DNA from: Lachnospiraceae bacterium | GTDB taxonomy: Bacteria; Bacillota; Clostridia; Lachnospirales; Lachnospiraceae | NCBI GenBank assembly: GCA_017437065.1 | Contig: JAFSBX010000137.1 | Location: 1 to 46,514 of the forward strand | DNA: 46,514 nucleotides | Reading direction: 5' to 3' | Shown: positions 1-46,514 of the stretch, one piece after another | How the letters are laid out: each line of letters begins with the position of its first letter | Position numbering within the stretch: position 1 is the stretch's first letter | Translations under genes and position numbers: made by a program | Notes under the pieces: generated by a model | Seen by the model: only the letters and a program-made list of their open reading frames with translations | Database searches by the model: none | Told to the model about the DNA's origin: nothing

Positions 1-98
1 AAAGTTGGCAAAGATTAAATCAAAATGGGGGCTTCTGGAGGCTGGAAAATCGTTCAAACTTTCCATTTTGGACGCAATTCGATTATTAACAGAAAAAT

Positions 99-124
99 GG
101 CTCTGGTGCATACGCACCAGAGCC
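99..124 (+). terminator. Perfect 11-bp hairpin, terminator-like
   Basis: The arms GGCTCTGGTGC (99-109) and GCACCAGAGCC (114-124) are perfectly complementary around an ATAC loop. Only a short, interrupted T stretch follows (GCTTTGTC), so termination would be weak. It may be the end of a gene lying before the window. I see no credible gene in 1-260: an open frame at 25-228 runs through both hairpins. Confidence 0.55.
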
Positions 125-141
125 GCTTTGTCTACAGTCTG

Positions 142-183
142 AAAGAACCTGAATTATTCATGAGAATACTTCAGGTTCTTTTT
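142..183 (+). terminator. Strong rho-independent terminator
   Basis: AAAGAACCTGAA (142-153) pairs with TTCAGGTTCTTT (170-181). The stem continues with TATTC (155-159) and GAATA (164-168) after one T/C mismatch, with loop ATGA. The stem runs directly into TTTTT (179-183). It insulates the peptide cluster from whatever lies upstream. Confidence 0.8.
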
Positions 184-216
184 GCATTTTGCGACAAAAT
201 ATTGCATTTCACGACA
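182..216 (+). repeat. Tandem direct repeat, 20-bp period, upstream of a promoter
   Basis: TTGCATTTTGCGACA (182-196) and TTGCATTTCACGACA (202-216) match at 13 of 15 positions with a 20-bp period, about two helical turns. They end 6 bp before a candidate -35 box. This layout is typical of a site for a dimeric activator bound on one DNA face, for example a response regulator. No regulator gene is in view, so the role is inferred. Confidence 0.45.
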
Positions 217-222
217 TTGGAG

Positions 223-251
223 TTGTGAGGAGATATAGCGTGTGCTATTTT
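223..251 (+). promoter_or_regulatory. Candidate promoter of the peptide cluster
   Basis: TTGTGA (223-228) is separated by 17 bp from TATTTT (246-251), which has a TG (243-244) one base upstream, an extended -10. Transcription would start near 258, just before the AAGGAGG at 261. The weak -10 would fit a promoter needing an activator at the adjacent direct repeat. Confidence 0.45.
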
Positions 252-274
252 GGTTTCAAAAAGGAGGGAAAATA

Positions 275-334
275 ATGAATCAGGCAAGTTCTTATTTTGG
301 GGAATGGGTAGATTGGATTTTAAGCTATTTTTAG
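275..334 (+). CDS. 19-residue aromatic peptide, unknown
   Basis: The frame encodes MNQASSYFGEWVDWILSYF. It is preceded by a near-perfect ribosome binding site, AAGGAGG, 8 bases before the ATG. The product has six aromatic residues among 19, two acidic residues and no basic ones, so it could form an amphipathic membrane-associated helix. It is the first gene after the candidate promoter and lies 88 bp before the Cys-rich precursor. I do not recognise it. Possible roles are a leaderless co-peptide, a signalling peptide, an immunity peptide or a leader peptide. Its reality rests on the ribosome binding site and the position, since a frame this short carries no statistical weight. Confidence 0.5.
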   Translation: MNQASSYFGEWVDWILSYF

Positions 335-422
335 ATAATCCTTTTGTTATTATATATAAATTATATAAATGCTTAAAATATTGAAAAATATATTAAATAA
401 AATTCTTATGGAGGTAACAATT

Positions 423-542
423 ATGAATGAACCTACAATTCAGGCTAAAGGATTTGAATGTATTGCATGTGCTGGTTGTGTAGTAGCAGCAGCGTATGTG
501 GTTGCCGTTGGTGGAGCATCTTTTGTAAATTTTGCATCATAG
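423..542 (+). CDS. Subtilosin-like Cys-rich RiPP precursor peptide
   Basis: This 39-residue peptide starts at an ATG with GGAGG 8 bases upstream. A short polar N-terminal part (MNEPTIQAKGFE) is followed by CIACAGC (Cys13, Cys16, Cys19) and a hydrophobic Val/Ala/Gly-rich tail ending SFVNFAS. SboA of subtilosin A has the same plan: a very short leader, an N-terminal Cys cluster and a hydrophobic C-terminal half holding the carbons that receive thioether links. SboA spaces its cysteines C-x2-C-x5-C; here it is C-x2-C-x2-C. The gene lies directly upstream of an RRE, an AlbA-like radical SAM enzyme and an ABC exporter. I infer a sactipeptide-type substrate with three possible thioether bridges. 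The linkage class and the leader cut site (perhaps near Ala8-Lys9) are not proven. Confidence 0.8.
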   Translation: MNEPTIQAKGFECIACAGCVVAAAYVVAVGGASFVNFAS

Positions 543-551
543 AGTAGTTGT

Positions 552-576
552 AGAGCATTTCCTAGGGAAATGCTCT
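552..576 (+). terminator. Intra-operon hairpin after the precursor gene
   Basis: AGAGCATTTCC (552-562) pairs perfectly with GGAAATGCTCT (566-576) around a TAG loop. The bases after it (TGGTTTGTATAAAA) contain only a weak T stretch, so it is probably a partial terminator or a 3' stabilising hairpin. In RiPP operons such hairpins commonly let precursor mRNA exceed enzyme mRNA. Confidence 0.6.
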
Positions 577-654
577 TGGTTTGTATAAAAATATAAGTTA
601 AAGAAGTATATCTAAAGTTTCATTGGAGTTTAAGAGGAGAAGGAAGCAATTAAG

Positions 655-708
655 GTGGAAGAAATCAGAGATAAATATGTGGTGTTAACTAATAAAATAG
701 AAATATAA
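655..708 (+). pseudogene. N-terminal RRE segment ended by in-frame TAA
   Basis: From GTG 655 (AAGGAAG 8 bases upstream) the frame reads 17 codons ending NKIEI, then TAA (706-708), then continues in the same frame with RYPNGYTLLSIEER into the RRE ORF. AlbA of Bacillus, from memory, has VRVHQLPEGGVL at this place, matching IEI-stop-RYPNGYTLL. The stop codon therefore falls inside the conserved first beta-strands of the RRE. A single change of T706 to A would give Lys. Either the gene is broken here, translation restarts downstream, or one base is wrong in the assembly. Confidence 0.55.
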
Positions 709-732
709 AGATATCCAAACGGGTATACGTTA

Positions 733-963
733 TTGTCAATAGAGGAAAGATCTAAGCTAATAAGAAAAAGAGATAGAAGAAACGAATATGAATTGAACGA
801 TGCAGGGTATGAAATAATATCTCGTATTAACGGCAAAAAGACATTTCATCATTTATTAGAGGAGCTTTCTACACGTTATAGTGATACCTTGGAGCATGTA
901 GAAGTAGTAGTAACTAAGTATCTTAAAACTTTAAAAGAGGAATATGGACTGGAAATTCTTTAA
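733..963 (+). CDS. RRE (PqqD-like) peptide-recognition protein
   Basis: This 76-residue ORF carries the winged-helix part of a RiPP recognition element: YELNDAGYEIISRINGKKT followed by LLEELSTRY, close to the pattern YLDLNKTAYELCMRMDGQKT in AlbA. Such domains bind the leader peptide and present it to the radical SAM enzyme. The only start downstream of the TAA at 706 near the domain boundary is a TTG at 733 with no good ribosome binding site, so the start is doubtful and beta-strands 1-2 would be missing. It overlaps the radical SAM gene by 20 bases. In AlbA the two parts are one chain, so the overlap may be translational coupling or the scar of a one-base frameshift between about 935 and 963. 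Confidence 0.65.
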   Translation: MSIEERSKLIRKRDRRNEYELNDAGYEIISRINGKKTFHHLLEELSTRYSDTLEHVEVVVTKYLKTLKEEYGLEIL

Positions 964-2059
964 TCTAAGTGAACCTAAAGAATCGAAAATAACAGTTTAT
1001 AATGTTGAAAATTTTTATCCGTCGGTAGCTTCGATTGAATTGACTCACAAATGTAATCTTAAATGTTTGCATTGTTATGGGAATTATGGTGGAAATAGAC
1101 CGACAATGAGCTGTGAGAATGCAAAAAAATTATTCAGAGATTTAAAGCAATTGGGAGTTAAAATTGTTGAACTTACGGGTGGAAATATTACGATGAATCC
1201 ACAGCTAAATGAAATATTATTAGAAGCTGTATCACAAAATTTTCAGAATGTATCGTTATTGACCAATGGAATATGGTTATCAGATGAGGTTTGCGAGACT
1301 ATTATCAAACATAAAGACAATTTGTACATTCAAATTGATTTGCATAGTCTGGATGATGATTATTTAGCTTGGTTTACAAAGGCAACTGGTACAAAGGAAG
1401 TTATTATAAATAAAATTAAGAAACTTCATGCAGCAGGTGTCGAAATGAGGATTGCAACAATAGTTACAAAAAGAAATTTGCATGAAATGGAAACGATAGC
1501 TGATTATGTATATGATTTAGGGATAAAGCAGTACGCAGTAAGTCAGGTTATTAATGTTGGACGTGCATTGCAGAATGAAAATACGGATCGGGATCTATTA
1601 CTTGATACAGATGAATTAGTAATTGAATTTTTTGAAACAGTAAGAAGGATAAATGATAAGTATAAAGATTTTATTAATTTGGTTGAAGGGACAAGATATC
1701 AGTCGCTATTTCAGAATAAACCCAATTGTGGGTGTATGACATCTAATATATCAATAACTCCTAAAGGGGAAATAAAACTTTGTAGTATGGATACGCTTGA
1801 ATATACATCTAAGCGATTTGGGAATGTTTTTGATAAAAATATACGTGAAATATATGATGAAAAGAAAGATATATTATTAGAATTGGTAAATTTAGAACGT
1901 CCACGTTTACAGTCTGAGGAATGCAAAGAATGCAATCTCAGAGGCTTTTGCCAAGGATGTATTCTTAGGGGAGTAATAGGAGCCAAAGAAAAAGGAGAAA
2001 TGTGTAAATGGTATACAAACAAGGTATCGAAGAAATTGAAACAAACACTATTATCGTAG
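944..2059 (+). CDS. SPASM radical SAM peptide maturase, AlbA-like
   Basis: The protein has 371 residues. The radical SAM cluster motif is CNLKCLHC (Cys37, Cys41, Cys44) in the context IELTHKCNLKCLHCYG. The C-terminal SPASM region carries NCGCMTS, KLCSMD, CKECNLRGFCQGC and EMCKWY, which should hold auxiliary Fe-S clusters. Several stretches resemble AlbA, the subtilosin sactisynthase (ELTGG, NCG, CQGCILRG), so formation of Cys-S to alpha-carbon bonds on the upstream precursor is the best inference. One oddity is that the usual GGE motif reads GGN (LTGGNITMNP). The ATG at 944 has GAGG only 3 bases upstream and an in-frame stop at 932, so initiation by coupling to the RRE frame is likely. Confidence 0.8.
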   Translation: MDWKFFNLSEPKESKITVYNVENFYPSVASIELTHKCNLKCLHCYGNYGGNRPTMSCENAKKLFRDLKQLGVKIVELTGGNITMNPQLNEILLEAVSQNFQNVSLLTNGIWLSDEVCETIIKHKDNLYIQIDLHSLDDDYLAWFTKATGTKEVIINKIKKLHAAGVEMRIATIVTKRNLHEMETIADYVYDLGIKQYAVSQVINVGRALQNENTDRDLLLDTDELVIEFFETVRRINDKYKDFINLVEGTRYQSLFQNKPNCGCMTSNISITPKGEIKLCSMDTLEYTSKRFGNVFDKNIREIYDEKKDILLELVNLERPRLQSEECKECNLRGFCQGCILRGVIGAKEKGEMCKWYTNKVSKKLKQTLLS

Positions 2060-2742
2060 ATAGACTGCAAAAAGAGCTTGGTAAAAAATCTGTTATAAAT
2101 GAAATCAGCTTTGAAATACCACAAAATACAATATATTCAATTATAGGTCCGAACGGTGCCGGAAAAACTACACTTATACGATTGGTATTAAAGTTGCTCA
2201 ATGAGGACGAAGGTACGATTTATTATAAGTATGGTGAACAGAAATTGGCAGCACTATTGGAAAATGATTATTTATATGAGACAAAAACAGGTTGGGAAAA
2301 TATAGTATTTTTTTGTAGTTATTTTGGCATAGGGGAAGAAGACTATATAATACGTGCAAAAGAATATATAAAGCAGCTTCAACTCGAATCGGCAATAAAT
2401 AATAAAGTTGCAACTTATTCCAAAGGGATGAAAAGAAAGTTGTCACTTATAATTGTCCTGCTTAGAAATATGCCATTTATTATTCTTGATGAGCCTACCT
2501 CAGGAATTGATCCAGTATCAAGAGTGTTAATCAGAAATGTGTTATCGGATCTTAAAGAGGAAGGAAAAACAATTTTACTGACTTCACATGATTTATCAGA
2601 AATTGAGAAATGTAGCGATTACATTTCCATATTGAAAGAAGGAAAAATTGTAGAAACATTTTGTAATAATAAAGATGTTAATAATTTAGAACAAAAATTT
2701 CTTGAGATTATAGGGAAATCAGAGGTGGCAAATGAAGAGTAG
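2008..2742 (+). CDS. ABC transporter ATP-binding protein of the RiPP cluster
   Basis: This 244-residue ATPase shows Walker A GPNGAGKTT, a signature-like YSKGMKRKLSL, Walker B FIILDEPTSG and the switch histidine in LLTSHD. The signature departs from LSGGQ, as is usual in ABC-2 exporter ATPases. The frame overlaps the end of the radical SAM gene by 52 bases. AGGAG lies about 12 bases before the ATG at 2008, so initiation is probably coupled to translation of the upstream gene. With the next gene it should form an exporter or self-protection pump for the modified peptide, in the position AlbC/AlbD hold in the subtilosin operon. The direction of transport is inferred. Confidence 0.85.
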   Translation: MVYKQGIEEIETNTIIVDRLQKELGKKSVINEISFEIPQNTIYSIIGPNGAGKTTLIRLVLKLLNEDEGTIYYKYGEQKLAALLENDYLYETKTGWENIVFFCSYFGIGEEDYIIRAKEYIKQLQLESAINNKVATYSKGMKRKLSLIIVLLRNMPFIILDEPTSGIDPVSRVLIRNVLSDLKEEGKTILLTSHDLSEIEKCSDYISILKEGKIVETFCNNKDVNNLEQKFLEIIGKSEVANEE

Positions 2743-3472
2743 AATAAAAATTTATATTAATGATATGATAAAAAATCCGTCATATTTTCTTATTATTATC
2801 TTTTATCTATTTGTGTCAGTGAAGTCGTTATTGGAAGTAAAAAAATCTTTAGTAGAAAGTGGTATGTCACAAGAGCCGTTTAGTTTTACTTTTCAATATT
2901 TGTTTTTTGTATTGTTAATAGGATTTTTCCTTTTTTTGATTATGATATGTATATCAGCAATAGTTGTATCTGATAAGTTATCCGGACGATGTGAGATGCT
3001 GTTGGCAAATAAAGTAAATATAGAATTATTAGTTAAAAATTATAGAACAGCAGTTTTTTTTCTTTGTATTATACCAATTATTATTTTGACTGCAGCTTTT
3101 GTGGGAGTATCATTTTCTAATAAATTATATGCAATTACTGATATGATAAAAAATGTGGAAAATATTGTTTTCATTTTGGCATTTCTTTTGTTTGCATTTA
3201 GTTTAATTGAGATGATAGTTTATATTTGTTTAATTGTAAAGAAAGTGGAAATAATTAAAAGTATTTTATCATATTCTGCAATTGCTTTTTTATTTATTGT
3301 AATGGTGCCGGTAAACCAATTACGTGATCGTGGTTGGATTTTGGATGCAAAATCTCTTGCATTAGTAATAAGTGCTGTAATTTTTGTGTTGAGTGGGGTA
3401 TTTTTATTAGTTACTTTTCTTATAAAAAGAAAATATTCTAATGAACAGATTACCTTATCCTTTAGACAATAA
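2732..3472 (+). CDS. ABC-2-type membrane permease of the RiPP cluster
   Basis: This 246-residue protein has about six hydrophobic spans, the first near residues 17-33 and the last near 215-235, separated by short polar loops. It has no peptidase-like motif. It overlaps the ATPase gene by 11 bases, with AGAGGTGG just before the ATG. It is the last gene of the cluster and is followed by a strong terminator. Its sequence is too divergent for a family name beyond ABC-2-type export permease, and that rests mainly on the partner ATPase and topology. It is very AT-rich, with many ATA and TTA codons, unlike the genes to its right. This suggests horizontal origin of the locus. Confidence 0.75.
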   Translation: MKSRIKIYINDMIKNPSYFLIIIFYLFVSVKSLLEVKKSLVESGMSQEPFSFTFQYLFFVLLIGFFLFLIMICISAIVVSDKLSGRCEMLLANKVNIELLVKNYRTAVFFLCIIPIIILTAAFVGVSFSNKLYAITDMIKNVENIVFILAFLLFAFSLIEMIVYICLIVKKVEIIKSILSYSAIAFLFIVMVPVNQLRDRGWILDAKSLALVISAVIFVLSGVFLLVTFLIKRKYSNEQITLSFRQ

Positions 3473-3481
3473 ACAAATATG

Positions 3482-3525
3482 AAAAATGCTCTTTCTTCTA
3501 AAATAAACAGAAGAAGAGCATTTTT
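3482..3525 (+). terminator. Bidirectional terminator, RiPP cluster / DUF885 gene
   Basis: AAAAATGCTCTTTCTTCT (3482-3499) pairs with AGAAGAAGAGCATTTTT (3509-3525) with one bulged T. A-run and T-run flanks allow termination from both sides, which suits two convergent genes. Confidence 0.85.
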
Positions 3526-3541
3526 GCGAAAAATCATGTAA

Positions 3542-5353
3542 TTATTTATATAACAGTTTCTCCAACGTCCGAAAATCCGACGGCCCCGCATTCAAAAAGA
3601 ACTTATGAAAATCATACTCCGTATATTCATCCCCCCACGCAGCTGCCGCCTTCTTTTTCAATTCCAAAATTTCCAAATACCCCAAATAATACTTCAAATA
3701 ATTCGCCGGCTCTTCCACAATATACTCATAAACTGCCCGACACGAATTCTCATTCGTAATCCCCATAGAACCAAGAAAACTCTTCACCTTCGAATAATCC
3801 GCACCATCATAATGAATAGCAATATCCAATAGCGAATAAAGTCCCAACTGCACCATCCGGTCACTCTTCAAGATCTGATAATATTGTGCCGCTTCCTCTT
3901 CCCCCGCACTCATCGCAAGCTCACTGGCATAATCATAAGAAATCAGCTCCACATAAAGTGCATAACCTTCCGCATACCCGGTATATCCCAAAAGACTGCG
4001 AATAGGATTTTTTTTTGCAGAATCGTTACTGTTAAAATATACACATTGAAACAAATGTCCAGGGTACCCTTCGTGTGCCAGTGTGGTAAATAACTCCAGT
4101 CTGCCGTAATTATTCATAGGATTTAGGTAAATTACATTGTTGTCACAGTCATCAAGCGGAGGTGTCAGGTAAAATGCCGGGCTGCTGTAAGCAGCAAGAG
4201 AGTCAGAAATGTTTTTAATAGCATATGGAACCGGTTCGGAAAGTGAAGGAAAATCTTTTAACATTCTTTTTTGCAAATAATCCAGCATTTCTTCTGCATC
4301 ATGAAAAGGAAGCACTGTCTCAAAATGTCCATCCGAAGCATGCGCAAGAAGCTTGGGATTTTTTGTTGTGGAATCAACAAGCGTTTCCAAATTTTTATCA
4401 AAATCCTCACATACAAGAGCTTTAATATCATTAATATCACGATAACATCCTACATCCCGTTTCAAAAGATAAAGATAGTATTCTTTTCCATGTTCAAATC
4501 CGGCAAGCCCACCGGTATTTTTTCCCGTACCGGACAAAATGGAAAGCCCGTCTCCGAGCCTGATATAAGAAGGAGCCATTACCGTAGTAAGCAGTCGGTT
4601 ATTTTGTGCTTCATAGCTGTTGATTTCATCGTCAGTCAGAATACCCTGCTCTTTTAGCTGTAAGAGCCTTTCCGAAAAAGTAGTCTGTAAAAAGTGGGAA
4701 TTCTGTTCCAAAAGAGAACTATCCATAATGGAATCACATTGTGTAATAACTTTTTTTAGTGCAGTATCGGACATAAAGAGTCCGGCTTTTGATTTTTCAA
4801 TTTCATAAAGAAGAAGTCCGTTAAAATATTTTTCGGACTGTTCTAAAAGTTTCAGGTAGTCTTCTATATCCTTTTTGGAGCGAAAAGTATATTCCGCAAG
4901 TAAAATAGGCAACTGTGTCTGCATTCCGGAGGAGGGAGCAAGCGGATCCTCATAATAAAAATAGTCTGTTGCAGAATATTCATTTTTAAAGTAAGAAAGC
5001 AGAAGGTCATAAGTATACGCATCATTTTTGTTCAGACGTTTAGAATCTGTATTTTGTAGGAAACTCAGACATTCCTCCAGCAAAACTTTTTGTTTTTCTT
5101 TGTTTTCAGGTGAAAAAACAGGCAGTTTTGCTACGGTATCTTTCATTCCAAAGTCTTCAGGATTTGCAACCGTATAGTGCAGAGACAGAGTATTTTCTGA
5201 AAGTTCTGAGCAGAATAAATCCTGCGTAAAATTATGAAAACTACGGGAAGTATGGGTTAGTGCCAGAAAAAGTACAAGACATAAAACCGGAATAGGCAGG
5301 AAAAAAAGAAGTTGCCTTCCGGTTGGTTTCTTTCTGTTTTGGAATAAATTCAT
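3542..5353 (-). CDS. DUF885 family membrane-anchored putative metallopeptidase
   Basis: The protein has 603 residues. It begins with a basic stretch and one hydrophobic segment (about residues 14-34), so it is probably secreted or anchored with the enzyme part outside. HEGYPGH at 427-433 and EGYAL at about 462-466 are the conserved motifs of the DUF885 family, whose members are presumed zinc metallopeptidases. The length matches the family. The start has AGAGGA about 5 bases upstream. It is transcribed alone and converges on the RiPP cluster. That cluster lacks a peptidase, but nothing in the sequence ties this protein to peptide maturation. The substrate is unknown. Confidence 0.8.
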   Translation of the reverse strand: MNLFQNRKKPTGRQLLFFLPIPVLCLVLFLALTHTSRSFHNFTQDLFCSELSENTLSLHYTVANPEDFGMKDTVAKLPVFSPENKEKQKVLLEECLSFLQNTDSKRLNKNDAYTYDLLLSYFKNEYSATDYFYYEDPLAPSSGMQTQLPILLAEYTFRSKKDIEDYLKLLEQSEKYFNGLLLYEIEKSKAGLFMSDTALKKVITQCDSIMDSSLLEQNSHFLQTTFSERLLQLKEQGILTDDEINSYEAQNNRLLTTVMAPSYIRLGDGLSILSGTGKNTGGLAGFEHGKEYYLYLLKRDVGCYRDINDIKALVCEDFDKNLETLVDSTTKNPKLLAHASDGHFETVLPFHDAEEMLDYLQKRMLKDFPSLSEPVPYAIKNISDSLAAYSSPAFYLTPPLDDCDNNVIYLNPMNNYGRLELFTTLAHEGYPGHLFQCVYFNSNDSAKKNPIRSLLGYTGYAEGYALYVELISYDYASELAMSAGEEEAAQYYQILKSDRMVQLGLYSLLDIAIHYDGADYSKVKSFLGSMGITNENSCRAVYEYIVEEPANYLKYYLGYLEILELKKKAAAAWGDEYTEYDFHKFFLNAGPSDFRTLEKLLYK

Positions 5354-5673
5354 GGAAATCCTCTTTCATGAACAGATTGAAAGGAAACGCAACCTTTCTA
5401 TTTCTTTCATTTTATGAATGGGGATGGTAATTCATGCATAATATATGAACTCTTTAATGCGAATTAAAAGAAGCAGAAACTCAAAAAAATATGCTAAAAT
5501 ATTGGAAATAAAGTGCAATTTGTGCAATTTGTTTGGCATCCGCATATGGACGGAAACAAATATCTATGATAAAGTAGTGCGTGGAAGAAAGTTTTATGTT
5601 TCAATATATGTGATATACATGGAAACTTTAGATGCTCATGGAAAGAAAAGTTTTATGGAGGAGAAGAAATACA
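5354..5673. other. Divergent intergenic region, DUF885 / transketolase
   Basis: These 320 bases separate two divergent genes and should hold both promoters. An extended -10 (TGCTAAAAT, 5492-5500) is the best plus-strand candidate, without a clear -35 box. A short tandem repeat of GTGCAATTT is at 5513-5530. A 78-residue open frame (5445-5681) overlaps the transketolase start and has no convincing features. No structured RNA was recognised. Confidence 0.4.
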
Positions 5674-6510
5674 ATGAATAACTTAGAACTTGCTAAAATA
5701 GCAAACGAAGTTCGTAAAGGTATTTTGACTGGCGTACACAGTGCAAAAGCCGGACATCCGGGTGGATCACTTTCAGCAGCAGATATTTTTACATTCCTTT
5801 ATTTTGAAGAAATGAATGTTGACCCGAAGGAGCCAAAAAAAGAGGACAGAGACCGTTTTGTATTGTCAAAAGGGCATACAGCACCGGGACTTTATGCGAC
5901 ATTGGCAGCAAAGGGATTTTTCCCGACAGAGGATTTGACAACTCTTCGAAAAATTGGATCATATTTGCAGGGACATCCTGATATGAAACATATACCGGGG
6001 GTAGATATGTCAAGCGGTTCTTTGGGACAAGGTATTTCCGCAGCAGTAGGTATGGCTCTGGGGGCCAAAATGGACAACAAAAATTTCAGAGTATATACAT
6101 TGCTTGGCGATGGTGAAATTCAGGAAGGTCAGGTTTGGGAGGCAGCTATGTTTGCCGGACACAGAGAACTTGACAACCTTTGCGTTATTGTAGATAACAA
6201 CGGTTTGCAGATTGATGGAAACGTTGCAGATGTTTGTTCTCCATATCCTATTGACAAAAAATTTGAAGCATTTAATTTCCATGTAATTAACGTGGATGCA
6301 CATGATTTTGATGCTTTAAGAGCAGCATTTAAAGAAGCAAGAGAAACAAAAGGAATGCCGACAGCAATTATTGCAAACAGTATCAAAGGAAAAGGTGTAT
6401 CCTTCATGGAAGGAATTGCAGATTGGCACGGTAAAGCACCGAATGACGAGGAGTTCAAGATAGCAATGGCAGACCTCGAGAAAGTGGGGGCAGAATTATG
6501 TCAGAAGTAA
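5674..6510 (+). CDS. Transketolase, N-terminal (TPP-binding) subunit
   Basis: This 278-residue protein has the thiamine-diphosphate and Mg binding region LLGDGEIQEGQVWEA followed by VIVDNNGLQIDG, and the early motif AKAGHPGGSLSAADI. It is the first half of transketolase, which moves two-carbon units between sugar phosphates in the non-oxidative pentose phosphate pathway. The ATG at 5674 has GGAGGAGAAG at optimal distance. An in-frame ATG at 5632 lacks that and is rejected. It overlaps the C-terminal subunit gene by 13 bases. The split-subunit form is common in Clostridia and archaea. Confidence 0.95.
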   Translation: MNNLELAKIANEVRKGILTGVHSAKAGHPGGSLSAADIFTFLYFEEMNVDPKEPKKEDRDRFVLSKGHTAPGLYATLAAKGFFPTEDLTTLRKIGSYLQGHPDMKHIPGVDMSSGSLGQGISAAVGMALGAKMDNKNFRVYTLLGDGEIQEGQVWEAAMFAGHRELDNLCVIVDNNGLQIDGNVADVCSPYPIDKKFEAFNFHVINVDAHDFDALRAAFKEARETKGMPTAIIANSIKGKGVSFMEGIADWHGKAPNDEEFKIAMADLEKVGAELCQK

Positions 6511-7436
6511 AGAAAATTGCAACACGAGAAAGTTATGGTAATGCACTTGTGGAATTAGGTGCAGAATATCCGAATTTAGTAGTTTTAGACGCGGATCTTG
6601 CAGCAGCAACCAAGACAGGTATTTTTAAGAAAGCTTATCCGGAACGTCACATTGATTGTGGTATTGCAGAATGTAATATGGTTGGTATTGCAGCAGGTCT
6701 TTCTACAGTAGGAAAGATTCCGTTTGTAAGTTCTTTTGCCATGTTTGCAGCAGGACGTGCTTTTGAACAGGTTCGTAACTCCGTAGGTTATCCGCACTTA
6801 AATGTTAAAATCGGTGCAACTCATGCAGGTATCAGTGTTGGTGAAGATGGTGCAACACATCAGTGTAATGAAGATATTGCATTAATGAGAACTATTCCGG
6901 GAATGGTTGTAATCAATCCGGCAGATGATGTAGAGGCCAGAGCAGCAGTACGCGCAGCAGTAGAACATGATGGTCCGGTATACTTGAGATTTGGACGTGC
7001 AGCAGTGCCTGTAATTAATGACAGACCTGATTATAAATTTGAAATTGGAAAAGGTGTTGTTCTTCGTGAAGGAACAGATATTACTATTGTTGCAACAGGT
7101 ATTTGTGTAGACAGTGCTTTAGGAGCAGCTGAAAAGCTTGCAGCAGATGGCATCAGTGCAGAAGTTATCAATATTCATACAATCAAACCGCTTGATGCAG
7201 AATTAGTAGCGGCATCTGCAAAGAAAACCGGAAAAGTAGTTACTGTAGAAGAACATTCCGTAATCGGTGGTCTTGGAAGTGCAGTTTGTGATGCACTTGC
7301 TGAACTTGCTCCGACTCCGGTGAAAAAGATTGGTATGCAGGATATTTTCGGTGAATCCGGTCCGGCAGCAGCATTGATTGAAAAATACGGTCTTGATGCA
7401 GAAGGCGTATATAAGAGCGTTAAAGAGTTCGTATAA
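6498..7436 (+). CDS. Transketolase, C-terminal subunit
   Basis: This 312-residue protein carries the pyrimidine-binding and C-terminal domains. HIDCGIAECNMVGIAAG holds the catalytic glutamate that activates thiamine, and GATHAGISVGEDGATHQ is the typical following loop. It must pair with the upstream subunit to make a working enzyme. AAAGTGGGGGC precedes the ATG and the genes overlap, so translation is coupled. It is followed by a clear terminator, making the two genes a unit of their own. Confidence 0.95.
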   Translation: MSEVKKIATRESYGNALVELGAEYPNLVVLDADLAAATKTGIFKKAYPERHIDCGIAECNMVGIAAGLSTVGKIPFVSSFAMFAAGRAFEQVRNSVGYPHLNVKIGATHAGISVGEDGATHQCNEDIALMRTIPGMVVINPADDVEARAAVRAAVEHDGPVYLRFGRAAVPVINDRPDYKFEIGKGVVLREGTDITIVATGICVDSALGAAEKLAADGISAEVINIHTIKPLDAELVAASAKKTGKVVTVEEHSVIGGLGSAVCDALAELAPTPVKKIGMQDIFGESGPAAALIEKYGLDAEGVYKSVKEFV

Positions 7437-7458
7437 GATACGAGTCATGCAGGGATAA

Positions 7459-7515
7459 AAATAAGAGAAGTTCAGAAAAAGTAAGTATGGTTTTTCTGGA
7501 TTTCTTTTATTTTTT
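7459..7515 (+). terminator. Terminator after the transketolase pair
   Basis: A 22-nt left arm (7459-7480) pairs with 7491-7512, using G-U pairs and few mismatches, and runs into ATTTTTT. The ends are AAATAAG and TTTTATTT. Confidence 0.7.
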
Positions 7516-7559
7516 AGACTGAATTAGAATGGTATATCATGAGCGGGAGGAGGTAATCA

Positions 7560-8429
7560 ATGGCAGCAGATTTACTACAACTTAAGCAAATTGAAGAAGA
7601 TGGAATCCTATATCATTATACAAAAAGTGCCGGTGTACAGGGCATTCTGGAAAACAACAGCTTTTGGGCAACAAAAAGTGATTTTTTAAATGATCCAAAA
7701 GAGTGTTCTTATTTCATGACAAAAATTAAAACCATATGCCGGGAGCTTTTTAGTGAATTTGAGCAGCAGGACTTTCTGTTAGAAAGCTTGTTCGGAGTCG
7801 AAGAAAAGAAGCCGAAAGAAAAGGAATATTTTGTATTGTCTTTTTCCACCTGTCCTGACAGTATTACACTTTGGTCGGAATTTGGTAGCAAAACAGGGTA
7901 TAATATGGCATTTGAAGGTGACAAAATTATTCAAAAGATTGCCAAGGCAAATGACATTTCTTATCATGGGTATGTAATTTATGAAGAGGAAGCAAAACGA
8001 GAATACATTAAGGACTTACTGTGGAACAAAATTCCGGAACGCCTGAATACTTCTTTTACACAGCTTGTAAAAAACGCAGAAAAGAATCCGAGAGATGACG
8101 TATTTGAAAAAGCATGCCACTATTTTAGGAAATATGCGAATATTTATGCCATGTTTTTCAAGAATGAAGGTTTTCGTGAAGAAAAAGAATACCGATTTCT
8201 ATTTAAAAAGCACCAGAATACGGAAGTACATTTTAGAGAAAAAGATGGATTTTTCATTCCGTATATTGTGATAAATGCGGCAGGAGATGGAGGACTGCTT
8301 CCAATAGAAAGTATCACAGTTGCACCACAAAACCATGTGGATTTGGCAAAGAAGGGAATTGAATATTATTTGAAATATTATGGTTATGATGTAGAAGTCA
8401 GTTTGTCAAATATTAAGCTACGGTATTAA
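7560..8429 (+). CDS. DUF2971 domain protein
   Basis: This 289-residue protein has the DUF2971 opening: YHYTKSAGVQGILENN, then FWATKSDFLNDPKE. Further on it has SFSTCPDSITLWSEFG and FFKNEGFREEKEYRFLF. The family is widespread and lacks a firm function; it is soluble and often found in accessory regions. The ATG follows GGGAGGAGG by 7 bases. It is a single gene between two terminators, so neighbours say nothing about its role. Confidence 0.85.
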   Translation: MAADLLQLKQIEEDGILYHYTKSAGVQGILENNSFWATKSDFLNDPKECSYFMTKIKTICRELFSEFEQQDFLLESLFGVEEKKPKEKEYFVLSFSTCPDSITLWSEFGSKTGYNMAFEGDKIIQKIAKANDISYHGYVIYEEEAKREYIKDLLWNKIPERLNTSFTQLVKNAEKNPRDDVFEKACHYFRKYANIYAMFFKNEGFREEKEYRFLFKKHQNTEVHFREKDGFFIPYIVINAAGDGGLLPIESITVAPQNHVDLAKKGIEYYLKYYGYDVEVSLSNIKLRY

Positions 8430-8433
8430 ATAA

Positions 8434-8469
8434 AAAGGGCAGATGGAAAATGAATTTTGCCTGCCCTTT
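8434..8469 (+). terminator. Convergent terminator
   Basis: AAAGGGCAG (8434-8442) pairs with CTGCCCTTT (8461-8469), with A-rich and T-rich flanks. It serves the DUF2971 gene and the convergent minus-strand gene. Confidence 0.75.
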
Positions 8470-8476
8470 GAATATG

Positions 8477-8965
8477 TTATCGCTTTATCATGTTTTTTAA
8501 ATAAGTTAAACAGTTTTCCCAAGTTCCTTCTGTGAAGCCGGTTTTACAGAGAGTTATGGTCATGTTGCCTTTCAGCAAAAGAACGATTAAATTTTTCGTT
8601 TCAAGAATCTTTTCTACAGAGGTAAAATCAAGATGACGTTCTACTTGTGGTGATACTGTATAGATGTCTTCAGCTATTGTTATTTGTAAAGTAGGGACAA
8701 TCCCTTTATATGTAACCTCCGTTCTTTCCTGTTCCACCTTAACAGCCTTTTTCTGATTTACAAAAGTTAATAAGAATGCCAATGCTGAAATAAAAGAAGC
8801 TATTAAACACAAGACTTCCCCTGTTAATAAATATAAAACAATCGTGATTACAAAAAGAATAGGCATTTCAATCCAATATCGCTTAAACTTATTTCTACAC
8901 CAAGCCTGCATAGATTCTTTTATAACCGCTTCGTTATATTCATATTCATTTACAAATTTATCCAT
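8477..8965 (-). CDS. Membrane protein with YcxB-like C-terminal domain
   Basis: This 162-residue protein has two adjacent membrane spans (about residues 32-50 and 53-70). A C-terminal soluble domain follows, with VERHLDFTSVEKILETKNLIVLLLK, resembling the YcxB-like domain of small Firmicute membrane proteins. The function of the family is unknown. The start has AAAGGGG about 9 bases upstream. The 225-base gap to the divergent rpe gene should contain both promoters; I could not settle on either. Confidence 0.7.
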   Translation of the reverse strand: MDKFVNEYEYNEAVIKESMQAWCRNKFKRYWIEMPILFVITIVLYLLTGEVLCLIASFISALAFLLTFVNQKKAVKVEQERTEVTYKGIVPTLQITIAEDIYTVSPQVERHLDFTSVEKILETKNLIVLLLKGNMTITLCKTGFTEGTWENCLTYLKNMIKR

Positions 8966-9190
8966 TGTAAGTATCCCCTTTTTGAAATTTAGACAATATG
9001 TAATGACACATTGATTTTGAATTTTTAAATTATCAACGTGTTTAACTCCCGTCAGTATACTAACATATAAAGGTATAACATGTAAAGTTATCTGGAGTAT
9101 AGCTCTTCTTGCAATCTGTTGTAAAATTTTGTATGATAATCACGCAAATAAAAATACAAAGCGTGTATAAAACACAGAAAAGAGGAAATT

Positions 9191-9838
9191 ATGATTTTAT
9201 CTCCGTCAATTTTATCTGCAGACTTTACAATATTAGGTGAACAGATAAAACAGGCTGTTGACGCAGGTGCAGAATACATGCACATTGATGTTATGGACGG
9301 CATTTTTGTACCATCTATTTCTTACGGAATGCCGGTTATCTCTTCCATAAGAAAGACAACAGACAAAGTATTTGACGTACATCTTATGATTACCGAGCCG
9401 GAACGTTACATTGAAGAATTTGCAAAATGCGGAGCGGACATTATCACATTCCATGTTGAAGCAACAGAAAAAATAAAAGAAACCATTGATTTAATACATT
9501 CTTTCGGAGTAAAAGCCGGAATTACCATTAAACCGGGAACACCTGTAGAGGCAGTGAAGCCTTATTTGAGTATGGTGGAGATGGTATTGGTGATGACCGT
9601 AGAGCCGGGATTCGGTGGTCAGGCATTTATTCCTGAAACTTTGGATAAAGTAAAAGCAGTCCGAAAAATGATAACGGACGCCGGACTTTCCGTAGATGTA
9701 GAAGTAGACGGCGGCATTCACGCAGGAAATGTCAAAGATGTACTGGAAGCCGGTGCTAACGTAATTGTAGCCGGTTCAGCAGTATTTAAAGGAAATATTG
9801 CTGATAATGTGAAGGCATTGTTACAGGCAGACGTCTAA
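9191..9838 (+). CDS. rpe: Ribulose-phosphate 3-epimerase
   Basis: This 215-residue protein is full length for the family. The TIM-barrel motifs are ILSPSILSADF, YMHIDVMDGIFVP (metal ligands His and Asp), DVHLMITEPERYI, MTVEPGFGGQ and VDVEVDGGIH (second catalytic Asp). It interconverts ribulose-5-phosphate and xylulose-5-phosphate, feeding the transketolase encoded 2 kb upstream, although two unrelated genes lie between. AGAGG 6 bases before the ATG decides the start. Confidence 0.96.
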   Translation: MILSPSILSADFTILGEQIKQAVDAGAEYMHIDVMDGIFVPSISYGMPVISSIRKTTDKVFDVHLMITEPERYIEEFAKCGADIITFHVEATEKIKETIDLIHSFGVKAGITIKPGTPVEAVKPYLSMVEMVLVMTVEPGFGGQAFIPETLDKVKAVRKMITDAGLSVDVEVDGGIHAGNVKDVLEAGANVIVAGSAVFKGNIADNVKALLQADV

Positions 9839-9974
9839 ATTGAAAGATATTGCGATTGAAATACTAAAAAAGAGAACATATCTTTTTTGGAAAATATGAA
9901 GATGAAATCGTATGAATGAACAGTCTTTGGTTGACAGATGCGTGACAGCATAGAAATCAAGAGGTATGGGCATT

Positions 9975-11315
9975 ATGAAATCGAAGTCTATTGATTTAAC
10001 ATCAGGTTCACCGGGAAAGGGACTGCTTTTATTTGCACTTCCTTTAATTCTCGGTAACCTGTTCCAACAGTTTTACAATATGGTGGACACCATCATAGTA
10101 GGAAAATACGTAGGAGAAGATGCACTTGCCGCAGTAGGTGCATCTTATGCGTTGACAACTGTATTTGTAATGATTGCAATTGGTGGTGGTACCGGGGCAT
10201 CTGTTGTTATTTCACAATATCTCGGTGCAAAAGAATACGGAAAAATGAAAACAGCAATTTCGACAGCTATCATCACATTTTTAGGGACAAGCATTTTATT
10301 GGGAATTTTCGGAATTGTTGCAAATAAACAAATTTTACAAGCACTTCATACACCTGAGAATATTATAGGTGACGCAGGATTATATTTGAGAATTTATTTT
10401 GTGGGATTGCCATTTTTGTTCATGTATAACATACTGGCAGCCATTTTTAATGCGTTAGGAGATTCGAAAACATCTTTATATTTCTTAATATTTTCGTCTG
10501 TTTTGAACATCTTTTTAGATATATTTGCTGTTCGCACATTAAAAATGGGTGTCGCAGGAGCAGCCACGGCAACGGTGATTGCACAGGGACTGGCAGCAGT
10601 ATTATCTTTGATTGTGCTACTCAAAAGACTGAAACTATATGACGGAAAATGGGATTACTTTGACACGGAAATATTAAAAAAGATAATAAAAGTAGCCATT
10701 CCGTCCATTATTCAGCAATCCATTGTCTCTGTCGGAATGCTCTTAGTGCAGTCGGTTGTCAATGGTTTCGGCTCTTCCGTACTTGCAGGCTATACTGCAG
10801 GAACCCGTTTGGAATCTATCTGCATTGTACCGATGATCTCCATGGGAAATGCAGTATCCACATTTACAGCACAAAATATCGGAGCAAAACAGATAGAAAG
10901 AGTCAGAAAAGGTTACCGTGCAAGCTACGCAATTATTGCCGTTTTTGCCGTAATTATATGTGCAGTCCTGCTTCTGTTCAGGCAGCCCCTCATTCAAATG
11001 TTTTTGGAAGAAAGTGCAGGTGGTGAAGCTTTTGAAACGGGAGTGGCATATTTGTCATTTATGGCATATTTCTTTATATTTATTGGATTAAAAGCAGTAA
11101 CAGACGGCGTTCTGAGAGGCTCAGGAGATGTGTTTGTGTTCACAACTGCCAATTTAGTAAATTTGGCATTCCGTGTCTCCTTTGCCTTTCTTATGGCACC
11201 TAAAATCGGCGTACAGGCAGTATGGTTTGCAGTCCCAATAGGCTGGCTGGTAAACTATTTTATTTCCGGTATACGCTATCTGTCCGGACAATGGGGCAGA
11301 AAAAAATTAGTATAG
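9975..11315 (+). CDS. MATE family efflux transporter
   Basis: This 446-residue protein has about 12 membrane spans and the usual MATE opening, LTSGSPGKGLLLFALPLIL with LFQQFYNMVDTIIVG. Such proteins export cationic drugs or metabolites using a sodium or proton gradient. The ATG at 9975 has AAGAGG about 10 bases upstream; an in-frame ATG at 9966 abuts that site and is less likely. It stands alone between rpe and the metG T-box. The substrate cannot be told from sequence. Confidence 0.92.
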   Translation: MKSKSIDLTSGSPGKGLLLFALPLILGNLFQQFYNMVDTIIVGKYVGEDALAAVGASYALTTVFVMIAIGGGTGASVVISQYLGAKEYGKMKTAISTAIITFLGTSILLGIFGIVANKQILQALHTPENIIGDAGLYLRIYFVGLPFLFMYNILAAIFNALGDSKTSLYFLIFSSVLNIFLDIFAVRTLKMGVAGAATATVIAQGLAAVLSLIVLLKRLKLYDGKWDYFDTEILKKIIKVAIPSIIQQSIVSVGMLLVQSVVNGFGSSVLAGYTAGTRLESICIVPMISMGNAVSTFTAQNIGAKQIERVRKGYRASYAIIAVFAVIICAVLLLFRQPLIQMFLEESAGGEAFETGVAYLSFMAYFFIFIGLKAVTDGVLRGSGDVFVFTTANLVNLAFRVSFAFLMAPKIGVQAVWFAVPIGWLVNYFISGIRYLSGQWGRKKLV

Positions 11316-11320
11316 TAACA

Positions 11321-11349
11321 TTTACAAAAAGCAAAAATTATGCTACCCT
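11321..11349 (+). promoter_or_regulatory. Candidate promoter for the metG T-box leader
   Basis: TTTACA (11321-11326) is followed after 17 bp by TACCCT (11344-11349), which has TGC in front (extended -10). A small hairpin follows, GCCGAC (11365-11370) with GTCGGC (11388-11393), before the T-box. Confidence 0.45.
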
Positions 11350-11394
11350 AAGAAAAGACTAATCGCCGACAGTCTTAATCATACAAAGTCGGCA

Positions 11395-11746
11395 TTATAG
11401 AAAAACGCAGTGAAGAAGAGAGTAAGTCCGTGGAATCTTTACAGAGAACTTCCCATACAGCGAATAGAAAGGTTGGAACACACAACCCCACATATTCGCC
11501 AATTGCTGAGAGGGAACAAGACAAAACCGACCGAACATGGCTTCCGAGCAGCGCACCGAACCGCCCCCCGGCAAGGCTGCGACAGGTCCGCCTGTTATAG
11601 CGGAAAGATATAAGGTTTCCATAAAATATCAAACAAACCTTGTACCTAATGAGGTTTATTCCGCGAGGAATAAACAAACGGAAGTGGTACCACGTCATCC
11701 AACGTCTTCCTGCATTATACCGATAGTGCAGAAGGACGTTTTTTTA
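11395..11746 (+). promoter_or_regulatory. T-box riboswitch sensing tRNA-Met, upstream of metG
   Basis: The leader has the stem I start GAAGAAGAGAGTAAG (about 11412-11426) and an apical stem with GCGAATA and TATTCGC. The specifier loop reads GAACATGGC, whose ATG (11537-11539) is a methionine codon. A stem III hairpin (GTTTATTCC GCGA GGAATAAAC) is followed by the T-box core GGAAGTGGTACCACG (about 11680-11694). TGGT (11685-11688) can pair with the ACCA end expected of tRNA-Met. The terminator is the imperfect stem 11702-11714 with 11727-11739, followed by seven Ts. Uncharged tRNA-Met should favour the antiterminator and switch on metG. Specifier, tRNA-end site and downstream gene all agree. Confidence 0.93.
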
Positions 11747-11793
11747 TTTTACCAAAAGAGATGTTAAAAATTACCATTCCAAAGCGTAAATTA

Positions 11794-12027
11794 GCATGTT
11801 GCACAAAATTATTTCGGCATTTGTGACTTGTGCAGGATATTAGATTTTCTTAATGTTCTGTTCGTAGCCAGCAATCCGACAGCACGACGCTGTCGGAAGG
11901 CTGAATTGAGGCATGGATGCCGAATTTCAGCCGGTTGCGTCCGTTAACACGAAAATTGCCCAGAACATTTAGAAAATCTTATATCCGGAACTCGGAACAA
12001 AGGACGAAATAATTTTGTGCAACATGC
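11794..12027. repeat. 234-bp element with collinear 67-nt inverted arms
   Basis: The outermost 23 bases (11794-11816) are perfectly complementary to 12005-12027. The inner blocks 11835-11860 and 11961-11986 pair at 24 of 26 positions. Both arms are exactly 67 nt, with about 57 pairs overall. Between them lie two more hairpins: TCCGACAGC / GCTGTCGGA (11875-11897) and GGCTGAA...TTCAGCC (11899-11932). No protein frame of note is inside and I see no obvious target-site duplication. It could be a miniature inverted-repeat element (MITE) inserted in the metG leader, or a structured RNA. It lies after the T-box terminator and 68 bases before the metG start, so it would be in the mRNA. Confidence 0.75.
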
Positions 12028-12095
12028 CCCACAACCTTGAAATGGTATTATTAACACCTCAAGTCGCAAACTATTTTTATTTCAGGAGGAAAAAC

Positions 12096-14063
12096 ATGAA
12101 CAAAGGTAAATATTACATCACCACCGCAATTGCCTACACATCCGGCAAGCCTCACATCGGCAACACCTACGAGGCAGTACTTGCAGACAGCATCGCAAGA
12201 TTCAAAAGAAAAGACGGCTACGACGTATTTTTCCAGACAGGAACAGACGAACACGGCCAGAAAATCGAAATCAAAGCCGAAGAAGCCGGCGTAACCCCAA
12301 AAGAATACGTTGACAAAGTATCCGGCACAATCAAAGACATCTGGGATTTAATGGGCACATCCTATGATAAATTCATCCGTACCACAGATGATTATCATGA
12401 AAAACAGGTACAGAAAATCTTCAAGAAATTATACGACCAGGGAGACATCTACAAAGGTGCATACGAAGGAATGTACTGTACTCCTTGTGAATCCTTCTGG
12501 ACAGACTCCCAGCTTGTAGACGGAAAATGCCCGGACTGCGGCAGAGAAGTAAAACCTGCCAAAGAAGAAGCATATTTCTTCAAAATGAGCAAATATGCAG
12601 ACAAATTAATTGAGCATATTAACACACACCCTGAATTCATTCAGCCGGTATCCCGTAAAAACGAAATGATGAACAACTTCCTTCTTCCGGGATTACAGGA
12701 TTTATGTGTCTCCAGAACTTCCTTTAAATGGGGAATTCCGGTAGATTTTGATGACAGACATGTAGTTTATGTATGGCTGGATGCACTGACAAACTACATT
12801 ACAGGAATCGGTTACGATGCAGACGGAGCAAGCACAGAACAGTACCACAAAAACTGGCCGGCAGATTTACACCTGATTGGTAAAGATATTATCCGTTTCC
12901 ATACACTTTACTGGCCGATTTTCTTAATGGCACTTGGCGAGCCGCTTCCGAAACAGATTTTCGGACATCCGTGGTTATTACAGGGTGACGGCAAGATGAG
13001 TAAATCCAAAGGAAACGTAATTTATGCCGATGATTTGGTAGATTTCTTTGGTGTTGACGCGGTAAGATACTTCGTTCTTCATGAAATGCCGTTTGAAAAT
13101 GACGGTGTCATTACATGGGAATTAATGGTAGAAAGAATGAATTCCGATCTTGCCAACACACTTGGAAACCTTGTAAACAGAACCATTTCCATGAGTAACA
13201 AATATTTTGATGGTGTAGTTGCAGATAAAGGCGTTACAGATACTATGGACGAAGACCTGAAAGCCGTAGTAACAGGTACATTCGAAAAAGTAAGCAAAAA
13301 AATGGATGATTTGCGTGTTGCGGATGCAATCAGTGAAATCTTTACTCTGTTCAAACGCTGCAACAAATACATCGATGAAACAGAGCCATGGGTACTGGCA
13401 AAAGATGAAGCAAAGAAAGATCGTCTTGCAACAGTGCTTTACAACTTAGTAGAAAGCATTACCATCGGTGCGAGTCTTTTAGAGCCGTATATGCCGAATA
13501 CATCTACAAAAATTGCAGAGCAGTTAAATACAGAACTTCGTTCCTTTGAACAGTCCACACAGTTTGGTTTATATCCTTCAGGCAATAAAGTAACCGACAA
13601 ACCGGAAATTTTATTTGCACGTCTGGATGTAAAAGAAGTAACAGAAAAAGCAGAAGCGATGTTTGAAGCAAGAAGAAAAGAAGCCGAAGGAGGAGCAGAA
13701 GAAGTGCCTGAAAACGTAATTGATATTGAAAAGAAACCGGAAATTTCTTACGAAGATTTTGAAAAATTGCAGTTCCAGGTAGGTGAAATCATTGCCTGTG
13801 AAGAAGTAAAGAAATCCAAAAAGCTTTTATGCTCACAGGTGCGTATCGGAAGCGAAGTAAAACAGATTGTTTCCGGTATTAAACAGCATTACAGTGCAGA
13901 GGAAATGGTTGGCAAAAAGGTAATGGTTCTGGTGAACCTTAAACCTGCAACTTTGGCAGGTGTTGTTTCCGAAGGTATGCTTCTTTGTGCAGAAGATGCG
14001 GAAGGAAATTTAGCATTACTTACACCGGAAAAAGAAATGCCGGCAGGAGCAGAAATCTGTTAA
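12096..14063 (+). CDS. metG: Methionyl-tRNA synthetase
   Basis: This 655-residue class I synthetase has the HIGH-type motif PHIGN (His20), a zinc knuckle (CTPCESF and CPDCG, about residues 128-150) and KMSKS at 300-304. A C-terminal tRNA-binding domain is at about 550-655 (FEKLQFQVGEIIACEEVKKSKKLL). It charges tRNA-Met for initiation and elongation. The ATG at 12096 follows CAGGAGG; an upstream in-frame ATG at 12015 lies inside the inverted-repeat element and is rejected. Expression should be governed by the methionine T-box about 350 bases upstream. The long element between leader and gene is unusual. Confidence 0.97.
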   Translation: MNKGKYYITTAIAYTSGKPHIGNTYEAVLADSIARFKRKDGYDVFFQTGTDEHGQKIEIKAEEAGVTPKEYVDKVSGTIKDIWDLMGTSYDKFIRTTDDYHEKQVQKIFKKLYDQGDIYKGAYEGMYCTPCESFWTDSQLVDGKCPDCGREVKPAKEEAYFFKMSKYADKLIEHINTHPEFIQPVSRKNEMMNNFLLPGLQDLCVSRTSFKWGIPVDFDDRHVVYVWLDALTNYITGIGYDADGASTEQYHKNWPADLHLIGKDIIRFHTLYWPIFLMALGEPLPKQIFGHPWLLQGDGKMSKSKGNVIYADDLVDFFGVDAVRYFVLHEMPFENDGVITWELMVERMNSDLANTLGNLVNRTISMSNKYFDGVVADKGVTDTMDEDLKAVVTGTFEKVSKKMDDLRVADAISEIFTLFKRCNKYIDETEPWVLAKDEAKKDRLATVLYNLVESITIGASLLEPYMPNTSTKIAEQLNTELRSFEQSTQFGLYPSGNKVTDKPEILFARLDVKEVTEKAEAMFEARRKEAEGGAEEVPENVIDIEKKPEISYEDFEKLQFQVGEIIACEEVKKSKKLLCSQVRIGSEVKQIVSGIKQHYSAEEMVGKKVMVLVNLKPATLAGVVSEGMLLCAEDAEGNLALLTPEKEMPAGAEIC

Positions 14064-14139
14064 ATTTTTCTTAAATTTCCAAAGAAAAACTGAAATTGCA
14101 TATACAATGCGTGACTAATTATTTGGAGTCATGTATAAT

Positions 14140-14168
14140 GGGTTCATGGTGAAACATGAACCCTTTTT
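14140..14168 (+). terminator. metG terminator
   Basis: GGGTTCATG (14140-14148) pairs with CATGAACCC (14155-14163), followed by TTTTT. Confidence 0.88.
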
Positions 14169-14201
14169 ATGTAATAGAAGGGGTTGGAGGGAGGTTTTTT
14201 T

Positions 14202-15158
14202 ATGGTAAAAAAAGAGGCTTTATATTTTGATTCGAGGGATGGGATAAATAAGATTCATGCGGTTCGGTGGATTCCGGAAGGAGAGCCGAAGGCGGTGCTT
14301 CAGATTGTGCATGGAATGGCAGAATATGTGGGACGTTATGATGAGTTTGCAGTAATGATGGCGGAAAGAGGATTTTTAGTTGTTGGTGAGGATCATCTTG
14401 GACATGGGCTTTCTGTGCCGGAGGATGGTGCGTTTGGTTATTTTTGTGAAAATGATCCGGCTACGGTTGTAGTCAGGGATGTACACAGGCTGAAGAAGCT
14501 GACACAACAGGAGTATCCGGGATTGCCTTATTTTATTATGGGGCATAGTATGGGGTCTTTTATTACCAGAAATTATCTTTGTAAATACGGAACAGGCATT
14601 GACGGTGCGATTATTATGGGAACGGGAATGCAGAAGAAAGCATTGGTAAGCAGTGCGAAAAAAATGGCTGCGGTACAGAAGATAATTCATGGTTCTTCCT
14701 ATGTAAGCACAGTACTTGATAAAGCGGCATTCGGGTTATATAACAAAAAAATCGAAAATCCGAAAACAGATTTCGACTGGCTTAGCAAGGATGAGAAAAA
14801 AGTTGAAGAATATATAAATGATCCGTTTTGTGGGTTTACTTTTACAGTAAATGGTTTCCAGACATTATTTGAATTAATTTGGAGATTATATAAACAGGAA
14901 AATTTAGAAAAAATGCCGAAGGAGCTTCCGGTAATGTTTGCATCGGGAACAGATGATCCGGTAGGTGATTATTTTGAAGGTGTGGAAAGAGCAATAGAAT
15001 CCTTTAAAGAAGTGGGAATGCAGGATATTACCGTGAAAAAATATGAGACGGGACGGCATGAGCTTTTGAATGAGCCTGAATGGAAAGAGATTGCAGAGGA
15101 TATTTATAGCTGGCTTTCAGAAAAACTTGCGGCAGTGGAGGCAGCAGATGAGGAATAA
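14202..15158 (+). CDS. Alpha/beta hydrolase, lysophospholipase / monoacylglycerol lipase type
   Basis: This 318-residue protein has the nucleophile elbow GHSMGSF, an early oxyanion region (QIVHGMAEYVGRYDEFA), DHLGHG, a late acid loop (ASGTDDPVG) and a final histidine in TGRHELLNE. The order is that of the PldB-like family (serine hydrolase_4), which cuts acyl esters of glycerol lipids. It has no signal peptide, so it should act in the cytoplasm. The ATG at 14202 follows GGAGGGAGG by 7 bases. The stop overlaps the start of the next gene, implying a two-gene operon. The exact substrate is unknown. Confidence 0.85.
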   Translation: MVKKEALYFDSRDGINKIHAVRWIPEGEPKAVLQIVHGMAEYVGRYDEFAVMMAERGFLVVGEDHLGHGLSVPEDGAFGYFCENDPATVVVRDVHRLKKLTQQEYPGLPYFIMGHSMGSFITRNYLCKYGTGIDGAIIMGTGMQKKALVSSAKKMAAVQKIIHGSSYVSTVLDKAAFGLYNKKIENPKTDFDWLSKDEKKVEEYINDPFCGFTFTVNGFQTLFELIWRLYKQENLEKMPKELPVMFASGTDDPVGDYFEGVERAIESFKEVGMQDITVKKYETGRHELLNEPEWKEIAEDIYSWLSEKLAAVEAADEE

Positions 15159-15684
15159 AATTGTTACGGCAATTCTTTTTGCAACTTTTATATTGACCAC
15201 GCCCTGTCCGGCGGTACAGGCAGAGCAAATCAGCGTACAGGCAGAAACGATAAATGTTCCATCGGAAGAAACTTTAACGAAAGAGCAGGCTGACCGGATT
15301 GTAAATTATATTATTGAACAGATTGCCTCCGGTGCACTGGATTCCGAAGAGGCAGTAAAAGCTGCAATTGCTGAAGGTGAAGAAAAATTTCAGATTACAC
15401 TTAGCGAGGGTGAAAAGAAAAGTATTATTAAAGTTGTGAATACCATAAATTCATGGGAACTGGATACAGAAGGGTTGGCGGAAAAAGCAAAAGAACTTTA
15501 TGAAGAATATGGAGCAGCACTGTTGGAAAACCCGGAGCAGGCAATTGCAGAAGCAGCTAAAGACGCAGCCAAAGAAGGTGCCGTAGGTTTTTTTGAAGGA
15601 GTAGGTAATTTTTTTGTAAGTATGGGAGCGGGGGTAAAAAACTTTTTTCAAGATGCCGCAAAAAGTTTTTTTGGACTTTTTTAG
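15148..15684 (+). CDS. Small secreted protein of unknown function
   Basis: This 178-residue protein begins with a Sec signal (MRNKIVTAILFATF, then TTPCPAVQA, likely cut after VQA). A helical, acidic middle part follows (TKEQADRIVNYIIEQIASG). The C-terminus is Gly/Ala/Phe-rich and amphipathic (GVGNFFVSMGAGVKNFF, ending FFGLF). The start overlaps the hydrolase stop by 11 bases, with GGAGG upstream. I do not recognise a family. The aromatic, glycine-rich tail could associate with membrane. Coupling to a lipid hydrolase may be meaningful, but this is conjecture. Confidence 0.65.
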   Translation: MRNKIVTAILFATFILTTPCPAVQAEQISVQAETINVPSEETLTKEQADRIVNYIIEQIASGALDSEEAVKAAIAEGEEKFQITLSEGEKKSIIKVVNTINSWELDTEGLAEKAKELYEEYGAALLENPEQAIAEAAKDAAKEGAVGFFEGVGNFFVSMGAGVKNFFQDAAKSFFGLF

Positions 15685-15747
15685 GATAAAAAACAGGAAA
15701 AATCATATAATGATTTCAATGAGAATTGAAAGGTAGGAGAAACAGGA

Positions 15748-16740
15748 ATGAAAATAGCTTTTTACGGAACAAAACCCTACGATAAAATATGGTTTGAGCC
15801 AATGGGCAAAGATTATGGATTTGACATTCATTTTATTGAGTTGCCTTGTAATGAGGATACCATTTTTCTTGCCAATGGGTATGATGCCATTTGTATTTTT
15901 GTGAATGACTATGTAAATGCAGCAATGATTGATAAATTATATGATATGAAAGTCAAAGCAATTCTTTTGCGTAGTGCCGGGTTTAACAATGTTGACATTA
16001 AAGCCGCAGAAAATAAACTTGTGATACTCAGGGTGCCAAGTTATTCACCGGAAGCGGTAGCAGAATTTGCCATGGCTCTTTTACTGACCGTAAACAGATT
16101 TACACACAGGGCATACAATCGGACAAGGGAGTTCAATATGAGTCTGAACGGATTGATGGGCACGGATTTAAATCAAAAAGTAGCAGGCATTATTGGCACG
16201 GGAAAAATCGGGCAGGCGATGATACGCATATGCAAAGGTTTCGGTATGCAGATTCTCGCATATGACCCTTATCCTAACAAGGAACTGGATGTTAAGTATG
16301 TTTCGATTGATGAATTAGTGAAAAAGGCAGATGTTATCAGTCTTCACTGTCCTTTGACACCGGAAACAGAGCATATTATTAATAAAGACACCATCACCTT
16401 GATGAAACAGGGGGTTTATCTGATTAATACATCAAGAGGAAGATTAATTGATACGGAAGCTGTTATTGATGGATTGCGAGAAGGCAAATTTGGCGGAGTA
16501 GGTCTGGATGTATATGAGGAAGAAGAGGGATTGTTCTTTGAAGACCGTTCCAACGATATTATTACGGATGATAATCTTGCAAGACTTATGACGTTTCCTA
16601 ACGTACTGGTTACTTCTCACATGGGATTTTTTACACAGGAGGCCATGCAGGCAATTGCAATTGAGACACTGGAAAATGCGTATGCATTGGAAAATGGGTT
16701 GCCGTTGGTGAATCAGGTAGGAACTGATGGAGCACATTAA
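15748..16740 (+). CDS. D-lactate dehydrogenase (D-2-hydroxyacid dehydrogenase)
   Basis: This 330-residue protein has the NAD-binding GTGKIG, the substrate arginine in NTSRGRLID and the catalytic histidine in SHMGFFTQEA. The N-terminus MKIAFYGTKPYD and RSAGFNNVDI are typical of LdhA-type D-lactate dehydrogenases. It reduces pyruvate to D-lactate with NADH, a fermentation end step. TAGGAG lies 8 bases before the ATG. A related D-2-hydroxyacid specificity cannot be excluded from sequence alone. Confidence 0.88.
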   Translation: MKIAFYGTKPYDKIWFEPMGKDYGFDIHFIELPCNEDTIFLANGYDAICIFVNDYVNAAMIDKLYDMKVKAILLRSAGFNNVDIKAAENKLVILRVPSYSPEAVAEFAMALLLTVNRFTHRAYNRTREFNMSLNGLMGTDLNQKVAGIIGTGKIGQAMIRICKGFGMQILAYDPYPNKELDVKYVSIDELVKKADVISLHCPLTPETEHIINKDTITLMKQGVYLINTSRGRLIDTEAVIDGLREGKFGGVGLDVYEEEEGLFFEDRSNDIITDDNLARLMTFPNVLVTSHMGFFTQEAMQAIAIETLENAYALENGLPLVNQVGTDGAH

Positions 16741-16802
16741 CGCGGGAAAGTGTGGAATGGGAAATTTTTCCTATAAAATCGACAGAATATTTCCATATTT
16801 TC

Positions 16803-16831
16803 TTGTAAAATTACCAATAGTCAGCTATAAT
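16803..16831 (+). promoter_or_regulatory. Promoter of the GNAT / HD-GYP unit
   Basis: TTGTAA (16803-16808), a 17-bp spacer and a perfect TATAAT (16826-16831) form a good housekeeping promoter, 33 bases before the GNAT gene. Confidence 0.75.
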
Positions 16832-16864
16832 TTTTAATATCAAAGTTTAGAATGGAAGATGAAT

Positions 16865-17353
16865 ATGCTAGATGAAAGGTTTCCGTATTTCATTCGAAAA
16901 GCCCGAAAAGAAGATTGGGATGATGCCATGGCAGTGGCATGGAAGACGTTTTTGAAATTTGAGGCTGATGTTTATACAAAAGAGGGTGTCCGCAGCTTTT
17001 ATGATTTTATCACAGACTCTTTTTTGTACCGTATGTTTTTAAATGGTGCATATCACATGTTTATTGCAGAAGACGAGGGGAAAATCATTGGAATAATTAC
17101 GCTGCGTAATGACACCCATATATCTCTTTTATTTGTGGACGAGGATTATCACAGGCAGGGTGTTGGAAGCAGTTTGATGAAAACATTATGGGTTTTTGTT
17201 AAAACAGAACTGGGAAAAGAAATGGTTACAGTCAATTCTTCGCCATATGGAAGAGAGTTTTATCATCAGCTTGGCTTTTTTGATTTAGGTCCGGAAGAGG
17301 CAAGAGATGGCATTCTCTATACACCAATGAAACGGGTATTGAATGAATGTTAG
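16865..17353 (+). CDS. GNAT family N-acetyltransferase
   Basis: This 162-residue GNAT protein has the acetyl-CoA loop in DEDYHRQGVGSSLMKTL and the C-terminal EFYHQLGFFDLG typical of the fold. The acceptor is unknown. GGAAG lies 6 bases before the ATG at 16865; another in-frame ATG at 16859 is too close to that site. The gene starts an apparent operon with the HD-GYP gene 34 bases downstream. Confidence 0.85.
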   Translation: MLDERFPYFIRKARKEDWDDAMAVAWKTFLKFEADVYTKEGVRSFYDFITDSFLYRMFLNGAYHMFIAEDEGKIIGIITLRNDTHISLLFVDEDYHRQGVGSSLMKTLWVFVKTELGKEMVTVNSSPYGREFYHQLGFFDLGPEEARDGILYTPMKRVLNEC

Positions 17354-17387
17354 GTACAGATGAGTTGTGAGAAAGGCATGGTATTCA

Positions 17388-18644
17388 ATGGATTATATCA
17401 GCAGTAAAAATATCTTTTATCTTATCAGGGATACATTAAGATTAATTGATGGACGAGTAATGGAACATGGTTCCAGAACAGCGTATATTGTATATAAAAT
17501 GTTACAATGTAAAGGCGGTCTTGAAGATTTTGAGATGGCTGATATTGCCATGCTTATGACACTTCATGACATTGGAGTGTATAAAACAGATGATCCCGGC
17601 GATATGTTGCGATATGAAGGCAGAGATTATATGCCGCATTCTATTTATGGTTATCTGTTTTTGAAGTATTTATCACCACTTAGGAAGCAGAGTAAAATTT
17701 TGTTGTATCACCATACAGACTATAATCAGTTACTGCATCTGGAGCAGAATGAGGGTATACGTCAGTATGCATCTTATCTGAATATTGCAGAAAAGGTAGA
17801 CATTTATCATAATGCCATGGGCAGTAAATTTGATTACATGATGTTTAATAAATATGCAGGAAATAAGCTTTCCGGAGAAGGAATGACGCTGTATTACAAG
17901 GCGGTAAAGCAGCTGAACATTTTAGATAAGCTGAAAGATGGTACATACAAGGATGAGCTGGATGAGCTGTTTGAGAATTTGATTTTTACTAACGAAGATA
18001 AACGAAAATATTTACAGATGCTTATGTACTGTATCGGTTTTTCAAGTGAAATATATGCGGTTTGTTCTCATGTTTGTGCTTATGTCAGCGGTGAGCTTGG
18101 AAAGAAGTATATGCTTACGGACTATGAGCAGGATATTATATATTATGCATCACTTCTTCATGATATAGGAATGCTGATGTTGCCAAAAGATATGATTAAT
18201 GCCCATCGAAGAATCAGTGAAGAAGAAATGAGAATATTGCGTACTCACGTTGATAAGACGGAAGAGCTTCTGCGAGGTCGTGTGAAGGATGAAATTGTAA
18301 ATCTTGCAATCAGCCATCATGAGAGAGGGGATGGCACAGGTTATCCGAGACATATTAAAGATACGGAGCAAAATAAGTTACAGCGTATTTTGCAGGTTGC
18401 AGATAAAGTTTCTGCGTTGTCATTAGATTGGAATTTCAGGGCTGCAAAAACGAAACAGGAGCTTATAGACCAGATTAGTCAGAAAGCGGCAAGAAATAAG
18501 CTGAATCCGCAGGTTACAAATACCATGATAACTCATTATGATGAAATTATGGGAGCGGCAAAAGTGCGATTAGAAGAGGCAATGGCAATGTATCGCAAAT
18601 TGAATGATGATTTTGAACGGATTAGTGTCCAGTTTTCAAAATAA
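17388..18644 (+). CDS. HD-GYP domain protein, probable c-di-GMP phosphodiesterase
   Basis: The protein has about 418 residues. It carries two HD regions: an N-terminal one (LHDIGVYKTDD) and a C-terminal HD-GYP domain with LLHDIGMLMLPKDMI and the diagnostic HHERGDGTGYP. HD-GYP enzymes break cyclic di-GMP to GMP at a metal centre. No membrane span or receiver domain is seen, so it should be cytoplasmic. The start is uncertain: ATG 17388 with AAAGG 12 bases upstream, or GTG 17367. The diguanylate cyclase of opposite activity is encoded two genes downstream. Confidence 0.85.
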   Translation: MDYISSKNIFYLIRDTLRLIDGRVMEHGSRTAYIVYKMLQCKGGLEDFEMADIAMLMTLHDIGVYKTDDPGDMLRYEGRDYMPHSIYGYLFLKYLSPLRKQSKILLYHHTDYNQLLHLEQNEGIRQYASYLNIAEKVDIYHNAMGSKFDYMMFNKYAGNKLSGEGMTLYYKAVKQLNILDKLKDGTYKDELDELFENLIFTNEDKRKYLQMLMYCIGFSSEIYAVCSHVCAYVSGELGKKYMLTDYEQDIIYYASLLHDIGMLMLPKDMINAHRRISEEEMRILRTHVDKTEELLRGRVKDEIVNLAISHHERGDGTGYPRHIKDTEQNKLQRILQVADKVSALSLDWNFRAAKTKQELIDQISQKAARNKLNPQVTNTMITHYDEIMGAAKVRLEEAMAMYRKLNDDFERISVQFSK

Positions 18645-18680
18645 TAAATTTAGACAATATAGAGAAAGGCATGATTAAAA

Positions 18681-19376
18681 ATGGATAAAATCTTTAATTT
18701 AGAAAGTCCCTTTATGCGGGTATTAAGTAGAATAACAGATCTTGTGTGGTTAAATATTTTAACGATGATTTGTTGTATTCCGGTTGTTACGATTGGAGCT
18801 GCACTTACGGCGCAACATTATGTTGTGTTAAAAATGGTTCGTGATGAAGAGGGATACGTTGCACAGTCTTTTTTTAAATCGTTTAAAAGTAATTTAAAAC
18901 AGGCAACATGTATCTGGCTTATTTTCTTAGTATTTATTGCAATGTTTGCAGTGGATATATATATATTCCTGTATTCGGGCATGGAATTTCCAAAACCTAT
19001 GGTAGTTATTGTTTGTGCTTTCGCGGTTGTGGTTTTAATGGTAGGTACATATGTTTTCCCGGTACTTTCTAAATTTGATAATACGGTAAAAAATACAATC
19101 CTCAATGCGTTTAAGATTGCAATTGTTAATCTTCCCAAAACAGTTGTCATGATGATTTTATGCGTAACCCCGGCAATAATGCTGATGTTTTCTTTAAGAA
19201 CAGTACCAATTGTATTTCTGTTAGGTTTTTCGGGAATTGCATATTTGTGTGCAATGATTTATAGTGGTATATTTAAAAAATTTGAACCGGAAGAAGAGGA
19301 AGAAAATTTTACGGTAGAATTAACGGAAAAGGCTGAAGAATTGGATGCAGGATTAACAGAAGACAAAGAAAAATAA
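18681..19376 (+). CDS. YesL-like (DUF624) membrane protein
   Basis: This 231-residue protein has about five or six membrane spans. Its N-terminus, FNLESPFMRVLSRITDLVWLN, with IGAALTAQHYV and MVRDEEGYVAQSFFKSFK, is typical of the YesL/DUF624 family. The family often sits beside sugar ABC transporters but lacks a proven function. The C-terminal tail is strongly acidic (EPEEEEENF...). It lies 36 bases after the HD-GYP gene and 17 before the diguanylate cyclase, with AGAAAGG before its ATG. Confidence 0.85.
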   Translation: MDKIFNLESPFMRVLSRITDLVWLNILTMICCIPVVTIGAALTAQHYVVLKMVRDEEGYVAQSFFKSFKSNLKQATCIWLIFLVFIAMFAVDIYIFLYSGMEFPKPMVVIVCAFAVVVLMVGTYVFPVLSKFDNTVKNTILNAFKIAIVNLPKTVVMMILCVTPAIMLMFSLRTVPIVFLLGFSGIAYLCAMIYSGIFKKFEPEEEEENFTVELTEKAEELDAGLTEDKEK

Positions 19377-19393
19377 AAGGGAGAGAACGTAGT

Positions 19394-20872
19394 ATGAGTA
19401 ATAAGCAGGAAAAATCATCAACTATGCTATGGCTGATGCCGACAGCAATTCTTTTAATTGCTATTGTCATAATGTTTATTGACTTTTATACGACAAGCAG
19501 TGAGGCGGCGCAGAATCAAGTCGAGAAAAACTTTGTAGCAGTGACAGAGAGTTATGCATCTAAAGTAAGAGAACGTTTGAACTCAATACAAAGAACCGGA
19601 AAAACAATCGCTACGGTAATGGAAAATCATTCCTATAAAGAGCTTGGTCTTGCAGAAGAAACAGTACAGGCATTACACAGCCAGACAGATGCTTATATGG
19701 TAATTATGGCAAATATGGACGGCAGGGGAGTCAATCAGGACAAAGAATGGGTATCCCTTACGGAGACTGATTACTTCGAAAAGATAAAGGATGGAACAGA
19801 ACAGTTTCTTTTTTTGGAAAACGATGGAATGAGTGGTCAGACAGCAGTATTATGTGTTCTGCCTATTTATCGTACTCAAGGAGAAAATCCGGATATTGGC
19901 GGAATGCTTTTGATGTACTACCCTATTGGAGAATTTGATAATGTGATAAAGTATGGAGAATTTGAGGGTAATGCATTTTATCTTTTGGTAGATTCCAAGG
20001 GAAAATTTATGGAGAGTACAGCCGGGGGCGGAACTATTTTAAATAGTACAGAACTGTGGGATATGATTCCGGATGCAGATATGCGAAGCCGTGTTCGCGT
20101 GAGAATGGAGAATGGAAACAATGACATTATAAAAGTTAAAGACGGGACGACGGAATATCGACTTGTTTATGAACCGATAGGAATCAATGACTGGTATATG
20201 GCAGTGGGGATTAAAGAGAATTATGCTGTCCTGATTCAAAACCGGTCTTGGGACAATACGAAAAATATGCTTATTAAGCTGGTGGCAATTGTTGGTGTAT
20301 TCCTGGGAATTGTAATAGTATTAAACACAATCAGTAAAATTCGCAGTAATGAAAAAAATAAGAAGTTAGAAGATAAAGCAGATACAGACCTTCTTACAGG
20401 TTTAAATAATAAACTGGCAACAGAACGAAAAATTAAGGAATATATGAGTTCATATCCGAATAGCCAGGCACTTTTGTTTTTACTTGATATTGATAATTTC
20501 AAGAAAATTAATGATACCATGGGGCATGCTTTCGGTGATGAGGTAATTAGTGCAATCGGGCATGGAATCAGAGGAGAATTCAGAATTTCAGATGTTATTG
20601 GACGAATCGGTGGTGATGAGTTCATGGTGTTCTTAAAGGATGTAAATAACGATGCACTGATAGAAGAAGAGTCTCAACGTGTCATAAGATTTTTTAAAGA
20701 TCTTCAGGTAGGAGAATATGTAAAATATTCACCGACTGCAAGTATTGGTTGTGCAGTATTTCCAAAGGATGCGAATGATTTTGAGGGACTGTATAAGGCG
20801 GCAGACAAAGCTCTTTACAAGGCAAAAGAGAGAGGAAAGAATCAGTTGGCATTTTATGGTGATGATAAATAA
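19394..20872 (+). CDS. Membrane diguanylate cyclase with extracellular sensor
   Basis: This 492-residue protein has one span near residues 13-30, an extracellular sensor of about 260 residues (Cache-like, by size and place) and a second span near 297-317. A GGDEF domain follows: DTDLLTGLNNK, then IGRIGGDEFMVFL. The intact GGDEF predicts synthesis of cyclic di-GMP from two GTP. RISD five residues before GGDEF matches the RxxD inhibitory site, so product feedback is likely. It ends the operon that also encodes an HD-GYP enzyme of opposite activity. Confidence 0.92.
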   Translation: MSNKQEKSSTMLWLMPTAILLIAIVIMFIDFYTTSSEAAQNQVEKNFVAVTESYASKVRERLNSIQRTGKTIATVMENHSYKELGLAEETVQALHSQTDAYMVIMANMDGRGVNQDKEWVSLTETDYFEKIKDGTEQFLFLENDGMSGQTAVLCVLPIYRTQGENPDIGGMLLMYYPIGEFDNVIKYGEFEGNAFYLLVDSKGKFMESTAGGGTILNSTELWDMIPDADMRSRVRVRMENGNNDIIKVKDGTTEYRLVYEPIGINDWYMAVGIKENYAVLIQNRSWDNTKNMLIKLVAIVGVFLGIVIVLNTISKIRSNEKNKKLEDKADTDLLTGLNNKLATERKIKEYMSSYPNSQALLFLLDIDNFKKINDTMGHAFGDEVISAIGHGIRGEFRISDVIGRIGGDEFMVFLKDVNNDALIEEESQRVIRFFKDLQVGEYVKYSPTASIGCAVFPKDANDFEGLYKAADKALYKAKERGKNQLAFYGDDK

Positions 20873-21120
20873 TATCTTGTACAATCTGCCTATGAAAAAT
20901 TAGTTTCTTTGTTCAAAGTGACAAAGATAATAAAAAAGAAATTTATAGATAAGCAATTTTTACAATGTATTTACAAATCTTTGTGGAATAGTGGCATAGC
21001 AGAAAGAGAAGGTTTCAGTTATACTAACTTTAGATTTAGTGCTAGGCACTGCTTATTTATTAAAATGAAATATTAATTACGGAGAATTATCTCCAAATAA
21101 CAGAAAGGAGCCCATAAAAA

Positions 21121-22233
21121 ATGGCAAGTTTATCTTTAAAAAATGTTTGCAAAAAATATCCTAACGGATTCGAAGCAGTAAAAAATTTCAACCTTGAAAT
21201 TGAAGATAAGGAATTTATTATTTTCGTAGGACCTTCAGGTTGTGGTAAATCTACAACACTTCGTATGATCGCAGGTCTTGAAGATATCTCCTCCGGAGAA
21301 CTTAGAATCGGTGACAGACTTGTTAACGATGTAGAACCTAAAGACAGAGATATCGCGATGGTATTCCAGAACTACGCTTTGTATCCTCATATGTCCGTAT
21401 ATGATAACATGGCTTTCGGTCTTAAATTAAGAAAAGTTCCGAAAGATGAAATCGATAAAATGGTTAAAGAAGCAGCTAAAATCCTTGACTTAACAGCTCT
21501 TCTTGATCGTAAACCAAAGGCTTTATCCGGTGGTCAGAGACAGCGTGTTGCTATGGGTCGTGCTATTGTTCGTAATCCTAAAGTATTCCTTATGGATGAG
21601 CCTTTATCCAACTTGGATGCTAAACTTCGTGTACAGATGCGTATCGAAATCGCTAAATTACATCAGAGATTAGGTACAACCATCATCTACGTTACACATG
21701 ACCAGACAGAAGCTATGACACTTGGTACAAGAATCGTAGTTATGAAAGATGGTGTTGTTCAGCAGGTAGATTCACCTCAGAACTTATATGAAAAACCACA
21801 GAACCTCTTCGTAGCAGGTTTCATGGGTTCACCTCAGATGAACTTCTTAGATGCTGTAGTTGAAGTAAACGGAGATGTTGCAAGCCTTAAAGTTGCAGGA
21901 AAATCTATTCCGCTTCCTCCGGCTAAATCTAAAAAATTAATCGAGGGTGGTTACAACGGAAAAACTGTTACATTTGGTATTCGTCCGGAAGATGTATATG
22001 ATTCTCAGATGTTCATTGAATCTTCACCACAGAGCGTATTTGAATCTACTATCAAAGTATACGAATTACTTGGTGCAGAAGTTTACTTATACTTCGATTT
22101 ACAGGACTTCCCGATGACAGCAAGAGTAGATCCTCGTACAACAGCAAGACCTGGCGATAAAGTTAAATTTGCTCTTGACGTTGAAAAGATTCACGTATTC
22201 GACAAAGAAACAGAAAAGATTATCACAAACTAG
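21121..22233 (+). CDS. Sugar ABC importer ATPase, MsmK/UgpC type
   Basis: This 370-residue ATPase has Walker A GPSGCGKST, signature LSGGQRQRVAMGRA, Walker B VFLMDEPLSNLDAKLR, and a C-terminal OB-type regulatory domain (FGIRPEDVYD) of the MalK family. No permease or binding protein gene is adjacent. In many Firmicutes a solitary MsmK-type ATPase energises several sugar importers encoded elsewhere. Codon use is noticeably more biased than in neighbours (AAC, GAA, CGT), suggesting high expression. AAAGGAGCC precedes the ATG. The 248-base upstream gap contains TATACT at 21020 and a small GGAGA/TCTCC hairpin but no certain promoter. Confidence 0.92.
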   Translation: MASLSLKNVCKKYPNGFEAVKNFNLEIEDKEFIIFVGPSGCGKSTTLRMIAGLEDISSGELRIGDRLVNDVEPKDRDIAMVFQNYALYPHMSVYDNMAFGLKLRKVPKDEIDKMVKEAAKILDLTALLDRKPKALSGGQRQRVAMGRAIVRNPKVFLMDEPLSNLDAKLRVQMRIEIAKLHQRLGTTIIYVTHDQTEAMTLGTRIVVMKDGVVQQVDSPQNLYEKPQNLFVAGFMGSPQMNFLDAVVEVNGDVASLKVAGKSIPLPPAKSKKLIEGGYNGKTVTFGIRPEDVYDSQMFIESSPQSVFESTIKVYELLGAEVYLYFDLQDFPMTARVDPRTTARPGDKVKFALDVEKIHVFDKETEKIITN

Positions 22234-22251
22234 TCTTTAAATATAAAAGGG

Positions 22252-22276
22252 GGTGCTTTATAGCACCTCTTTTTTT
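22252..22276 (+). terminator. Terminator after the sugar ATPase gene
   Basis: GGTGCT (22252-22257) pairs with AGCACC (22262-22267) around TTAT, followed by TCTTTTTTT. Confidence 0.85.
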
Positions 22277-22377
22277 ATGCTTGCACCAAAAATAAAAATG
22301 ATTTATCATACTTTATATAACAATTTTGCACTTATGGCAGAAAATTTCGGATAATTTAGGAAAGGCAAGGTTAAATT

Positions 22378-23466
22378 ATGATTTCAAGTCAGGTAATACA
22401 AACGAGCATTGAAGAACTTCGGGCAATTACAAAGGTGGATTTATGTGTGTTTGACTTGGAAGGCCAGGAAGTGGCGGCAACGTTTGCCACAGAAGAAGTC
22501 TCAAAAGAAATGATAACCGGTTTTGCAACATCACCGGCAGACAGTCAGGTAATCGGCGTATATCATCTTTTGAAAATTTTGGATGAAGGAGAGCTCATAT
22601 ATGTATTGATTGCCAAAGGAATCAGTGATGATGCATATATGATTGGAAAAATTGCGGTCAGCCAGATACAACATCTTGTAGTTGCATACAAAGAACGATT
22701 TGACAGAAATAACTTTTTTCAGAATCTTATACTGGATAATCTTTTATTGGTGGATATTTATAATCGTGCGAAAAAACTTCATATTGAACCGGTAGTTCCG
22801 CGTATAGTTTTTCTTGTTGAGACAAAAGCAGAAAAAGACAGTGCTGTTATGGAGCTTTTAAAAAGTATGTATTCTTCACAAAGAGGTGACTATATTACAG
22901 CAGTTGACGAGAAAAATGTAATTCTGATTAAAGCATTGGAAAAGGGAGACGGTTACGAAGAATGTAATTCCATTGCAGATACCATTGTTGATATGATGAA
23001 TACAGAAGCTATGCTTAATGTAAGAGTAGCTTTCGGCACAATTGTACAGGAATTAAAGGATGTTTCCAAATCCTACAAAGAAGCAAAAATGGCGTTAGAT
23101 GTAGGAAAAATTTTCTATGCAGAGAAGAATGTGAGTGCGTATAATACACTTGGAATCGGACGTTTAATCTATCAGCTTCCAATAAATCTGTGTCATATTT
23201 TTATACATGAGATTTTTGGGGAAGAAGGTCCGGAAGATTTCGATGAGGAGACTTTGACGACTATTAATAAGTTTTTTGAGAATAACCTGAATGTATCAGA
23301 AACATCAAGACAGCTTTTTGTACATAGAAATACATTGGTTTATCGAATTGAGAAGCTTGAGAAGAGTACGGGACTTGATATTCGTGTATTTGATGATGCA
23401 TTGACATTTAAGATAGCACTTATGGTTGTGAATTACATGAAGTATTTGGATTCTTTAGAGTATTAA
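22378..23466 (+). CDS. CdaR/PucR-type transcriptional regulator
   Basis: This 362-residue protein has an N-terminal sugar-diacid-recognition-like domain (SSQVIQTSIEELRAITKVDL). The C-terminal PucR helix-turn-helix is in NLNVSETSRQLFVHRNTLVYRIEKLE. This architecture belongs to CdaR-like activators that respond to small carbon compounds. It follows the shared sugar-importer ATPase after a terminator, with its own AGGAAAGG about 10 bases before the ATG. It may regulate carbohydrate import, but this is inferred from position. Confidence 0.85.
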   Translation: MISSQVIQTSIEELRAITKVDLCVFDLEGQEVAATFATEEVSKEMITGFATSPADSQVIGVYHLLKILDEGELIYVLIAKGISDDAYMIGKIAVSQIQHLVVAYKERFDRNNFFQNLILDNLLLVDIYNRAKKLHIEPVVPRIVFLVETKAEKDSAVMELLKSMYSSQRGDYITAVDEKNVILIKALEKGDGYEECNSIADTIVDMMNTEAMLNVRVAFGTIVQELKDVSKSYKEAKMALDVGKIFYAEKNVSAYNTLGIGRLIYQLPINLCHIFIHEIFGEEGPEDFDEETLTTINKFFENNLNVSETSRQLFVHRNTLVYRIEKLEKSTGLDIRVFDDALTFKIALMVVNYMKYLDSLEY

Positions 23467-23500
23467 TCAAATAAATATTTAGGACAAGTGGCATGTAAAG

Positions 23501-23558
23501 CCCTATCCCTGAATACAATAGTTTTATAAAAGACTGTTGAAGGGATAGGGTTATTTTT
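23501..23558 (+). terminator. Hairpin with T-run directly before the next start codon
   Basis: CCCTATCCCT (23501-23510) pairs perfectly with AGGGATAGGG (23541-23550), followed by TTATTTTT, which ends at the ATG of the next gene. It looks like the terminator of the regulator gene. Its right arm also contains the only Shine-Dalgarno-like purines for that next gene. Confidence 0.7.
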
Positions 23559-24446
23559 ATGTATGATAAAAAAATAGCATATTTGCACTATATCAAAAAC
23601 AATGAATTAATGGGGAATGCAGGACATGCTAAAGTAATGTATCGGGGAAACGGTATGTCCGTGGAGGTTTATGTGCGGGACATGCAGATGCTTTCAAGTG
23701 GATATTATTTTGTAAAAGGTTTGGGGGAGAACAGTTTTGAAGATAAAATCCACATTGAAAGAGGACAAGCGGTATATAAAAAGCGTTTTGATGTGGATAA
23801 GTCCAAAGAAAATCAGTCACCTTATGGTATAAAAATTGAAATTGCCGAGAACGAATATTTAGAAGCGGTATGGCAGGCAGGAAGACAACAGGAAAGGGAG
23901 ATAAAAGCAGCAGAGAGTGAGCAGAGAGCAGTAGAGGGGGGACGGAAAATAACAGAAGATACACAGAAAATATCTAAGTCGGAAGAAAAAAAGCAAAATA
24001 TTGTGGAAAAAGACAGTGACAGTTTCAGGGAAAACCAGCAAAACACAGAAACAAAAATGTGGAATCAGCTTACGTTTTCTGTTCCGGCAGAAATGTACGA
24101 GGATAAGTGGAAGGAGCTTTGTAAGAAATATGATGTTGTGTATCCGTTTGGGAATGGAGAGGCATACATATCCATAAGTCCAAAAGATTTTATTATTTTT
24201 CCTGAGAAATATCAAAATCTTGTAAACAACAGTTTCCTGCTTCATGGTTATTATAATTATCAGCATATTATATTGGGAAAGAAAGAAGAGGGAAGTAAAA
24301 ATGTATATTATTTAGGCGTTCCGGGGGTTTATTATGAGCGGGAGAAAATGGTAGCTATTATGTTTGGTTTTGAGGGATTCGAGTGTGGAGACAAACGTGC
24401 GTATAATGGAGGATTTGGATATTATATGCGACGTGTGGAGCTATAA
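23559..24446 (+). CDS. Uncharacterised protein, possibly DUF6128-like
   Basis: This 295-residue protein has a beta-rich N-terminal domain (IAYLHYIKNNELMGNAGHAK) and a highly charged, Glu/Lys/Gln-rich linker (about residues 105-165). The C-terminal domain has LGVPGVYYEREKMVAIMFGF and ends GGFGYYMRRVEL. The ends resemble a Lachnospiraceae-restricted family I associate with DUF6128, though I cannot verify this. It has no signal peptide or membrane span. The start codon lies 8 bases after a strong hairpin that covers its only ribosome-binding-like purines. Function unknown. Confidence 0.7.
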   Translation: MYDKKIAYLHYIKNNELMGNAGHAKVMYRGNGMSVEVYVRDMQMLSSGYYFVKGLGENSFEDKIHIERGQAVYKKRFDVDKSKENQSPYGIKIEIAENEYLEAVWQAGRQQEREIKAAESEQRAVEGGRKITEDTQKISKSEEKKQNIVEKDSDSFRENQQNTETKMWNQLTFSVPAEMYEDKWKELCKKYDVVYPFGNGEAYISISPKDFIIFPEKYQNLVNNSFLLHGYYNYQHIILGKKEEGSKNVYYLGVPGVYYEREKMVAIMFGFEGFECGDKRAYNGGFGYYMRRVEL

Positions 24447-24448
24447 AG

Positions 24449-24473
24449 GCAGCGGAGTATCAGATACCGCTGC
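24449..24473. terminator. Convergent hairpin
   Basis: GCAGCG (24449-24454) pairs with CGCTGC (24468-24473), with GTAT/ATAC inside. It lies between two convergent genes and its loop contains the TGA of the minus-strand gene. Confidence 0.5.
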
Positions 24474-25443
24474 TGTCAAATTCGGGAATAAAGCTTTCTG
24501 CTGCTACGTCTCCTTCCTGAATAAAACCATTTTCCACACCGAGGGATATGGCATAATCTACAAGTGCTTCGTAATCATCAGGGGAAACTTTGCGGTTAAG
24601 CTCAGGAAGTCCGGCTACTTGTTTTAATGGAGTATATTGGTTCATAATACTGATATATATTTGATTGCCGAATGTGTTATACAGATATTTTATGACGGAT
24701 TTTGAGTCTTCCAGACAGCCGGGTAAGAGCAGATGACGTACAATGGTTCCTTTACAGATGTAGGCTTCGTCATCATACTGGTCTGCAGTAAGCAAAATGC
24801 CGTCTTTGGTACGAAAAAGCGGTTCTCCGGTTTGGCGTACCATTTCCGTAATTGCAAGAGAGGCTTTTTCAAAATAATCTGTGGCATGAGAATACTTCCC
24901 ACTTAATTCAGAACTGAAATATTTTAAATCAGGAAGATAGACATCAATCAGCCCGTCCAGCATTTGCAACATTTCGACAGATTCATAGCCACTTGAATTG
25001 TAAATAACCGGAATGGAAAGTCCGTTCTTTTTCGCGTTCATAAGTGCATCTATAATTTGTGGAATAAAATGTGTTGGGGTAACCAGATTTATATTATTTG
25101 CGTTTTTGTCCTGAAGCTCTAAAAAAATTTCTGAAAGTCGAGTGGTAGAAATAGCTTTGCCTTTTTTTCTATGTGCGATATCATAATTCTGGCAAAAGAT
25201 GCAACCTAAGTTGCAACCGGAAAAGAATACGGTTCCCGAGCCTTCTTTTCCTGAAATGCAGGGCTCCTCCCACATATGAAGTGCTGCTCTGGCGATGACA
25301 GGTTCGCTACCTACGCCACAGACACCAAAGTTATTATGTGTTCTGTCTGCATGGCAGTTGCGAGGACAAAGAGTGCAGTCTGACATAAGCTTTTTATTAG
25401 AATTTTCTGTAGTAATTTTTTTCTTATCTGTATCTATTTTCAT
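24460..25443 (-). CDS. PflA-like radical SAM protein
   Basis: This 327-residue protein has an N-terminal cysteine motif CTLCPRNC with CGVG, then the radical SAM motif CNLGCIFC in FFSGCNLGCIFCQNYDIA. This layout is that of the putative pyruvate formate-lyase activating enzyme family related to AmmeMemoRadiSam proteins. The protein substrate is unknown and no glycyl radical enzyme is in the window. The first ATG (25443) lacks a clear ribosome binding site; MSDCTLCP at 25386 is an alternative start. It has no link to the RiPP cluster. Confidence 0.82.
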   Translation of the reverse strand: MKIDTDKKKITTENSNKKLMSDCTLCPRNCHADRTHNNFGVCGVGSEPVIARAALHMWEEPCISGKEGSGTVFFSGCNLGCIFCQNYDIAHRKKGKAISTTRLSEIFLELQDKNANNINLVTPTHFIPQIIDALMNAKKNGLSIPVIYNSSGYESVEMLQMLDGLIDVYLPDLKYFSSELSGKYSHATDYFEKASLAITEMVRQTGEPLFRTKDGILLTADQYDDEAYICKGTIVRHLLLPGCLEDSKSVIKYLYNTFGNQIYISIMNQYTPLKQVAGLPELNRKVSPDDYEALVDYAISLGVENGFIQEGDVAAESFIPEFDSSGI

Positions 25444-25474
25444 GATTATTTCACTATTTTAAAAAATATTAAAA

Positions 25475-25738
25475 CCGTGCGTTTTTCCTCGAACTAAGCT
25501 CACACACGTTACCTTTACAGTTAACTCCGCCAGGCACCCTTACGGCACATGAGAGGTTCTACTTAGTGCTGCTTTGTTCCCAACCTGACACGGTTCATAG
25601 ATTCCCATTGCGTAAGACCCAAACTTCAACGCCACTTATAAAGGGCAGCTATACAAGCAATAGCCCTCAGTCAAACATCACCCCTACTAGAGCGGATTGT
25701 AGGTACAGGGCACCGCTAACGCCCCGGCTGCACGGTCT
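25475..25738 (-). ncRNA. ffs: Signal recognition particle RNA, large Firmicute type
   Basis: Read on the minus strand, GCGGTGCCCTGTACCT and CAATCCGCTCTAG form the Alu-like 5' domain. GGGTCTTACGCAATGGGAATC and GTGTCAGGTTGGGAACAAAG form the S domain, and ATGTGCCGTAAGGGTGCCTGG follows. The ends CCGTGC and GCACGG pair, giving about 264 nt, the size of Bacillus scRNA. The apical GGAA loop is kept, with U-A and G-C closing pairs where Bacillus has C-G pairs, as expected for a functional helix. It binds Ffh and targets membrane proteins. It fills the gap between tadA and the PflA-like gene. Confidence 0.95.
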
Positions 25739-25754
25739 TTTAAGTATACTGTTT

Positions 25755-26273
25755 TTATATGGTTTTGTCAACAGATTCCATAGCTTTTCCGTTTTTCCGT
25801 TCTTCTTTTTCCCTCTTATTTCGCACACGAAGTTCTTTAAAAAAAGAAGTCAGCATATGAGAACATTCTTCTACCAGCACACCTCGTGTTACCTCTACCT
25901 GATGATTGAATTCCGGCATTTCCAAAATGTTTAAAATGGAGCCGCCACAGCCGGCCTTCGGATTCATACTTCCCATCACAACGCGGGTGACGCGGGCTTG
26001 TACAATGGCACCAGCACACATCTGACATGGCTCTAACGTTACATAGAGGGTGCAGTCCTCCAGCCTCCAGTCACCGATTTTTTTGCTTGCTTTGTTAATG
26101 GCGGTAATTTCCGCATGTGCAAGCGTGTTTTTATCGGTATTTCTGCGATTGTAGCCACGTCCGATAATTTTTCCGTCATAAACAATCACGCATCCGATAG
26201 GTACTTCGCCCAGAGCGTAAGCTTTTTTTGCCTGACGGATGGCTTCCTTCATATATTTTTCATCTAAATCCAT
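25755..26273 (-). CDS. tadA: tRNA-specific adenosine deaminase
   Basis: This 172-residue protein has the zinc and catalytic motifs HAEITAI (His ligand and proton-shuttling Glu) and PCQMCAGA (two Cys ligands), with NPKAGCGGS typical of TadA. It converts wobble adenosine 34 of tRNA-Arg(ACG) to inosine. The ATG at 26273 follows TTGAGG; an upstream ATG at 26291 lacks such a site. It is followed by the SRP RNA on the same strand, a pairing also seen in other Firmicutes. Confidence 0.95.
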   Translation of the reverse strand: MDLDEKYMKEAIRQAKKAYALGEVPIGCVIVYDGKIIGRGYNRRNTDKNTLAHAEITAINKASKKIGDWRLEDCTLYVTLEPCQMCAGAIVQARVTRVVMGSMNPKAGCGGSILNILEMPEFNHQVEVTRGVLVEECSHMLTSFFKELRVRNKREKEERKNGKAMESVDKTI

Positions 26274-26406
26274 AATAGTAACCTCAATCAATGTCTTGTA
26301 GTTTGTTTTAAATAAGCATCCAAGTCATATTTCATTTACAAGTATTATGCGGTAAAATAAAAGAAGCGTCAAGAAGAGATACGGAATAGGGAGCTGAGAC
26401 AGATAA

Positions 26407-27114
26407 ATGCAGATACATGGATTGAACAAAACAACACTGTTAGATTATCCTGAGCATGTTGCGGCAACAGTTTTTACCGGCGGATGTAATTTTCGATGTC
26501 CGTTTTGTCACAATAAAGATTTAGTTTTAAATCCGTCGGGACAGCCGATGTTTAAAGAAGAGGAAGTATTGGCTTTTTTGAAAAAAAGAAAAGGAATCAT
26601 TACAGGTGTCTGCGTGACGGGAGGGGAACCTACCCTGCAGCCTGATTTAAAAGAATTCCTAAGGAAAGTAAAAGATATTGGATTGAATGTGAAGTTGGAT
26701 ACAAACGGATATCGCCCTGAAGTTTTGATAGAATTGGTGGAAAGCAGACTTGTGGACTATGTGGCAATGGATATTAAATCGTCTAAAGCGGGTTATATTG
26801 TTGCAACCGGCTGTGAATACATGAATAAGTTCGATGTGAATAATATCGAAAAATCAATAGCATACCTTATGCAGAATAAAATTCCGTATGAATTTCGAAC
26901 TACCATAGTTAAAGAGTTGCATACAGAAAAAGAGATAGAAGAAATCGGTAATTGGATAAAGGGCTGTAAATCATATTTTCTTCAGTCTTATGAAGAAAAT
27001 GAAAATGTTATTGAGCGAGGCTTTCATGCCTGTTCCAAAGAAAAGATGATTGAATTTTTGGAAATATTAAAACAGTATATTGACAATGTACAATTGCGGG
27101 GAATAACAATTTGA
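26407..27114 (+). CDS. Anaerobic ribonucleotide reductase activase-like radical SAM protein
   Basis: This 235-residue protein has the radical SAM motif CNFRCPFC in TGGCNFRCPFCHNKDLV, and VTGGEPTLQ (GGE). The N-terminus IHGLNKTTLLDYPEHVAATVF is that of the NrdG2-type family, which puts a glycyl radical on the class III ribonucleotide reductase. No nrdD gene is adjacent, so the partner must be elsewhere and the assignment rests on family resemblance. The start ATG has GGGAGCTGAGAC upstream. Confidence 0.85.
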   Translation: MQIHGLNKTTLLDYPEHVAATVFTGGCNFRCPFCHNKDLVLNPSGQPMFKEEEVLAFLKKRKGIITGVCVTGGEPTLQPDLKEFLRKVKDIGLNVKLDTNGYRPEVLIELVESRLVDYVAMDIKSSKAGYIVATGCEYMNKFDVNNIEKSIAYLMQNKIPYEFRTTIVKELHTEKEIEEIGNWIKGCKSYFLQSYEENENVIERGFHACSKEKMIEFLEILKQYIDNVQLRGITI

Positions 27115-27171
27115 ACCGGAGAAAAACTTATAAGCTGTAAAAAGTTGTACGTAGAGAGGAGTTTTGCAGAT

Positions 27172-28797
27172 ATGATTTCCTTTATTATGAGTCTTGTATT
27201 ACTGGGAGGCTTTTATGATTGGAGTGTTTCGATTACAGGAATTTGCATCTTAATTGAAATACTCGTTCTATATTGCAGGAAAAAGCCGATTTATAAAAAG
27301 AAAAAAGATTACTTCATGTGGATTCCGGCGATTGTTTTTTTGTGGATGTTTGCAGTAACATTTTGGTCCCTGGATTATTCGGAGAATTTACTGGGTATTT
27401 TGCGGGGAGGAGTAATTCTTTTTTGGATGTATCTCTGTTTTCAGATGGAAGAGACCGAAAAGCAGAAAATATTTGCAATCATCCCCTATTTGGGGGCAAT
27501 TATGGTTGGTATAGGGATAGTTAGTCTGCTGAATGAGAATTTGGCAGCAAATTTCTGGCAGGCAAGGCGTTTTGGAGGATTTTTTCAGTATGCCAATACA
27601 TGTGCATTTTTTTTGATGATAGGGATGATTTTGCAGGGGAAGAAAATAGAACAGGAAAAGAAGTTAAATTGTCAAAAAAGTATATTATCCTTAGCTATAT
27701 TGGTTATTTTGCTTGTGGGACTGTTTCTGACAGGAAGCAGAAGTATTTTACTTTTATTTCTTGCATGGGGAATTTACAAGGCGATAAGAATAAAAAGACT
27801 GCGTCTTCCATTCCTTATAACAGCAGCAGTATGCCTTATAGTGGCCTATGTGTATGGGATGATAGCAAAAGACAATCAGAATATTGCCAGAATTTTCACG
27901 ATTTTTCAGTCAAATAGTACAATTTATGGAAGAATTTTGTATGATATAGATGCGCTTTCCATTGTCAAAGAGCATCCGCTTGGTCTTGGATATATGGGAT
28001 ATTATTATATTCAGCCGGCGGTGCAGACAGGAGTTTATACCACTCGATTTGTGCATAATGATGTGTTACAGGTAATGGTTGATTATGGAATTCCGACGTT
28101 AATATTAATACTTACATATTTGGGATATCAGCTGTTAAAAGGAAAACAGAGTGCACAGCAGAAAGAACTTATAGTACTTCTCGTGCTGGCCTCACTCATG
28201 GATTTTCATTTGCAATATATGAGTTTGCTGATGCTTTTGGTATTGTGCTTTGATTTAGGAGAAAAAGAATGTGTGAAAAAGAGGAAAGAGCTGCGAGAGA
28301 ACTATGTTTTCTTCGGAATCAGCATTGTGATAGGAGTTTATTTTACCGTTGCTTTTGTTGCGCATTACTTTGGAAACAATAAATTGGCGATGATGCTTTT
28401 CAATGATTATACAAAAGCACAGATACAAAGTCTGAACGAATGCTCGGATAAAGAGGAAGCGGTGAAACTGGCAGATGATATTCTTTCACATAATTCTTAT
28501 GTATCGGAAGCGTATCATATAAAGGTTTATGCTTCGGTAATGGATGGAGATTTCCTGCAGGCAGCAGAGTTCATAGATAAGTCACTTTCGCTTAGGCGTT
28601 ATGATGTTGAAAGTTATCAACAATATGACAATTTGCTTGAAAAAATGATAGAATTATGCGAAAATATAGACATATTGCACGAAAAGAAAATATTAACAGA
28701 GATAAAAGCGGAGTTACCTCAAAGACTTGCAGCATTAGAGGAAGAAACGCACCCTATTGCGTTTAAATTACGTGACGTCCCACGGTTTATGTGGTGA
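27172..28797 (+). CDS. O-antigen ligase / Wzy-like membrane protein
   Basis: The protein has about 541 residues. Some ten or more membrane spans fill the first 400. The large loop has LGLGYMGYYYIQPAV followed by YTTRFVHNDVLQVMVDYGIP, the pattern of Wzy_C/WaaL proteins that join polysaccharide chains. The last 130 residues are soluble and helical, possibly TPR-like (NSYVSEAYHIKVYASVMDGD). The ATG at 27172 has GAGGAG about 10 bases upstream. The stop is 29 bases before a giant surface-protein gene, so a shared transcript is likely. The substrate is unknown. Confidence 0.8.
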   Translation: MISFIMSLVLLGGFYDWSVSITGICILIEILVLYCRKKPIYKKKKDYFMWIPAIVFLWMFAVTFWSLDYSENLLGILRGGVILFWMYLCFQMEETEKQKIFAIIPYLGAIMVGIGIVSLLNENLAANFWQARRFGGFFQYANTCAFFLMIGMILQGKKIEQEKKLNCQKSILSLAILVILLVGLFLTGSRSILLLFLAWGIYKAIRIKRLRLPFLITAAVCLIVAYVYGMIAKDNQNIARIFTIFQSNSTIYGRILYDIDALSIVKEHPLGLGYMGYYYIQPAVQTGVYTTRFVHNDVLQVMVDYGIPTLILILTYLGYQLLKGKQSAQQKELIVLLVLASLMDFHLQYMSLLMLLVLCFDLGEKECVKKRKELRENYVFFGISIVIGVYFTVAFVAHYFGNNKLAMMLFNDYTKAQIQSLNECSDKEEAVKLADDILSHNSYVSEAYHIKVYASVMDGDFLQAAEFIDKSLSLRRYDVESYQQYDNLLEKMIELCENIDILHEKKILTEIKAELPQRLAALEEETHPIAFKLRDVPRFMW

Positions 28798-28826
28798 TAA
28801 TAAAAAATTACATAGGAGGAAGATAC

Positions 28827-31800
28827 ATGAGAAAACTAGCAATTCTTTTGGCAGCAGTTCTTGCAATTGAGCTGTGCTGTCCGGCTACTGTATTTGCACA
28901 GACGGCAACATATGCAGTGGAAGAAACGGCAGACGAAGCGGAAATTTTAGAAGAATCTAACGAAGAAGTAGTCGAAGAAACGTTAGAAGAGTCTACGGAA
29001 GAAGTAGACGAGGAAACGTTGGAAGAGTCTACGGAAGAAGCAGTCGAAGAAACGTTGGAAGAATCTACGGAAGAAGTAGACGAGGAAACGTTGGAAGAGT
29101 CTACGGAAGAAGTAGCTGAAGAAACGTTGGAAGAGTCTACGGAAGAAGTAGCTGAAGAAACGTTGGAAGAGTCTACGGAAGAAGTAGCTGAGGAAACGTT
29201 GGAAGAGTCTACCGAGGTAGTAGCTGAAGAAACGTTGGAAGAGTCTGCCGAAGAAGCAACTGAAGAAACAGAGGATGAATTATCAGAAGAGTTCATTAGC
29301 AAAATTCAGAATGCTACGGAGGTTACTTCGAAAACAGTAGACGGTATGATAATTACCGTGTATGACAATGGATACATGACTGTAACAGGAGAACATACAG
29401 ATTCTTGGGCTGATTTTGAATTAAGTGCGGATATTAAAGAGAGAGTTACGGAAATTTATTGTGATTTTACAGCATTTGATGGCGATAATTTTGCGTATTT
29501 ATTTGATGGTTTTAGAAACGTAAAGACAATCACCTTTGGTGAAAACTTTGTAAACAGTACCGGTAAAGTTATAGAGATGAGTAACATGTTTCAGGATTGT
29601 ACATCACTGAGTTCATTGGATATCAGTGATTGGGATGTTGGAAATGTTACCCCGATGGGAAAGATGTTTTCTAACTGTTCCTCATTAACTACTTTGCAGG
29701 CGAATAATTGGAACACCGGTAAAGTTACAGATATGAGCTATATGTTTCATAATTGTACAGCGTTAACATCTTTAAACATAAGTGGTTGGAACACAAGCAG
29801 TGTGACAGATATGTCCGGTATGTTTAAGGATTGTACATCACTGAAATCTTTGAATATAAATGACTGGAATGTAAGTAAAGTTACAGACATGAGCAGTATG
29901 TTTTCCGGATGTACAGTGCTGACTACATTAGATTTAAGTAAGTGGAATCTTGGCGCTGGTGAATTGGCGTATATGTTTTACAATTGTCAGGCATTGACAA
30001 CGTTGAATGTAAGTAGCTGGGATACCGGTGAAATTACCGGCATGACCGGTATGTTTATGGATTGTAGCTCCTTAACAACACTGGATGTAAGTAAGTGGGA
30101 TACCGGCAATGTTACATACATGTATGGTATGTTTTCCGGTTGTAATGATTTGACAACATTAGATGTAAGTGGTTGGAACACCGATAAGGTTACAAACATG
30201 AGTTACATGTTTGCGGACTGCGGTAAGCTGACAACCTTGCAGTTAAATGAATGGAACACCGGTAAAGTTACAGATATGAGTCATATGTTTAACAATTGCA
30301 CAGCAATGGAAACATTAGATATAAGTAATTGGAATACCGACAATGTTACTACCATGTATTGGATGTTCCTAAACTGTAAATCCTTGACAGAACTGGATAT
30401 AAATGATTGGAATACTGGCAATGTTACGGATATGAGCAGTATGTTTTCCGGCTGTGAATCTCTTACAGCATTGGATTTAAGTAGTTGGGATATCAGTAAA
30501 GTTACAGAAATGGATGGGATATTTTACGGTGACAACAAGCTACACCTTTTGAAAACACCGGTAAATAATACAATTTCCTATGATTTTGATAATGCGGTAT
30601 TTTGTGAATTTAAGGACGGAATTATTGATACAACTTCTTCTTATAAAGAAATTCCGGTAGGAATGACTACCAGTTTGTCATTAATCAGACCGGACAATCA
30701 TGATTGGTCAAAACAAATAGAACAGGAAGACGGAACAATATTAAATATTTGTTCTATTTGTGGAATCCGGCAGGCACAAACAGGGGTAAAGCTCTTACTT
30801 CAGGAAAATTATTATAATACAAAAAGCGGTTATCCGTTATTTGCAGTATTTGTAATTCCGAAAGATACGATTTCGGGCAGCTCCTTTACATTGGAATCAC
30901 TTACATTAGCGGTGGACGATGGAAAAGAAAAGGAACTTACTGTAGGAAAGTCAACAGTGCAGAGGTACTATCTGGGTAATAACAGTTCGACATATGCAGG
31001 ATATACTCTTGGATTTAATGCAGGGTATGATAAAACGATTTCTGCAGGTGAGCATACACTTACATACAAAGCTGTAATTAATAACGGAACAGAGTCTTTT
31101 GAAGTCTCTGTTTCAAAAAAGGCACAGTTCATAGATGATTTGGCAAGTAAAGAATGCGTGATTCCATTAAAGTCCACGGAAAATACGCAATATATGTCTT
31201 CCCTTAAGGGAAATTACGTCAAAATGATATATCATCGTGTAGGAAGTTTTCAGAGCAGTTCGGAAAAATTCAAGACAATGAAATTCCGAAATCATGAGAC
31301 AAAAAAAGAAGTACCTGTTAAGATAGTCAGCAAAAAACAAGAGTATGGAAGTTCTAAAATAGCTGATACCCGTTACGGAACATTTGTGGAAGAGGAACTG
31401 GGAGTTACTGTTTATGGAACTGAGATTATTCCGGAAGATGCATACGGCGGATGGTCAGACATCAGTATTCAGTTGACAGAGGATATACCGGTAGGAATTT
31501 ATGATGTGGTATATGTATCTACCACAGGAAGAGAATATATTTTTGAAGAACGCTATGAGGCAACTGACAAAACGGTTGTATTTGAGGTCAGAGATACAGT
31601 GACAGCTGCGAAATCAAGTACTGATGAAGGAATTATGAATGCAGTTCCGGTTTATGCAGATAACAGTGGAAATTATGTTTCCATATTTGTGTATGGCTTA
31701 AACTTAAGTAAGAACAACATACCTATATTCTATAACAATGGTAAAACAGCAGCTATTACAGAGTACGATACAAATGATACTTTGTGCGGTGTGGAAGAAT

Positions 31801-34800
31801 GGGAATATGGTTTTGATTTTTCCGTAAGAAAGAATGATTCATCTGCAGGGGAATGGGTCACAGAAAGTAATATTCCCGTTAAAGTAAGCGGAGATGTTAT
31901 ATACACAGAACATCCATGGACAAATGAGCCGGCAGAAGGAAGTGAAGATGGGTTTATCATATCTTATTACAGAGAATCTCCGGCATATCGCCATGAGTAC
32001 AATATCCATGATAAATATGTCAGATATTATCTTTCACCGGAATATGTAAAGGCAGGAGATAAAATAGAAGTAACTCCTTGGAATAAATATCCTTTATTTG
32101 GAGATCCGGAGTATGTATTTGAAGCAGTTGTTCAGGATAACGGAATTGAACACTATATAGAATTTTTAAGTGATACTCAATTTTATCAAAAATACAACGA
32201 AATATCATGGGGTGCTTACATAAGAAAAAAAGGAGAAACCGAATATTTTAGTGTGTCAAACTACTGGGAGCCGGGTGCAACTATAGCTGATAATATTACT
32301 GTTCCGGCAAACTGCAGATGGGAAATCCATCCGGCAAAGGATGTAGGGAATGTAATTTACAGCGGTTCGACCACAACCAAAAAGAAGGTTTTAAACGTTT
32401 CACAGGTAAACAATCTTGCAGGCAAGGGTGCTTTCCGTATTTGTATTTATAATGCGAATGGAAAGGCAATAGATGGAGGAAAATACTTAACTTACTTTGG
32501 AGGCAGTCCGGCATATAAAATTGAATATGTGTTAAATGGCGGTGAAAATAATCCGGATAATCCGGCAGAGTATGCTTCTGAACAAGCTGTTACACTGGCA
32601 GCACCGGCAAAATATGGCTATGTATTTGGCGGATGGTATTCCGATGCAAAACTGACAAAGAAAGTAACCAAGATTGCCAAAGGAAGTAAAGGCGATAAGA
32701 CGTTCTATGCAAAATGGACATTAAGTAAATATAGTATCGTGTATAACGCAAATGGTGGTTCAGGTAGCGTAAAAGCAACTTCCTGTAAATTCGATACCGA
32801 AGCAACCGTAGCAGTAAACAAGTTTAAGAAAAAAGGATACGTTTTTGAAGAGTGGAACACGAAAAAAGATGGAACCGGAACTGCATATAAAGAAAATGAA
32901 AAAGTGTTGAATCTGACAGCTGAAAATAGTGATAAGATTCAATTGTATGCAATCTGGAGACCGGTTACATATACCGTGATACTTGATAAAAATGCATCGG
33001 ATGCGATGTTTGGAGAAATAACTGAGGCAGATGTTGCTGTAGATTACAGTTATGAAGATGAAATAGTTCTTTCCGGAAAAGAATATGAAAGAACAGGATA
33101 TACACTGTCATCATGGAATAAAAAAGCAAACGGTAAGGGTACAAAATATGTATTTGGTAAACCTTATAAAAAACTGACAGCGACAGATGGAACTGATGTT
33201 ACATTATATGCTGTTTGGACGCGTAATACTTATAAAATTACATACAATCTTGACGGTGGTAAAATTAAGGGTGCAAATCCGAAGAAATATTATGTAGATT
33301 CAGCAACGATTGTTTTAAAAGAGCCGACAAAAGCGGGATTTACCTTTGAAGGCTGGTATGAGACGGATGAAGAAGGTAACTTTATCGGAGAAAAAATTAC
33401 AAAAATTGAGAAAGGATCCCACGAAAATCTGGAACTTACTGCAAAATGGGCACCGATGAGTTACGAAGTGGAATTATATCCGAATACGGATAAATATGTG
33501 AGTGACGAAAATCAGGGTACAATAAAAGAAAGTTATGATTGTAGCCAAAAAGTTTCACCGGCAGACTGGTCAGCATTATATGAACCTATGGAGGAGTGGA
33601 AAAATAAAGGTTATGGAATTATGTACTGGAGCACAAAGCCAAATGGTACAGGGAAGAAATTCTATGACAATAAAACATACTCTGCACTTGCTACTTCCGG
33701 CACTGTAAAGCTCTATGCAAAGTGGGGAATGAAGAAATATGCGATTACCTACGAAAATACAGAAGGAGTTCGTAATACAAACCCTGCGAGCTATACATAT
33801 GATGCGACAAAGAAAATTACACTAAAGAATATCACGAAAAAAGGATATACCTTTGAAGGCTGGTATACAGATGAATCTTTTGCAGAAGGTACAAAAGTTA
33901 CAGAGCTTAACCGCAATGTGTGCAAAAATATTACACTGTATGCGAAACTGACACCAATTTCATATACTGTGAAACTGGCACCAAATGGAAATAATGTGAT
34001 TGCAAATGAAAATCTGAAAGATTCTTTTGTAGTAAACTATGATGAGTCATTTACACTTACAGAGGATTCCTATACAAGGGAACATTACCGAATTGCTTAC
34101 TGGGCTACAAACAGTAAAGGCACCGGTAAAAAGATTAAGAACGGTTCAATCAGCAATCTGACAACAAAGGATAAAGCGACAATTACGTTATATCCGAAGT
34201 GGGAGCTTGTTACTTATACTATTTCATATGAAAATGTGGATTATGAGAAAGTAACAAATAAGAGTCCGAAAAGCTATAAATATAATGCCAAAAAAGATGT
34301 TTCCCTTAAAAATCCGACAAGACCGGGCTATGCATTCGGTGGTTGGTTTACAGAGGATACAACAGCAGAAAGCTTTAATGTAAAAACAGCAAAACGCATT
34401 ACAAAAATAGCAAAAGGAACCGGTGGAGACCTTCATTTGTATGCACTTTGGACACCAATCCAATACAAGATTCAGTTGGTGGCAAATGCAAAAGATGCAG
34501 TAAGCGGAAGTGTTACAATCGGAAGTGCACAAGAGGTTATGAACATTGCATATGGAGATGCGGTTACATTTGCTACGGATTCCTATAAGAGAAAGGGATA
34601 TGTACTCACAGGATTTAGTACGAATAAGAACGGAAAAGGCACAAAATATGCACTTAATGAAGCACAGTATGTTCTTTCCACAAAAGCAAACAAAACGATT
34701 AAGTTATATGCAGTGTGGGAAAAAGTAAAAACTGTAAAAGTATCTGATGTAACAATTTCATCTGCCGCAGGAGAAATAGTGGTACGGTTTGCGCCTAATG

Positions 34801-35021
34801 CTGACTGTAATACATACGAAATATCTTATTCTCCTACGATTATGATGAGGGATGCAAAAATGCTTACAGTGTCAGCAGAAAATGCAGAAAATGCGATAAT
34901 TTCCGATGTGGAAGCAGGTATGCGTTATTATGTTCGTGTTCGTGAAGTACGTTACGATTCCTGTGGAAATGCCATAACAGGAAAGTGGAGTACACTTAGA
35001 ACGACAATTGTGGCAGAATAA
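28827..35021 (+). CDS. Giant repeat surface protein: BspA-like repeats plus Flg_new/InlB-B repeats
   Basis: The protein has 2064 residues. Residues 1-25 are a Sec signal (MRKLAILLAAVLAIELCC...VFAQ). Residues 48-143 are eight acidic 12-residue repeats of the type VxEETLEESTEE. About 230-570 holds about a dozen 23-residue BspA/DUF285 repeats (LTTLDVSxWNTGxVTDMSxMFxxC). A middle region without recognised repeats follows. About 1230-1970 holds nine InlB-B/Flg_new-type modules (GYxFxGWYTD...LYAKW, and W-TKxxGxGTKY). The end (about 1970-2064) looks like a fibronectin III fold. No LPxTG or other clear wall anchor ends the protein, so release or non-covalent binding is likely. AGGAGG precedes ATG 28827. 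Adhesion or matrix binding is inferred from family. Confidence 0.9.
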   Translation: MRKLAILLAAVLAIELCCPATVFAQTATYAVEETADEAEILEESNEEVVEETLEESTEEVDEETLEESTEEAVEETLEESTEEVDEETLEESTEEVAEETLEESTEEVAEETLEESTEEVAEETLEESTEVVAEETLEESAEEATEETEDELSEEFISKIQNATEVTSKTVDGMIITVYDNGYMTVTGEHTDSWADFELSADIKERVTEIYCDFTAFDGDNFAYLFDGFRNVKTITFGENFVNSTGKVIEMSNMFQDCTSLSSLDISDWDVGNVTPMGKMFSNCSSLTTLQANNWNTGKVTDMSYMFHNCTALTSLNISGWNTSSVTDMSGMFKDCTSLKSLNINDWNVSKVTDMSSMFSGCTVLTTLDLSKWNLGAGELAYMFYNCQALTTLNVSSWDTGEITGMTGMFMDCSSLTTLDVSKWDTGNVTYMYGMFSGCNDLTTLDVSGWNTDKVTNMSYMFADCGKLTTLQLNEWNTGKVTDMSHMFNNCTAMETLDISNWNTDNVTTMYWMFLNCKSLTELDINDWNTGNVTDMSSMFSGCESLTALDLSSWDISKVTEMDGIFYGDNKLHLLKTPVNNTISYDFDNAVFCEFKDGIIDTTSSYKEIPVGMTTSLSLIRPDNHDWSKQIEQEDGTILNICSICGIRQAQTGVKLLLQENYYNTKSGYPLFAVFVIPKDTISGSSFTLESLTLAVDDGKEKELTVGKSTVQRYYLGNNSSTYAGYTLGFNAGYDKTISAGEHTLTYKAVINNGTESFEVSVSKKAQFIDDLASKECVIPLKSTENTQYMSSLKGNYVKMIYHRVGSFQSSSEKFKTMKFRNHETKKEVPVKIVSKKQEYGSSKIADTRYGTFVEEELGVTVYGTEIIPEDAYGGWSDISIQLTEDIPVGIYDVVYVSTTGREYIFEERYEATDKTVVFEVRDTVTAAKSSTDEGIMNAVPVYADNSGNYVSIFVYGLNLSKNNIPIFYNNGKTAAITEYDTNDTLCGVEEWEYGFDFSVRKNDSSAGEWVTESNIPVKVSGDVIYTEHPWTNEPAEGSEDGFIISYYRESPAYRHEYNIHDKYVRYYLSPEYVKAGDKIEVTPWNKYPLFGDPEYVFEAVVQDNGIEHYIEFLSDTQFYQKYNEISWGAYIRKKGETEYFSVSNYWEPGATIADNITVPANCRWEIHPAKDVGNVIYSGSTTTKKKVLNVSQVNNLAGKGAFRICIYNANGKAIDGGKYLTYFGGSPAYKIEYVLNGGENNPDNPAEYASEQAVTLAAPAKYGYVFGGWYSDAKLTKKVTKIAKGSKGDKTFYAKWTLSKYSIVYNANGGSGSVKATSCKFDTEATVAVNKFKKKGYVFEEWNTKKDGTGTAYKENEKVLNLTAENSDKIQLYAIWRPVTYTVILDKNASDAMFGEITEADVAVDYSYEDEIVLSGKEYERTGYTLSSWNKKANGKGTKYVFGKPYKKLTATDGTDVTLYAVWTRNTYKITYNLDGGKIKGANPKKYYVDSATIVLKEPTKAGFTFEGWYETDEEGNFIGEKITKIEKGSHENLELTAKWAPMSYEVELYPNTDKYVSDENQGTIKESYDCSQKVSPADWSALYEPMEEWKNKGYGIMYWSTKPNGTGKKFYDNKTYSALATSGTVKLYAKWGMKKYAITYENTEGVRNTNPASYTYDATKKITLKNITKKGYTFEGWYTDESFAEGTKVTELNRNVCKNITLYAKLTPISYTVKLAPNGNNVIANENLKDSFVVNYDESFTLTEDSYTREHYRIAYWATNSKGTGKKIKNGSISNLTTKDKATITLYPKWELVTYTISYENVDYEKVTNKSPKSYKYNAKKDVSLKNPTRPGYAFGGWFTEDTTAESFNVKTAKRITKIAKGTGGDLHLYALWTPIQYKIQLVANAKDAVSGSVTIGSAQEVMNIAYGDAVTFATDSYKRKGYVLTGFSTNKNGKGTKYALNEAQYVLSTKANKTIKLYAVWEKVKTVKVSDVTISSAAGEIVVRFAPNADCNTYEISYSPTIMMRDAKMLTVSAENAENAIISDVEAGMRYYVRVREVRYDSCGNAITGKWSTLRTTIVAE
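28968..29255 (+). repeat. Eight tandem 36-bp coding repeats
   Basis: Each unit encodes VxEETLEESTEE. Variation clusters at the second residue (Val, Asp, Ala), and the last units diverge (TEV, SAEE). Near-identical DNA between units implies recent slippage or recombination, so copy number may vary between strains. The repeats are directly adjacent with no spacers, which rules out CRISPR. Confidence 0.9.
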
Positions 35022-35051
35022 AAAGAAAAATTTAATACATCATAAAAAAGA

Positions 35052-35091
35052 GGCATATCTCAAGGGGCAAAGACTTGAGATATGCCCTTTT
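35052..35091 (+). terminator. Bidirectional terminator
   Basis: GGCATATCTCAAG (35052-35064) pairs perfectly with CTTGAGATATGCC (35074-35086). A-run and T-run flanks suit the convergent surface-protein and DUF4317 genes. Confidence 0.9.
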
Positions 35092-35108
35092 AACATAATG
35101 GAAAAGGC

Positions 35109-36392
35109 TTATACGATGGTATTGATTCCATTCACATTAGCATGTTCATCCTCTTCCATAGGAATTACAATGCATTTTTTTCCATCAATTACCTGTGATT
35201 TAATCTGGTCTACCTTTTGCGGTTTCACACGCAGAATCACATCATAGGTTTTTACTGTGGAAGTACCGTCATCATCATTTTCAACCACTGTACTTGCGGC
35301 CATCACAGCGGCATCACATTCTGCTGTTTTTTCTTCCAGTTTCTGTTGAAGATGTACTACCTGATTTTCTAAAACCTGTTTTTCTTTCTTTTCATTGTTA
35401 GCGGCAAGAGCTTTAGCATCTAACAAAAATTCTGCTTCCGGTGCTTCGTCACCAAAGTTTTCTTCAAAGGACTGTTCAATCTTTGCGGTAACTTCCGGTG
35501 GAAGTTCAATGGTGCTCATCAGTTCATGAACATTTTCTTTTTTCAAAAGAACAGGAGTGGCGGTTTTTCCATGAACCTCTTCCGGTGTTTCCAGCATGGT
35601 ATTCAGTCCCTCCTGAATTTCCATGAAAACCTCTTCGCTTTTATCTTCGTCAATTACGGCATTTTTGACAATGGCACGGAATGTTTCCTTTTTCTCAGTA
35701 GCAGTCTGCTTGGAACCACAGCCCAGTCCGTTTTCCATCAGTTCAGGATGAGGATCTTTTGCGTTTCTGGCATAATATAAGACTGCATGAATATCGGAAC
35801 TACGGTCAGAAAATGCAGGAAACAGAAATCCGTTTTCCGGAACACCTACAACCCAGTCCCTGATACGGGGTCCGATACGATTTTCATCTTCCCGGTAACC
35901 AAGTCCGGGTTTGGAAAGTACTACCGGACAAATGGAACAGAGAATATATTCATACACTTCTTCTGACTCGTCTAATTTGGCATTGTCATTTGTTTTGGTA
36001 ATAACATCATAAACATCATGAAAAAGTAGAATCAGAAAGTTACCTGTATAATCATAGCTGTCAATAATTTTTTGATAAAAAGTATTTAAAAGTTCTTCAT
36101 TTTTTAACTCACTGCTTTTCAGTCCCATTAAAAATTGTTGTCTTCCTCCCGCAAATTCTTCATCAAGAGGAAAATTTAACTCCAACAGATTGTTCCCAAG
36201 AGTACCGGATAAAGTCTTTTTGGCGATTTCCAGATATTTATAAAATTCTTCGTCTTCCAGATTCAAAAAGGTTTCGTTAAATGTAACAACAATTTCGCGG
36301 GTTGCATTCACATAGCATCCGCATACCTTTGTAAAGGTACATTCATTTTTTGTAAAACGTCTTTTTAATTCCAAAACATCTTTCTTTGTCAT
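35109..36392 (-). CDS. DUF4317 domain protein
   Basis: This 427-residue protein opens MTKKDVLELKRRFTKNECTF with VCGCYVN, the start of the DUF4317 family, which is common in Lachnospiraceae and of unknown function. A charged coiled-coil-like stretch lies near residues 340-390 (NNEKKEKQVLENQVVHLQQK). It has no signal or membrane span. GAGG lies 6 bases before the ATG at 36392; a longer frame to 36428 lacks such a site. Single gene, convergent with the surface protein. Confidence 0.85.
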   Translation of the reverse strand: MTKKDVLELKRRFTKNECTFTKVCGCYVNATREIVVTFNETFLNLEDEEFYKYLEIAKKTLSGTLGNNLLELNFPLDEEFAGGRQQFLMGLKSSELKNEELLNTFYQKIIDSYDYTGNFLILLFHDVYDVITKTNDNAKLDESEEVYEYILCSICPVVLSKPGLGYREDENRIGPRIRDWVVGVPENGFLFPAFSDRSSDIHAVLYYARNAKDPHPELMENGLGCGSKQTATEKKETFRAIVKNAVIDEDKSEEVFMEIQEGLNTMLETPEEVHGKTATPVLLKKENVHELMSTIELPPEVTAKIEQSFEENFGDEAPEAEFLLDAKALAANNEKKEKQVLENQVVHLQQKLEEKTAECDAAVMAASTVVENDDDGTSTVKTYDVILRVKPQKVDQIKSQVIDGKKCIVIPMEEDEHANVNGINTIV

Positions 36393-36448
36393 AGGTGCCT
36401 CGCTTTCGTATAAAATAAAAAACACCATGCAGGTGCTTTGAGTTTAAG

Positions 36449-36534
36449 CGGAGTCGGAGGGATTCGAACCCTCGTGCCCCGGAGGGCTAACGCATTTCGA
36501 GTGCGCCCCGTTATGACCACTTCGATACGACTCC
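36449..36534 (-). tRNA. tRNA-Ser (anticodon CGA)
   Basis: The acceptor arms GGAGTCG and CGACTCC pair, with discriminator G. The anticodon loop reads CTCGAAA, giving anticodon CGA (codon TCG). The T arm is GAGGGTTCGAATCCCTC. A long variable arm is present, as required for tRNA-Ser. CCA is not encoded, and the length is 86 nt. Confidence 0.95.
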
Positions 36535-36631
36535 AAATATTATTTATGTATCAAATATTATAATGTTTGAAAGGATTTCAGTCAACATAATTTTATGGCG
36601 AAAGTAGGAGAAAGAATAACCGGCACAGTCA

Positions 36632-36660
36632 TTATAGAATATGTAACTATGTGTTATAAT
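36632..36660 (+). promoter_or_regulatory. Candidate promoter of the MBOAT/DHHW pair
   Basis: TATAAT (36655-36660), with TG one base upstream (extended -10), lies 17 bp from a weak TTATAG (36632-36637). It is the best promoter in the 230-base gap after the tRNA. Confidence 0.5.
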
Positions 36661-36678
36661 TATTATGGAACCCGCATT

Positions 36679-36722
36679 GTACGTTTCTTTGGGAAAATGC
36701 ATCTGAAACGGTACGTTTTTTT
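36679..36722 (+). terminator. Hairpin with T7 tract in the MBOAT leader
   Basis: GTACGTTTC (36679-36687) pairs with GAAAC-G-GTAC (36705-36714, one bulged G), followed by GTTTTTTT. It lies after the candidate promoter and 45 bases before the MBOAT start, so it could act as an attenuator or end a short transcript. Confidence 0.6.
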
Positions 36723-36766
36723 GCTTGCGGAATTTTGTTGAGTAATGTATAGAAGGGAGTTCGACC

Positions 36767-38164
36767 ATGGTTTTTAGTAGTCTGGTATTTTTGTTTGTAT
36801 ATCTTCCGGCAGTTCTTTTGACATACTATATCAGTCCGGCAAAATGGCGGAATATAGTTTTATTTTTGGTAAATATGATTTTCTACGGATGGGGAGAGCC
36901 TGTTTATCTACTGCTTATGATGCTTTCCATTGTAGTAGATTATCTGCTTGGGATAGGAATTGGAAAATATAGGGAAAAACGGCGGGTTGCAACAGGCATG
37001 CTGGTGGCATCCGTAGTGTGGAACATCGGGCTGTTGTTCTTTTTTAAATACTTTGACTTTTTATTGCAGTCGTTACAGTCGGTAGGTATCTTACGAGGAA
37101 TTTCACCATTGGGATTTCCTTTGCCTATCGGAATTTCTTTTTATACCTTCCAAAAGTTGTCGTATACCATTGATGTATATCGGGGAGAATGTAAAGAGCA
37201 AAAAAATTTTATAGATTTTTCTGTTTTTGTGACGTTATTCCCACAGTTAATTGCAGGTCCTATTTTACAGTATAAGGATTTGGCTGAACAGTTAAGCAAA
37301 CGTGTGCTGAGTATGGGGAAAATGCGGGAAGGTATTCGTATTTTCACGATTGGTTTGTGTAAAAAGGTATTGCTGGCCAATTCTGTAGGTAAGCTTTGGG
37401 ATGATTACAGGGTGCTGGAAATTACGGAGTTGAGTACGGCAGGAGCATGGATTGGACTTCTGGCATTTTGTTTTCAGATTTATTTTGATTTTTCGGGTTA
37501 TTCAGATATGGCAATCGGACTGGGGAAAATGTTAGGCTTTGACTTTAATATAAATTTCAATTATCCCTATATTTCAAAGTCTGTCACAGAGTTCTGGAGA
37601 AGATGGCATATTTCCCTTTCTTCCTGGTTCAGAGATTATTTATATATTCCTCTGGGCGGTAATCGTAAAGGAAAAACCAGGTGGATGCTAAACATACTGA
37701 TTGTCTGGGCTGCGACAGGTATTTGGCATGGAGCAAGCTTCAATTTTCTTTTGTGGGGATTATATTATGCAGTGCTACTGATGATAGAAAAGCTGTGGTT
37801 GCTTAAGAAATTAGAGAAACTGCCGGTATTTCTGGGACATATATATGCATTGTTTTTTATTGTTTTAGGCTGGGGAATTTTTGCCATTCCCGATGCTACA
37901 GCGGGAATAAAATATCTGGGAGCATTATTTGGAACAACAGGTGTGATAATAGAACCGGGGGATATTTTTCAAATGCTGAATTATATGGTTTTACTGATTG
38001 CGTTGATTTTTGCAAGTGTGCCGCTTGGCAGACAATTGTTTCATAAAATGCCGGCAAAGGCCCAAAGTGTAACAGAAACTGTATTGATTATGGGCGGACT
38101 CCTTTTGTCAACAGCGTATCTGGTAGATTCTACCTATAATCCGTTTCTCTATTTTCGGTTTTAA
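36767..38164 (+). CDS. MBOAT family O-acyltransferase (AlgI/DltB-like)
   Basis: This 465-residue protein has about ten or more membrane spans and the MBOAT hallmark regions: FWRRWHISLSSWFRDYLYIPLGG and TGIWHGASFNFLLWGLY, whose histidine is the presumed catalytic one. Such proteins pass acyl groups across the membrane to modify surface polysaccharide. GAAGGGAG precedes the ATG. It is followed after 12 bases by a DHHW protein, the standard partner in Clostridia. Confidence 0.93.
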   Translation: MVFSSLVFLFVYLPAVLLTYYISPAKWRNIVLFLVNMIFYGWGEPVYLLLMMLSIVVDYLLGIGIGKYREKRRVATGMLVASVVWNIGLLFFFKYFDFLLQSLQSVGILRGISPLGFPLPIGISFYTFQKLSYTIDVYRGECKEQKNFIDFSVFVTLFPQLIAGPILQYKDLAEQLSKRVLSMGKMREGIRIFTIGLCKKVLLANSVGKLWDDYRVLEITELSTAGAWIGLLAFCFQIYFDFSGYSDMAIGLGKMLGFDFNINFNYPYISKSVTEFWRRWHISLSSWFRDYLYIPLGGNRKGKTRWMLNILIVWAATGIWHGASFNFLLWGLYYAVLLMIEKLWLLKKLEKLPVFLGHIYALFFIVLGWGIFAIPDATAGIKYLGALFGTTGVIIEPGDIFQMLNYMVLLIALIFASVPLGRQLFHKMPAKAQSVTETVLIMGGLLLSTAYLVDSTYNPFLYFRF

Positions 38165-38176
38165 GGAGGTAGGGCT

Positions 38177-39310
38177 GTGAAAAAAAAGAGCGATTATATT
38201 ATAGTAGTGCTTTTTCTGATATTCATATACGGAATTGCTTTTGCTAATTTCTTTGCTAAGGATAAAAATTATTCCGAAATGGAAAACAGAATGCTGGCGC
38301 AAAAACCGGAACTTAAAGTAGCGGATATGATGTCGGGGAAATATATGGAAAAATACGAAACCTACATTACGGATCAGTTTGTGGCAAGAGATACTTTTGT
38401 AAATATAAAGAGTGTCAGTGAAAAAGCATTGGGGAAAAAAATAAATAATGGTGTTTATTACGGCAAAGACGGGTATCTGATAGAACAATTTACGGAAATA
38501 AATGAAGAATTGATTGCAAAGAATGTGGAAGCAATTGGAAATTTTGCAGAAGGTACATCGGCAGAAATCGCTGTTGCCATCATCCCGGGGAGTGTGGAAA
38601 TAAACCGGGAGAAGTTGTCTGCGGCTGTGCCGGATTTAAACCAGAAAGAAATAATTGAACAGATATATAACAGTCTGGCAGAATACAATATCAACTGCGT
38701 AGATATGTATGGCAGTTTGTGGGAACATCGAAAGGAAGATATTTTTTACCGGACAGACCATCATTGGACGTCTTTAGGAGCATATTATGGATATCGGGCA
38801 TATGCAGAGTCTGCGGGGCTGATACTGACAGATTCCGACGAATATATAGAACAGGTGCGTTCAGAAGACTTTTATGGGACTTTATATTCAAAATCAGGTG
38901 CTTTTTGGATAAAGCCGGATTCTATTTCCACTTTTGTGGAAGAGGAGGGAATCAGTGTGGAGCATGTGGAGGGAAATACCACGAAAACCGGAGGACTTTA
39001 TGATGTAAGTAAGCTGTCGGGAAAGGATAAATATTCTATGTTTCTGGGAGGCAATCAGCCGCTTGCTATTATCAAAACAGATAAACAGAAGCTTCCGAAA
39101 TTACTTGTTATTCGTGATTCTTATTCAGACAGCCTTGCACCGTTTCTTACAGAGCATTATTCGGAGATATACATGTGGGATTTTCGTTACAATAAAATGA
39201 GTGTTTCAGCCTTTATAGAAGCAAACGGAATTGAGCAGGTGCTCATTTGTTATAGCATTGATAATTTCAGTGAAGATACAAATATTTCCTTTGTACTCGG
39301 AAGGGAATAA
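38177..39310 (+). CDS. DHHW family protein, AlgX/AlgJ-like partner of MBOAT
   Basis: This 377-residue protein has one N-terminal membrane span (about residues 8-25) and then an extracellular SGNH-like domain. It carries the signature YRTDHHWTSLGAY and a late IRDSYSDSLAPFL, which should hold the nucleophile serine. It probably completes acyl transfer to a surface polymer using the acyl group delivered by the MBOAT protein. TAAGGAGG lies just before its GTG/ATG region, overlapping the end of the MBOAT gene. The polymer acted on is unknown. Confidence 0.88.
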   Translation: MKKKSDYIIVVLFLIFIYGIAFANFFAKDKNYSEMENRMLAQKPELKVADMMSGKYMEKYETYITDQFVARDTFVNIKSVSEKALGKKINNGVYYGKDGYLIEQFTEINEELIAKNVEAIGNFAEGTSAEIAVAIIPGSVEINREKLSAAVPDLNQKEIIEQIYNSLAEYNINCVDMYGSLWEHRKEDIFYRTDHHWTSLGAYYGYRAYAESAGLILTDSDEYIEQVRSEDFYGTLYSKSGAFWIKPDSISTFVEEEGISVEHVEGNTTKTGGLYDVSKLSGKDKYSMFLGGNQPLAIIKTDKQKLPKLLVIRDSYSDSLAPFLTEHYSEIYMWDFRYNKMSVSAFIEANGIEQVLICYSIDNFSEDTNISFVLGRE

Positions 39311-39348
39311 AGGAAGACAGAAATACATTGAATTTAGCGAACAAAATC

Positions 39349-39377
39349 TTGTGGTAATAGCCAAATTATACTATAAT
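39349..39377 (+). promoter_or_regulatory. Promoter of the phosphofructokinase gene
   Basis: TTGTGG (39349-39354), 17 bp, TATAAT (39372-39377), 30 bases before the gene. Confidence 0.75.
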
Positions 39378-39407
39378 TTACTTATCTGAATTAAGGAGGG
39401 AAACCAA

Positions 39408-40481
39408 ATGAAGAGAATAGGTATGCTTACAAGTGGTGGTGACTGTCAGGCTTTAAATGCCGCAATGAGAGGTGTTGTAAAATGTCTTTCATGTAGTGGT
39501 GAAGATGTTGAGATTTATGGATTTTTAGATGGATACAGGGGATTGATTTACGGAAACTTCCGTATGCTTACAGGTGCAGATTTTTCCGGTATTCTTACAA
39601 AAGGCGGAACAATTTTGGGGACAAGCAGAACACCGTTTAAATTAATCAGAGAACCGGATGAGAATGGTGTAGATAAAGTGGAGGCTATGAAGCAGAATTA
39701 TCATAAGTTGAAACTGGATTGCCTTGTAATTCTCGGTGGTAATGGTACACATAAGACAGCGAATCTTCTGAGAGAAGAGGGACTTAATGTAGTTACACTT
39801 CCAAAGACAATTGATAATGACCTTTGGGGTACAGATATGACATTTGGTTTCCAGAGTGCAGTTGATATTGCTACAGAGGCCATTGATTGTATTCATACAA
39901 CGGCAGCTTCTCATGGACGTGTATTTATCGTAGAGGTTATGGGACATAAAGTAGGCTGGCTTACATTAAATGCAGGTATGGCCGGTGGTGCGGATATTAT
40001 TCTTCTTCCGGAGATTCCATATGATATTAATAAAGTTGTGGAAGCCATCGAAGCAAGAGACAAACGCGGATGCCGTTTCACAATCCTTGCAGTTGCGGAA
40101 GGTGCCATTTCCAAGCAGGATGCAAAGCTTTCCAAGAAAGAATACAAAGAAAAACTGAAAAAGAGACCATATCCGTCCGTTTCCTATGAAGTAGCGGCAC
40201 AGATTCAGGAAAAAACCGGACGTGAAGTAAGAGTTACTGTTCCGGGACATACACAGAGAGGTGGAAGCCCTTGTCCTTATGACAGAGTGTTTGCAAGCCG
40301 TCTCGGTTCAGAAGCAGGAAAATTAATCTTAAAAGGCGAATATGGTTTCATGGTAGGTTATCGCAATCGTGAAATTGTAAAAGTACCTTTGGAAGAAGTA
40401 GCAGGCAAGCTGAAAATGGTTGAGCCAAATTCAAGCATGGTAAAAGAAGCGAAAATGCTCGGAATCAGCTTTGGTGACTAG
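39408..40481 (+). CDS. 6-phosphofructokinase, mixed donor signature
   Basis: This 357-residue protein has TSGGDCQALNAA, GTSR, GGNGTHKT (110-117), PKTIDNDLWGTD (132-143) and PGHTQRGGSP, the order of the phosphofructokinase A family. The donor signature is mixed. Lys in PKTIDND is usual in PPi-dependent and clade-X enzymes, whereas the Gly of GGNGT is the ATP-type residue, and the usual Asp of GGDG is Asn. It commits fructose-6-phosphate to glycolysis, using ATP or possibly PPi. AAGGAGGG precedes the ATG. dnaX begins 13 bases after its stop, so the two may be co-transcribed. Confidence 0.92.
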   Translation: MKRIGMLTSGGDCQALNAAMRGVVKCLSCSGEDVEIYGFLDGYRGLIYGNFRMLTGADFSGILTKGGTILGTSRTPFKLIREPDENGVDKVEAMKQNYHKLKLDCLVILGGNGTHKTANLLREEGLNVVTLPKTIDNDLWGTDMTFGFQSAVDIATEAIDCIHTTAASHGRVFIVEVMGHKVGWLTLNAGMAGGADIILLPEIPYDINKVVEAIEARDKRGCRFTILAVAEGAISKQDAKLSKKEYKEKLKKRPYPSVSYEVAAQIQEKTGREVRVTVPGHTQRGGSPCPYDRVFASRLGSEAGKLILKGEYGFMVGYRNREIVKVPLEEVAGKLKMVEPNSSMVKEAKMLGISFGD

Positions 40482-40493
40482 AGGAGAAGAATT

Positions 40494-42059
40494 ATGTCTT
40501 ATACCGCGCTTTACAGAAAGTTCCGTCCGAATAATTTTGAGGATGTTAAGGGACAGGATCATATTGTAACTACATTAAAAAACCAAATAAAAGCCGACCG
40601 TATCGGACATGCATATCTTTTCTGCGGCACAAGAGGAACTGGAAAAACTACAATAGCCAAGATTTTTGCAAAAGCGGTAAACTGTGAAAATCCAACAGAG
40701 GGCAGTCCCTGCGGGGATTGCCCTACTTGCAGGGCAATTACGGCAGGTGCAAGCATGAATGTAATAGAAATTGATGCTGCATCCAATAACAGCGTAGACA
40801 ATATCCGTGAAATTGTGGATGAGGTTTCCTACTCGCCGGCAGAAGGTAAATTTAAGGTTTATATTATAGACGAGGTTCATATGCTTTCCATAGGAGCATT
40901 TAACGCTTTACTGAAAACACTGGAAGAACCGCCGTCTTATGTTATTTTTATACTGGCAACAACAGAAACACATAAAATTCCGATTACGATTCTTTCCAGA
41001 TGTCAGCGTTATGATTTCAAAAGAATTACAGTAGATACCATTGCAGACCGCCTTTCGGAGTTGATGAGGGCAGAGCAGGTTTCAGTAGAAGAGAAAGCCA
41101 TCCGTTACGTGGCAAAAGCGGCGGATGGTTCTTTGCGTGATGCTCTGAGTCTTTTGGATCAATGTATTGCGTTTCATTTCGGGCAGGAACTGACTTATGA
41201 CAAAGTACTAGATGTACTTGGTGCAGTGGATGTAGGTGTTTTCAGCAGTCTGCTCAGGAATGTGTTAGAACGCAATGTTTTAGGCTGTATTCAACTGTTG
41301 GAAGAGATGATTATGCAGGGGCGTGAGCTTACACAATTTGTAACAGACTTTACATGGTATTTGCGTAACTTGCTTTTAGTGAAAACTTCGGATAATATAG
41401 AAGATGTTGTTGACATGTCCAGTGACAATCTGGCACGATTGAAAGAAGAAGCGGAAATGGCAGACATGGAAATTATCATGCGCTATATCCGTATTTTTTC
41501 GGAGCTTTCCGGACAGTTAAAATATTCCGCCAATAAGCGTATTCTCATAGAAATGTCACTGATTAAATTATGTAAACCTGAAATGGAAACTACGAAGGAT
41601 TCCATTTTGGACAGAGTACGCGAAATTGAAGAAAAACTGGAAAAAGGTATTGTTACTGCAGCACCGGCAGCAACTGCCGGACAAAGCGAGCCACAGGTAA
41701 CGCTAAACAAAGAGCGCACGCCTTTACCAAAAGCAATACCCGAGGAAATAGAACAGATTGTGAGTCGGTGGAGTGGAATCGTTGCAGAGTGTCCCCAGCC
41801 GCTGAAAACATATGTGAAGTCAGCCAAATTAAGCCTTGGAGGTGATAATAAGCTGATGGTGGTATTGGAAGACGGAATAGCTTCTGATTATCTGATGAAA
41901 ATACCTGAAAACAGACAGCTGTTGGAGCAGATTATATCCGAGTCCATCGGAAAAGAAGTGGAAGTCAATGTACAGAGCGTAGGAAGCTCAAGAGAATTTG
42001 AATCAAATTATGTAGATTTATCCCAGATTATCCATATGGATATAGAGGAAGAAGATTAA
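40494..42059 (+). CDS. dnaX: DNA polymerase III subunit gamma/tau
   Basis: This 521-residue clamp-loader ATPase starts YTALYRKFRPNNFEDVKGQ. It has Walker A GTRGTGKTT, a zinc module (CENP...CGDCPTC), Walker B VYIIDEVHML and sensor 1 region LATTETHKIP, then the collar domain and a variable C-terminal region. It loads the sliding clamp at the replication fork. GAGGAG lies 8 bases before the ATG. It heads the conserved dnaX-ybaB-recR group. Confidence 0.97.
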   Translation: MSYTALYRKFRPNNFEDVKGQDHIVTTLKNQIKADRIGHAYLFCGTRGTGKTTIAKIFAKAVNCENPTEGSPCGDCPTCRAITAGASMNVIEIDAASNNSVDNIREIVDEVSYSPAEGKFKVYIIDEVHMLSIGAFNALLKTLEEPPSYVIFILATTETHKIPITILSRCQRYDFKRITVDTIADRLSELMRAEQVSVEEKAIRYVAKAADGSLRDALSLLDQCIAFHFGQELTYDKVLDVLGAVDVGVFSSLLRNVLERNVLGCIQLLEEMIMQGRELTQFVTDFTWYLRNLLLVKTSDNIEDVVDMSSDNLARLKEEAEMADMEIIMRYIRIFSELSGQLKYSANKRILIEMSLIKLCKPEMETTKDSILDRVREIEEKLEKGIVTAAPAATAGQSEPQVTLNKERTPLPKAIPEEIEQIVSRWSGIVAECPQPLKTYVKSAKLSLGGDNKLMVVLEDGIASDYLMKIPENRQLLEQIISESIGKEVEVNVQSVGSSREFESNYVDLSQIIHMDIEEED

Positions 42060-42082
42060 TTTTATTTTAGGAGGATTTAAAA

Positions 42083-42433
42083 ATGGCAAAACGTGGAGGA
42101 TTTCCGGGAGGAATGCCGGGCAACATGAATAATCTTATGAAACAGGCGCAGAGAATGCAACGTCAGATGGAAGAAAACCAGAAAGAAATGGAAACAAAAG
42201 AATTTACCGCAAAAGCCGGCGGTGGTGCAGTAGAAGTAACTGTTACAGGTAAAAAAGAGGTTACAAAGGTAAAACTTTCAGAAGAGGTAGTGGATCCTGA
42301 TGATATTGAAATGTTAGAAGATCTTGTAATGGCAGCAACGAACGAAGCTCTGCGTATGGCAGAGGAAGCCGGTGCTGAAATGATGAATAAAATGACAGGC
42401 GGCTTAGGATTAGGAGGAGGCTTTCCGTTCTAA
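42083..42433 (+). CDS. YbaB/EbfC nucleoid-associated protein
   Basis: This 116-residue protein has a Gly/Met-rich start ([21 protein letters not shown]) and a core [16 protein letters not shown], as in YbaB/EbfC proteins, which bind DNA as dimers. AGGAGG lies 10 bases before the ATG. Position between dnaX and recR is strongly conserved in bacteria and supports the assignment. Confidence 0.95.
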
Positions 42434-43029
42434 TGGAACTTTATAGTGGACACATAAACCGTTTGATAGAGGAACTGGCAGCATTGCCGGGGATTGGTTC
42501 GAAATCAGCCCAGAGACTGGCATTTCATCTGATTAATATGCCACAGGACAGGGTGAATCGTCTGGCAAATACCATTATGGAAGCAAAAGCCAATGTAAGG
42601 TATTGCAGTCAATGCTTTACATTGACAGATAATGAAGTCTGCCCTATTTGTGCAAACCAAAAGCGTAACCATAATTTAATTATGGTTGTGGAAAACACAA
42701 GAGATATGACCGCCTATGAGAAGACCGGAAAATATGAGGGTGTTTATCATGTGCTTCATGGGGCTATTTCGCCAATGCTTGGAATCGGACCAAATGATAT
42801 TAAATTGAAAGAACTGATGTTGCGGTTAAAGGAAGATGTGGAAGAGGTTATTATTGCCACAAATTCCAGTCTGGAAGGTGAAACAACTGCAATGTATATT
42901 AGTAAACTGATTAAGCCAACCGGAGTAAAGGTAACAAGAATTGCCAGTGGAGTACCGGTAGGCGGTGATTTGGAATACATCGATGAAGTAACACTTTTGC
43001 GTGCATTAGAAGGACGTGTCGAATTATAG
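42433..43029 (+). CDS. recR: Recombination mediator RecR
   Basis: This 198-residue protein has a helix-hairpin-helix (ALPGIGSKSAQRLAFHL), a C4 zinc motif (CSQCFTLTDNEVCPIC) and a Toprim domain (IMVVENTRDMTAYE). Its length is standard. With RecO/RecF it loads RecA on gapped DNA. The start overlaps the ybaB stop (TAATG), implying translational coupling. Confidence 0.97.
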   Translation: MELYSGHINRLIEELAALPGIGSKSAQRLAFHLINMPQDRVNRLANTIMEAKANVRYCSQCFTLTDNEVCPICANQKRNHNLIMVVENTRDMTAYEKTGKYEGVYHVLHGAISPMLGIGPNDIKLKELMLRLKEDVEEVIIATNSSLEGETTAMYISKLIKPTGVKVTRIASGVPVGGDLEYIDEVTLLRALEGRVEL

Positions 43030-43071
43030 TAAATAATACTGGAGTGTAATCAGTGTAGAAAAGAGGAATAT

Positions 43072-44112
43072 ATGGTAAGCGAACAGACATTGTATGGAAC
43101 TACTAAGGATGGCAAAGAAATTTACAAATATACGCTGGAAAACAGAAATGGAATGAAAGCGGTTGTCATGAATTATGGTGCAATTCTAATCAACCTTTTG
43201 GTACCGGATAAAAATGGGAATGTAGATGATATAGTATTAGGCTACGATAAGCTGGAAGACTACTGTGGAAATATGTTCTTTTTCGGTACAACAGTCGGAC
43301 CAAATGCAAATCGTATTGCAAATGCTTCATTTGTTTTAGATGGTGAAACATATTCTTTAAAAGCAAACGATGGAAAAAATAACCTGCATAGTGATGAAGA
43401 ATACGGTTATCATAAACAGGTGTGGAGTACGGAAATCACAAATGACAGCGTTATTTTTATGCTGGAAATGGAAGATGGAAAGTTGGGCTTTCCAGGAAAT
43501 AAGAAAAATACAGTGACGTACACATTAACAGAAAATAATGAATTAAGAATACATTATACGATAACAACAGACAAAAGAACGATATTAAATCCTACAAATC
43601 ACTCCTATTTTAATCTGTCAGGAGAGGGAAAAGGGGATATCTTAGATCATAAAGTGAAATTTTATGCTTCAAAATATATCCCTGTGTCTGAAGGTGCAAT
43701 TCCTACAGGAGAAATTGCAGATGTAGCCGGGACACCAATGGATTTTCACGAGTTTAAAAAGGTTGGAACACAGATTGACTCCGATTTTGAACAATTTACA
43801 ATAACAGGCGGATATGACCATAACTGGGTAATTGATAATTGGAATAATACAGTACAACTGTTTGCAGAGGTAGAAGATGAAAAAAGCGGCAGGAAAATGT
43901 ATGCATATACAGACTTGCCGGGATTTCAGTTTTATGCAGCGAATTTCAAAGGAGCAGTAAAAGGAAAAAATGGACATGAATATATAGGAAGAAGTGCCAT
44001 ATGTCTGGAAACACAGTTTTTTCCGAACACTGCCAATGAACCGGCATTTCCAAGTGCGGTTTTCGGACCGGAAAAACCATATGAATCAACAACGATATAT
44101 CGTTTTGCGTAA
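43072..44112 (+). CDS. galM: Aldose 1-epimerase (galactose mutarotase)
   Basis: This 346-residue protein has the sugar-binding core NRIANASFVLDGETYSL, LHSDEEYGYHKQVW (His), NPTNHSYFNLSG (catalytic His), GGYDHNWVI and a late acidic region around CLETQFFPN, whose Glu is the catalytic base. It interconverts alpha and beta anomers of aldoses. AGAGG precedes the ATG by 5 bases. It lies 42 bases after recR without a clear terminator. Confidence 0.95.
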   Translation: MVSEQTLYGTTKDGKEIYKYTLENRNGMKAVVMNYGAILINLLVPDKNGNVDDIVLGYDKLEDYCGNMFFFGTTVGPNANRIANASFVLDGETYSLKANDGKNNLHSDEEYGYHKQVWSTEITNDSVIFMLEMEDGKLGFPGNKKNTVTYTLTENNELRIHYTITTDKRTILNPTNHSYFNLSGEGKGDILDHKVKFYASKYIPVSEGAIPTGEIADVAGTPMDFHEFKKVGTQIDSDFEQFTITGGYDHNWVIDNWNNTVQLFAEVEDEKSGRKMYAYTDLPGFQFYAANFKGAVKGKNGHEYIGRSAICLETQFFPNTANEPAFPSAVFGPEKPYESTTIYRFA

Positions 44113-44145
44113 AAGCAGGAGCAAAGGCGCAGAGATGAGGTAAGA

Positions 44146-45369
44146 ATGTCTGATATAAGAAGTTATATGAAGTATAAACAGCAGAAAGAAAAGCAGGAAA
44201 AAGTAGAAAAAATTAAGACAGTACAGAAAGATTATAAAACCAAAATATGGGAACACCGTATGAGATACTTTTTTGCTGTTCTTTTTGTGATTCTTATCCT
44301 TGTAGCAGCAGGAGTATTTTTACATATACAAATAAAAAATCGTACATATACTGATTATGAAGTGAAGAGTTCTATTTCCCGTGAAATGATTAATGGAACT
44401 ACCGTGTTAAATCTGGAAGGAACGATTCTTACTTATAGTAAAGATGGTGTAAACTGTGCGGATACAAAAGGAACGGTTTTATGGAATCAGACTTTTGAAA
44501 TGCAGAATCCAATTGTGGCTGTACAAGGAAAGACAGCGGCAATTGCAGACTATAATGGCAGAAATATTTATGTAATGAACAATGAGAGTTTTCTTGGACA
44601 AATAAGCACTAACTTACCGGTTAGGAATATAGCAGTATCTGCGAATGGTGTAGTTGCGGCAGTTTTGGATGATTCCGCAGTTACTAGGATATATTTGTAT
44701 GATTCACAAGGAACCGAATTAGGCTCGTTCACGACAAGAATGAAAAACAGTGGTTATCCGGTTAGTGTGTCCCTTTCAGAAAATGGACAGCTTGTTTTAA
44801 TCTCATTTCTTTATGTAGACAGTGGCGAAATTAAGTCTAAAATTGCGTTTTATAACTTTGGGCAGGTAGGAAAGAATAAAAGTGATAATTTTGTAAGTGG
44901 GTATGATTATACAGATTCAGTAGTTCCGTTTACAGGATTCATGAACTCTTCTATTGCATTTGCGGTAGCGGATGGTCGTATTATGTTCTATTCCGGTTCA
45001 CAGATACCTACCAGTGCAGCAGAGCAGCTGTTTGACGAAGAGGTACAAGGTGTCTACTATAATAGTAGTTATGTAGGGCTTGTGTACTTGAATACAGATA
45101 GTGAAAACAGATATCGTATGGATGTATATAATACAAGTGGAAGTAAAATACTCAGTAAAGAATTTAATATGGAATATACAGATATTATATTCTGTGAGGA
45201 TTATTTTGTTGCATATAATGAACTGGAATGTATGGTATGTAATATGAAGGGTGTGGAAAAGTTCAACGGAAATTTTAAAAATACGGTATATGCAGTAATA
45301 CCTACAAAGAATGTGGCACGTTATGTACTTGTTACACAGAATTCACTGGAGACAATAGAATTAAAATAA
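44146..45369 (+). CDS. DUF5711 family membrane protein, propeller-like
   Basis: This 407-residue protein has a charged cytoplasmic coiled start (KQQKEKQEKVEKIKTVQK), one membrane span (about residues 42-62) and an extracellular part of repeated beta-rich units (GTVLWNQTFEMQNPIVAVQG, then DSQGTELGSF). The overall pattern is a PQQ-like beta-propeller of the DUF5711 family, function unknown. GATGAGG precedes the ATG. It precedes the CvpA-like gene by 18 bases, a pairing I recall in Lachnospiraceae. Confidence 0.82.
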   Translation: MSDIRSYMKYKQQKEKQEKVEKIKTVQKDYKTKIWEHRMRYFFAVLFVILILVAAGVFLHIQIKNRTYTDYEVKSSISREMINGTTVLNLEGTILTYSKDGVNCADTKGTVLWNQTFEMQNPIVAVQGKTAAIADYNGRNIYVMNNESFLGQISTNLPVRNIAVSANGVVAAVLDDSAVTRIYLYDSQGTELGSFTTRMKNSGYPVSVSLSENGQLVLISFLYVDSGEIKSKIAFYNFGQVGKNKSDNFVSGYDYTDSVVPFTGFMNSSIAFAVADGRIMFYSGSQIPTSAAEQLFDEEVQGVYYNSSYVGLVYLNTDSENRYRMDVYNTSGSKILSKEFNMEYTDIIFCEDYFVAYNELECMVCNMKGVEKFNGNFKNTVYAVIPTKNVARYVLVTQNSLETIELK

Positions 45370-45387
45370 GGTGTATAGGAAGAAAAA

Positions 45388-45885
45388 ATGAATTATTTAC
45401 TAATCATTATTCTGCTTGTTTTTGTTTGGCGAGTGGTATCAGGATATAAAAAAGGTATGGTAAAGGAACTTCAGTCCTTTATTACGTTTATTGTATCGTC
45501 GATTTCTATTGCATTAATATGCAAAGCAATAACTGCTTATATGAATGCAGAAAAAATCAATATGATAATTGCCGTTTTACTACTAATCATTTTAGGAACA
45601 TGTTTTAAAATATTAAGTCTTGTATTTTTTTCGGCTAAAGCAATAGTGAAATTACCGGTGATACATTTGGCGGATAAAATTTTGGGAATTGCTATGGGAG
45701 CAGCGGAAGTATTGTTTATGTTGTGGGCATTGTGTCTTCTGATAGATACGTTCCAAACGGGATTGTTTGCTAAAATGGCGTTGGCTTATATAAAAGACAA
45801 TAATTTTTTAAAGTATTTATATGAAAATAACCTTTTGGAAAAAATATTTGAGCAGATAAGTCAGGCAATTAGTTCAGTGATATAA
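45388..45885 (+). CDS. CvpA family membrane protein
   Basis: This 165-residue protein has about four membrane spans. It starts with FVWRVVSGYKKGMVKELQSF, matching the CvpA pattern (RGxxKG...). CvpA proteins affect colicin V production and envelope stress; their biochemical role is unknown. AGGAAG lies 5 bases before the ATG. It is the last protein gene before the rRNA promoter region. Confidence 0.85.
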   Translation: MNYLLIIILLVFVWRVVSGYKKGMVKELQSFITFIVSSISIALICKAITAYMNAEKINMIIAVLLLIILGTCFKILSLVFFSAKAIVKLPVIHLADKILGIAMGAAEVLFMLWALCLLIDTFQTGLFAKMALAYIKDNNFLKYLYENNLLEKIFEQISQAISSVI

Positions 45886-45892
45886 GGAAAAG

Positions 45893-45931
45893 AAATTGTG
45901 TATAATAGTTTGTCTATTGTACACAATTTTT
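45893..45931 (+). terminator. Terminator before the rRNA operon
   Basis: AAATTGTGTA (45893-45902) pairs with TACACAATTT (45920-45929), with AATAG/CTATT inside, ending in TTTTT. Confidence 0.82.
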
Positions 45932-46040
45932 GATTTTGGAGTTATTAGTAACATTTTTGGGGTTGAAGAGTATTGTAAAATAAAGAAAAATAAGAATTGT
46001 TTTAATTGATTGAAAAAAATAAAATTTTTAAAAAAACCTG

Positions 46041-46069
46041 TTGACAGAAAATGTGTTGCATGATAATAT
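46041..46069 (+). promoter_or_regulatory. rRNA operon promoter P1
   Basis: TTGACA (46041-46046), 17 bp, TAATAT (46064-46069). A-rich tracts upstream resemble an UP element. A CCACCG...CGGTGG hairpin follows (46077-46095). Confidence 0.8.
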
Positions 46070-46141
46070 AAAGTTCCACCGCGGAAAACGGTGGAAGAAA
46101 TTTAAATCTTAAAAAAAGATTTAAAAAAATAAAAAAAGTTG

Positions 46142-46170
46142 TTGACAAACAGAAAACAACATGATAAGAT
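46142..46170 (+). promoter_or_regulatory. rRNA operon promoter P2
   Basis: TTGACA (46142-46147), 17 bp, TAAGAT (46165-46170). It is followed by a hairpin with a GAAA loop (TCGTTGC GAAA GCGACGA). Confidence 0.85.
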
Positions 46171-46234
46171 AACATTCGTTGCGAAAGCGACGAGATGAAA
46201 TCTTAAAAAAGATTTAAAAAAATAAAAAAAGTTG

Positions 46235-46263
46235 TTGACAAACAAGAAACAATATGATAAGAT
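46235..46263 (+). promoter_or_regulatory. rRNA operon promoter P3
   Basis: TTGACA (46235-46240), 17 bp, TAAGAT (46258-46263), nearly identical to P2. The remaining leader (46264-46496) should hold antitermination and processing sites; a small AAATAGT/ACTATTT hairpin lies just before the 16S start. Confidence 0.85.
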
Positions 46264-46496
46264 ATCAGAGTTGCTTGTGAAACACAGAACAACAACAAAA
46301 CAAACACGAAAGTGATTGTAAGAACCTTGACAAATAAACAGTAATGCAACCCTGAAAATTCCAACGGGATACATTAAAATGAATCCCAAGAGAAAATTCA
46401 GAACAAAAGTCCGAAAGAGAAATCTGAGGACACGAACCAAAAGTAAGCCAGATAAAACTGGCAGGACAGACGAAGATAAATAGTCGTCGAACTATT

Positions 46497-46514
46497 TAAT
46501 ATGAGAGTTTGATC
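46497..46514 (+). rRNA. 16S rRNA, 5' end only (cut by window)
   Basis: GAGAGTTTGATC at the right edge is the universal start region of bacterial 16S rRNA, and three rRNA-type promoters precede it. The exact 5' end is estimated. Confidence 0.9.

Follow-up and report, generated by a model that had tools for sequence, protein, structure and literature searches.

A thurincin-H-type sactipeptide locus, probably silent, with an interrupted maturase gene in a Lachnospiraceae bacterium

The sactipeptide thurincin H (ThnA/ThnB, Bacillus thuringiensis) has four nested bridges, Cys4-Ser28, Cys7-Thr25, Cys10-Thr22 and Cys13-Asn19, and is described as having three identical genes for a four-Cys precursor, a one-protein maturase, ThnB, and protease and regulator genes (PMC8172795). 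The same review reports that ThnB variants without the RRE form no thioether, and that SAM cleavage persists in them (PMC8172795). Gnavucin D, from the gut isolate Mediterraneibacter gnavus HB038, is thurincin-like, with 9-aa leaders, four modifications, five precursor genes and a compact cluster in which its description identifies no leader peptidase gene (PMC13239113).

Here we investigate a small gene cluster near the start of a 46,514-nt stretch of Lachnospiraceae bacterium DNA, contig JAFSBX010000137.1, the whole of which is called the window below. With thurincin H it shares a C-x2-C array near the N-terminus of a precursor of about 40 aa, an apparently short leader, a maturase with RRE, radical SAM and SPASM/Twitch parts, and ABC genes; it differs in having one precursor with three Cys and an interrupted maturase gene. 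It resembles gnavucin D in the short leader and the compact cluster, and differs from it in precursor and modification number. Both ThnB and gnavucin D were compared by their descriptions only. We consider this a thurincin-H-type sactipeptide locus that is probably silent in this genome.

The cluster and its setting

The cluster, on the forward strand, contains a precursor gene, an RRE (PqqD-like) sequence, a SPASM radical SAM ORF, an ABC ATPase gene and a permease-like ORF. Terminator-like hairpins flank it at 141–182 (a strong one, fold z -7.07) and at 3482–3525 (fold z -4.96). The first four 1-kb windows of the stretch have a GC content of 0.295–0.331, against 0.307–0.426 in the later ones, only two of 42 being as low. 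The proposal of a cluster between terminators and richer in AT than its surroundings is thus upheld, the terminators by folding: a consensus terminator scan omits both hairpins from its five listed sites (shuffles, mean 1.1). The scan does list an attenuator- or terminator-like hairpin 3' of the precursor (552–576, fold z -3.3). An Rfam search of positions 1–4000 gave no match up to E 0.5, that is, no known RNA upstream.

Positions 1–142 belong to a repeated element, probably the end of an insertion sequence, whose three copies in the genome each lie at a contig end or no more than about 125 bases from one; a Pfam search with the ORF inside it (5–139) gave no match. A 19-aa ORF with a strong AGGAGG site (275–334) was considered as a second precursor or signal and rejected. 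The DNA pattern for its EWVDWI was found in 3 of 140 loci, all of them copies of the study locus, and the ORFs listed ahead of nine other precursors, over up to 450 nt, include nothing similar. No protease or regulator gene was seen beside the locus, unlike several relatives, which carry two-component, M50-like or agr-type genes.

The ABC ATPase (2008–2742), presumably for export and/or self-immunity, was identified by profile matches. It is 45–50% identical to the ATPases of L008, L022, L029, L030, L035 and L137 and 30–34% identical to those of L011, L023, L024, L031 and L138. No Pfam or NCBIfam family was found for the ORF that follows (2732–3472); three of 11 loci (L008, L030 and L035) contain short and weak matches to it, and its position and hydrophobicity point to an ABC permease. 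The ABC exporter originally proposed is therefore secure in its ATPase and putative in its permease.

The precursor and its cysteine array

The 39-residue precursor with CIACAGC is present as predicted, at 423–542 on the forward strand, with an ATG start and a GGAGG site. Counted from the earliest start available to it (369), it is the sole ORF of 30–70 aa with C..C..C in the window. Since 20 Markov-1 random windows contained 0–2 such ORFs each (mean 0.45), the motif alone could be chance. However, a small Cys-rich ORF lies at the same place, ahead of a maturase homologue, in 10 relative loci, and the score of the study precursor against that of L023 was matched by none of 2000 shuffles; these ORFs are not a chance occurrence. 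A Cys-containing precursor adjoining a radical SAM gene with SPASM/Twitch is the general sactipeptide arrangement, and the same order is found in the 10 relatives, one of which has just a maturase remnant.

Every one of the 10 relative precursors has at least four Cys. Eight carry an unbroken C-x2-C run of four or more, and those of L024 and L035 have three Cys in the run plus other Cys. The study precursor aligns with one relative without gaps (14 of 39 residues identical), and its Ala22 takes the place of a further Cys in L023 and others. In place of the thurincin-H-type C-x2-C-x2-C-x2-C near the N-terminus there are three Cys in register (13, 16 and 19) and Ala at the fourth position; the array resembles one of four Cys from which one is missing. 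The C-x2-C spacing is already known, as the unbroken runs of the eight relatives demonstrate, and the prediction of a new ring pattern is not supported, C-x2-C repeats being typical of thurincin H. The reduced array need not mean decay, because the open locus L024 also has three Cys in C-x2-C register, with two further Cys ahead of these.

A PDB search with the precursor of a family member returned a single, weak match, 2lbz (E 0.089), which is named Thuricin17 there and which we take to be the thurincin H structure. A paralogue that might complement the locus was considered, but there is no second precursor in the same genome (next match, E 0.9). A plasmid tblastn search with the L138 precursor gave three records at E 4–9, taken as chance.

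Interruption of the maturase gene

The maturase gene is interrupted, which the original prediction had missed. The RRE-coding frame starts at GTG655 behind a good ribosome-binding site and is cut by an in-frame TAA at 706–708. The remainder of the RRE (709–963; PF05402, 3.9e-07) contains an open ORF from TTG733, with a weak site by eye, that matches PF05402 at 5.3e-07 over profile positions 10–64 of 67 and lacks the N-terminal part, as judged by aligning the sequences and by the SkfB fold as described. The radical SAM/SPASM part (944–2059, 371 aa) is in another frame, the change of frame being located in the linker between the domains. In eight loci (L008, L023, L024, L025, L030, L031, L137 and L138) RRE and radical SAM share one frame of 448–470 aa, as in ThnB. 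The profile search counts one TAA in the study locus and one in G410. Thus the RRE first proposed is there as PqqD-like sequence but not as a complete gene.

The segment 709–963 beats 500 of 500 shuffles against the RRE of each of eight relatives. Shuffles match the 17-residue 5' piece (655–705) in 3–52 of 500 cases against four of these relatives and in 317–434 of 500 against the remaining four; frame and position are thus the main evidence that it is homologous. The genome has two other PqqD-type places, one fused within a 484-aa frame.

The radical SAM ORF matches Pfam Radical_SAM (5.2e-25) and SPASM (1.7e-06), its best PDB chain is SkfB and its best NCBIfam family is AlbA (149 bits), in agreement with the AlbA-like SPASM radical SAM enzyme that had been proposed. 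With the AlbA model the study locus scores 147 bits and other places at most 57, among the matches listed for 21 genomes. A ranthipeptide or SCIFF identity was rejected on scores of 76 of 340 bits for PapB and 69 of 425 for the six-Cys maturase. In the maturase tree the study locus falls within a seven-row group, inside which the branching is not settled (84/89). Every radical SAM and SPASM cysteine that is invariant across six sequences is retained, 371 codons are open and, apart from the stop, the RRE sequence is well conserved. This points either to recent damage or to continued use of the pieces.

In working relatives, the RRE would bind a leader of roughly 9 residues, and the radical SAM/SPASM part would make the bridges. 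Every Cys in the C-x2-C array near the N-terminus would thereby be joined to the alpha-carbon of one hydrophobic-tail residue, so that the peptide takes the form of a nested hairpin. The ABC proteins would serve to export this product or to protect the cell that makes it. In the study genome most likely no mature peptide is made, because the maturase gene is interrupted and the precursor is one Cys short of its relatives, while the ABC genes stay open.

Or, do the two pieces work in trans, as PqqD and PqqE do, on a three-bridge thurincin-like peptide? RREs that stand alone are known, PqqD being an example, and SuiB is described as binding its peptide without its RRE (PMC6231123). The ORF from TTG733 keeps most of the PqqD profile, the radical SAM ORF overlaps it by 20 nt and has AGAGG close to its own ATG944, and the radical SAM, ABC ATPase and permease ORFs are all open. 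We nevertheless consider a functional split unlikely: the ORF after the TAA has a poor start and no N-terminal RRE part, the good start gives just 17 residues, the two domains share one frame in the eight loci above and the reduced Cys array fits relaxed selection. Still more doubtful is an extension of this idea, in which a discrete RRE fragment and the radical SAM protein, acting in trans on the one-Cys-short precursor, would make the first three-bridge thurincin-type hairpin (Cys13, Cys16 and Cys19 to residues of about 37, 34 and 31), and RRE breakage, seen separately here and in G410, would be a way in which fused sactisynthases have repeatedly become two-protein ones.

Another possibility is that the interruption is an error of sequencing or assembly, and that the locus is in truth an intact and unremarkable one of thurincin-H type whose precursor has three Cys; this seems to us improbable to a similar degree. 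The genome is a draft of 156 contigs with 5.58% contamination, and no second strain carries the locus, which is found in one of the three genomes of the genus examined. However, the in-frame TAA and the change of frame, some 250 bp apart, would have to be two independent errors; neither is in a long homopolymer, by eye, and damage to production genes recurs at other loci.

A sactipeptide-type cluster was correctly foreseen, as the AlbA family match, SkfB and the Cys-rich relatives attest. Subtilosin has three Cys. That this is a fully functional, new subtilosin-like peptide with a new three-Cys ring pattern is nonetheless very improbable, since AlbA (NF012164) of subtilosin A (SboA/AlbA), although the best curated family, has a cut-off of 850 bits against the 149 reached, the Cys register, presumably different from that of subtilosin, is mostly thurincin-like in relatives with at least four Cys, and the maturase gene is interrupted.

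Relatives and damage at other loci

The relatives, found by maturase search, include Anaerococcus prevotii plasmid pAPRE01, Tepidanaerobacter, a Clostridium MAG, an Ezakiella MAG and Anaerosalibacter. They resemble the study locus in the order of precursor, maturase and ABC genes, with maturases 36–50% identical where measured, and differ in having the maturase in one frame where it is intact. Of at least 529 confirmed loci 80 were kept, and ORFs were read in five of these (L029, L030, L031, L032 and L035), picked for their score and for partial matches; the remaining 75 are at most 28% identical. On viral contigs, 111 candidate stretches yielded 22 loci, the best with E 7e-15 at 25% identity; the top identity, 41%, is confined to query residues 22–84 (L116). 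Scans of genome and viral contigs with single proteins gave no match.

Homologous loci without a Cys-rich ORF, which the original prediction had named as evidence against itself, are limited, among the loci scanned, to L009 and L011, on Paraclostridium bifermentans plasmids, where the maturase ORF itself ends early, and to L032, a distant locus with no such ORF seen ahead of the maturase.

Of the 11 loci that allowed a judgement, 4 combine damaged production genes with ABC genes that are open: the study locus, L022 (G410), L025 (G319) and L035 (the Ezakiella MAG). The 11 come from a table of 15, with the distant L032 and L140 outside it, after exclusion of L009–L011 (no precursor seen; L010 was not scanned) and of Tepidanaerobacter L029, whose 5' end is cut by the contig end so that its precursor is not visible. 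Intact here means open frames, and loci that lost the maturase altogether cannot appear, given how the relatives were found. L025 is identical to L137, of another genus, over 5,945 bp; beyond an insertion of about 1 kb, which carries an IS630-type transposase and is present in L025 only, the two are 94% identical over 4,058 bp. The insertion removes the start and ribosome site of the precursor; a shorter ORF from an internal ATG is still open.

The cluster may persist for its transporter. For pneumococcal bacteriocins, the reading of broken genes as 'cheaters' has been disputed with data (PMC4739728). These findings extend thurincin-H-type sactipeptides to a spread of anaerobic Bacillota, one cluster being identical over 5.9 kb in two genera. 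With peptide-making genes damaged beside open ABC genes this often among the judged loci, genome mining would overestimate the number of producers if it took every such cluster for one. Should the ABC pair confer immunity, these loci would be test cases for immunity-only bacteriocin loci.

Layout and setting of the cluster

The gene content of the original prediction is present, in the order expected, on the + strand. A precursor ORF (423-542) encodes 39 residues that include cysteines at 13, 16 and 19 and end in a hydrophobic tail. After it come a PqqD-like RRE sequence, a radical SAM/SPASM ORF (944-2059), the ORF of an ABC ATPase (2008-2742) and one resembling a permease (2732-3472). The claim of greater AT-richness also holds: GC lies between 0.295 and 0.331 in the four 1-kb windows at the left end, a level matched by 2 of the 42 later ones. 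On either side of the cluster, at 141-182 and 3482-3525, are hairpins predicted to fold far more stably than shuffled sequence, yet a consensus terminator scan lists neither of them; it does list a further hairpin 3' of the precursor, at 552-576.

At its left edge the contig carries a repeat that occurs three times in the genome, always at or near a contig end. A 19-aa ORF at 275-334 (MNQASSYFGEWVDWILSYF) has a strong AGGAGG site and lies 148 nt 5' of the precursor; no counterpart was seen upstream of nine other precursors. Elsewhere in the window, 28791-35021 holds a surface-protein-like ORF of 2,076 aa that contains many repeated modules as well as tandem repeats of the acidic sequence EETLEESTEEV.

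Relatives and the cysteine array

Within the family, 4 of the 397 genomes searched have a match to the radical SAM ORF at E 1e-40, the window's own included. A six-row alignment at E 1e-60 found matches in 4/392 genomes of the order, 3/398 of the phylum and 3/391 of the class, each count taking in the window's own genome and G410. The best 4 of 97 records in a plasmid search were Anaerococcus prevotii pAPRE01 and three Paraclostridium bifermentans plasmids, and the matches listed from a scan of genome contigs include further ones in Tepidanaerobacter, Clostridium, Anaerosalibacter and Ezakiella.

Ten relatives carry a precursor ahead of the maturase homologue, always with at least four cysteines. 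In eight of them four or five cysteines form an unbroken C-x2-C run; in L024 and the Ezakiella locus L035 the run comprises three, with one or two further cysteines outside it. The window peptide aligns ungapped with that of locus L023 over all 39 positions (14 identical; score reached by 0 of 2000 shuffles), with Ala at 22 where L023 has its fourth cysteine. Against the other nine precursors, 0 to 12 of 2000 shuffles reached the score.

What rings would such a peptide form? Thurincin H is described as having nested bridges, Cys4-Ser28, Cys7-Thr25, Cys10-Thr22 and Cys13-Asn19 (PMC8172795). The spacing in the window had been expected to give a new ring pattern, but the relatives' cysteines mostly follow the thurincin H register and the window array looks like one that is a cysteine short. 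If that register holds, residues 37 (Phe), 34 (Phe) and 31 (Gly) would stand opposite Cys13, Cys16 and Cys19. The sole PDB match of the L138 precursor (TCWSCLACAAC) is 2lbz, named Thuricin17 (TCWSCLVCAAC), a weak one at E 0.089; a profile of eleven precursors matched 2lbz only at E 7.1, where many chance matches score better.

M50-like metalloprotease genes adjoin three related clusters (L024 3218-4264 and L138 6063-6869, Pfam M50 below cut-off; L023 8699-9559, HExxH motif by eye) and are candidate leader peptidases; none was seen beside the window cluster. Just 5' of the sactipeptide genes of L023, at 2992-5636, is a class II lanthipeptide synthetase (DUF4135 and LANC_like), itself broken into two frames.

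The interrupted maturase

In eight related loci (L008, L023, L024, L025, L030, L031, L137 and L138) the RRE and radical SAM parts form one ORF of 448-470 aa. In the window they lie in different frames. The RRE frame, whose GTG655 start has a good ribosome-binding site, runs into a TAA stop at 706-708 and is then open to 963, past the start of the radical SAM ORF at 944. The piece 709-960 resembles the RRE of each of eight relatives more closely than any of 500 shuffles does; on its own, the 5' piece of 17 residues gives no convincing result in a shuffle test.

Is maturation lost? ThnB without its RRE is reported to lose thioether formation and keep SAM cleavage (PMC8172795, section 7). In CteB the leader is described as pairing with strand 3 of the RRE sheet, and in SuiB the RRE as making no contact (PMC6231123). 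Loss of maturation in the window locus is therefore likely but not certain. A working split maturase, with the separate frames supplying both parts, seems unlikely. On balance we read the locus as a sactipeptide cluster of the thurincin H type, and as probably silent now in this strain.

The window's own genome has two more PqqD-type RRE sites (C123, about 3828-5063, and C142, 71296-71460), one of them as a fusion with a radical SAM frame, possibly marking another radical-SAM peptide cluster.

Damage in related loci and the ABC genes

Fifteen loci were tabulated, 11 of them judgeable for precursor and maturase. Production genes are damaged in four of the 11 (the window, G410, Ezakiella and G319), small numbers that are descriptive and carry no statistical claim. 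The G410 maturase (L022 2264-3637) has its own in-frame TAA within the RRE, at a site different from the window's. In Ezakiella the maturase is reduced to its C-terminal part and one precursor cysteine reads Phe. Over 5,945 bp the G319 locus (L025) is identical to that of G690 (L137), from another genus; on the opposite flank the two share 94% identity across 4,058 bp. These stretches adjoin in L137 and lie about 1 kb apart in L025, with an IS630-type transposase between them; the L025 precursor has lost its start and ribosome site, leaving a shorter ORF from an internal ATG. Judged from these sequences, both the sharing between genera and the damage appear recent.

All four damaged loci have open ORFs for both the ABC ATPase and the permease. 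The P. bifermentans plasmids (L009-L011), left out of this count, have a maturase homologue ORF that terminates early, with agrB/agrD-type genes immediately 5' of it. No Cys-rich precursor was seen upstream of it in L009 and L011, the two scanned; ten other relatives have one. The L009 ATPase ORF is without its Walker A part, and L010 has an IS256 transposase between ATPase and permease ORFs that are both open. These observations speak against any plain rule of ABC gene retention.

The titles and abstract openings listed by searches of open-licence papers do not mention the locus family. A survey of anaerobes lists an A. prevotii sactipeptide locus as Apre_1837 (PMC4289311), which we take to be a neighbouring cluster on the same plasmid, other than the relative used here. 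Gnavucin D, a thurincin-like sactipeptide of a gut Mediterraneibacter, has already been published (PMC13239113). What is peculiar to the window locus is the interrupted maturase together with the reduced cysteine array. An analogy with "cheaters" needs care because that reading is described as disputed for pneumococcal blp lesions (PMC4739728). The putative ABC transporter may give immunity; that it exports is equally possible.
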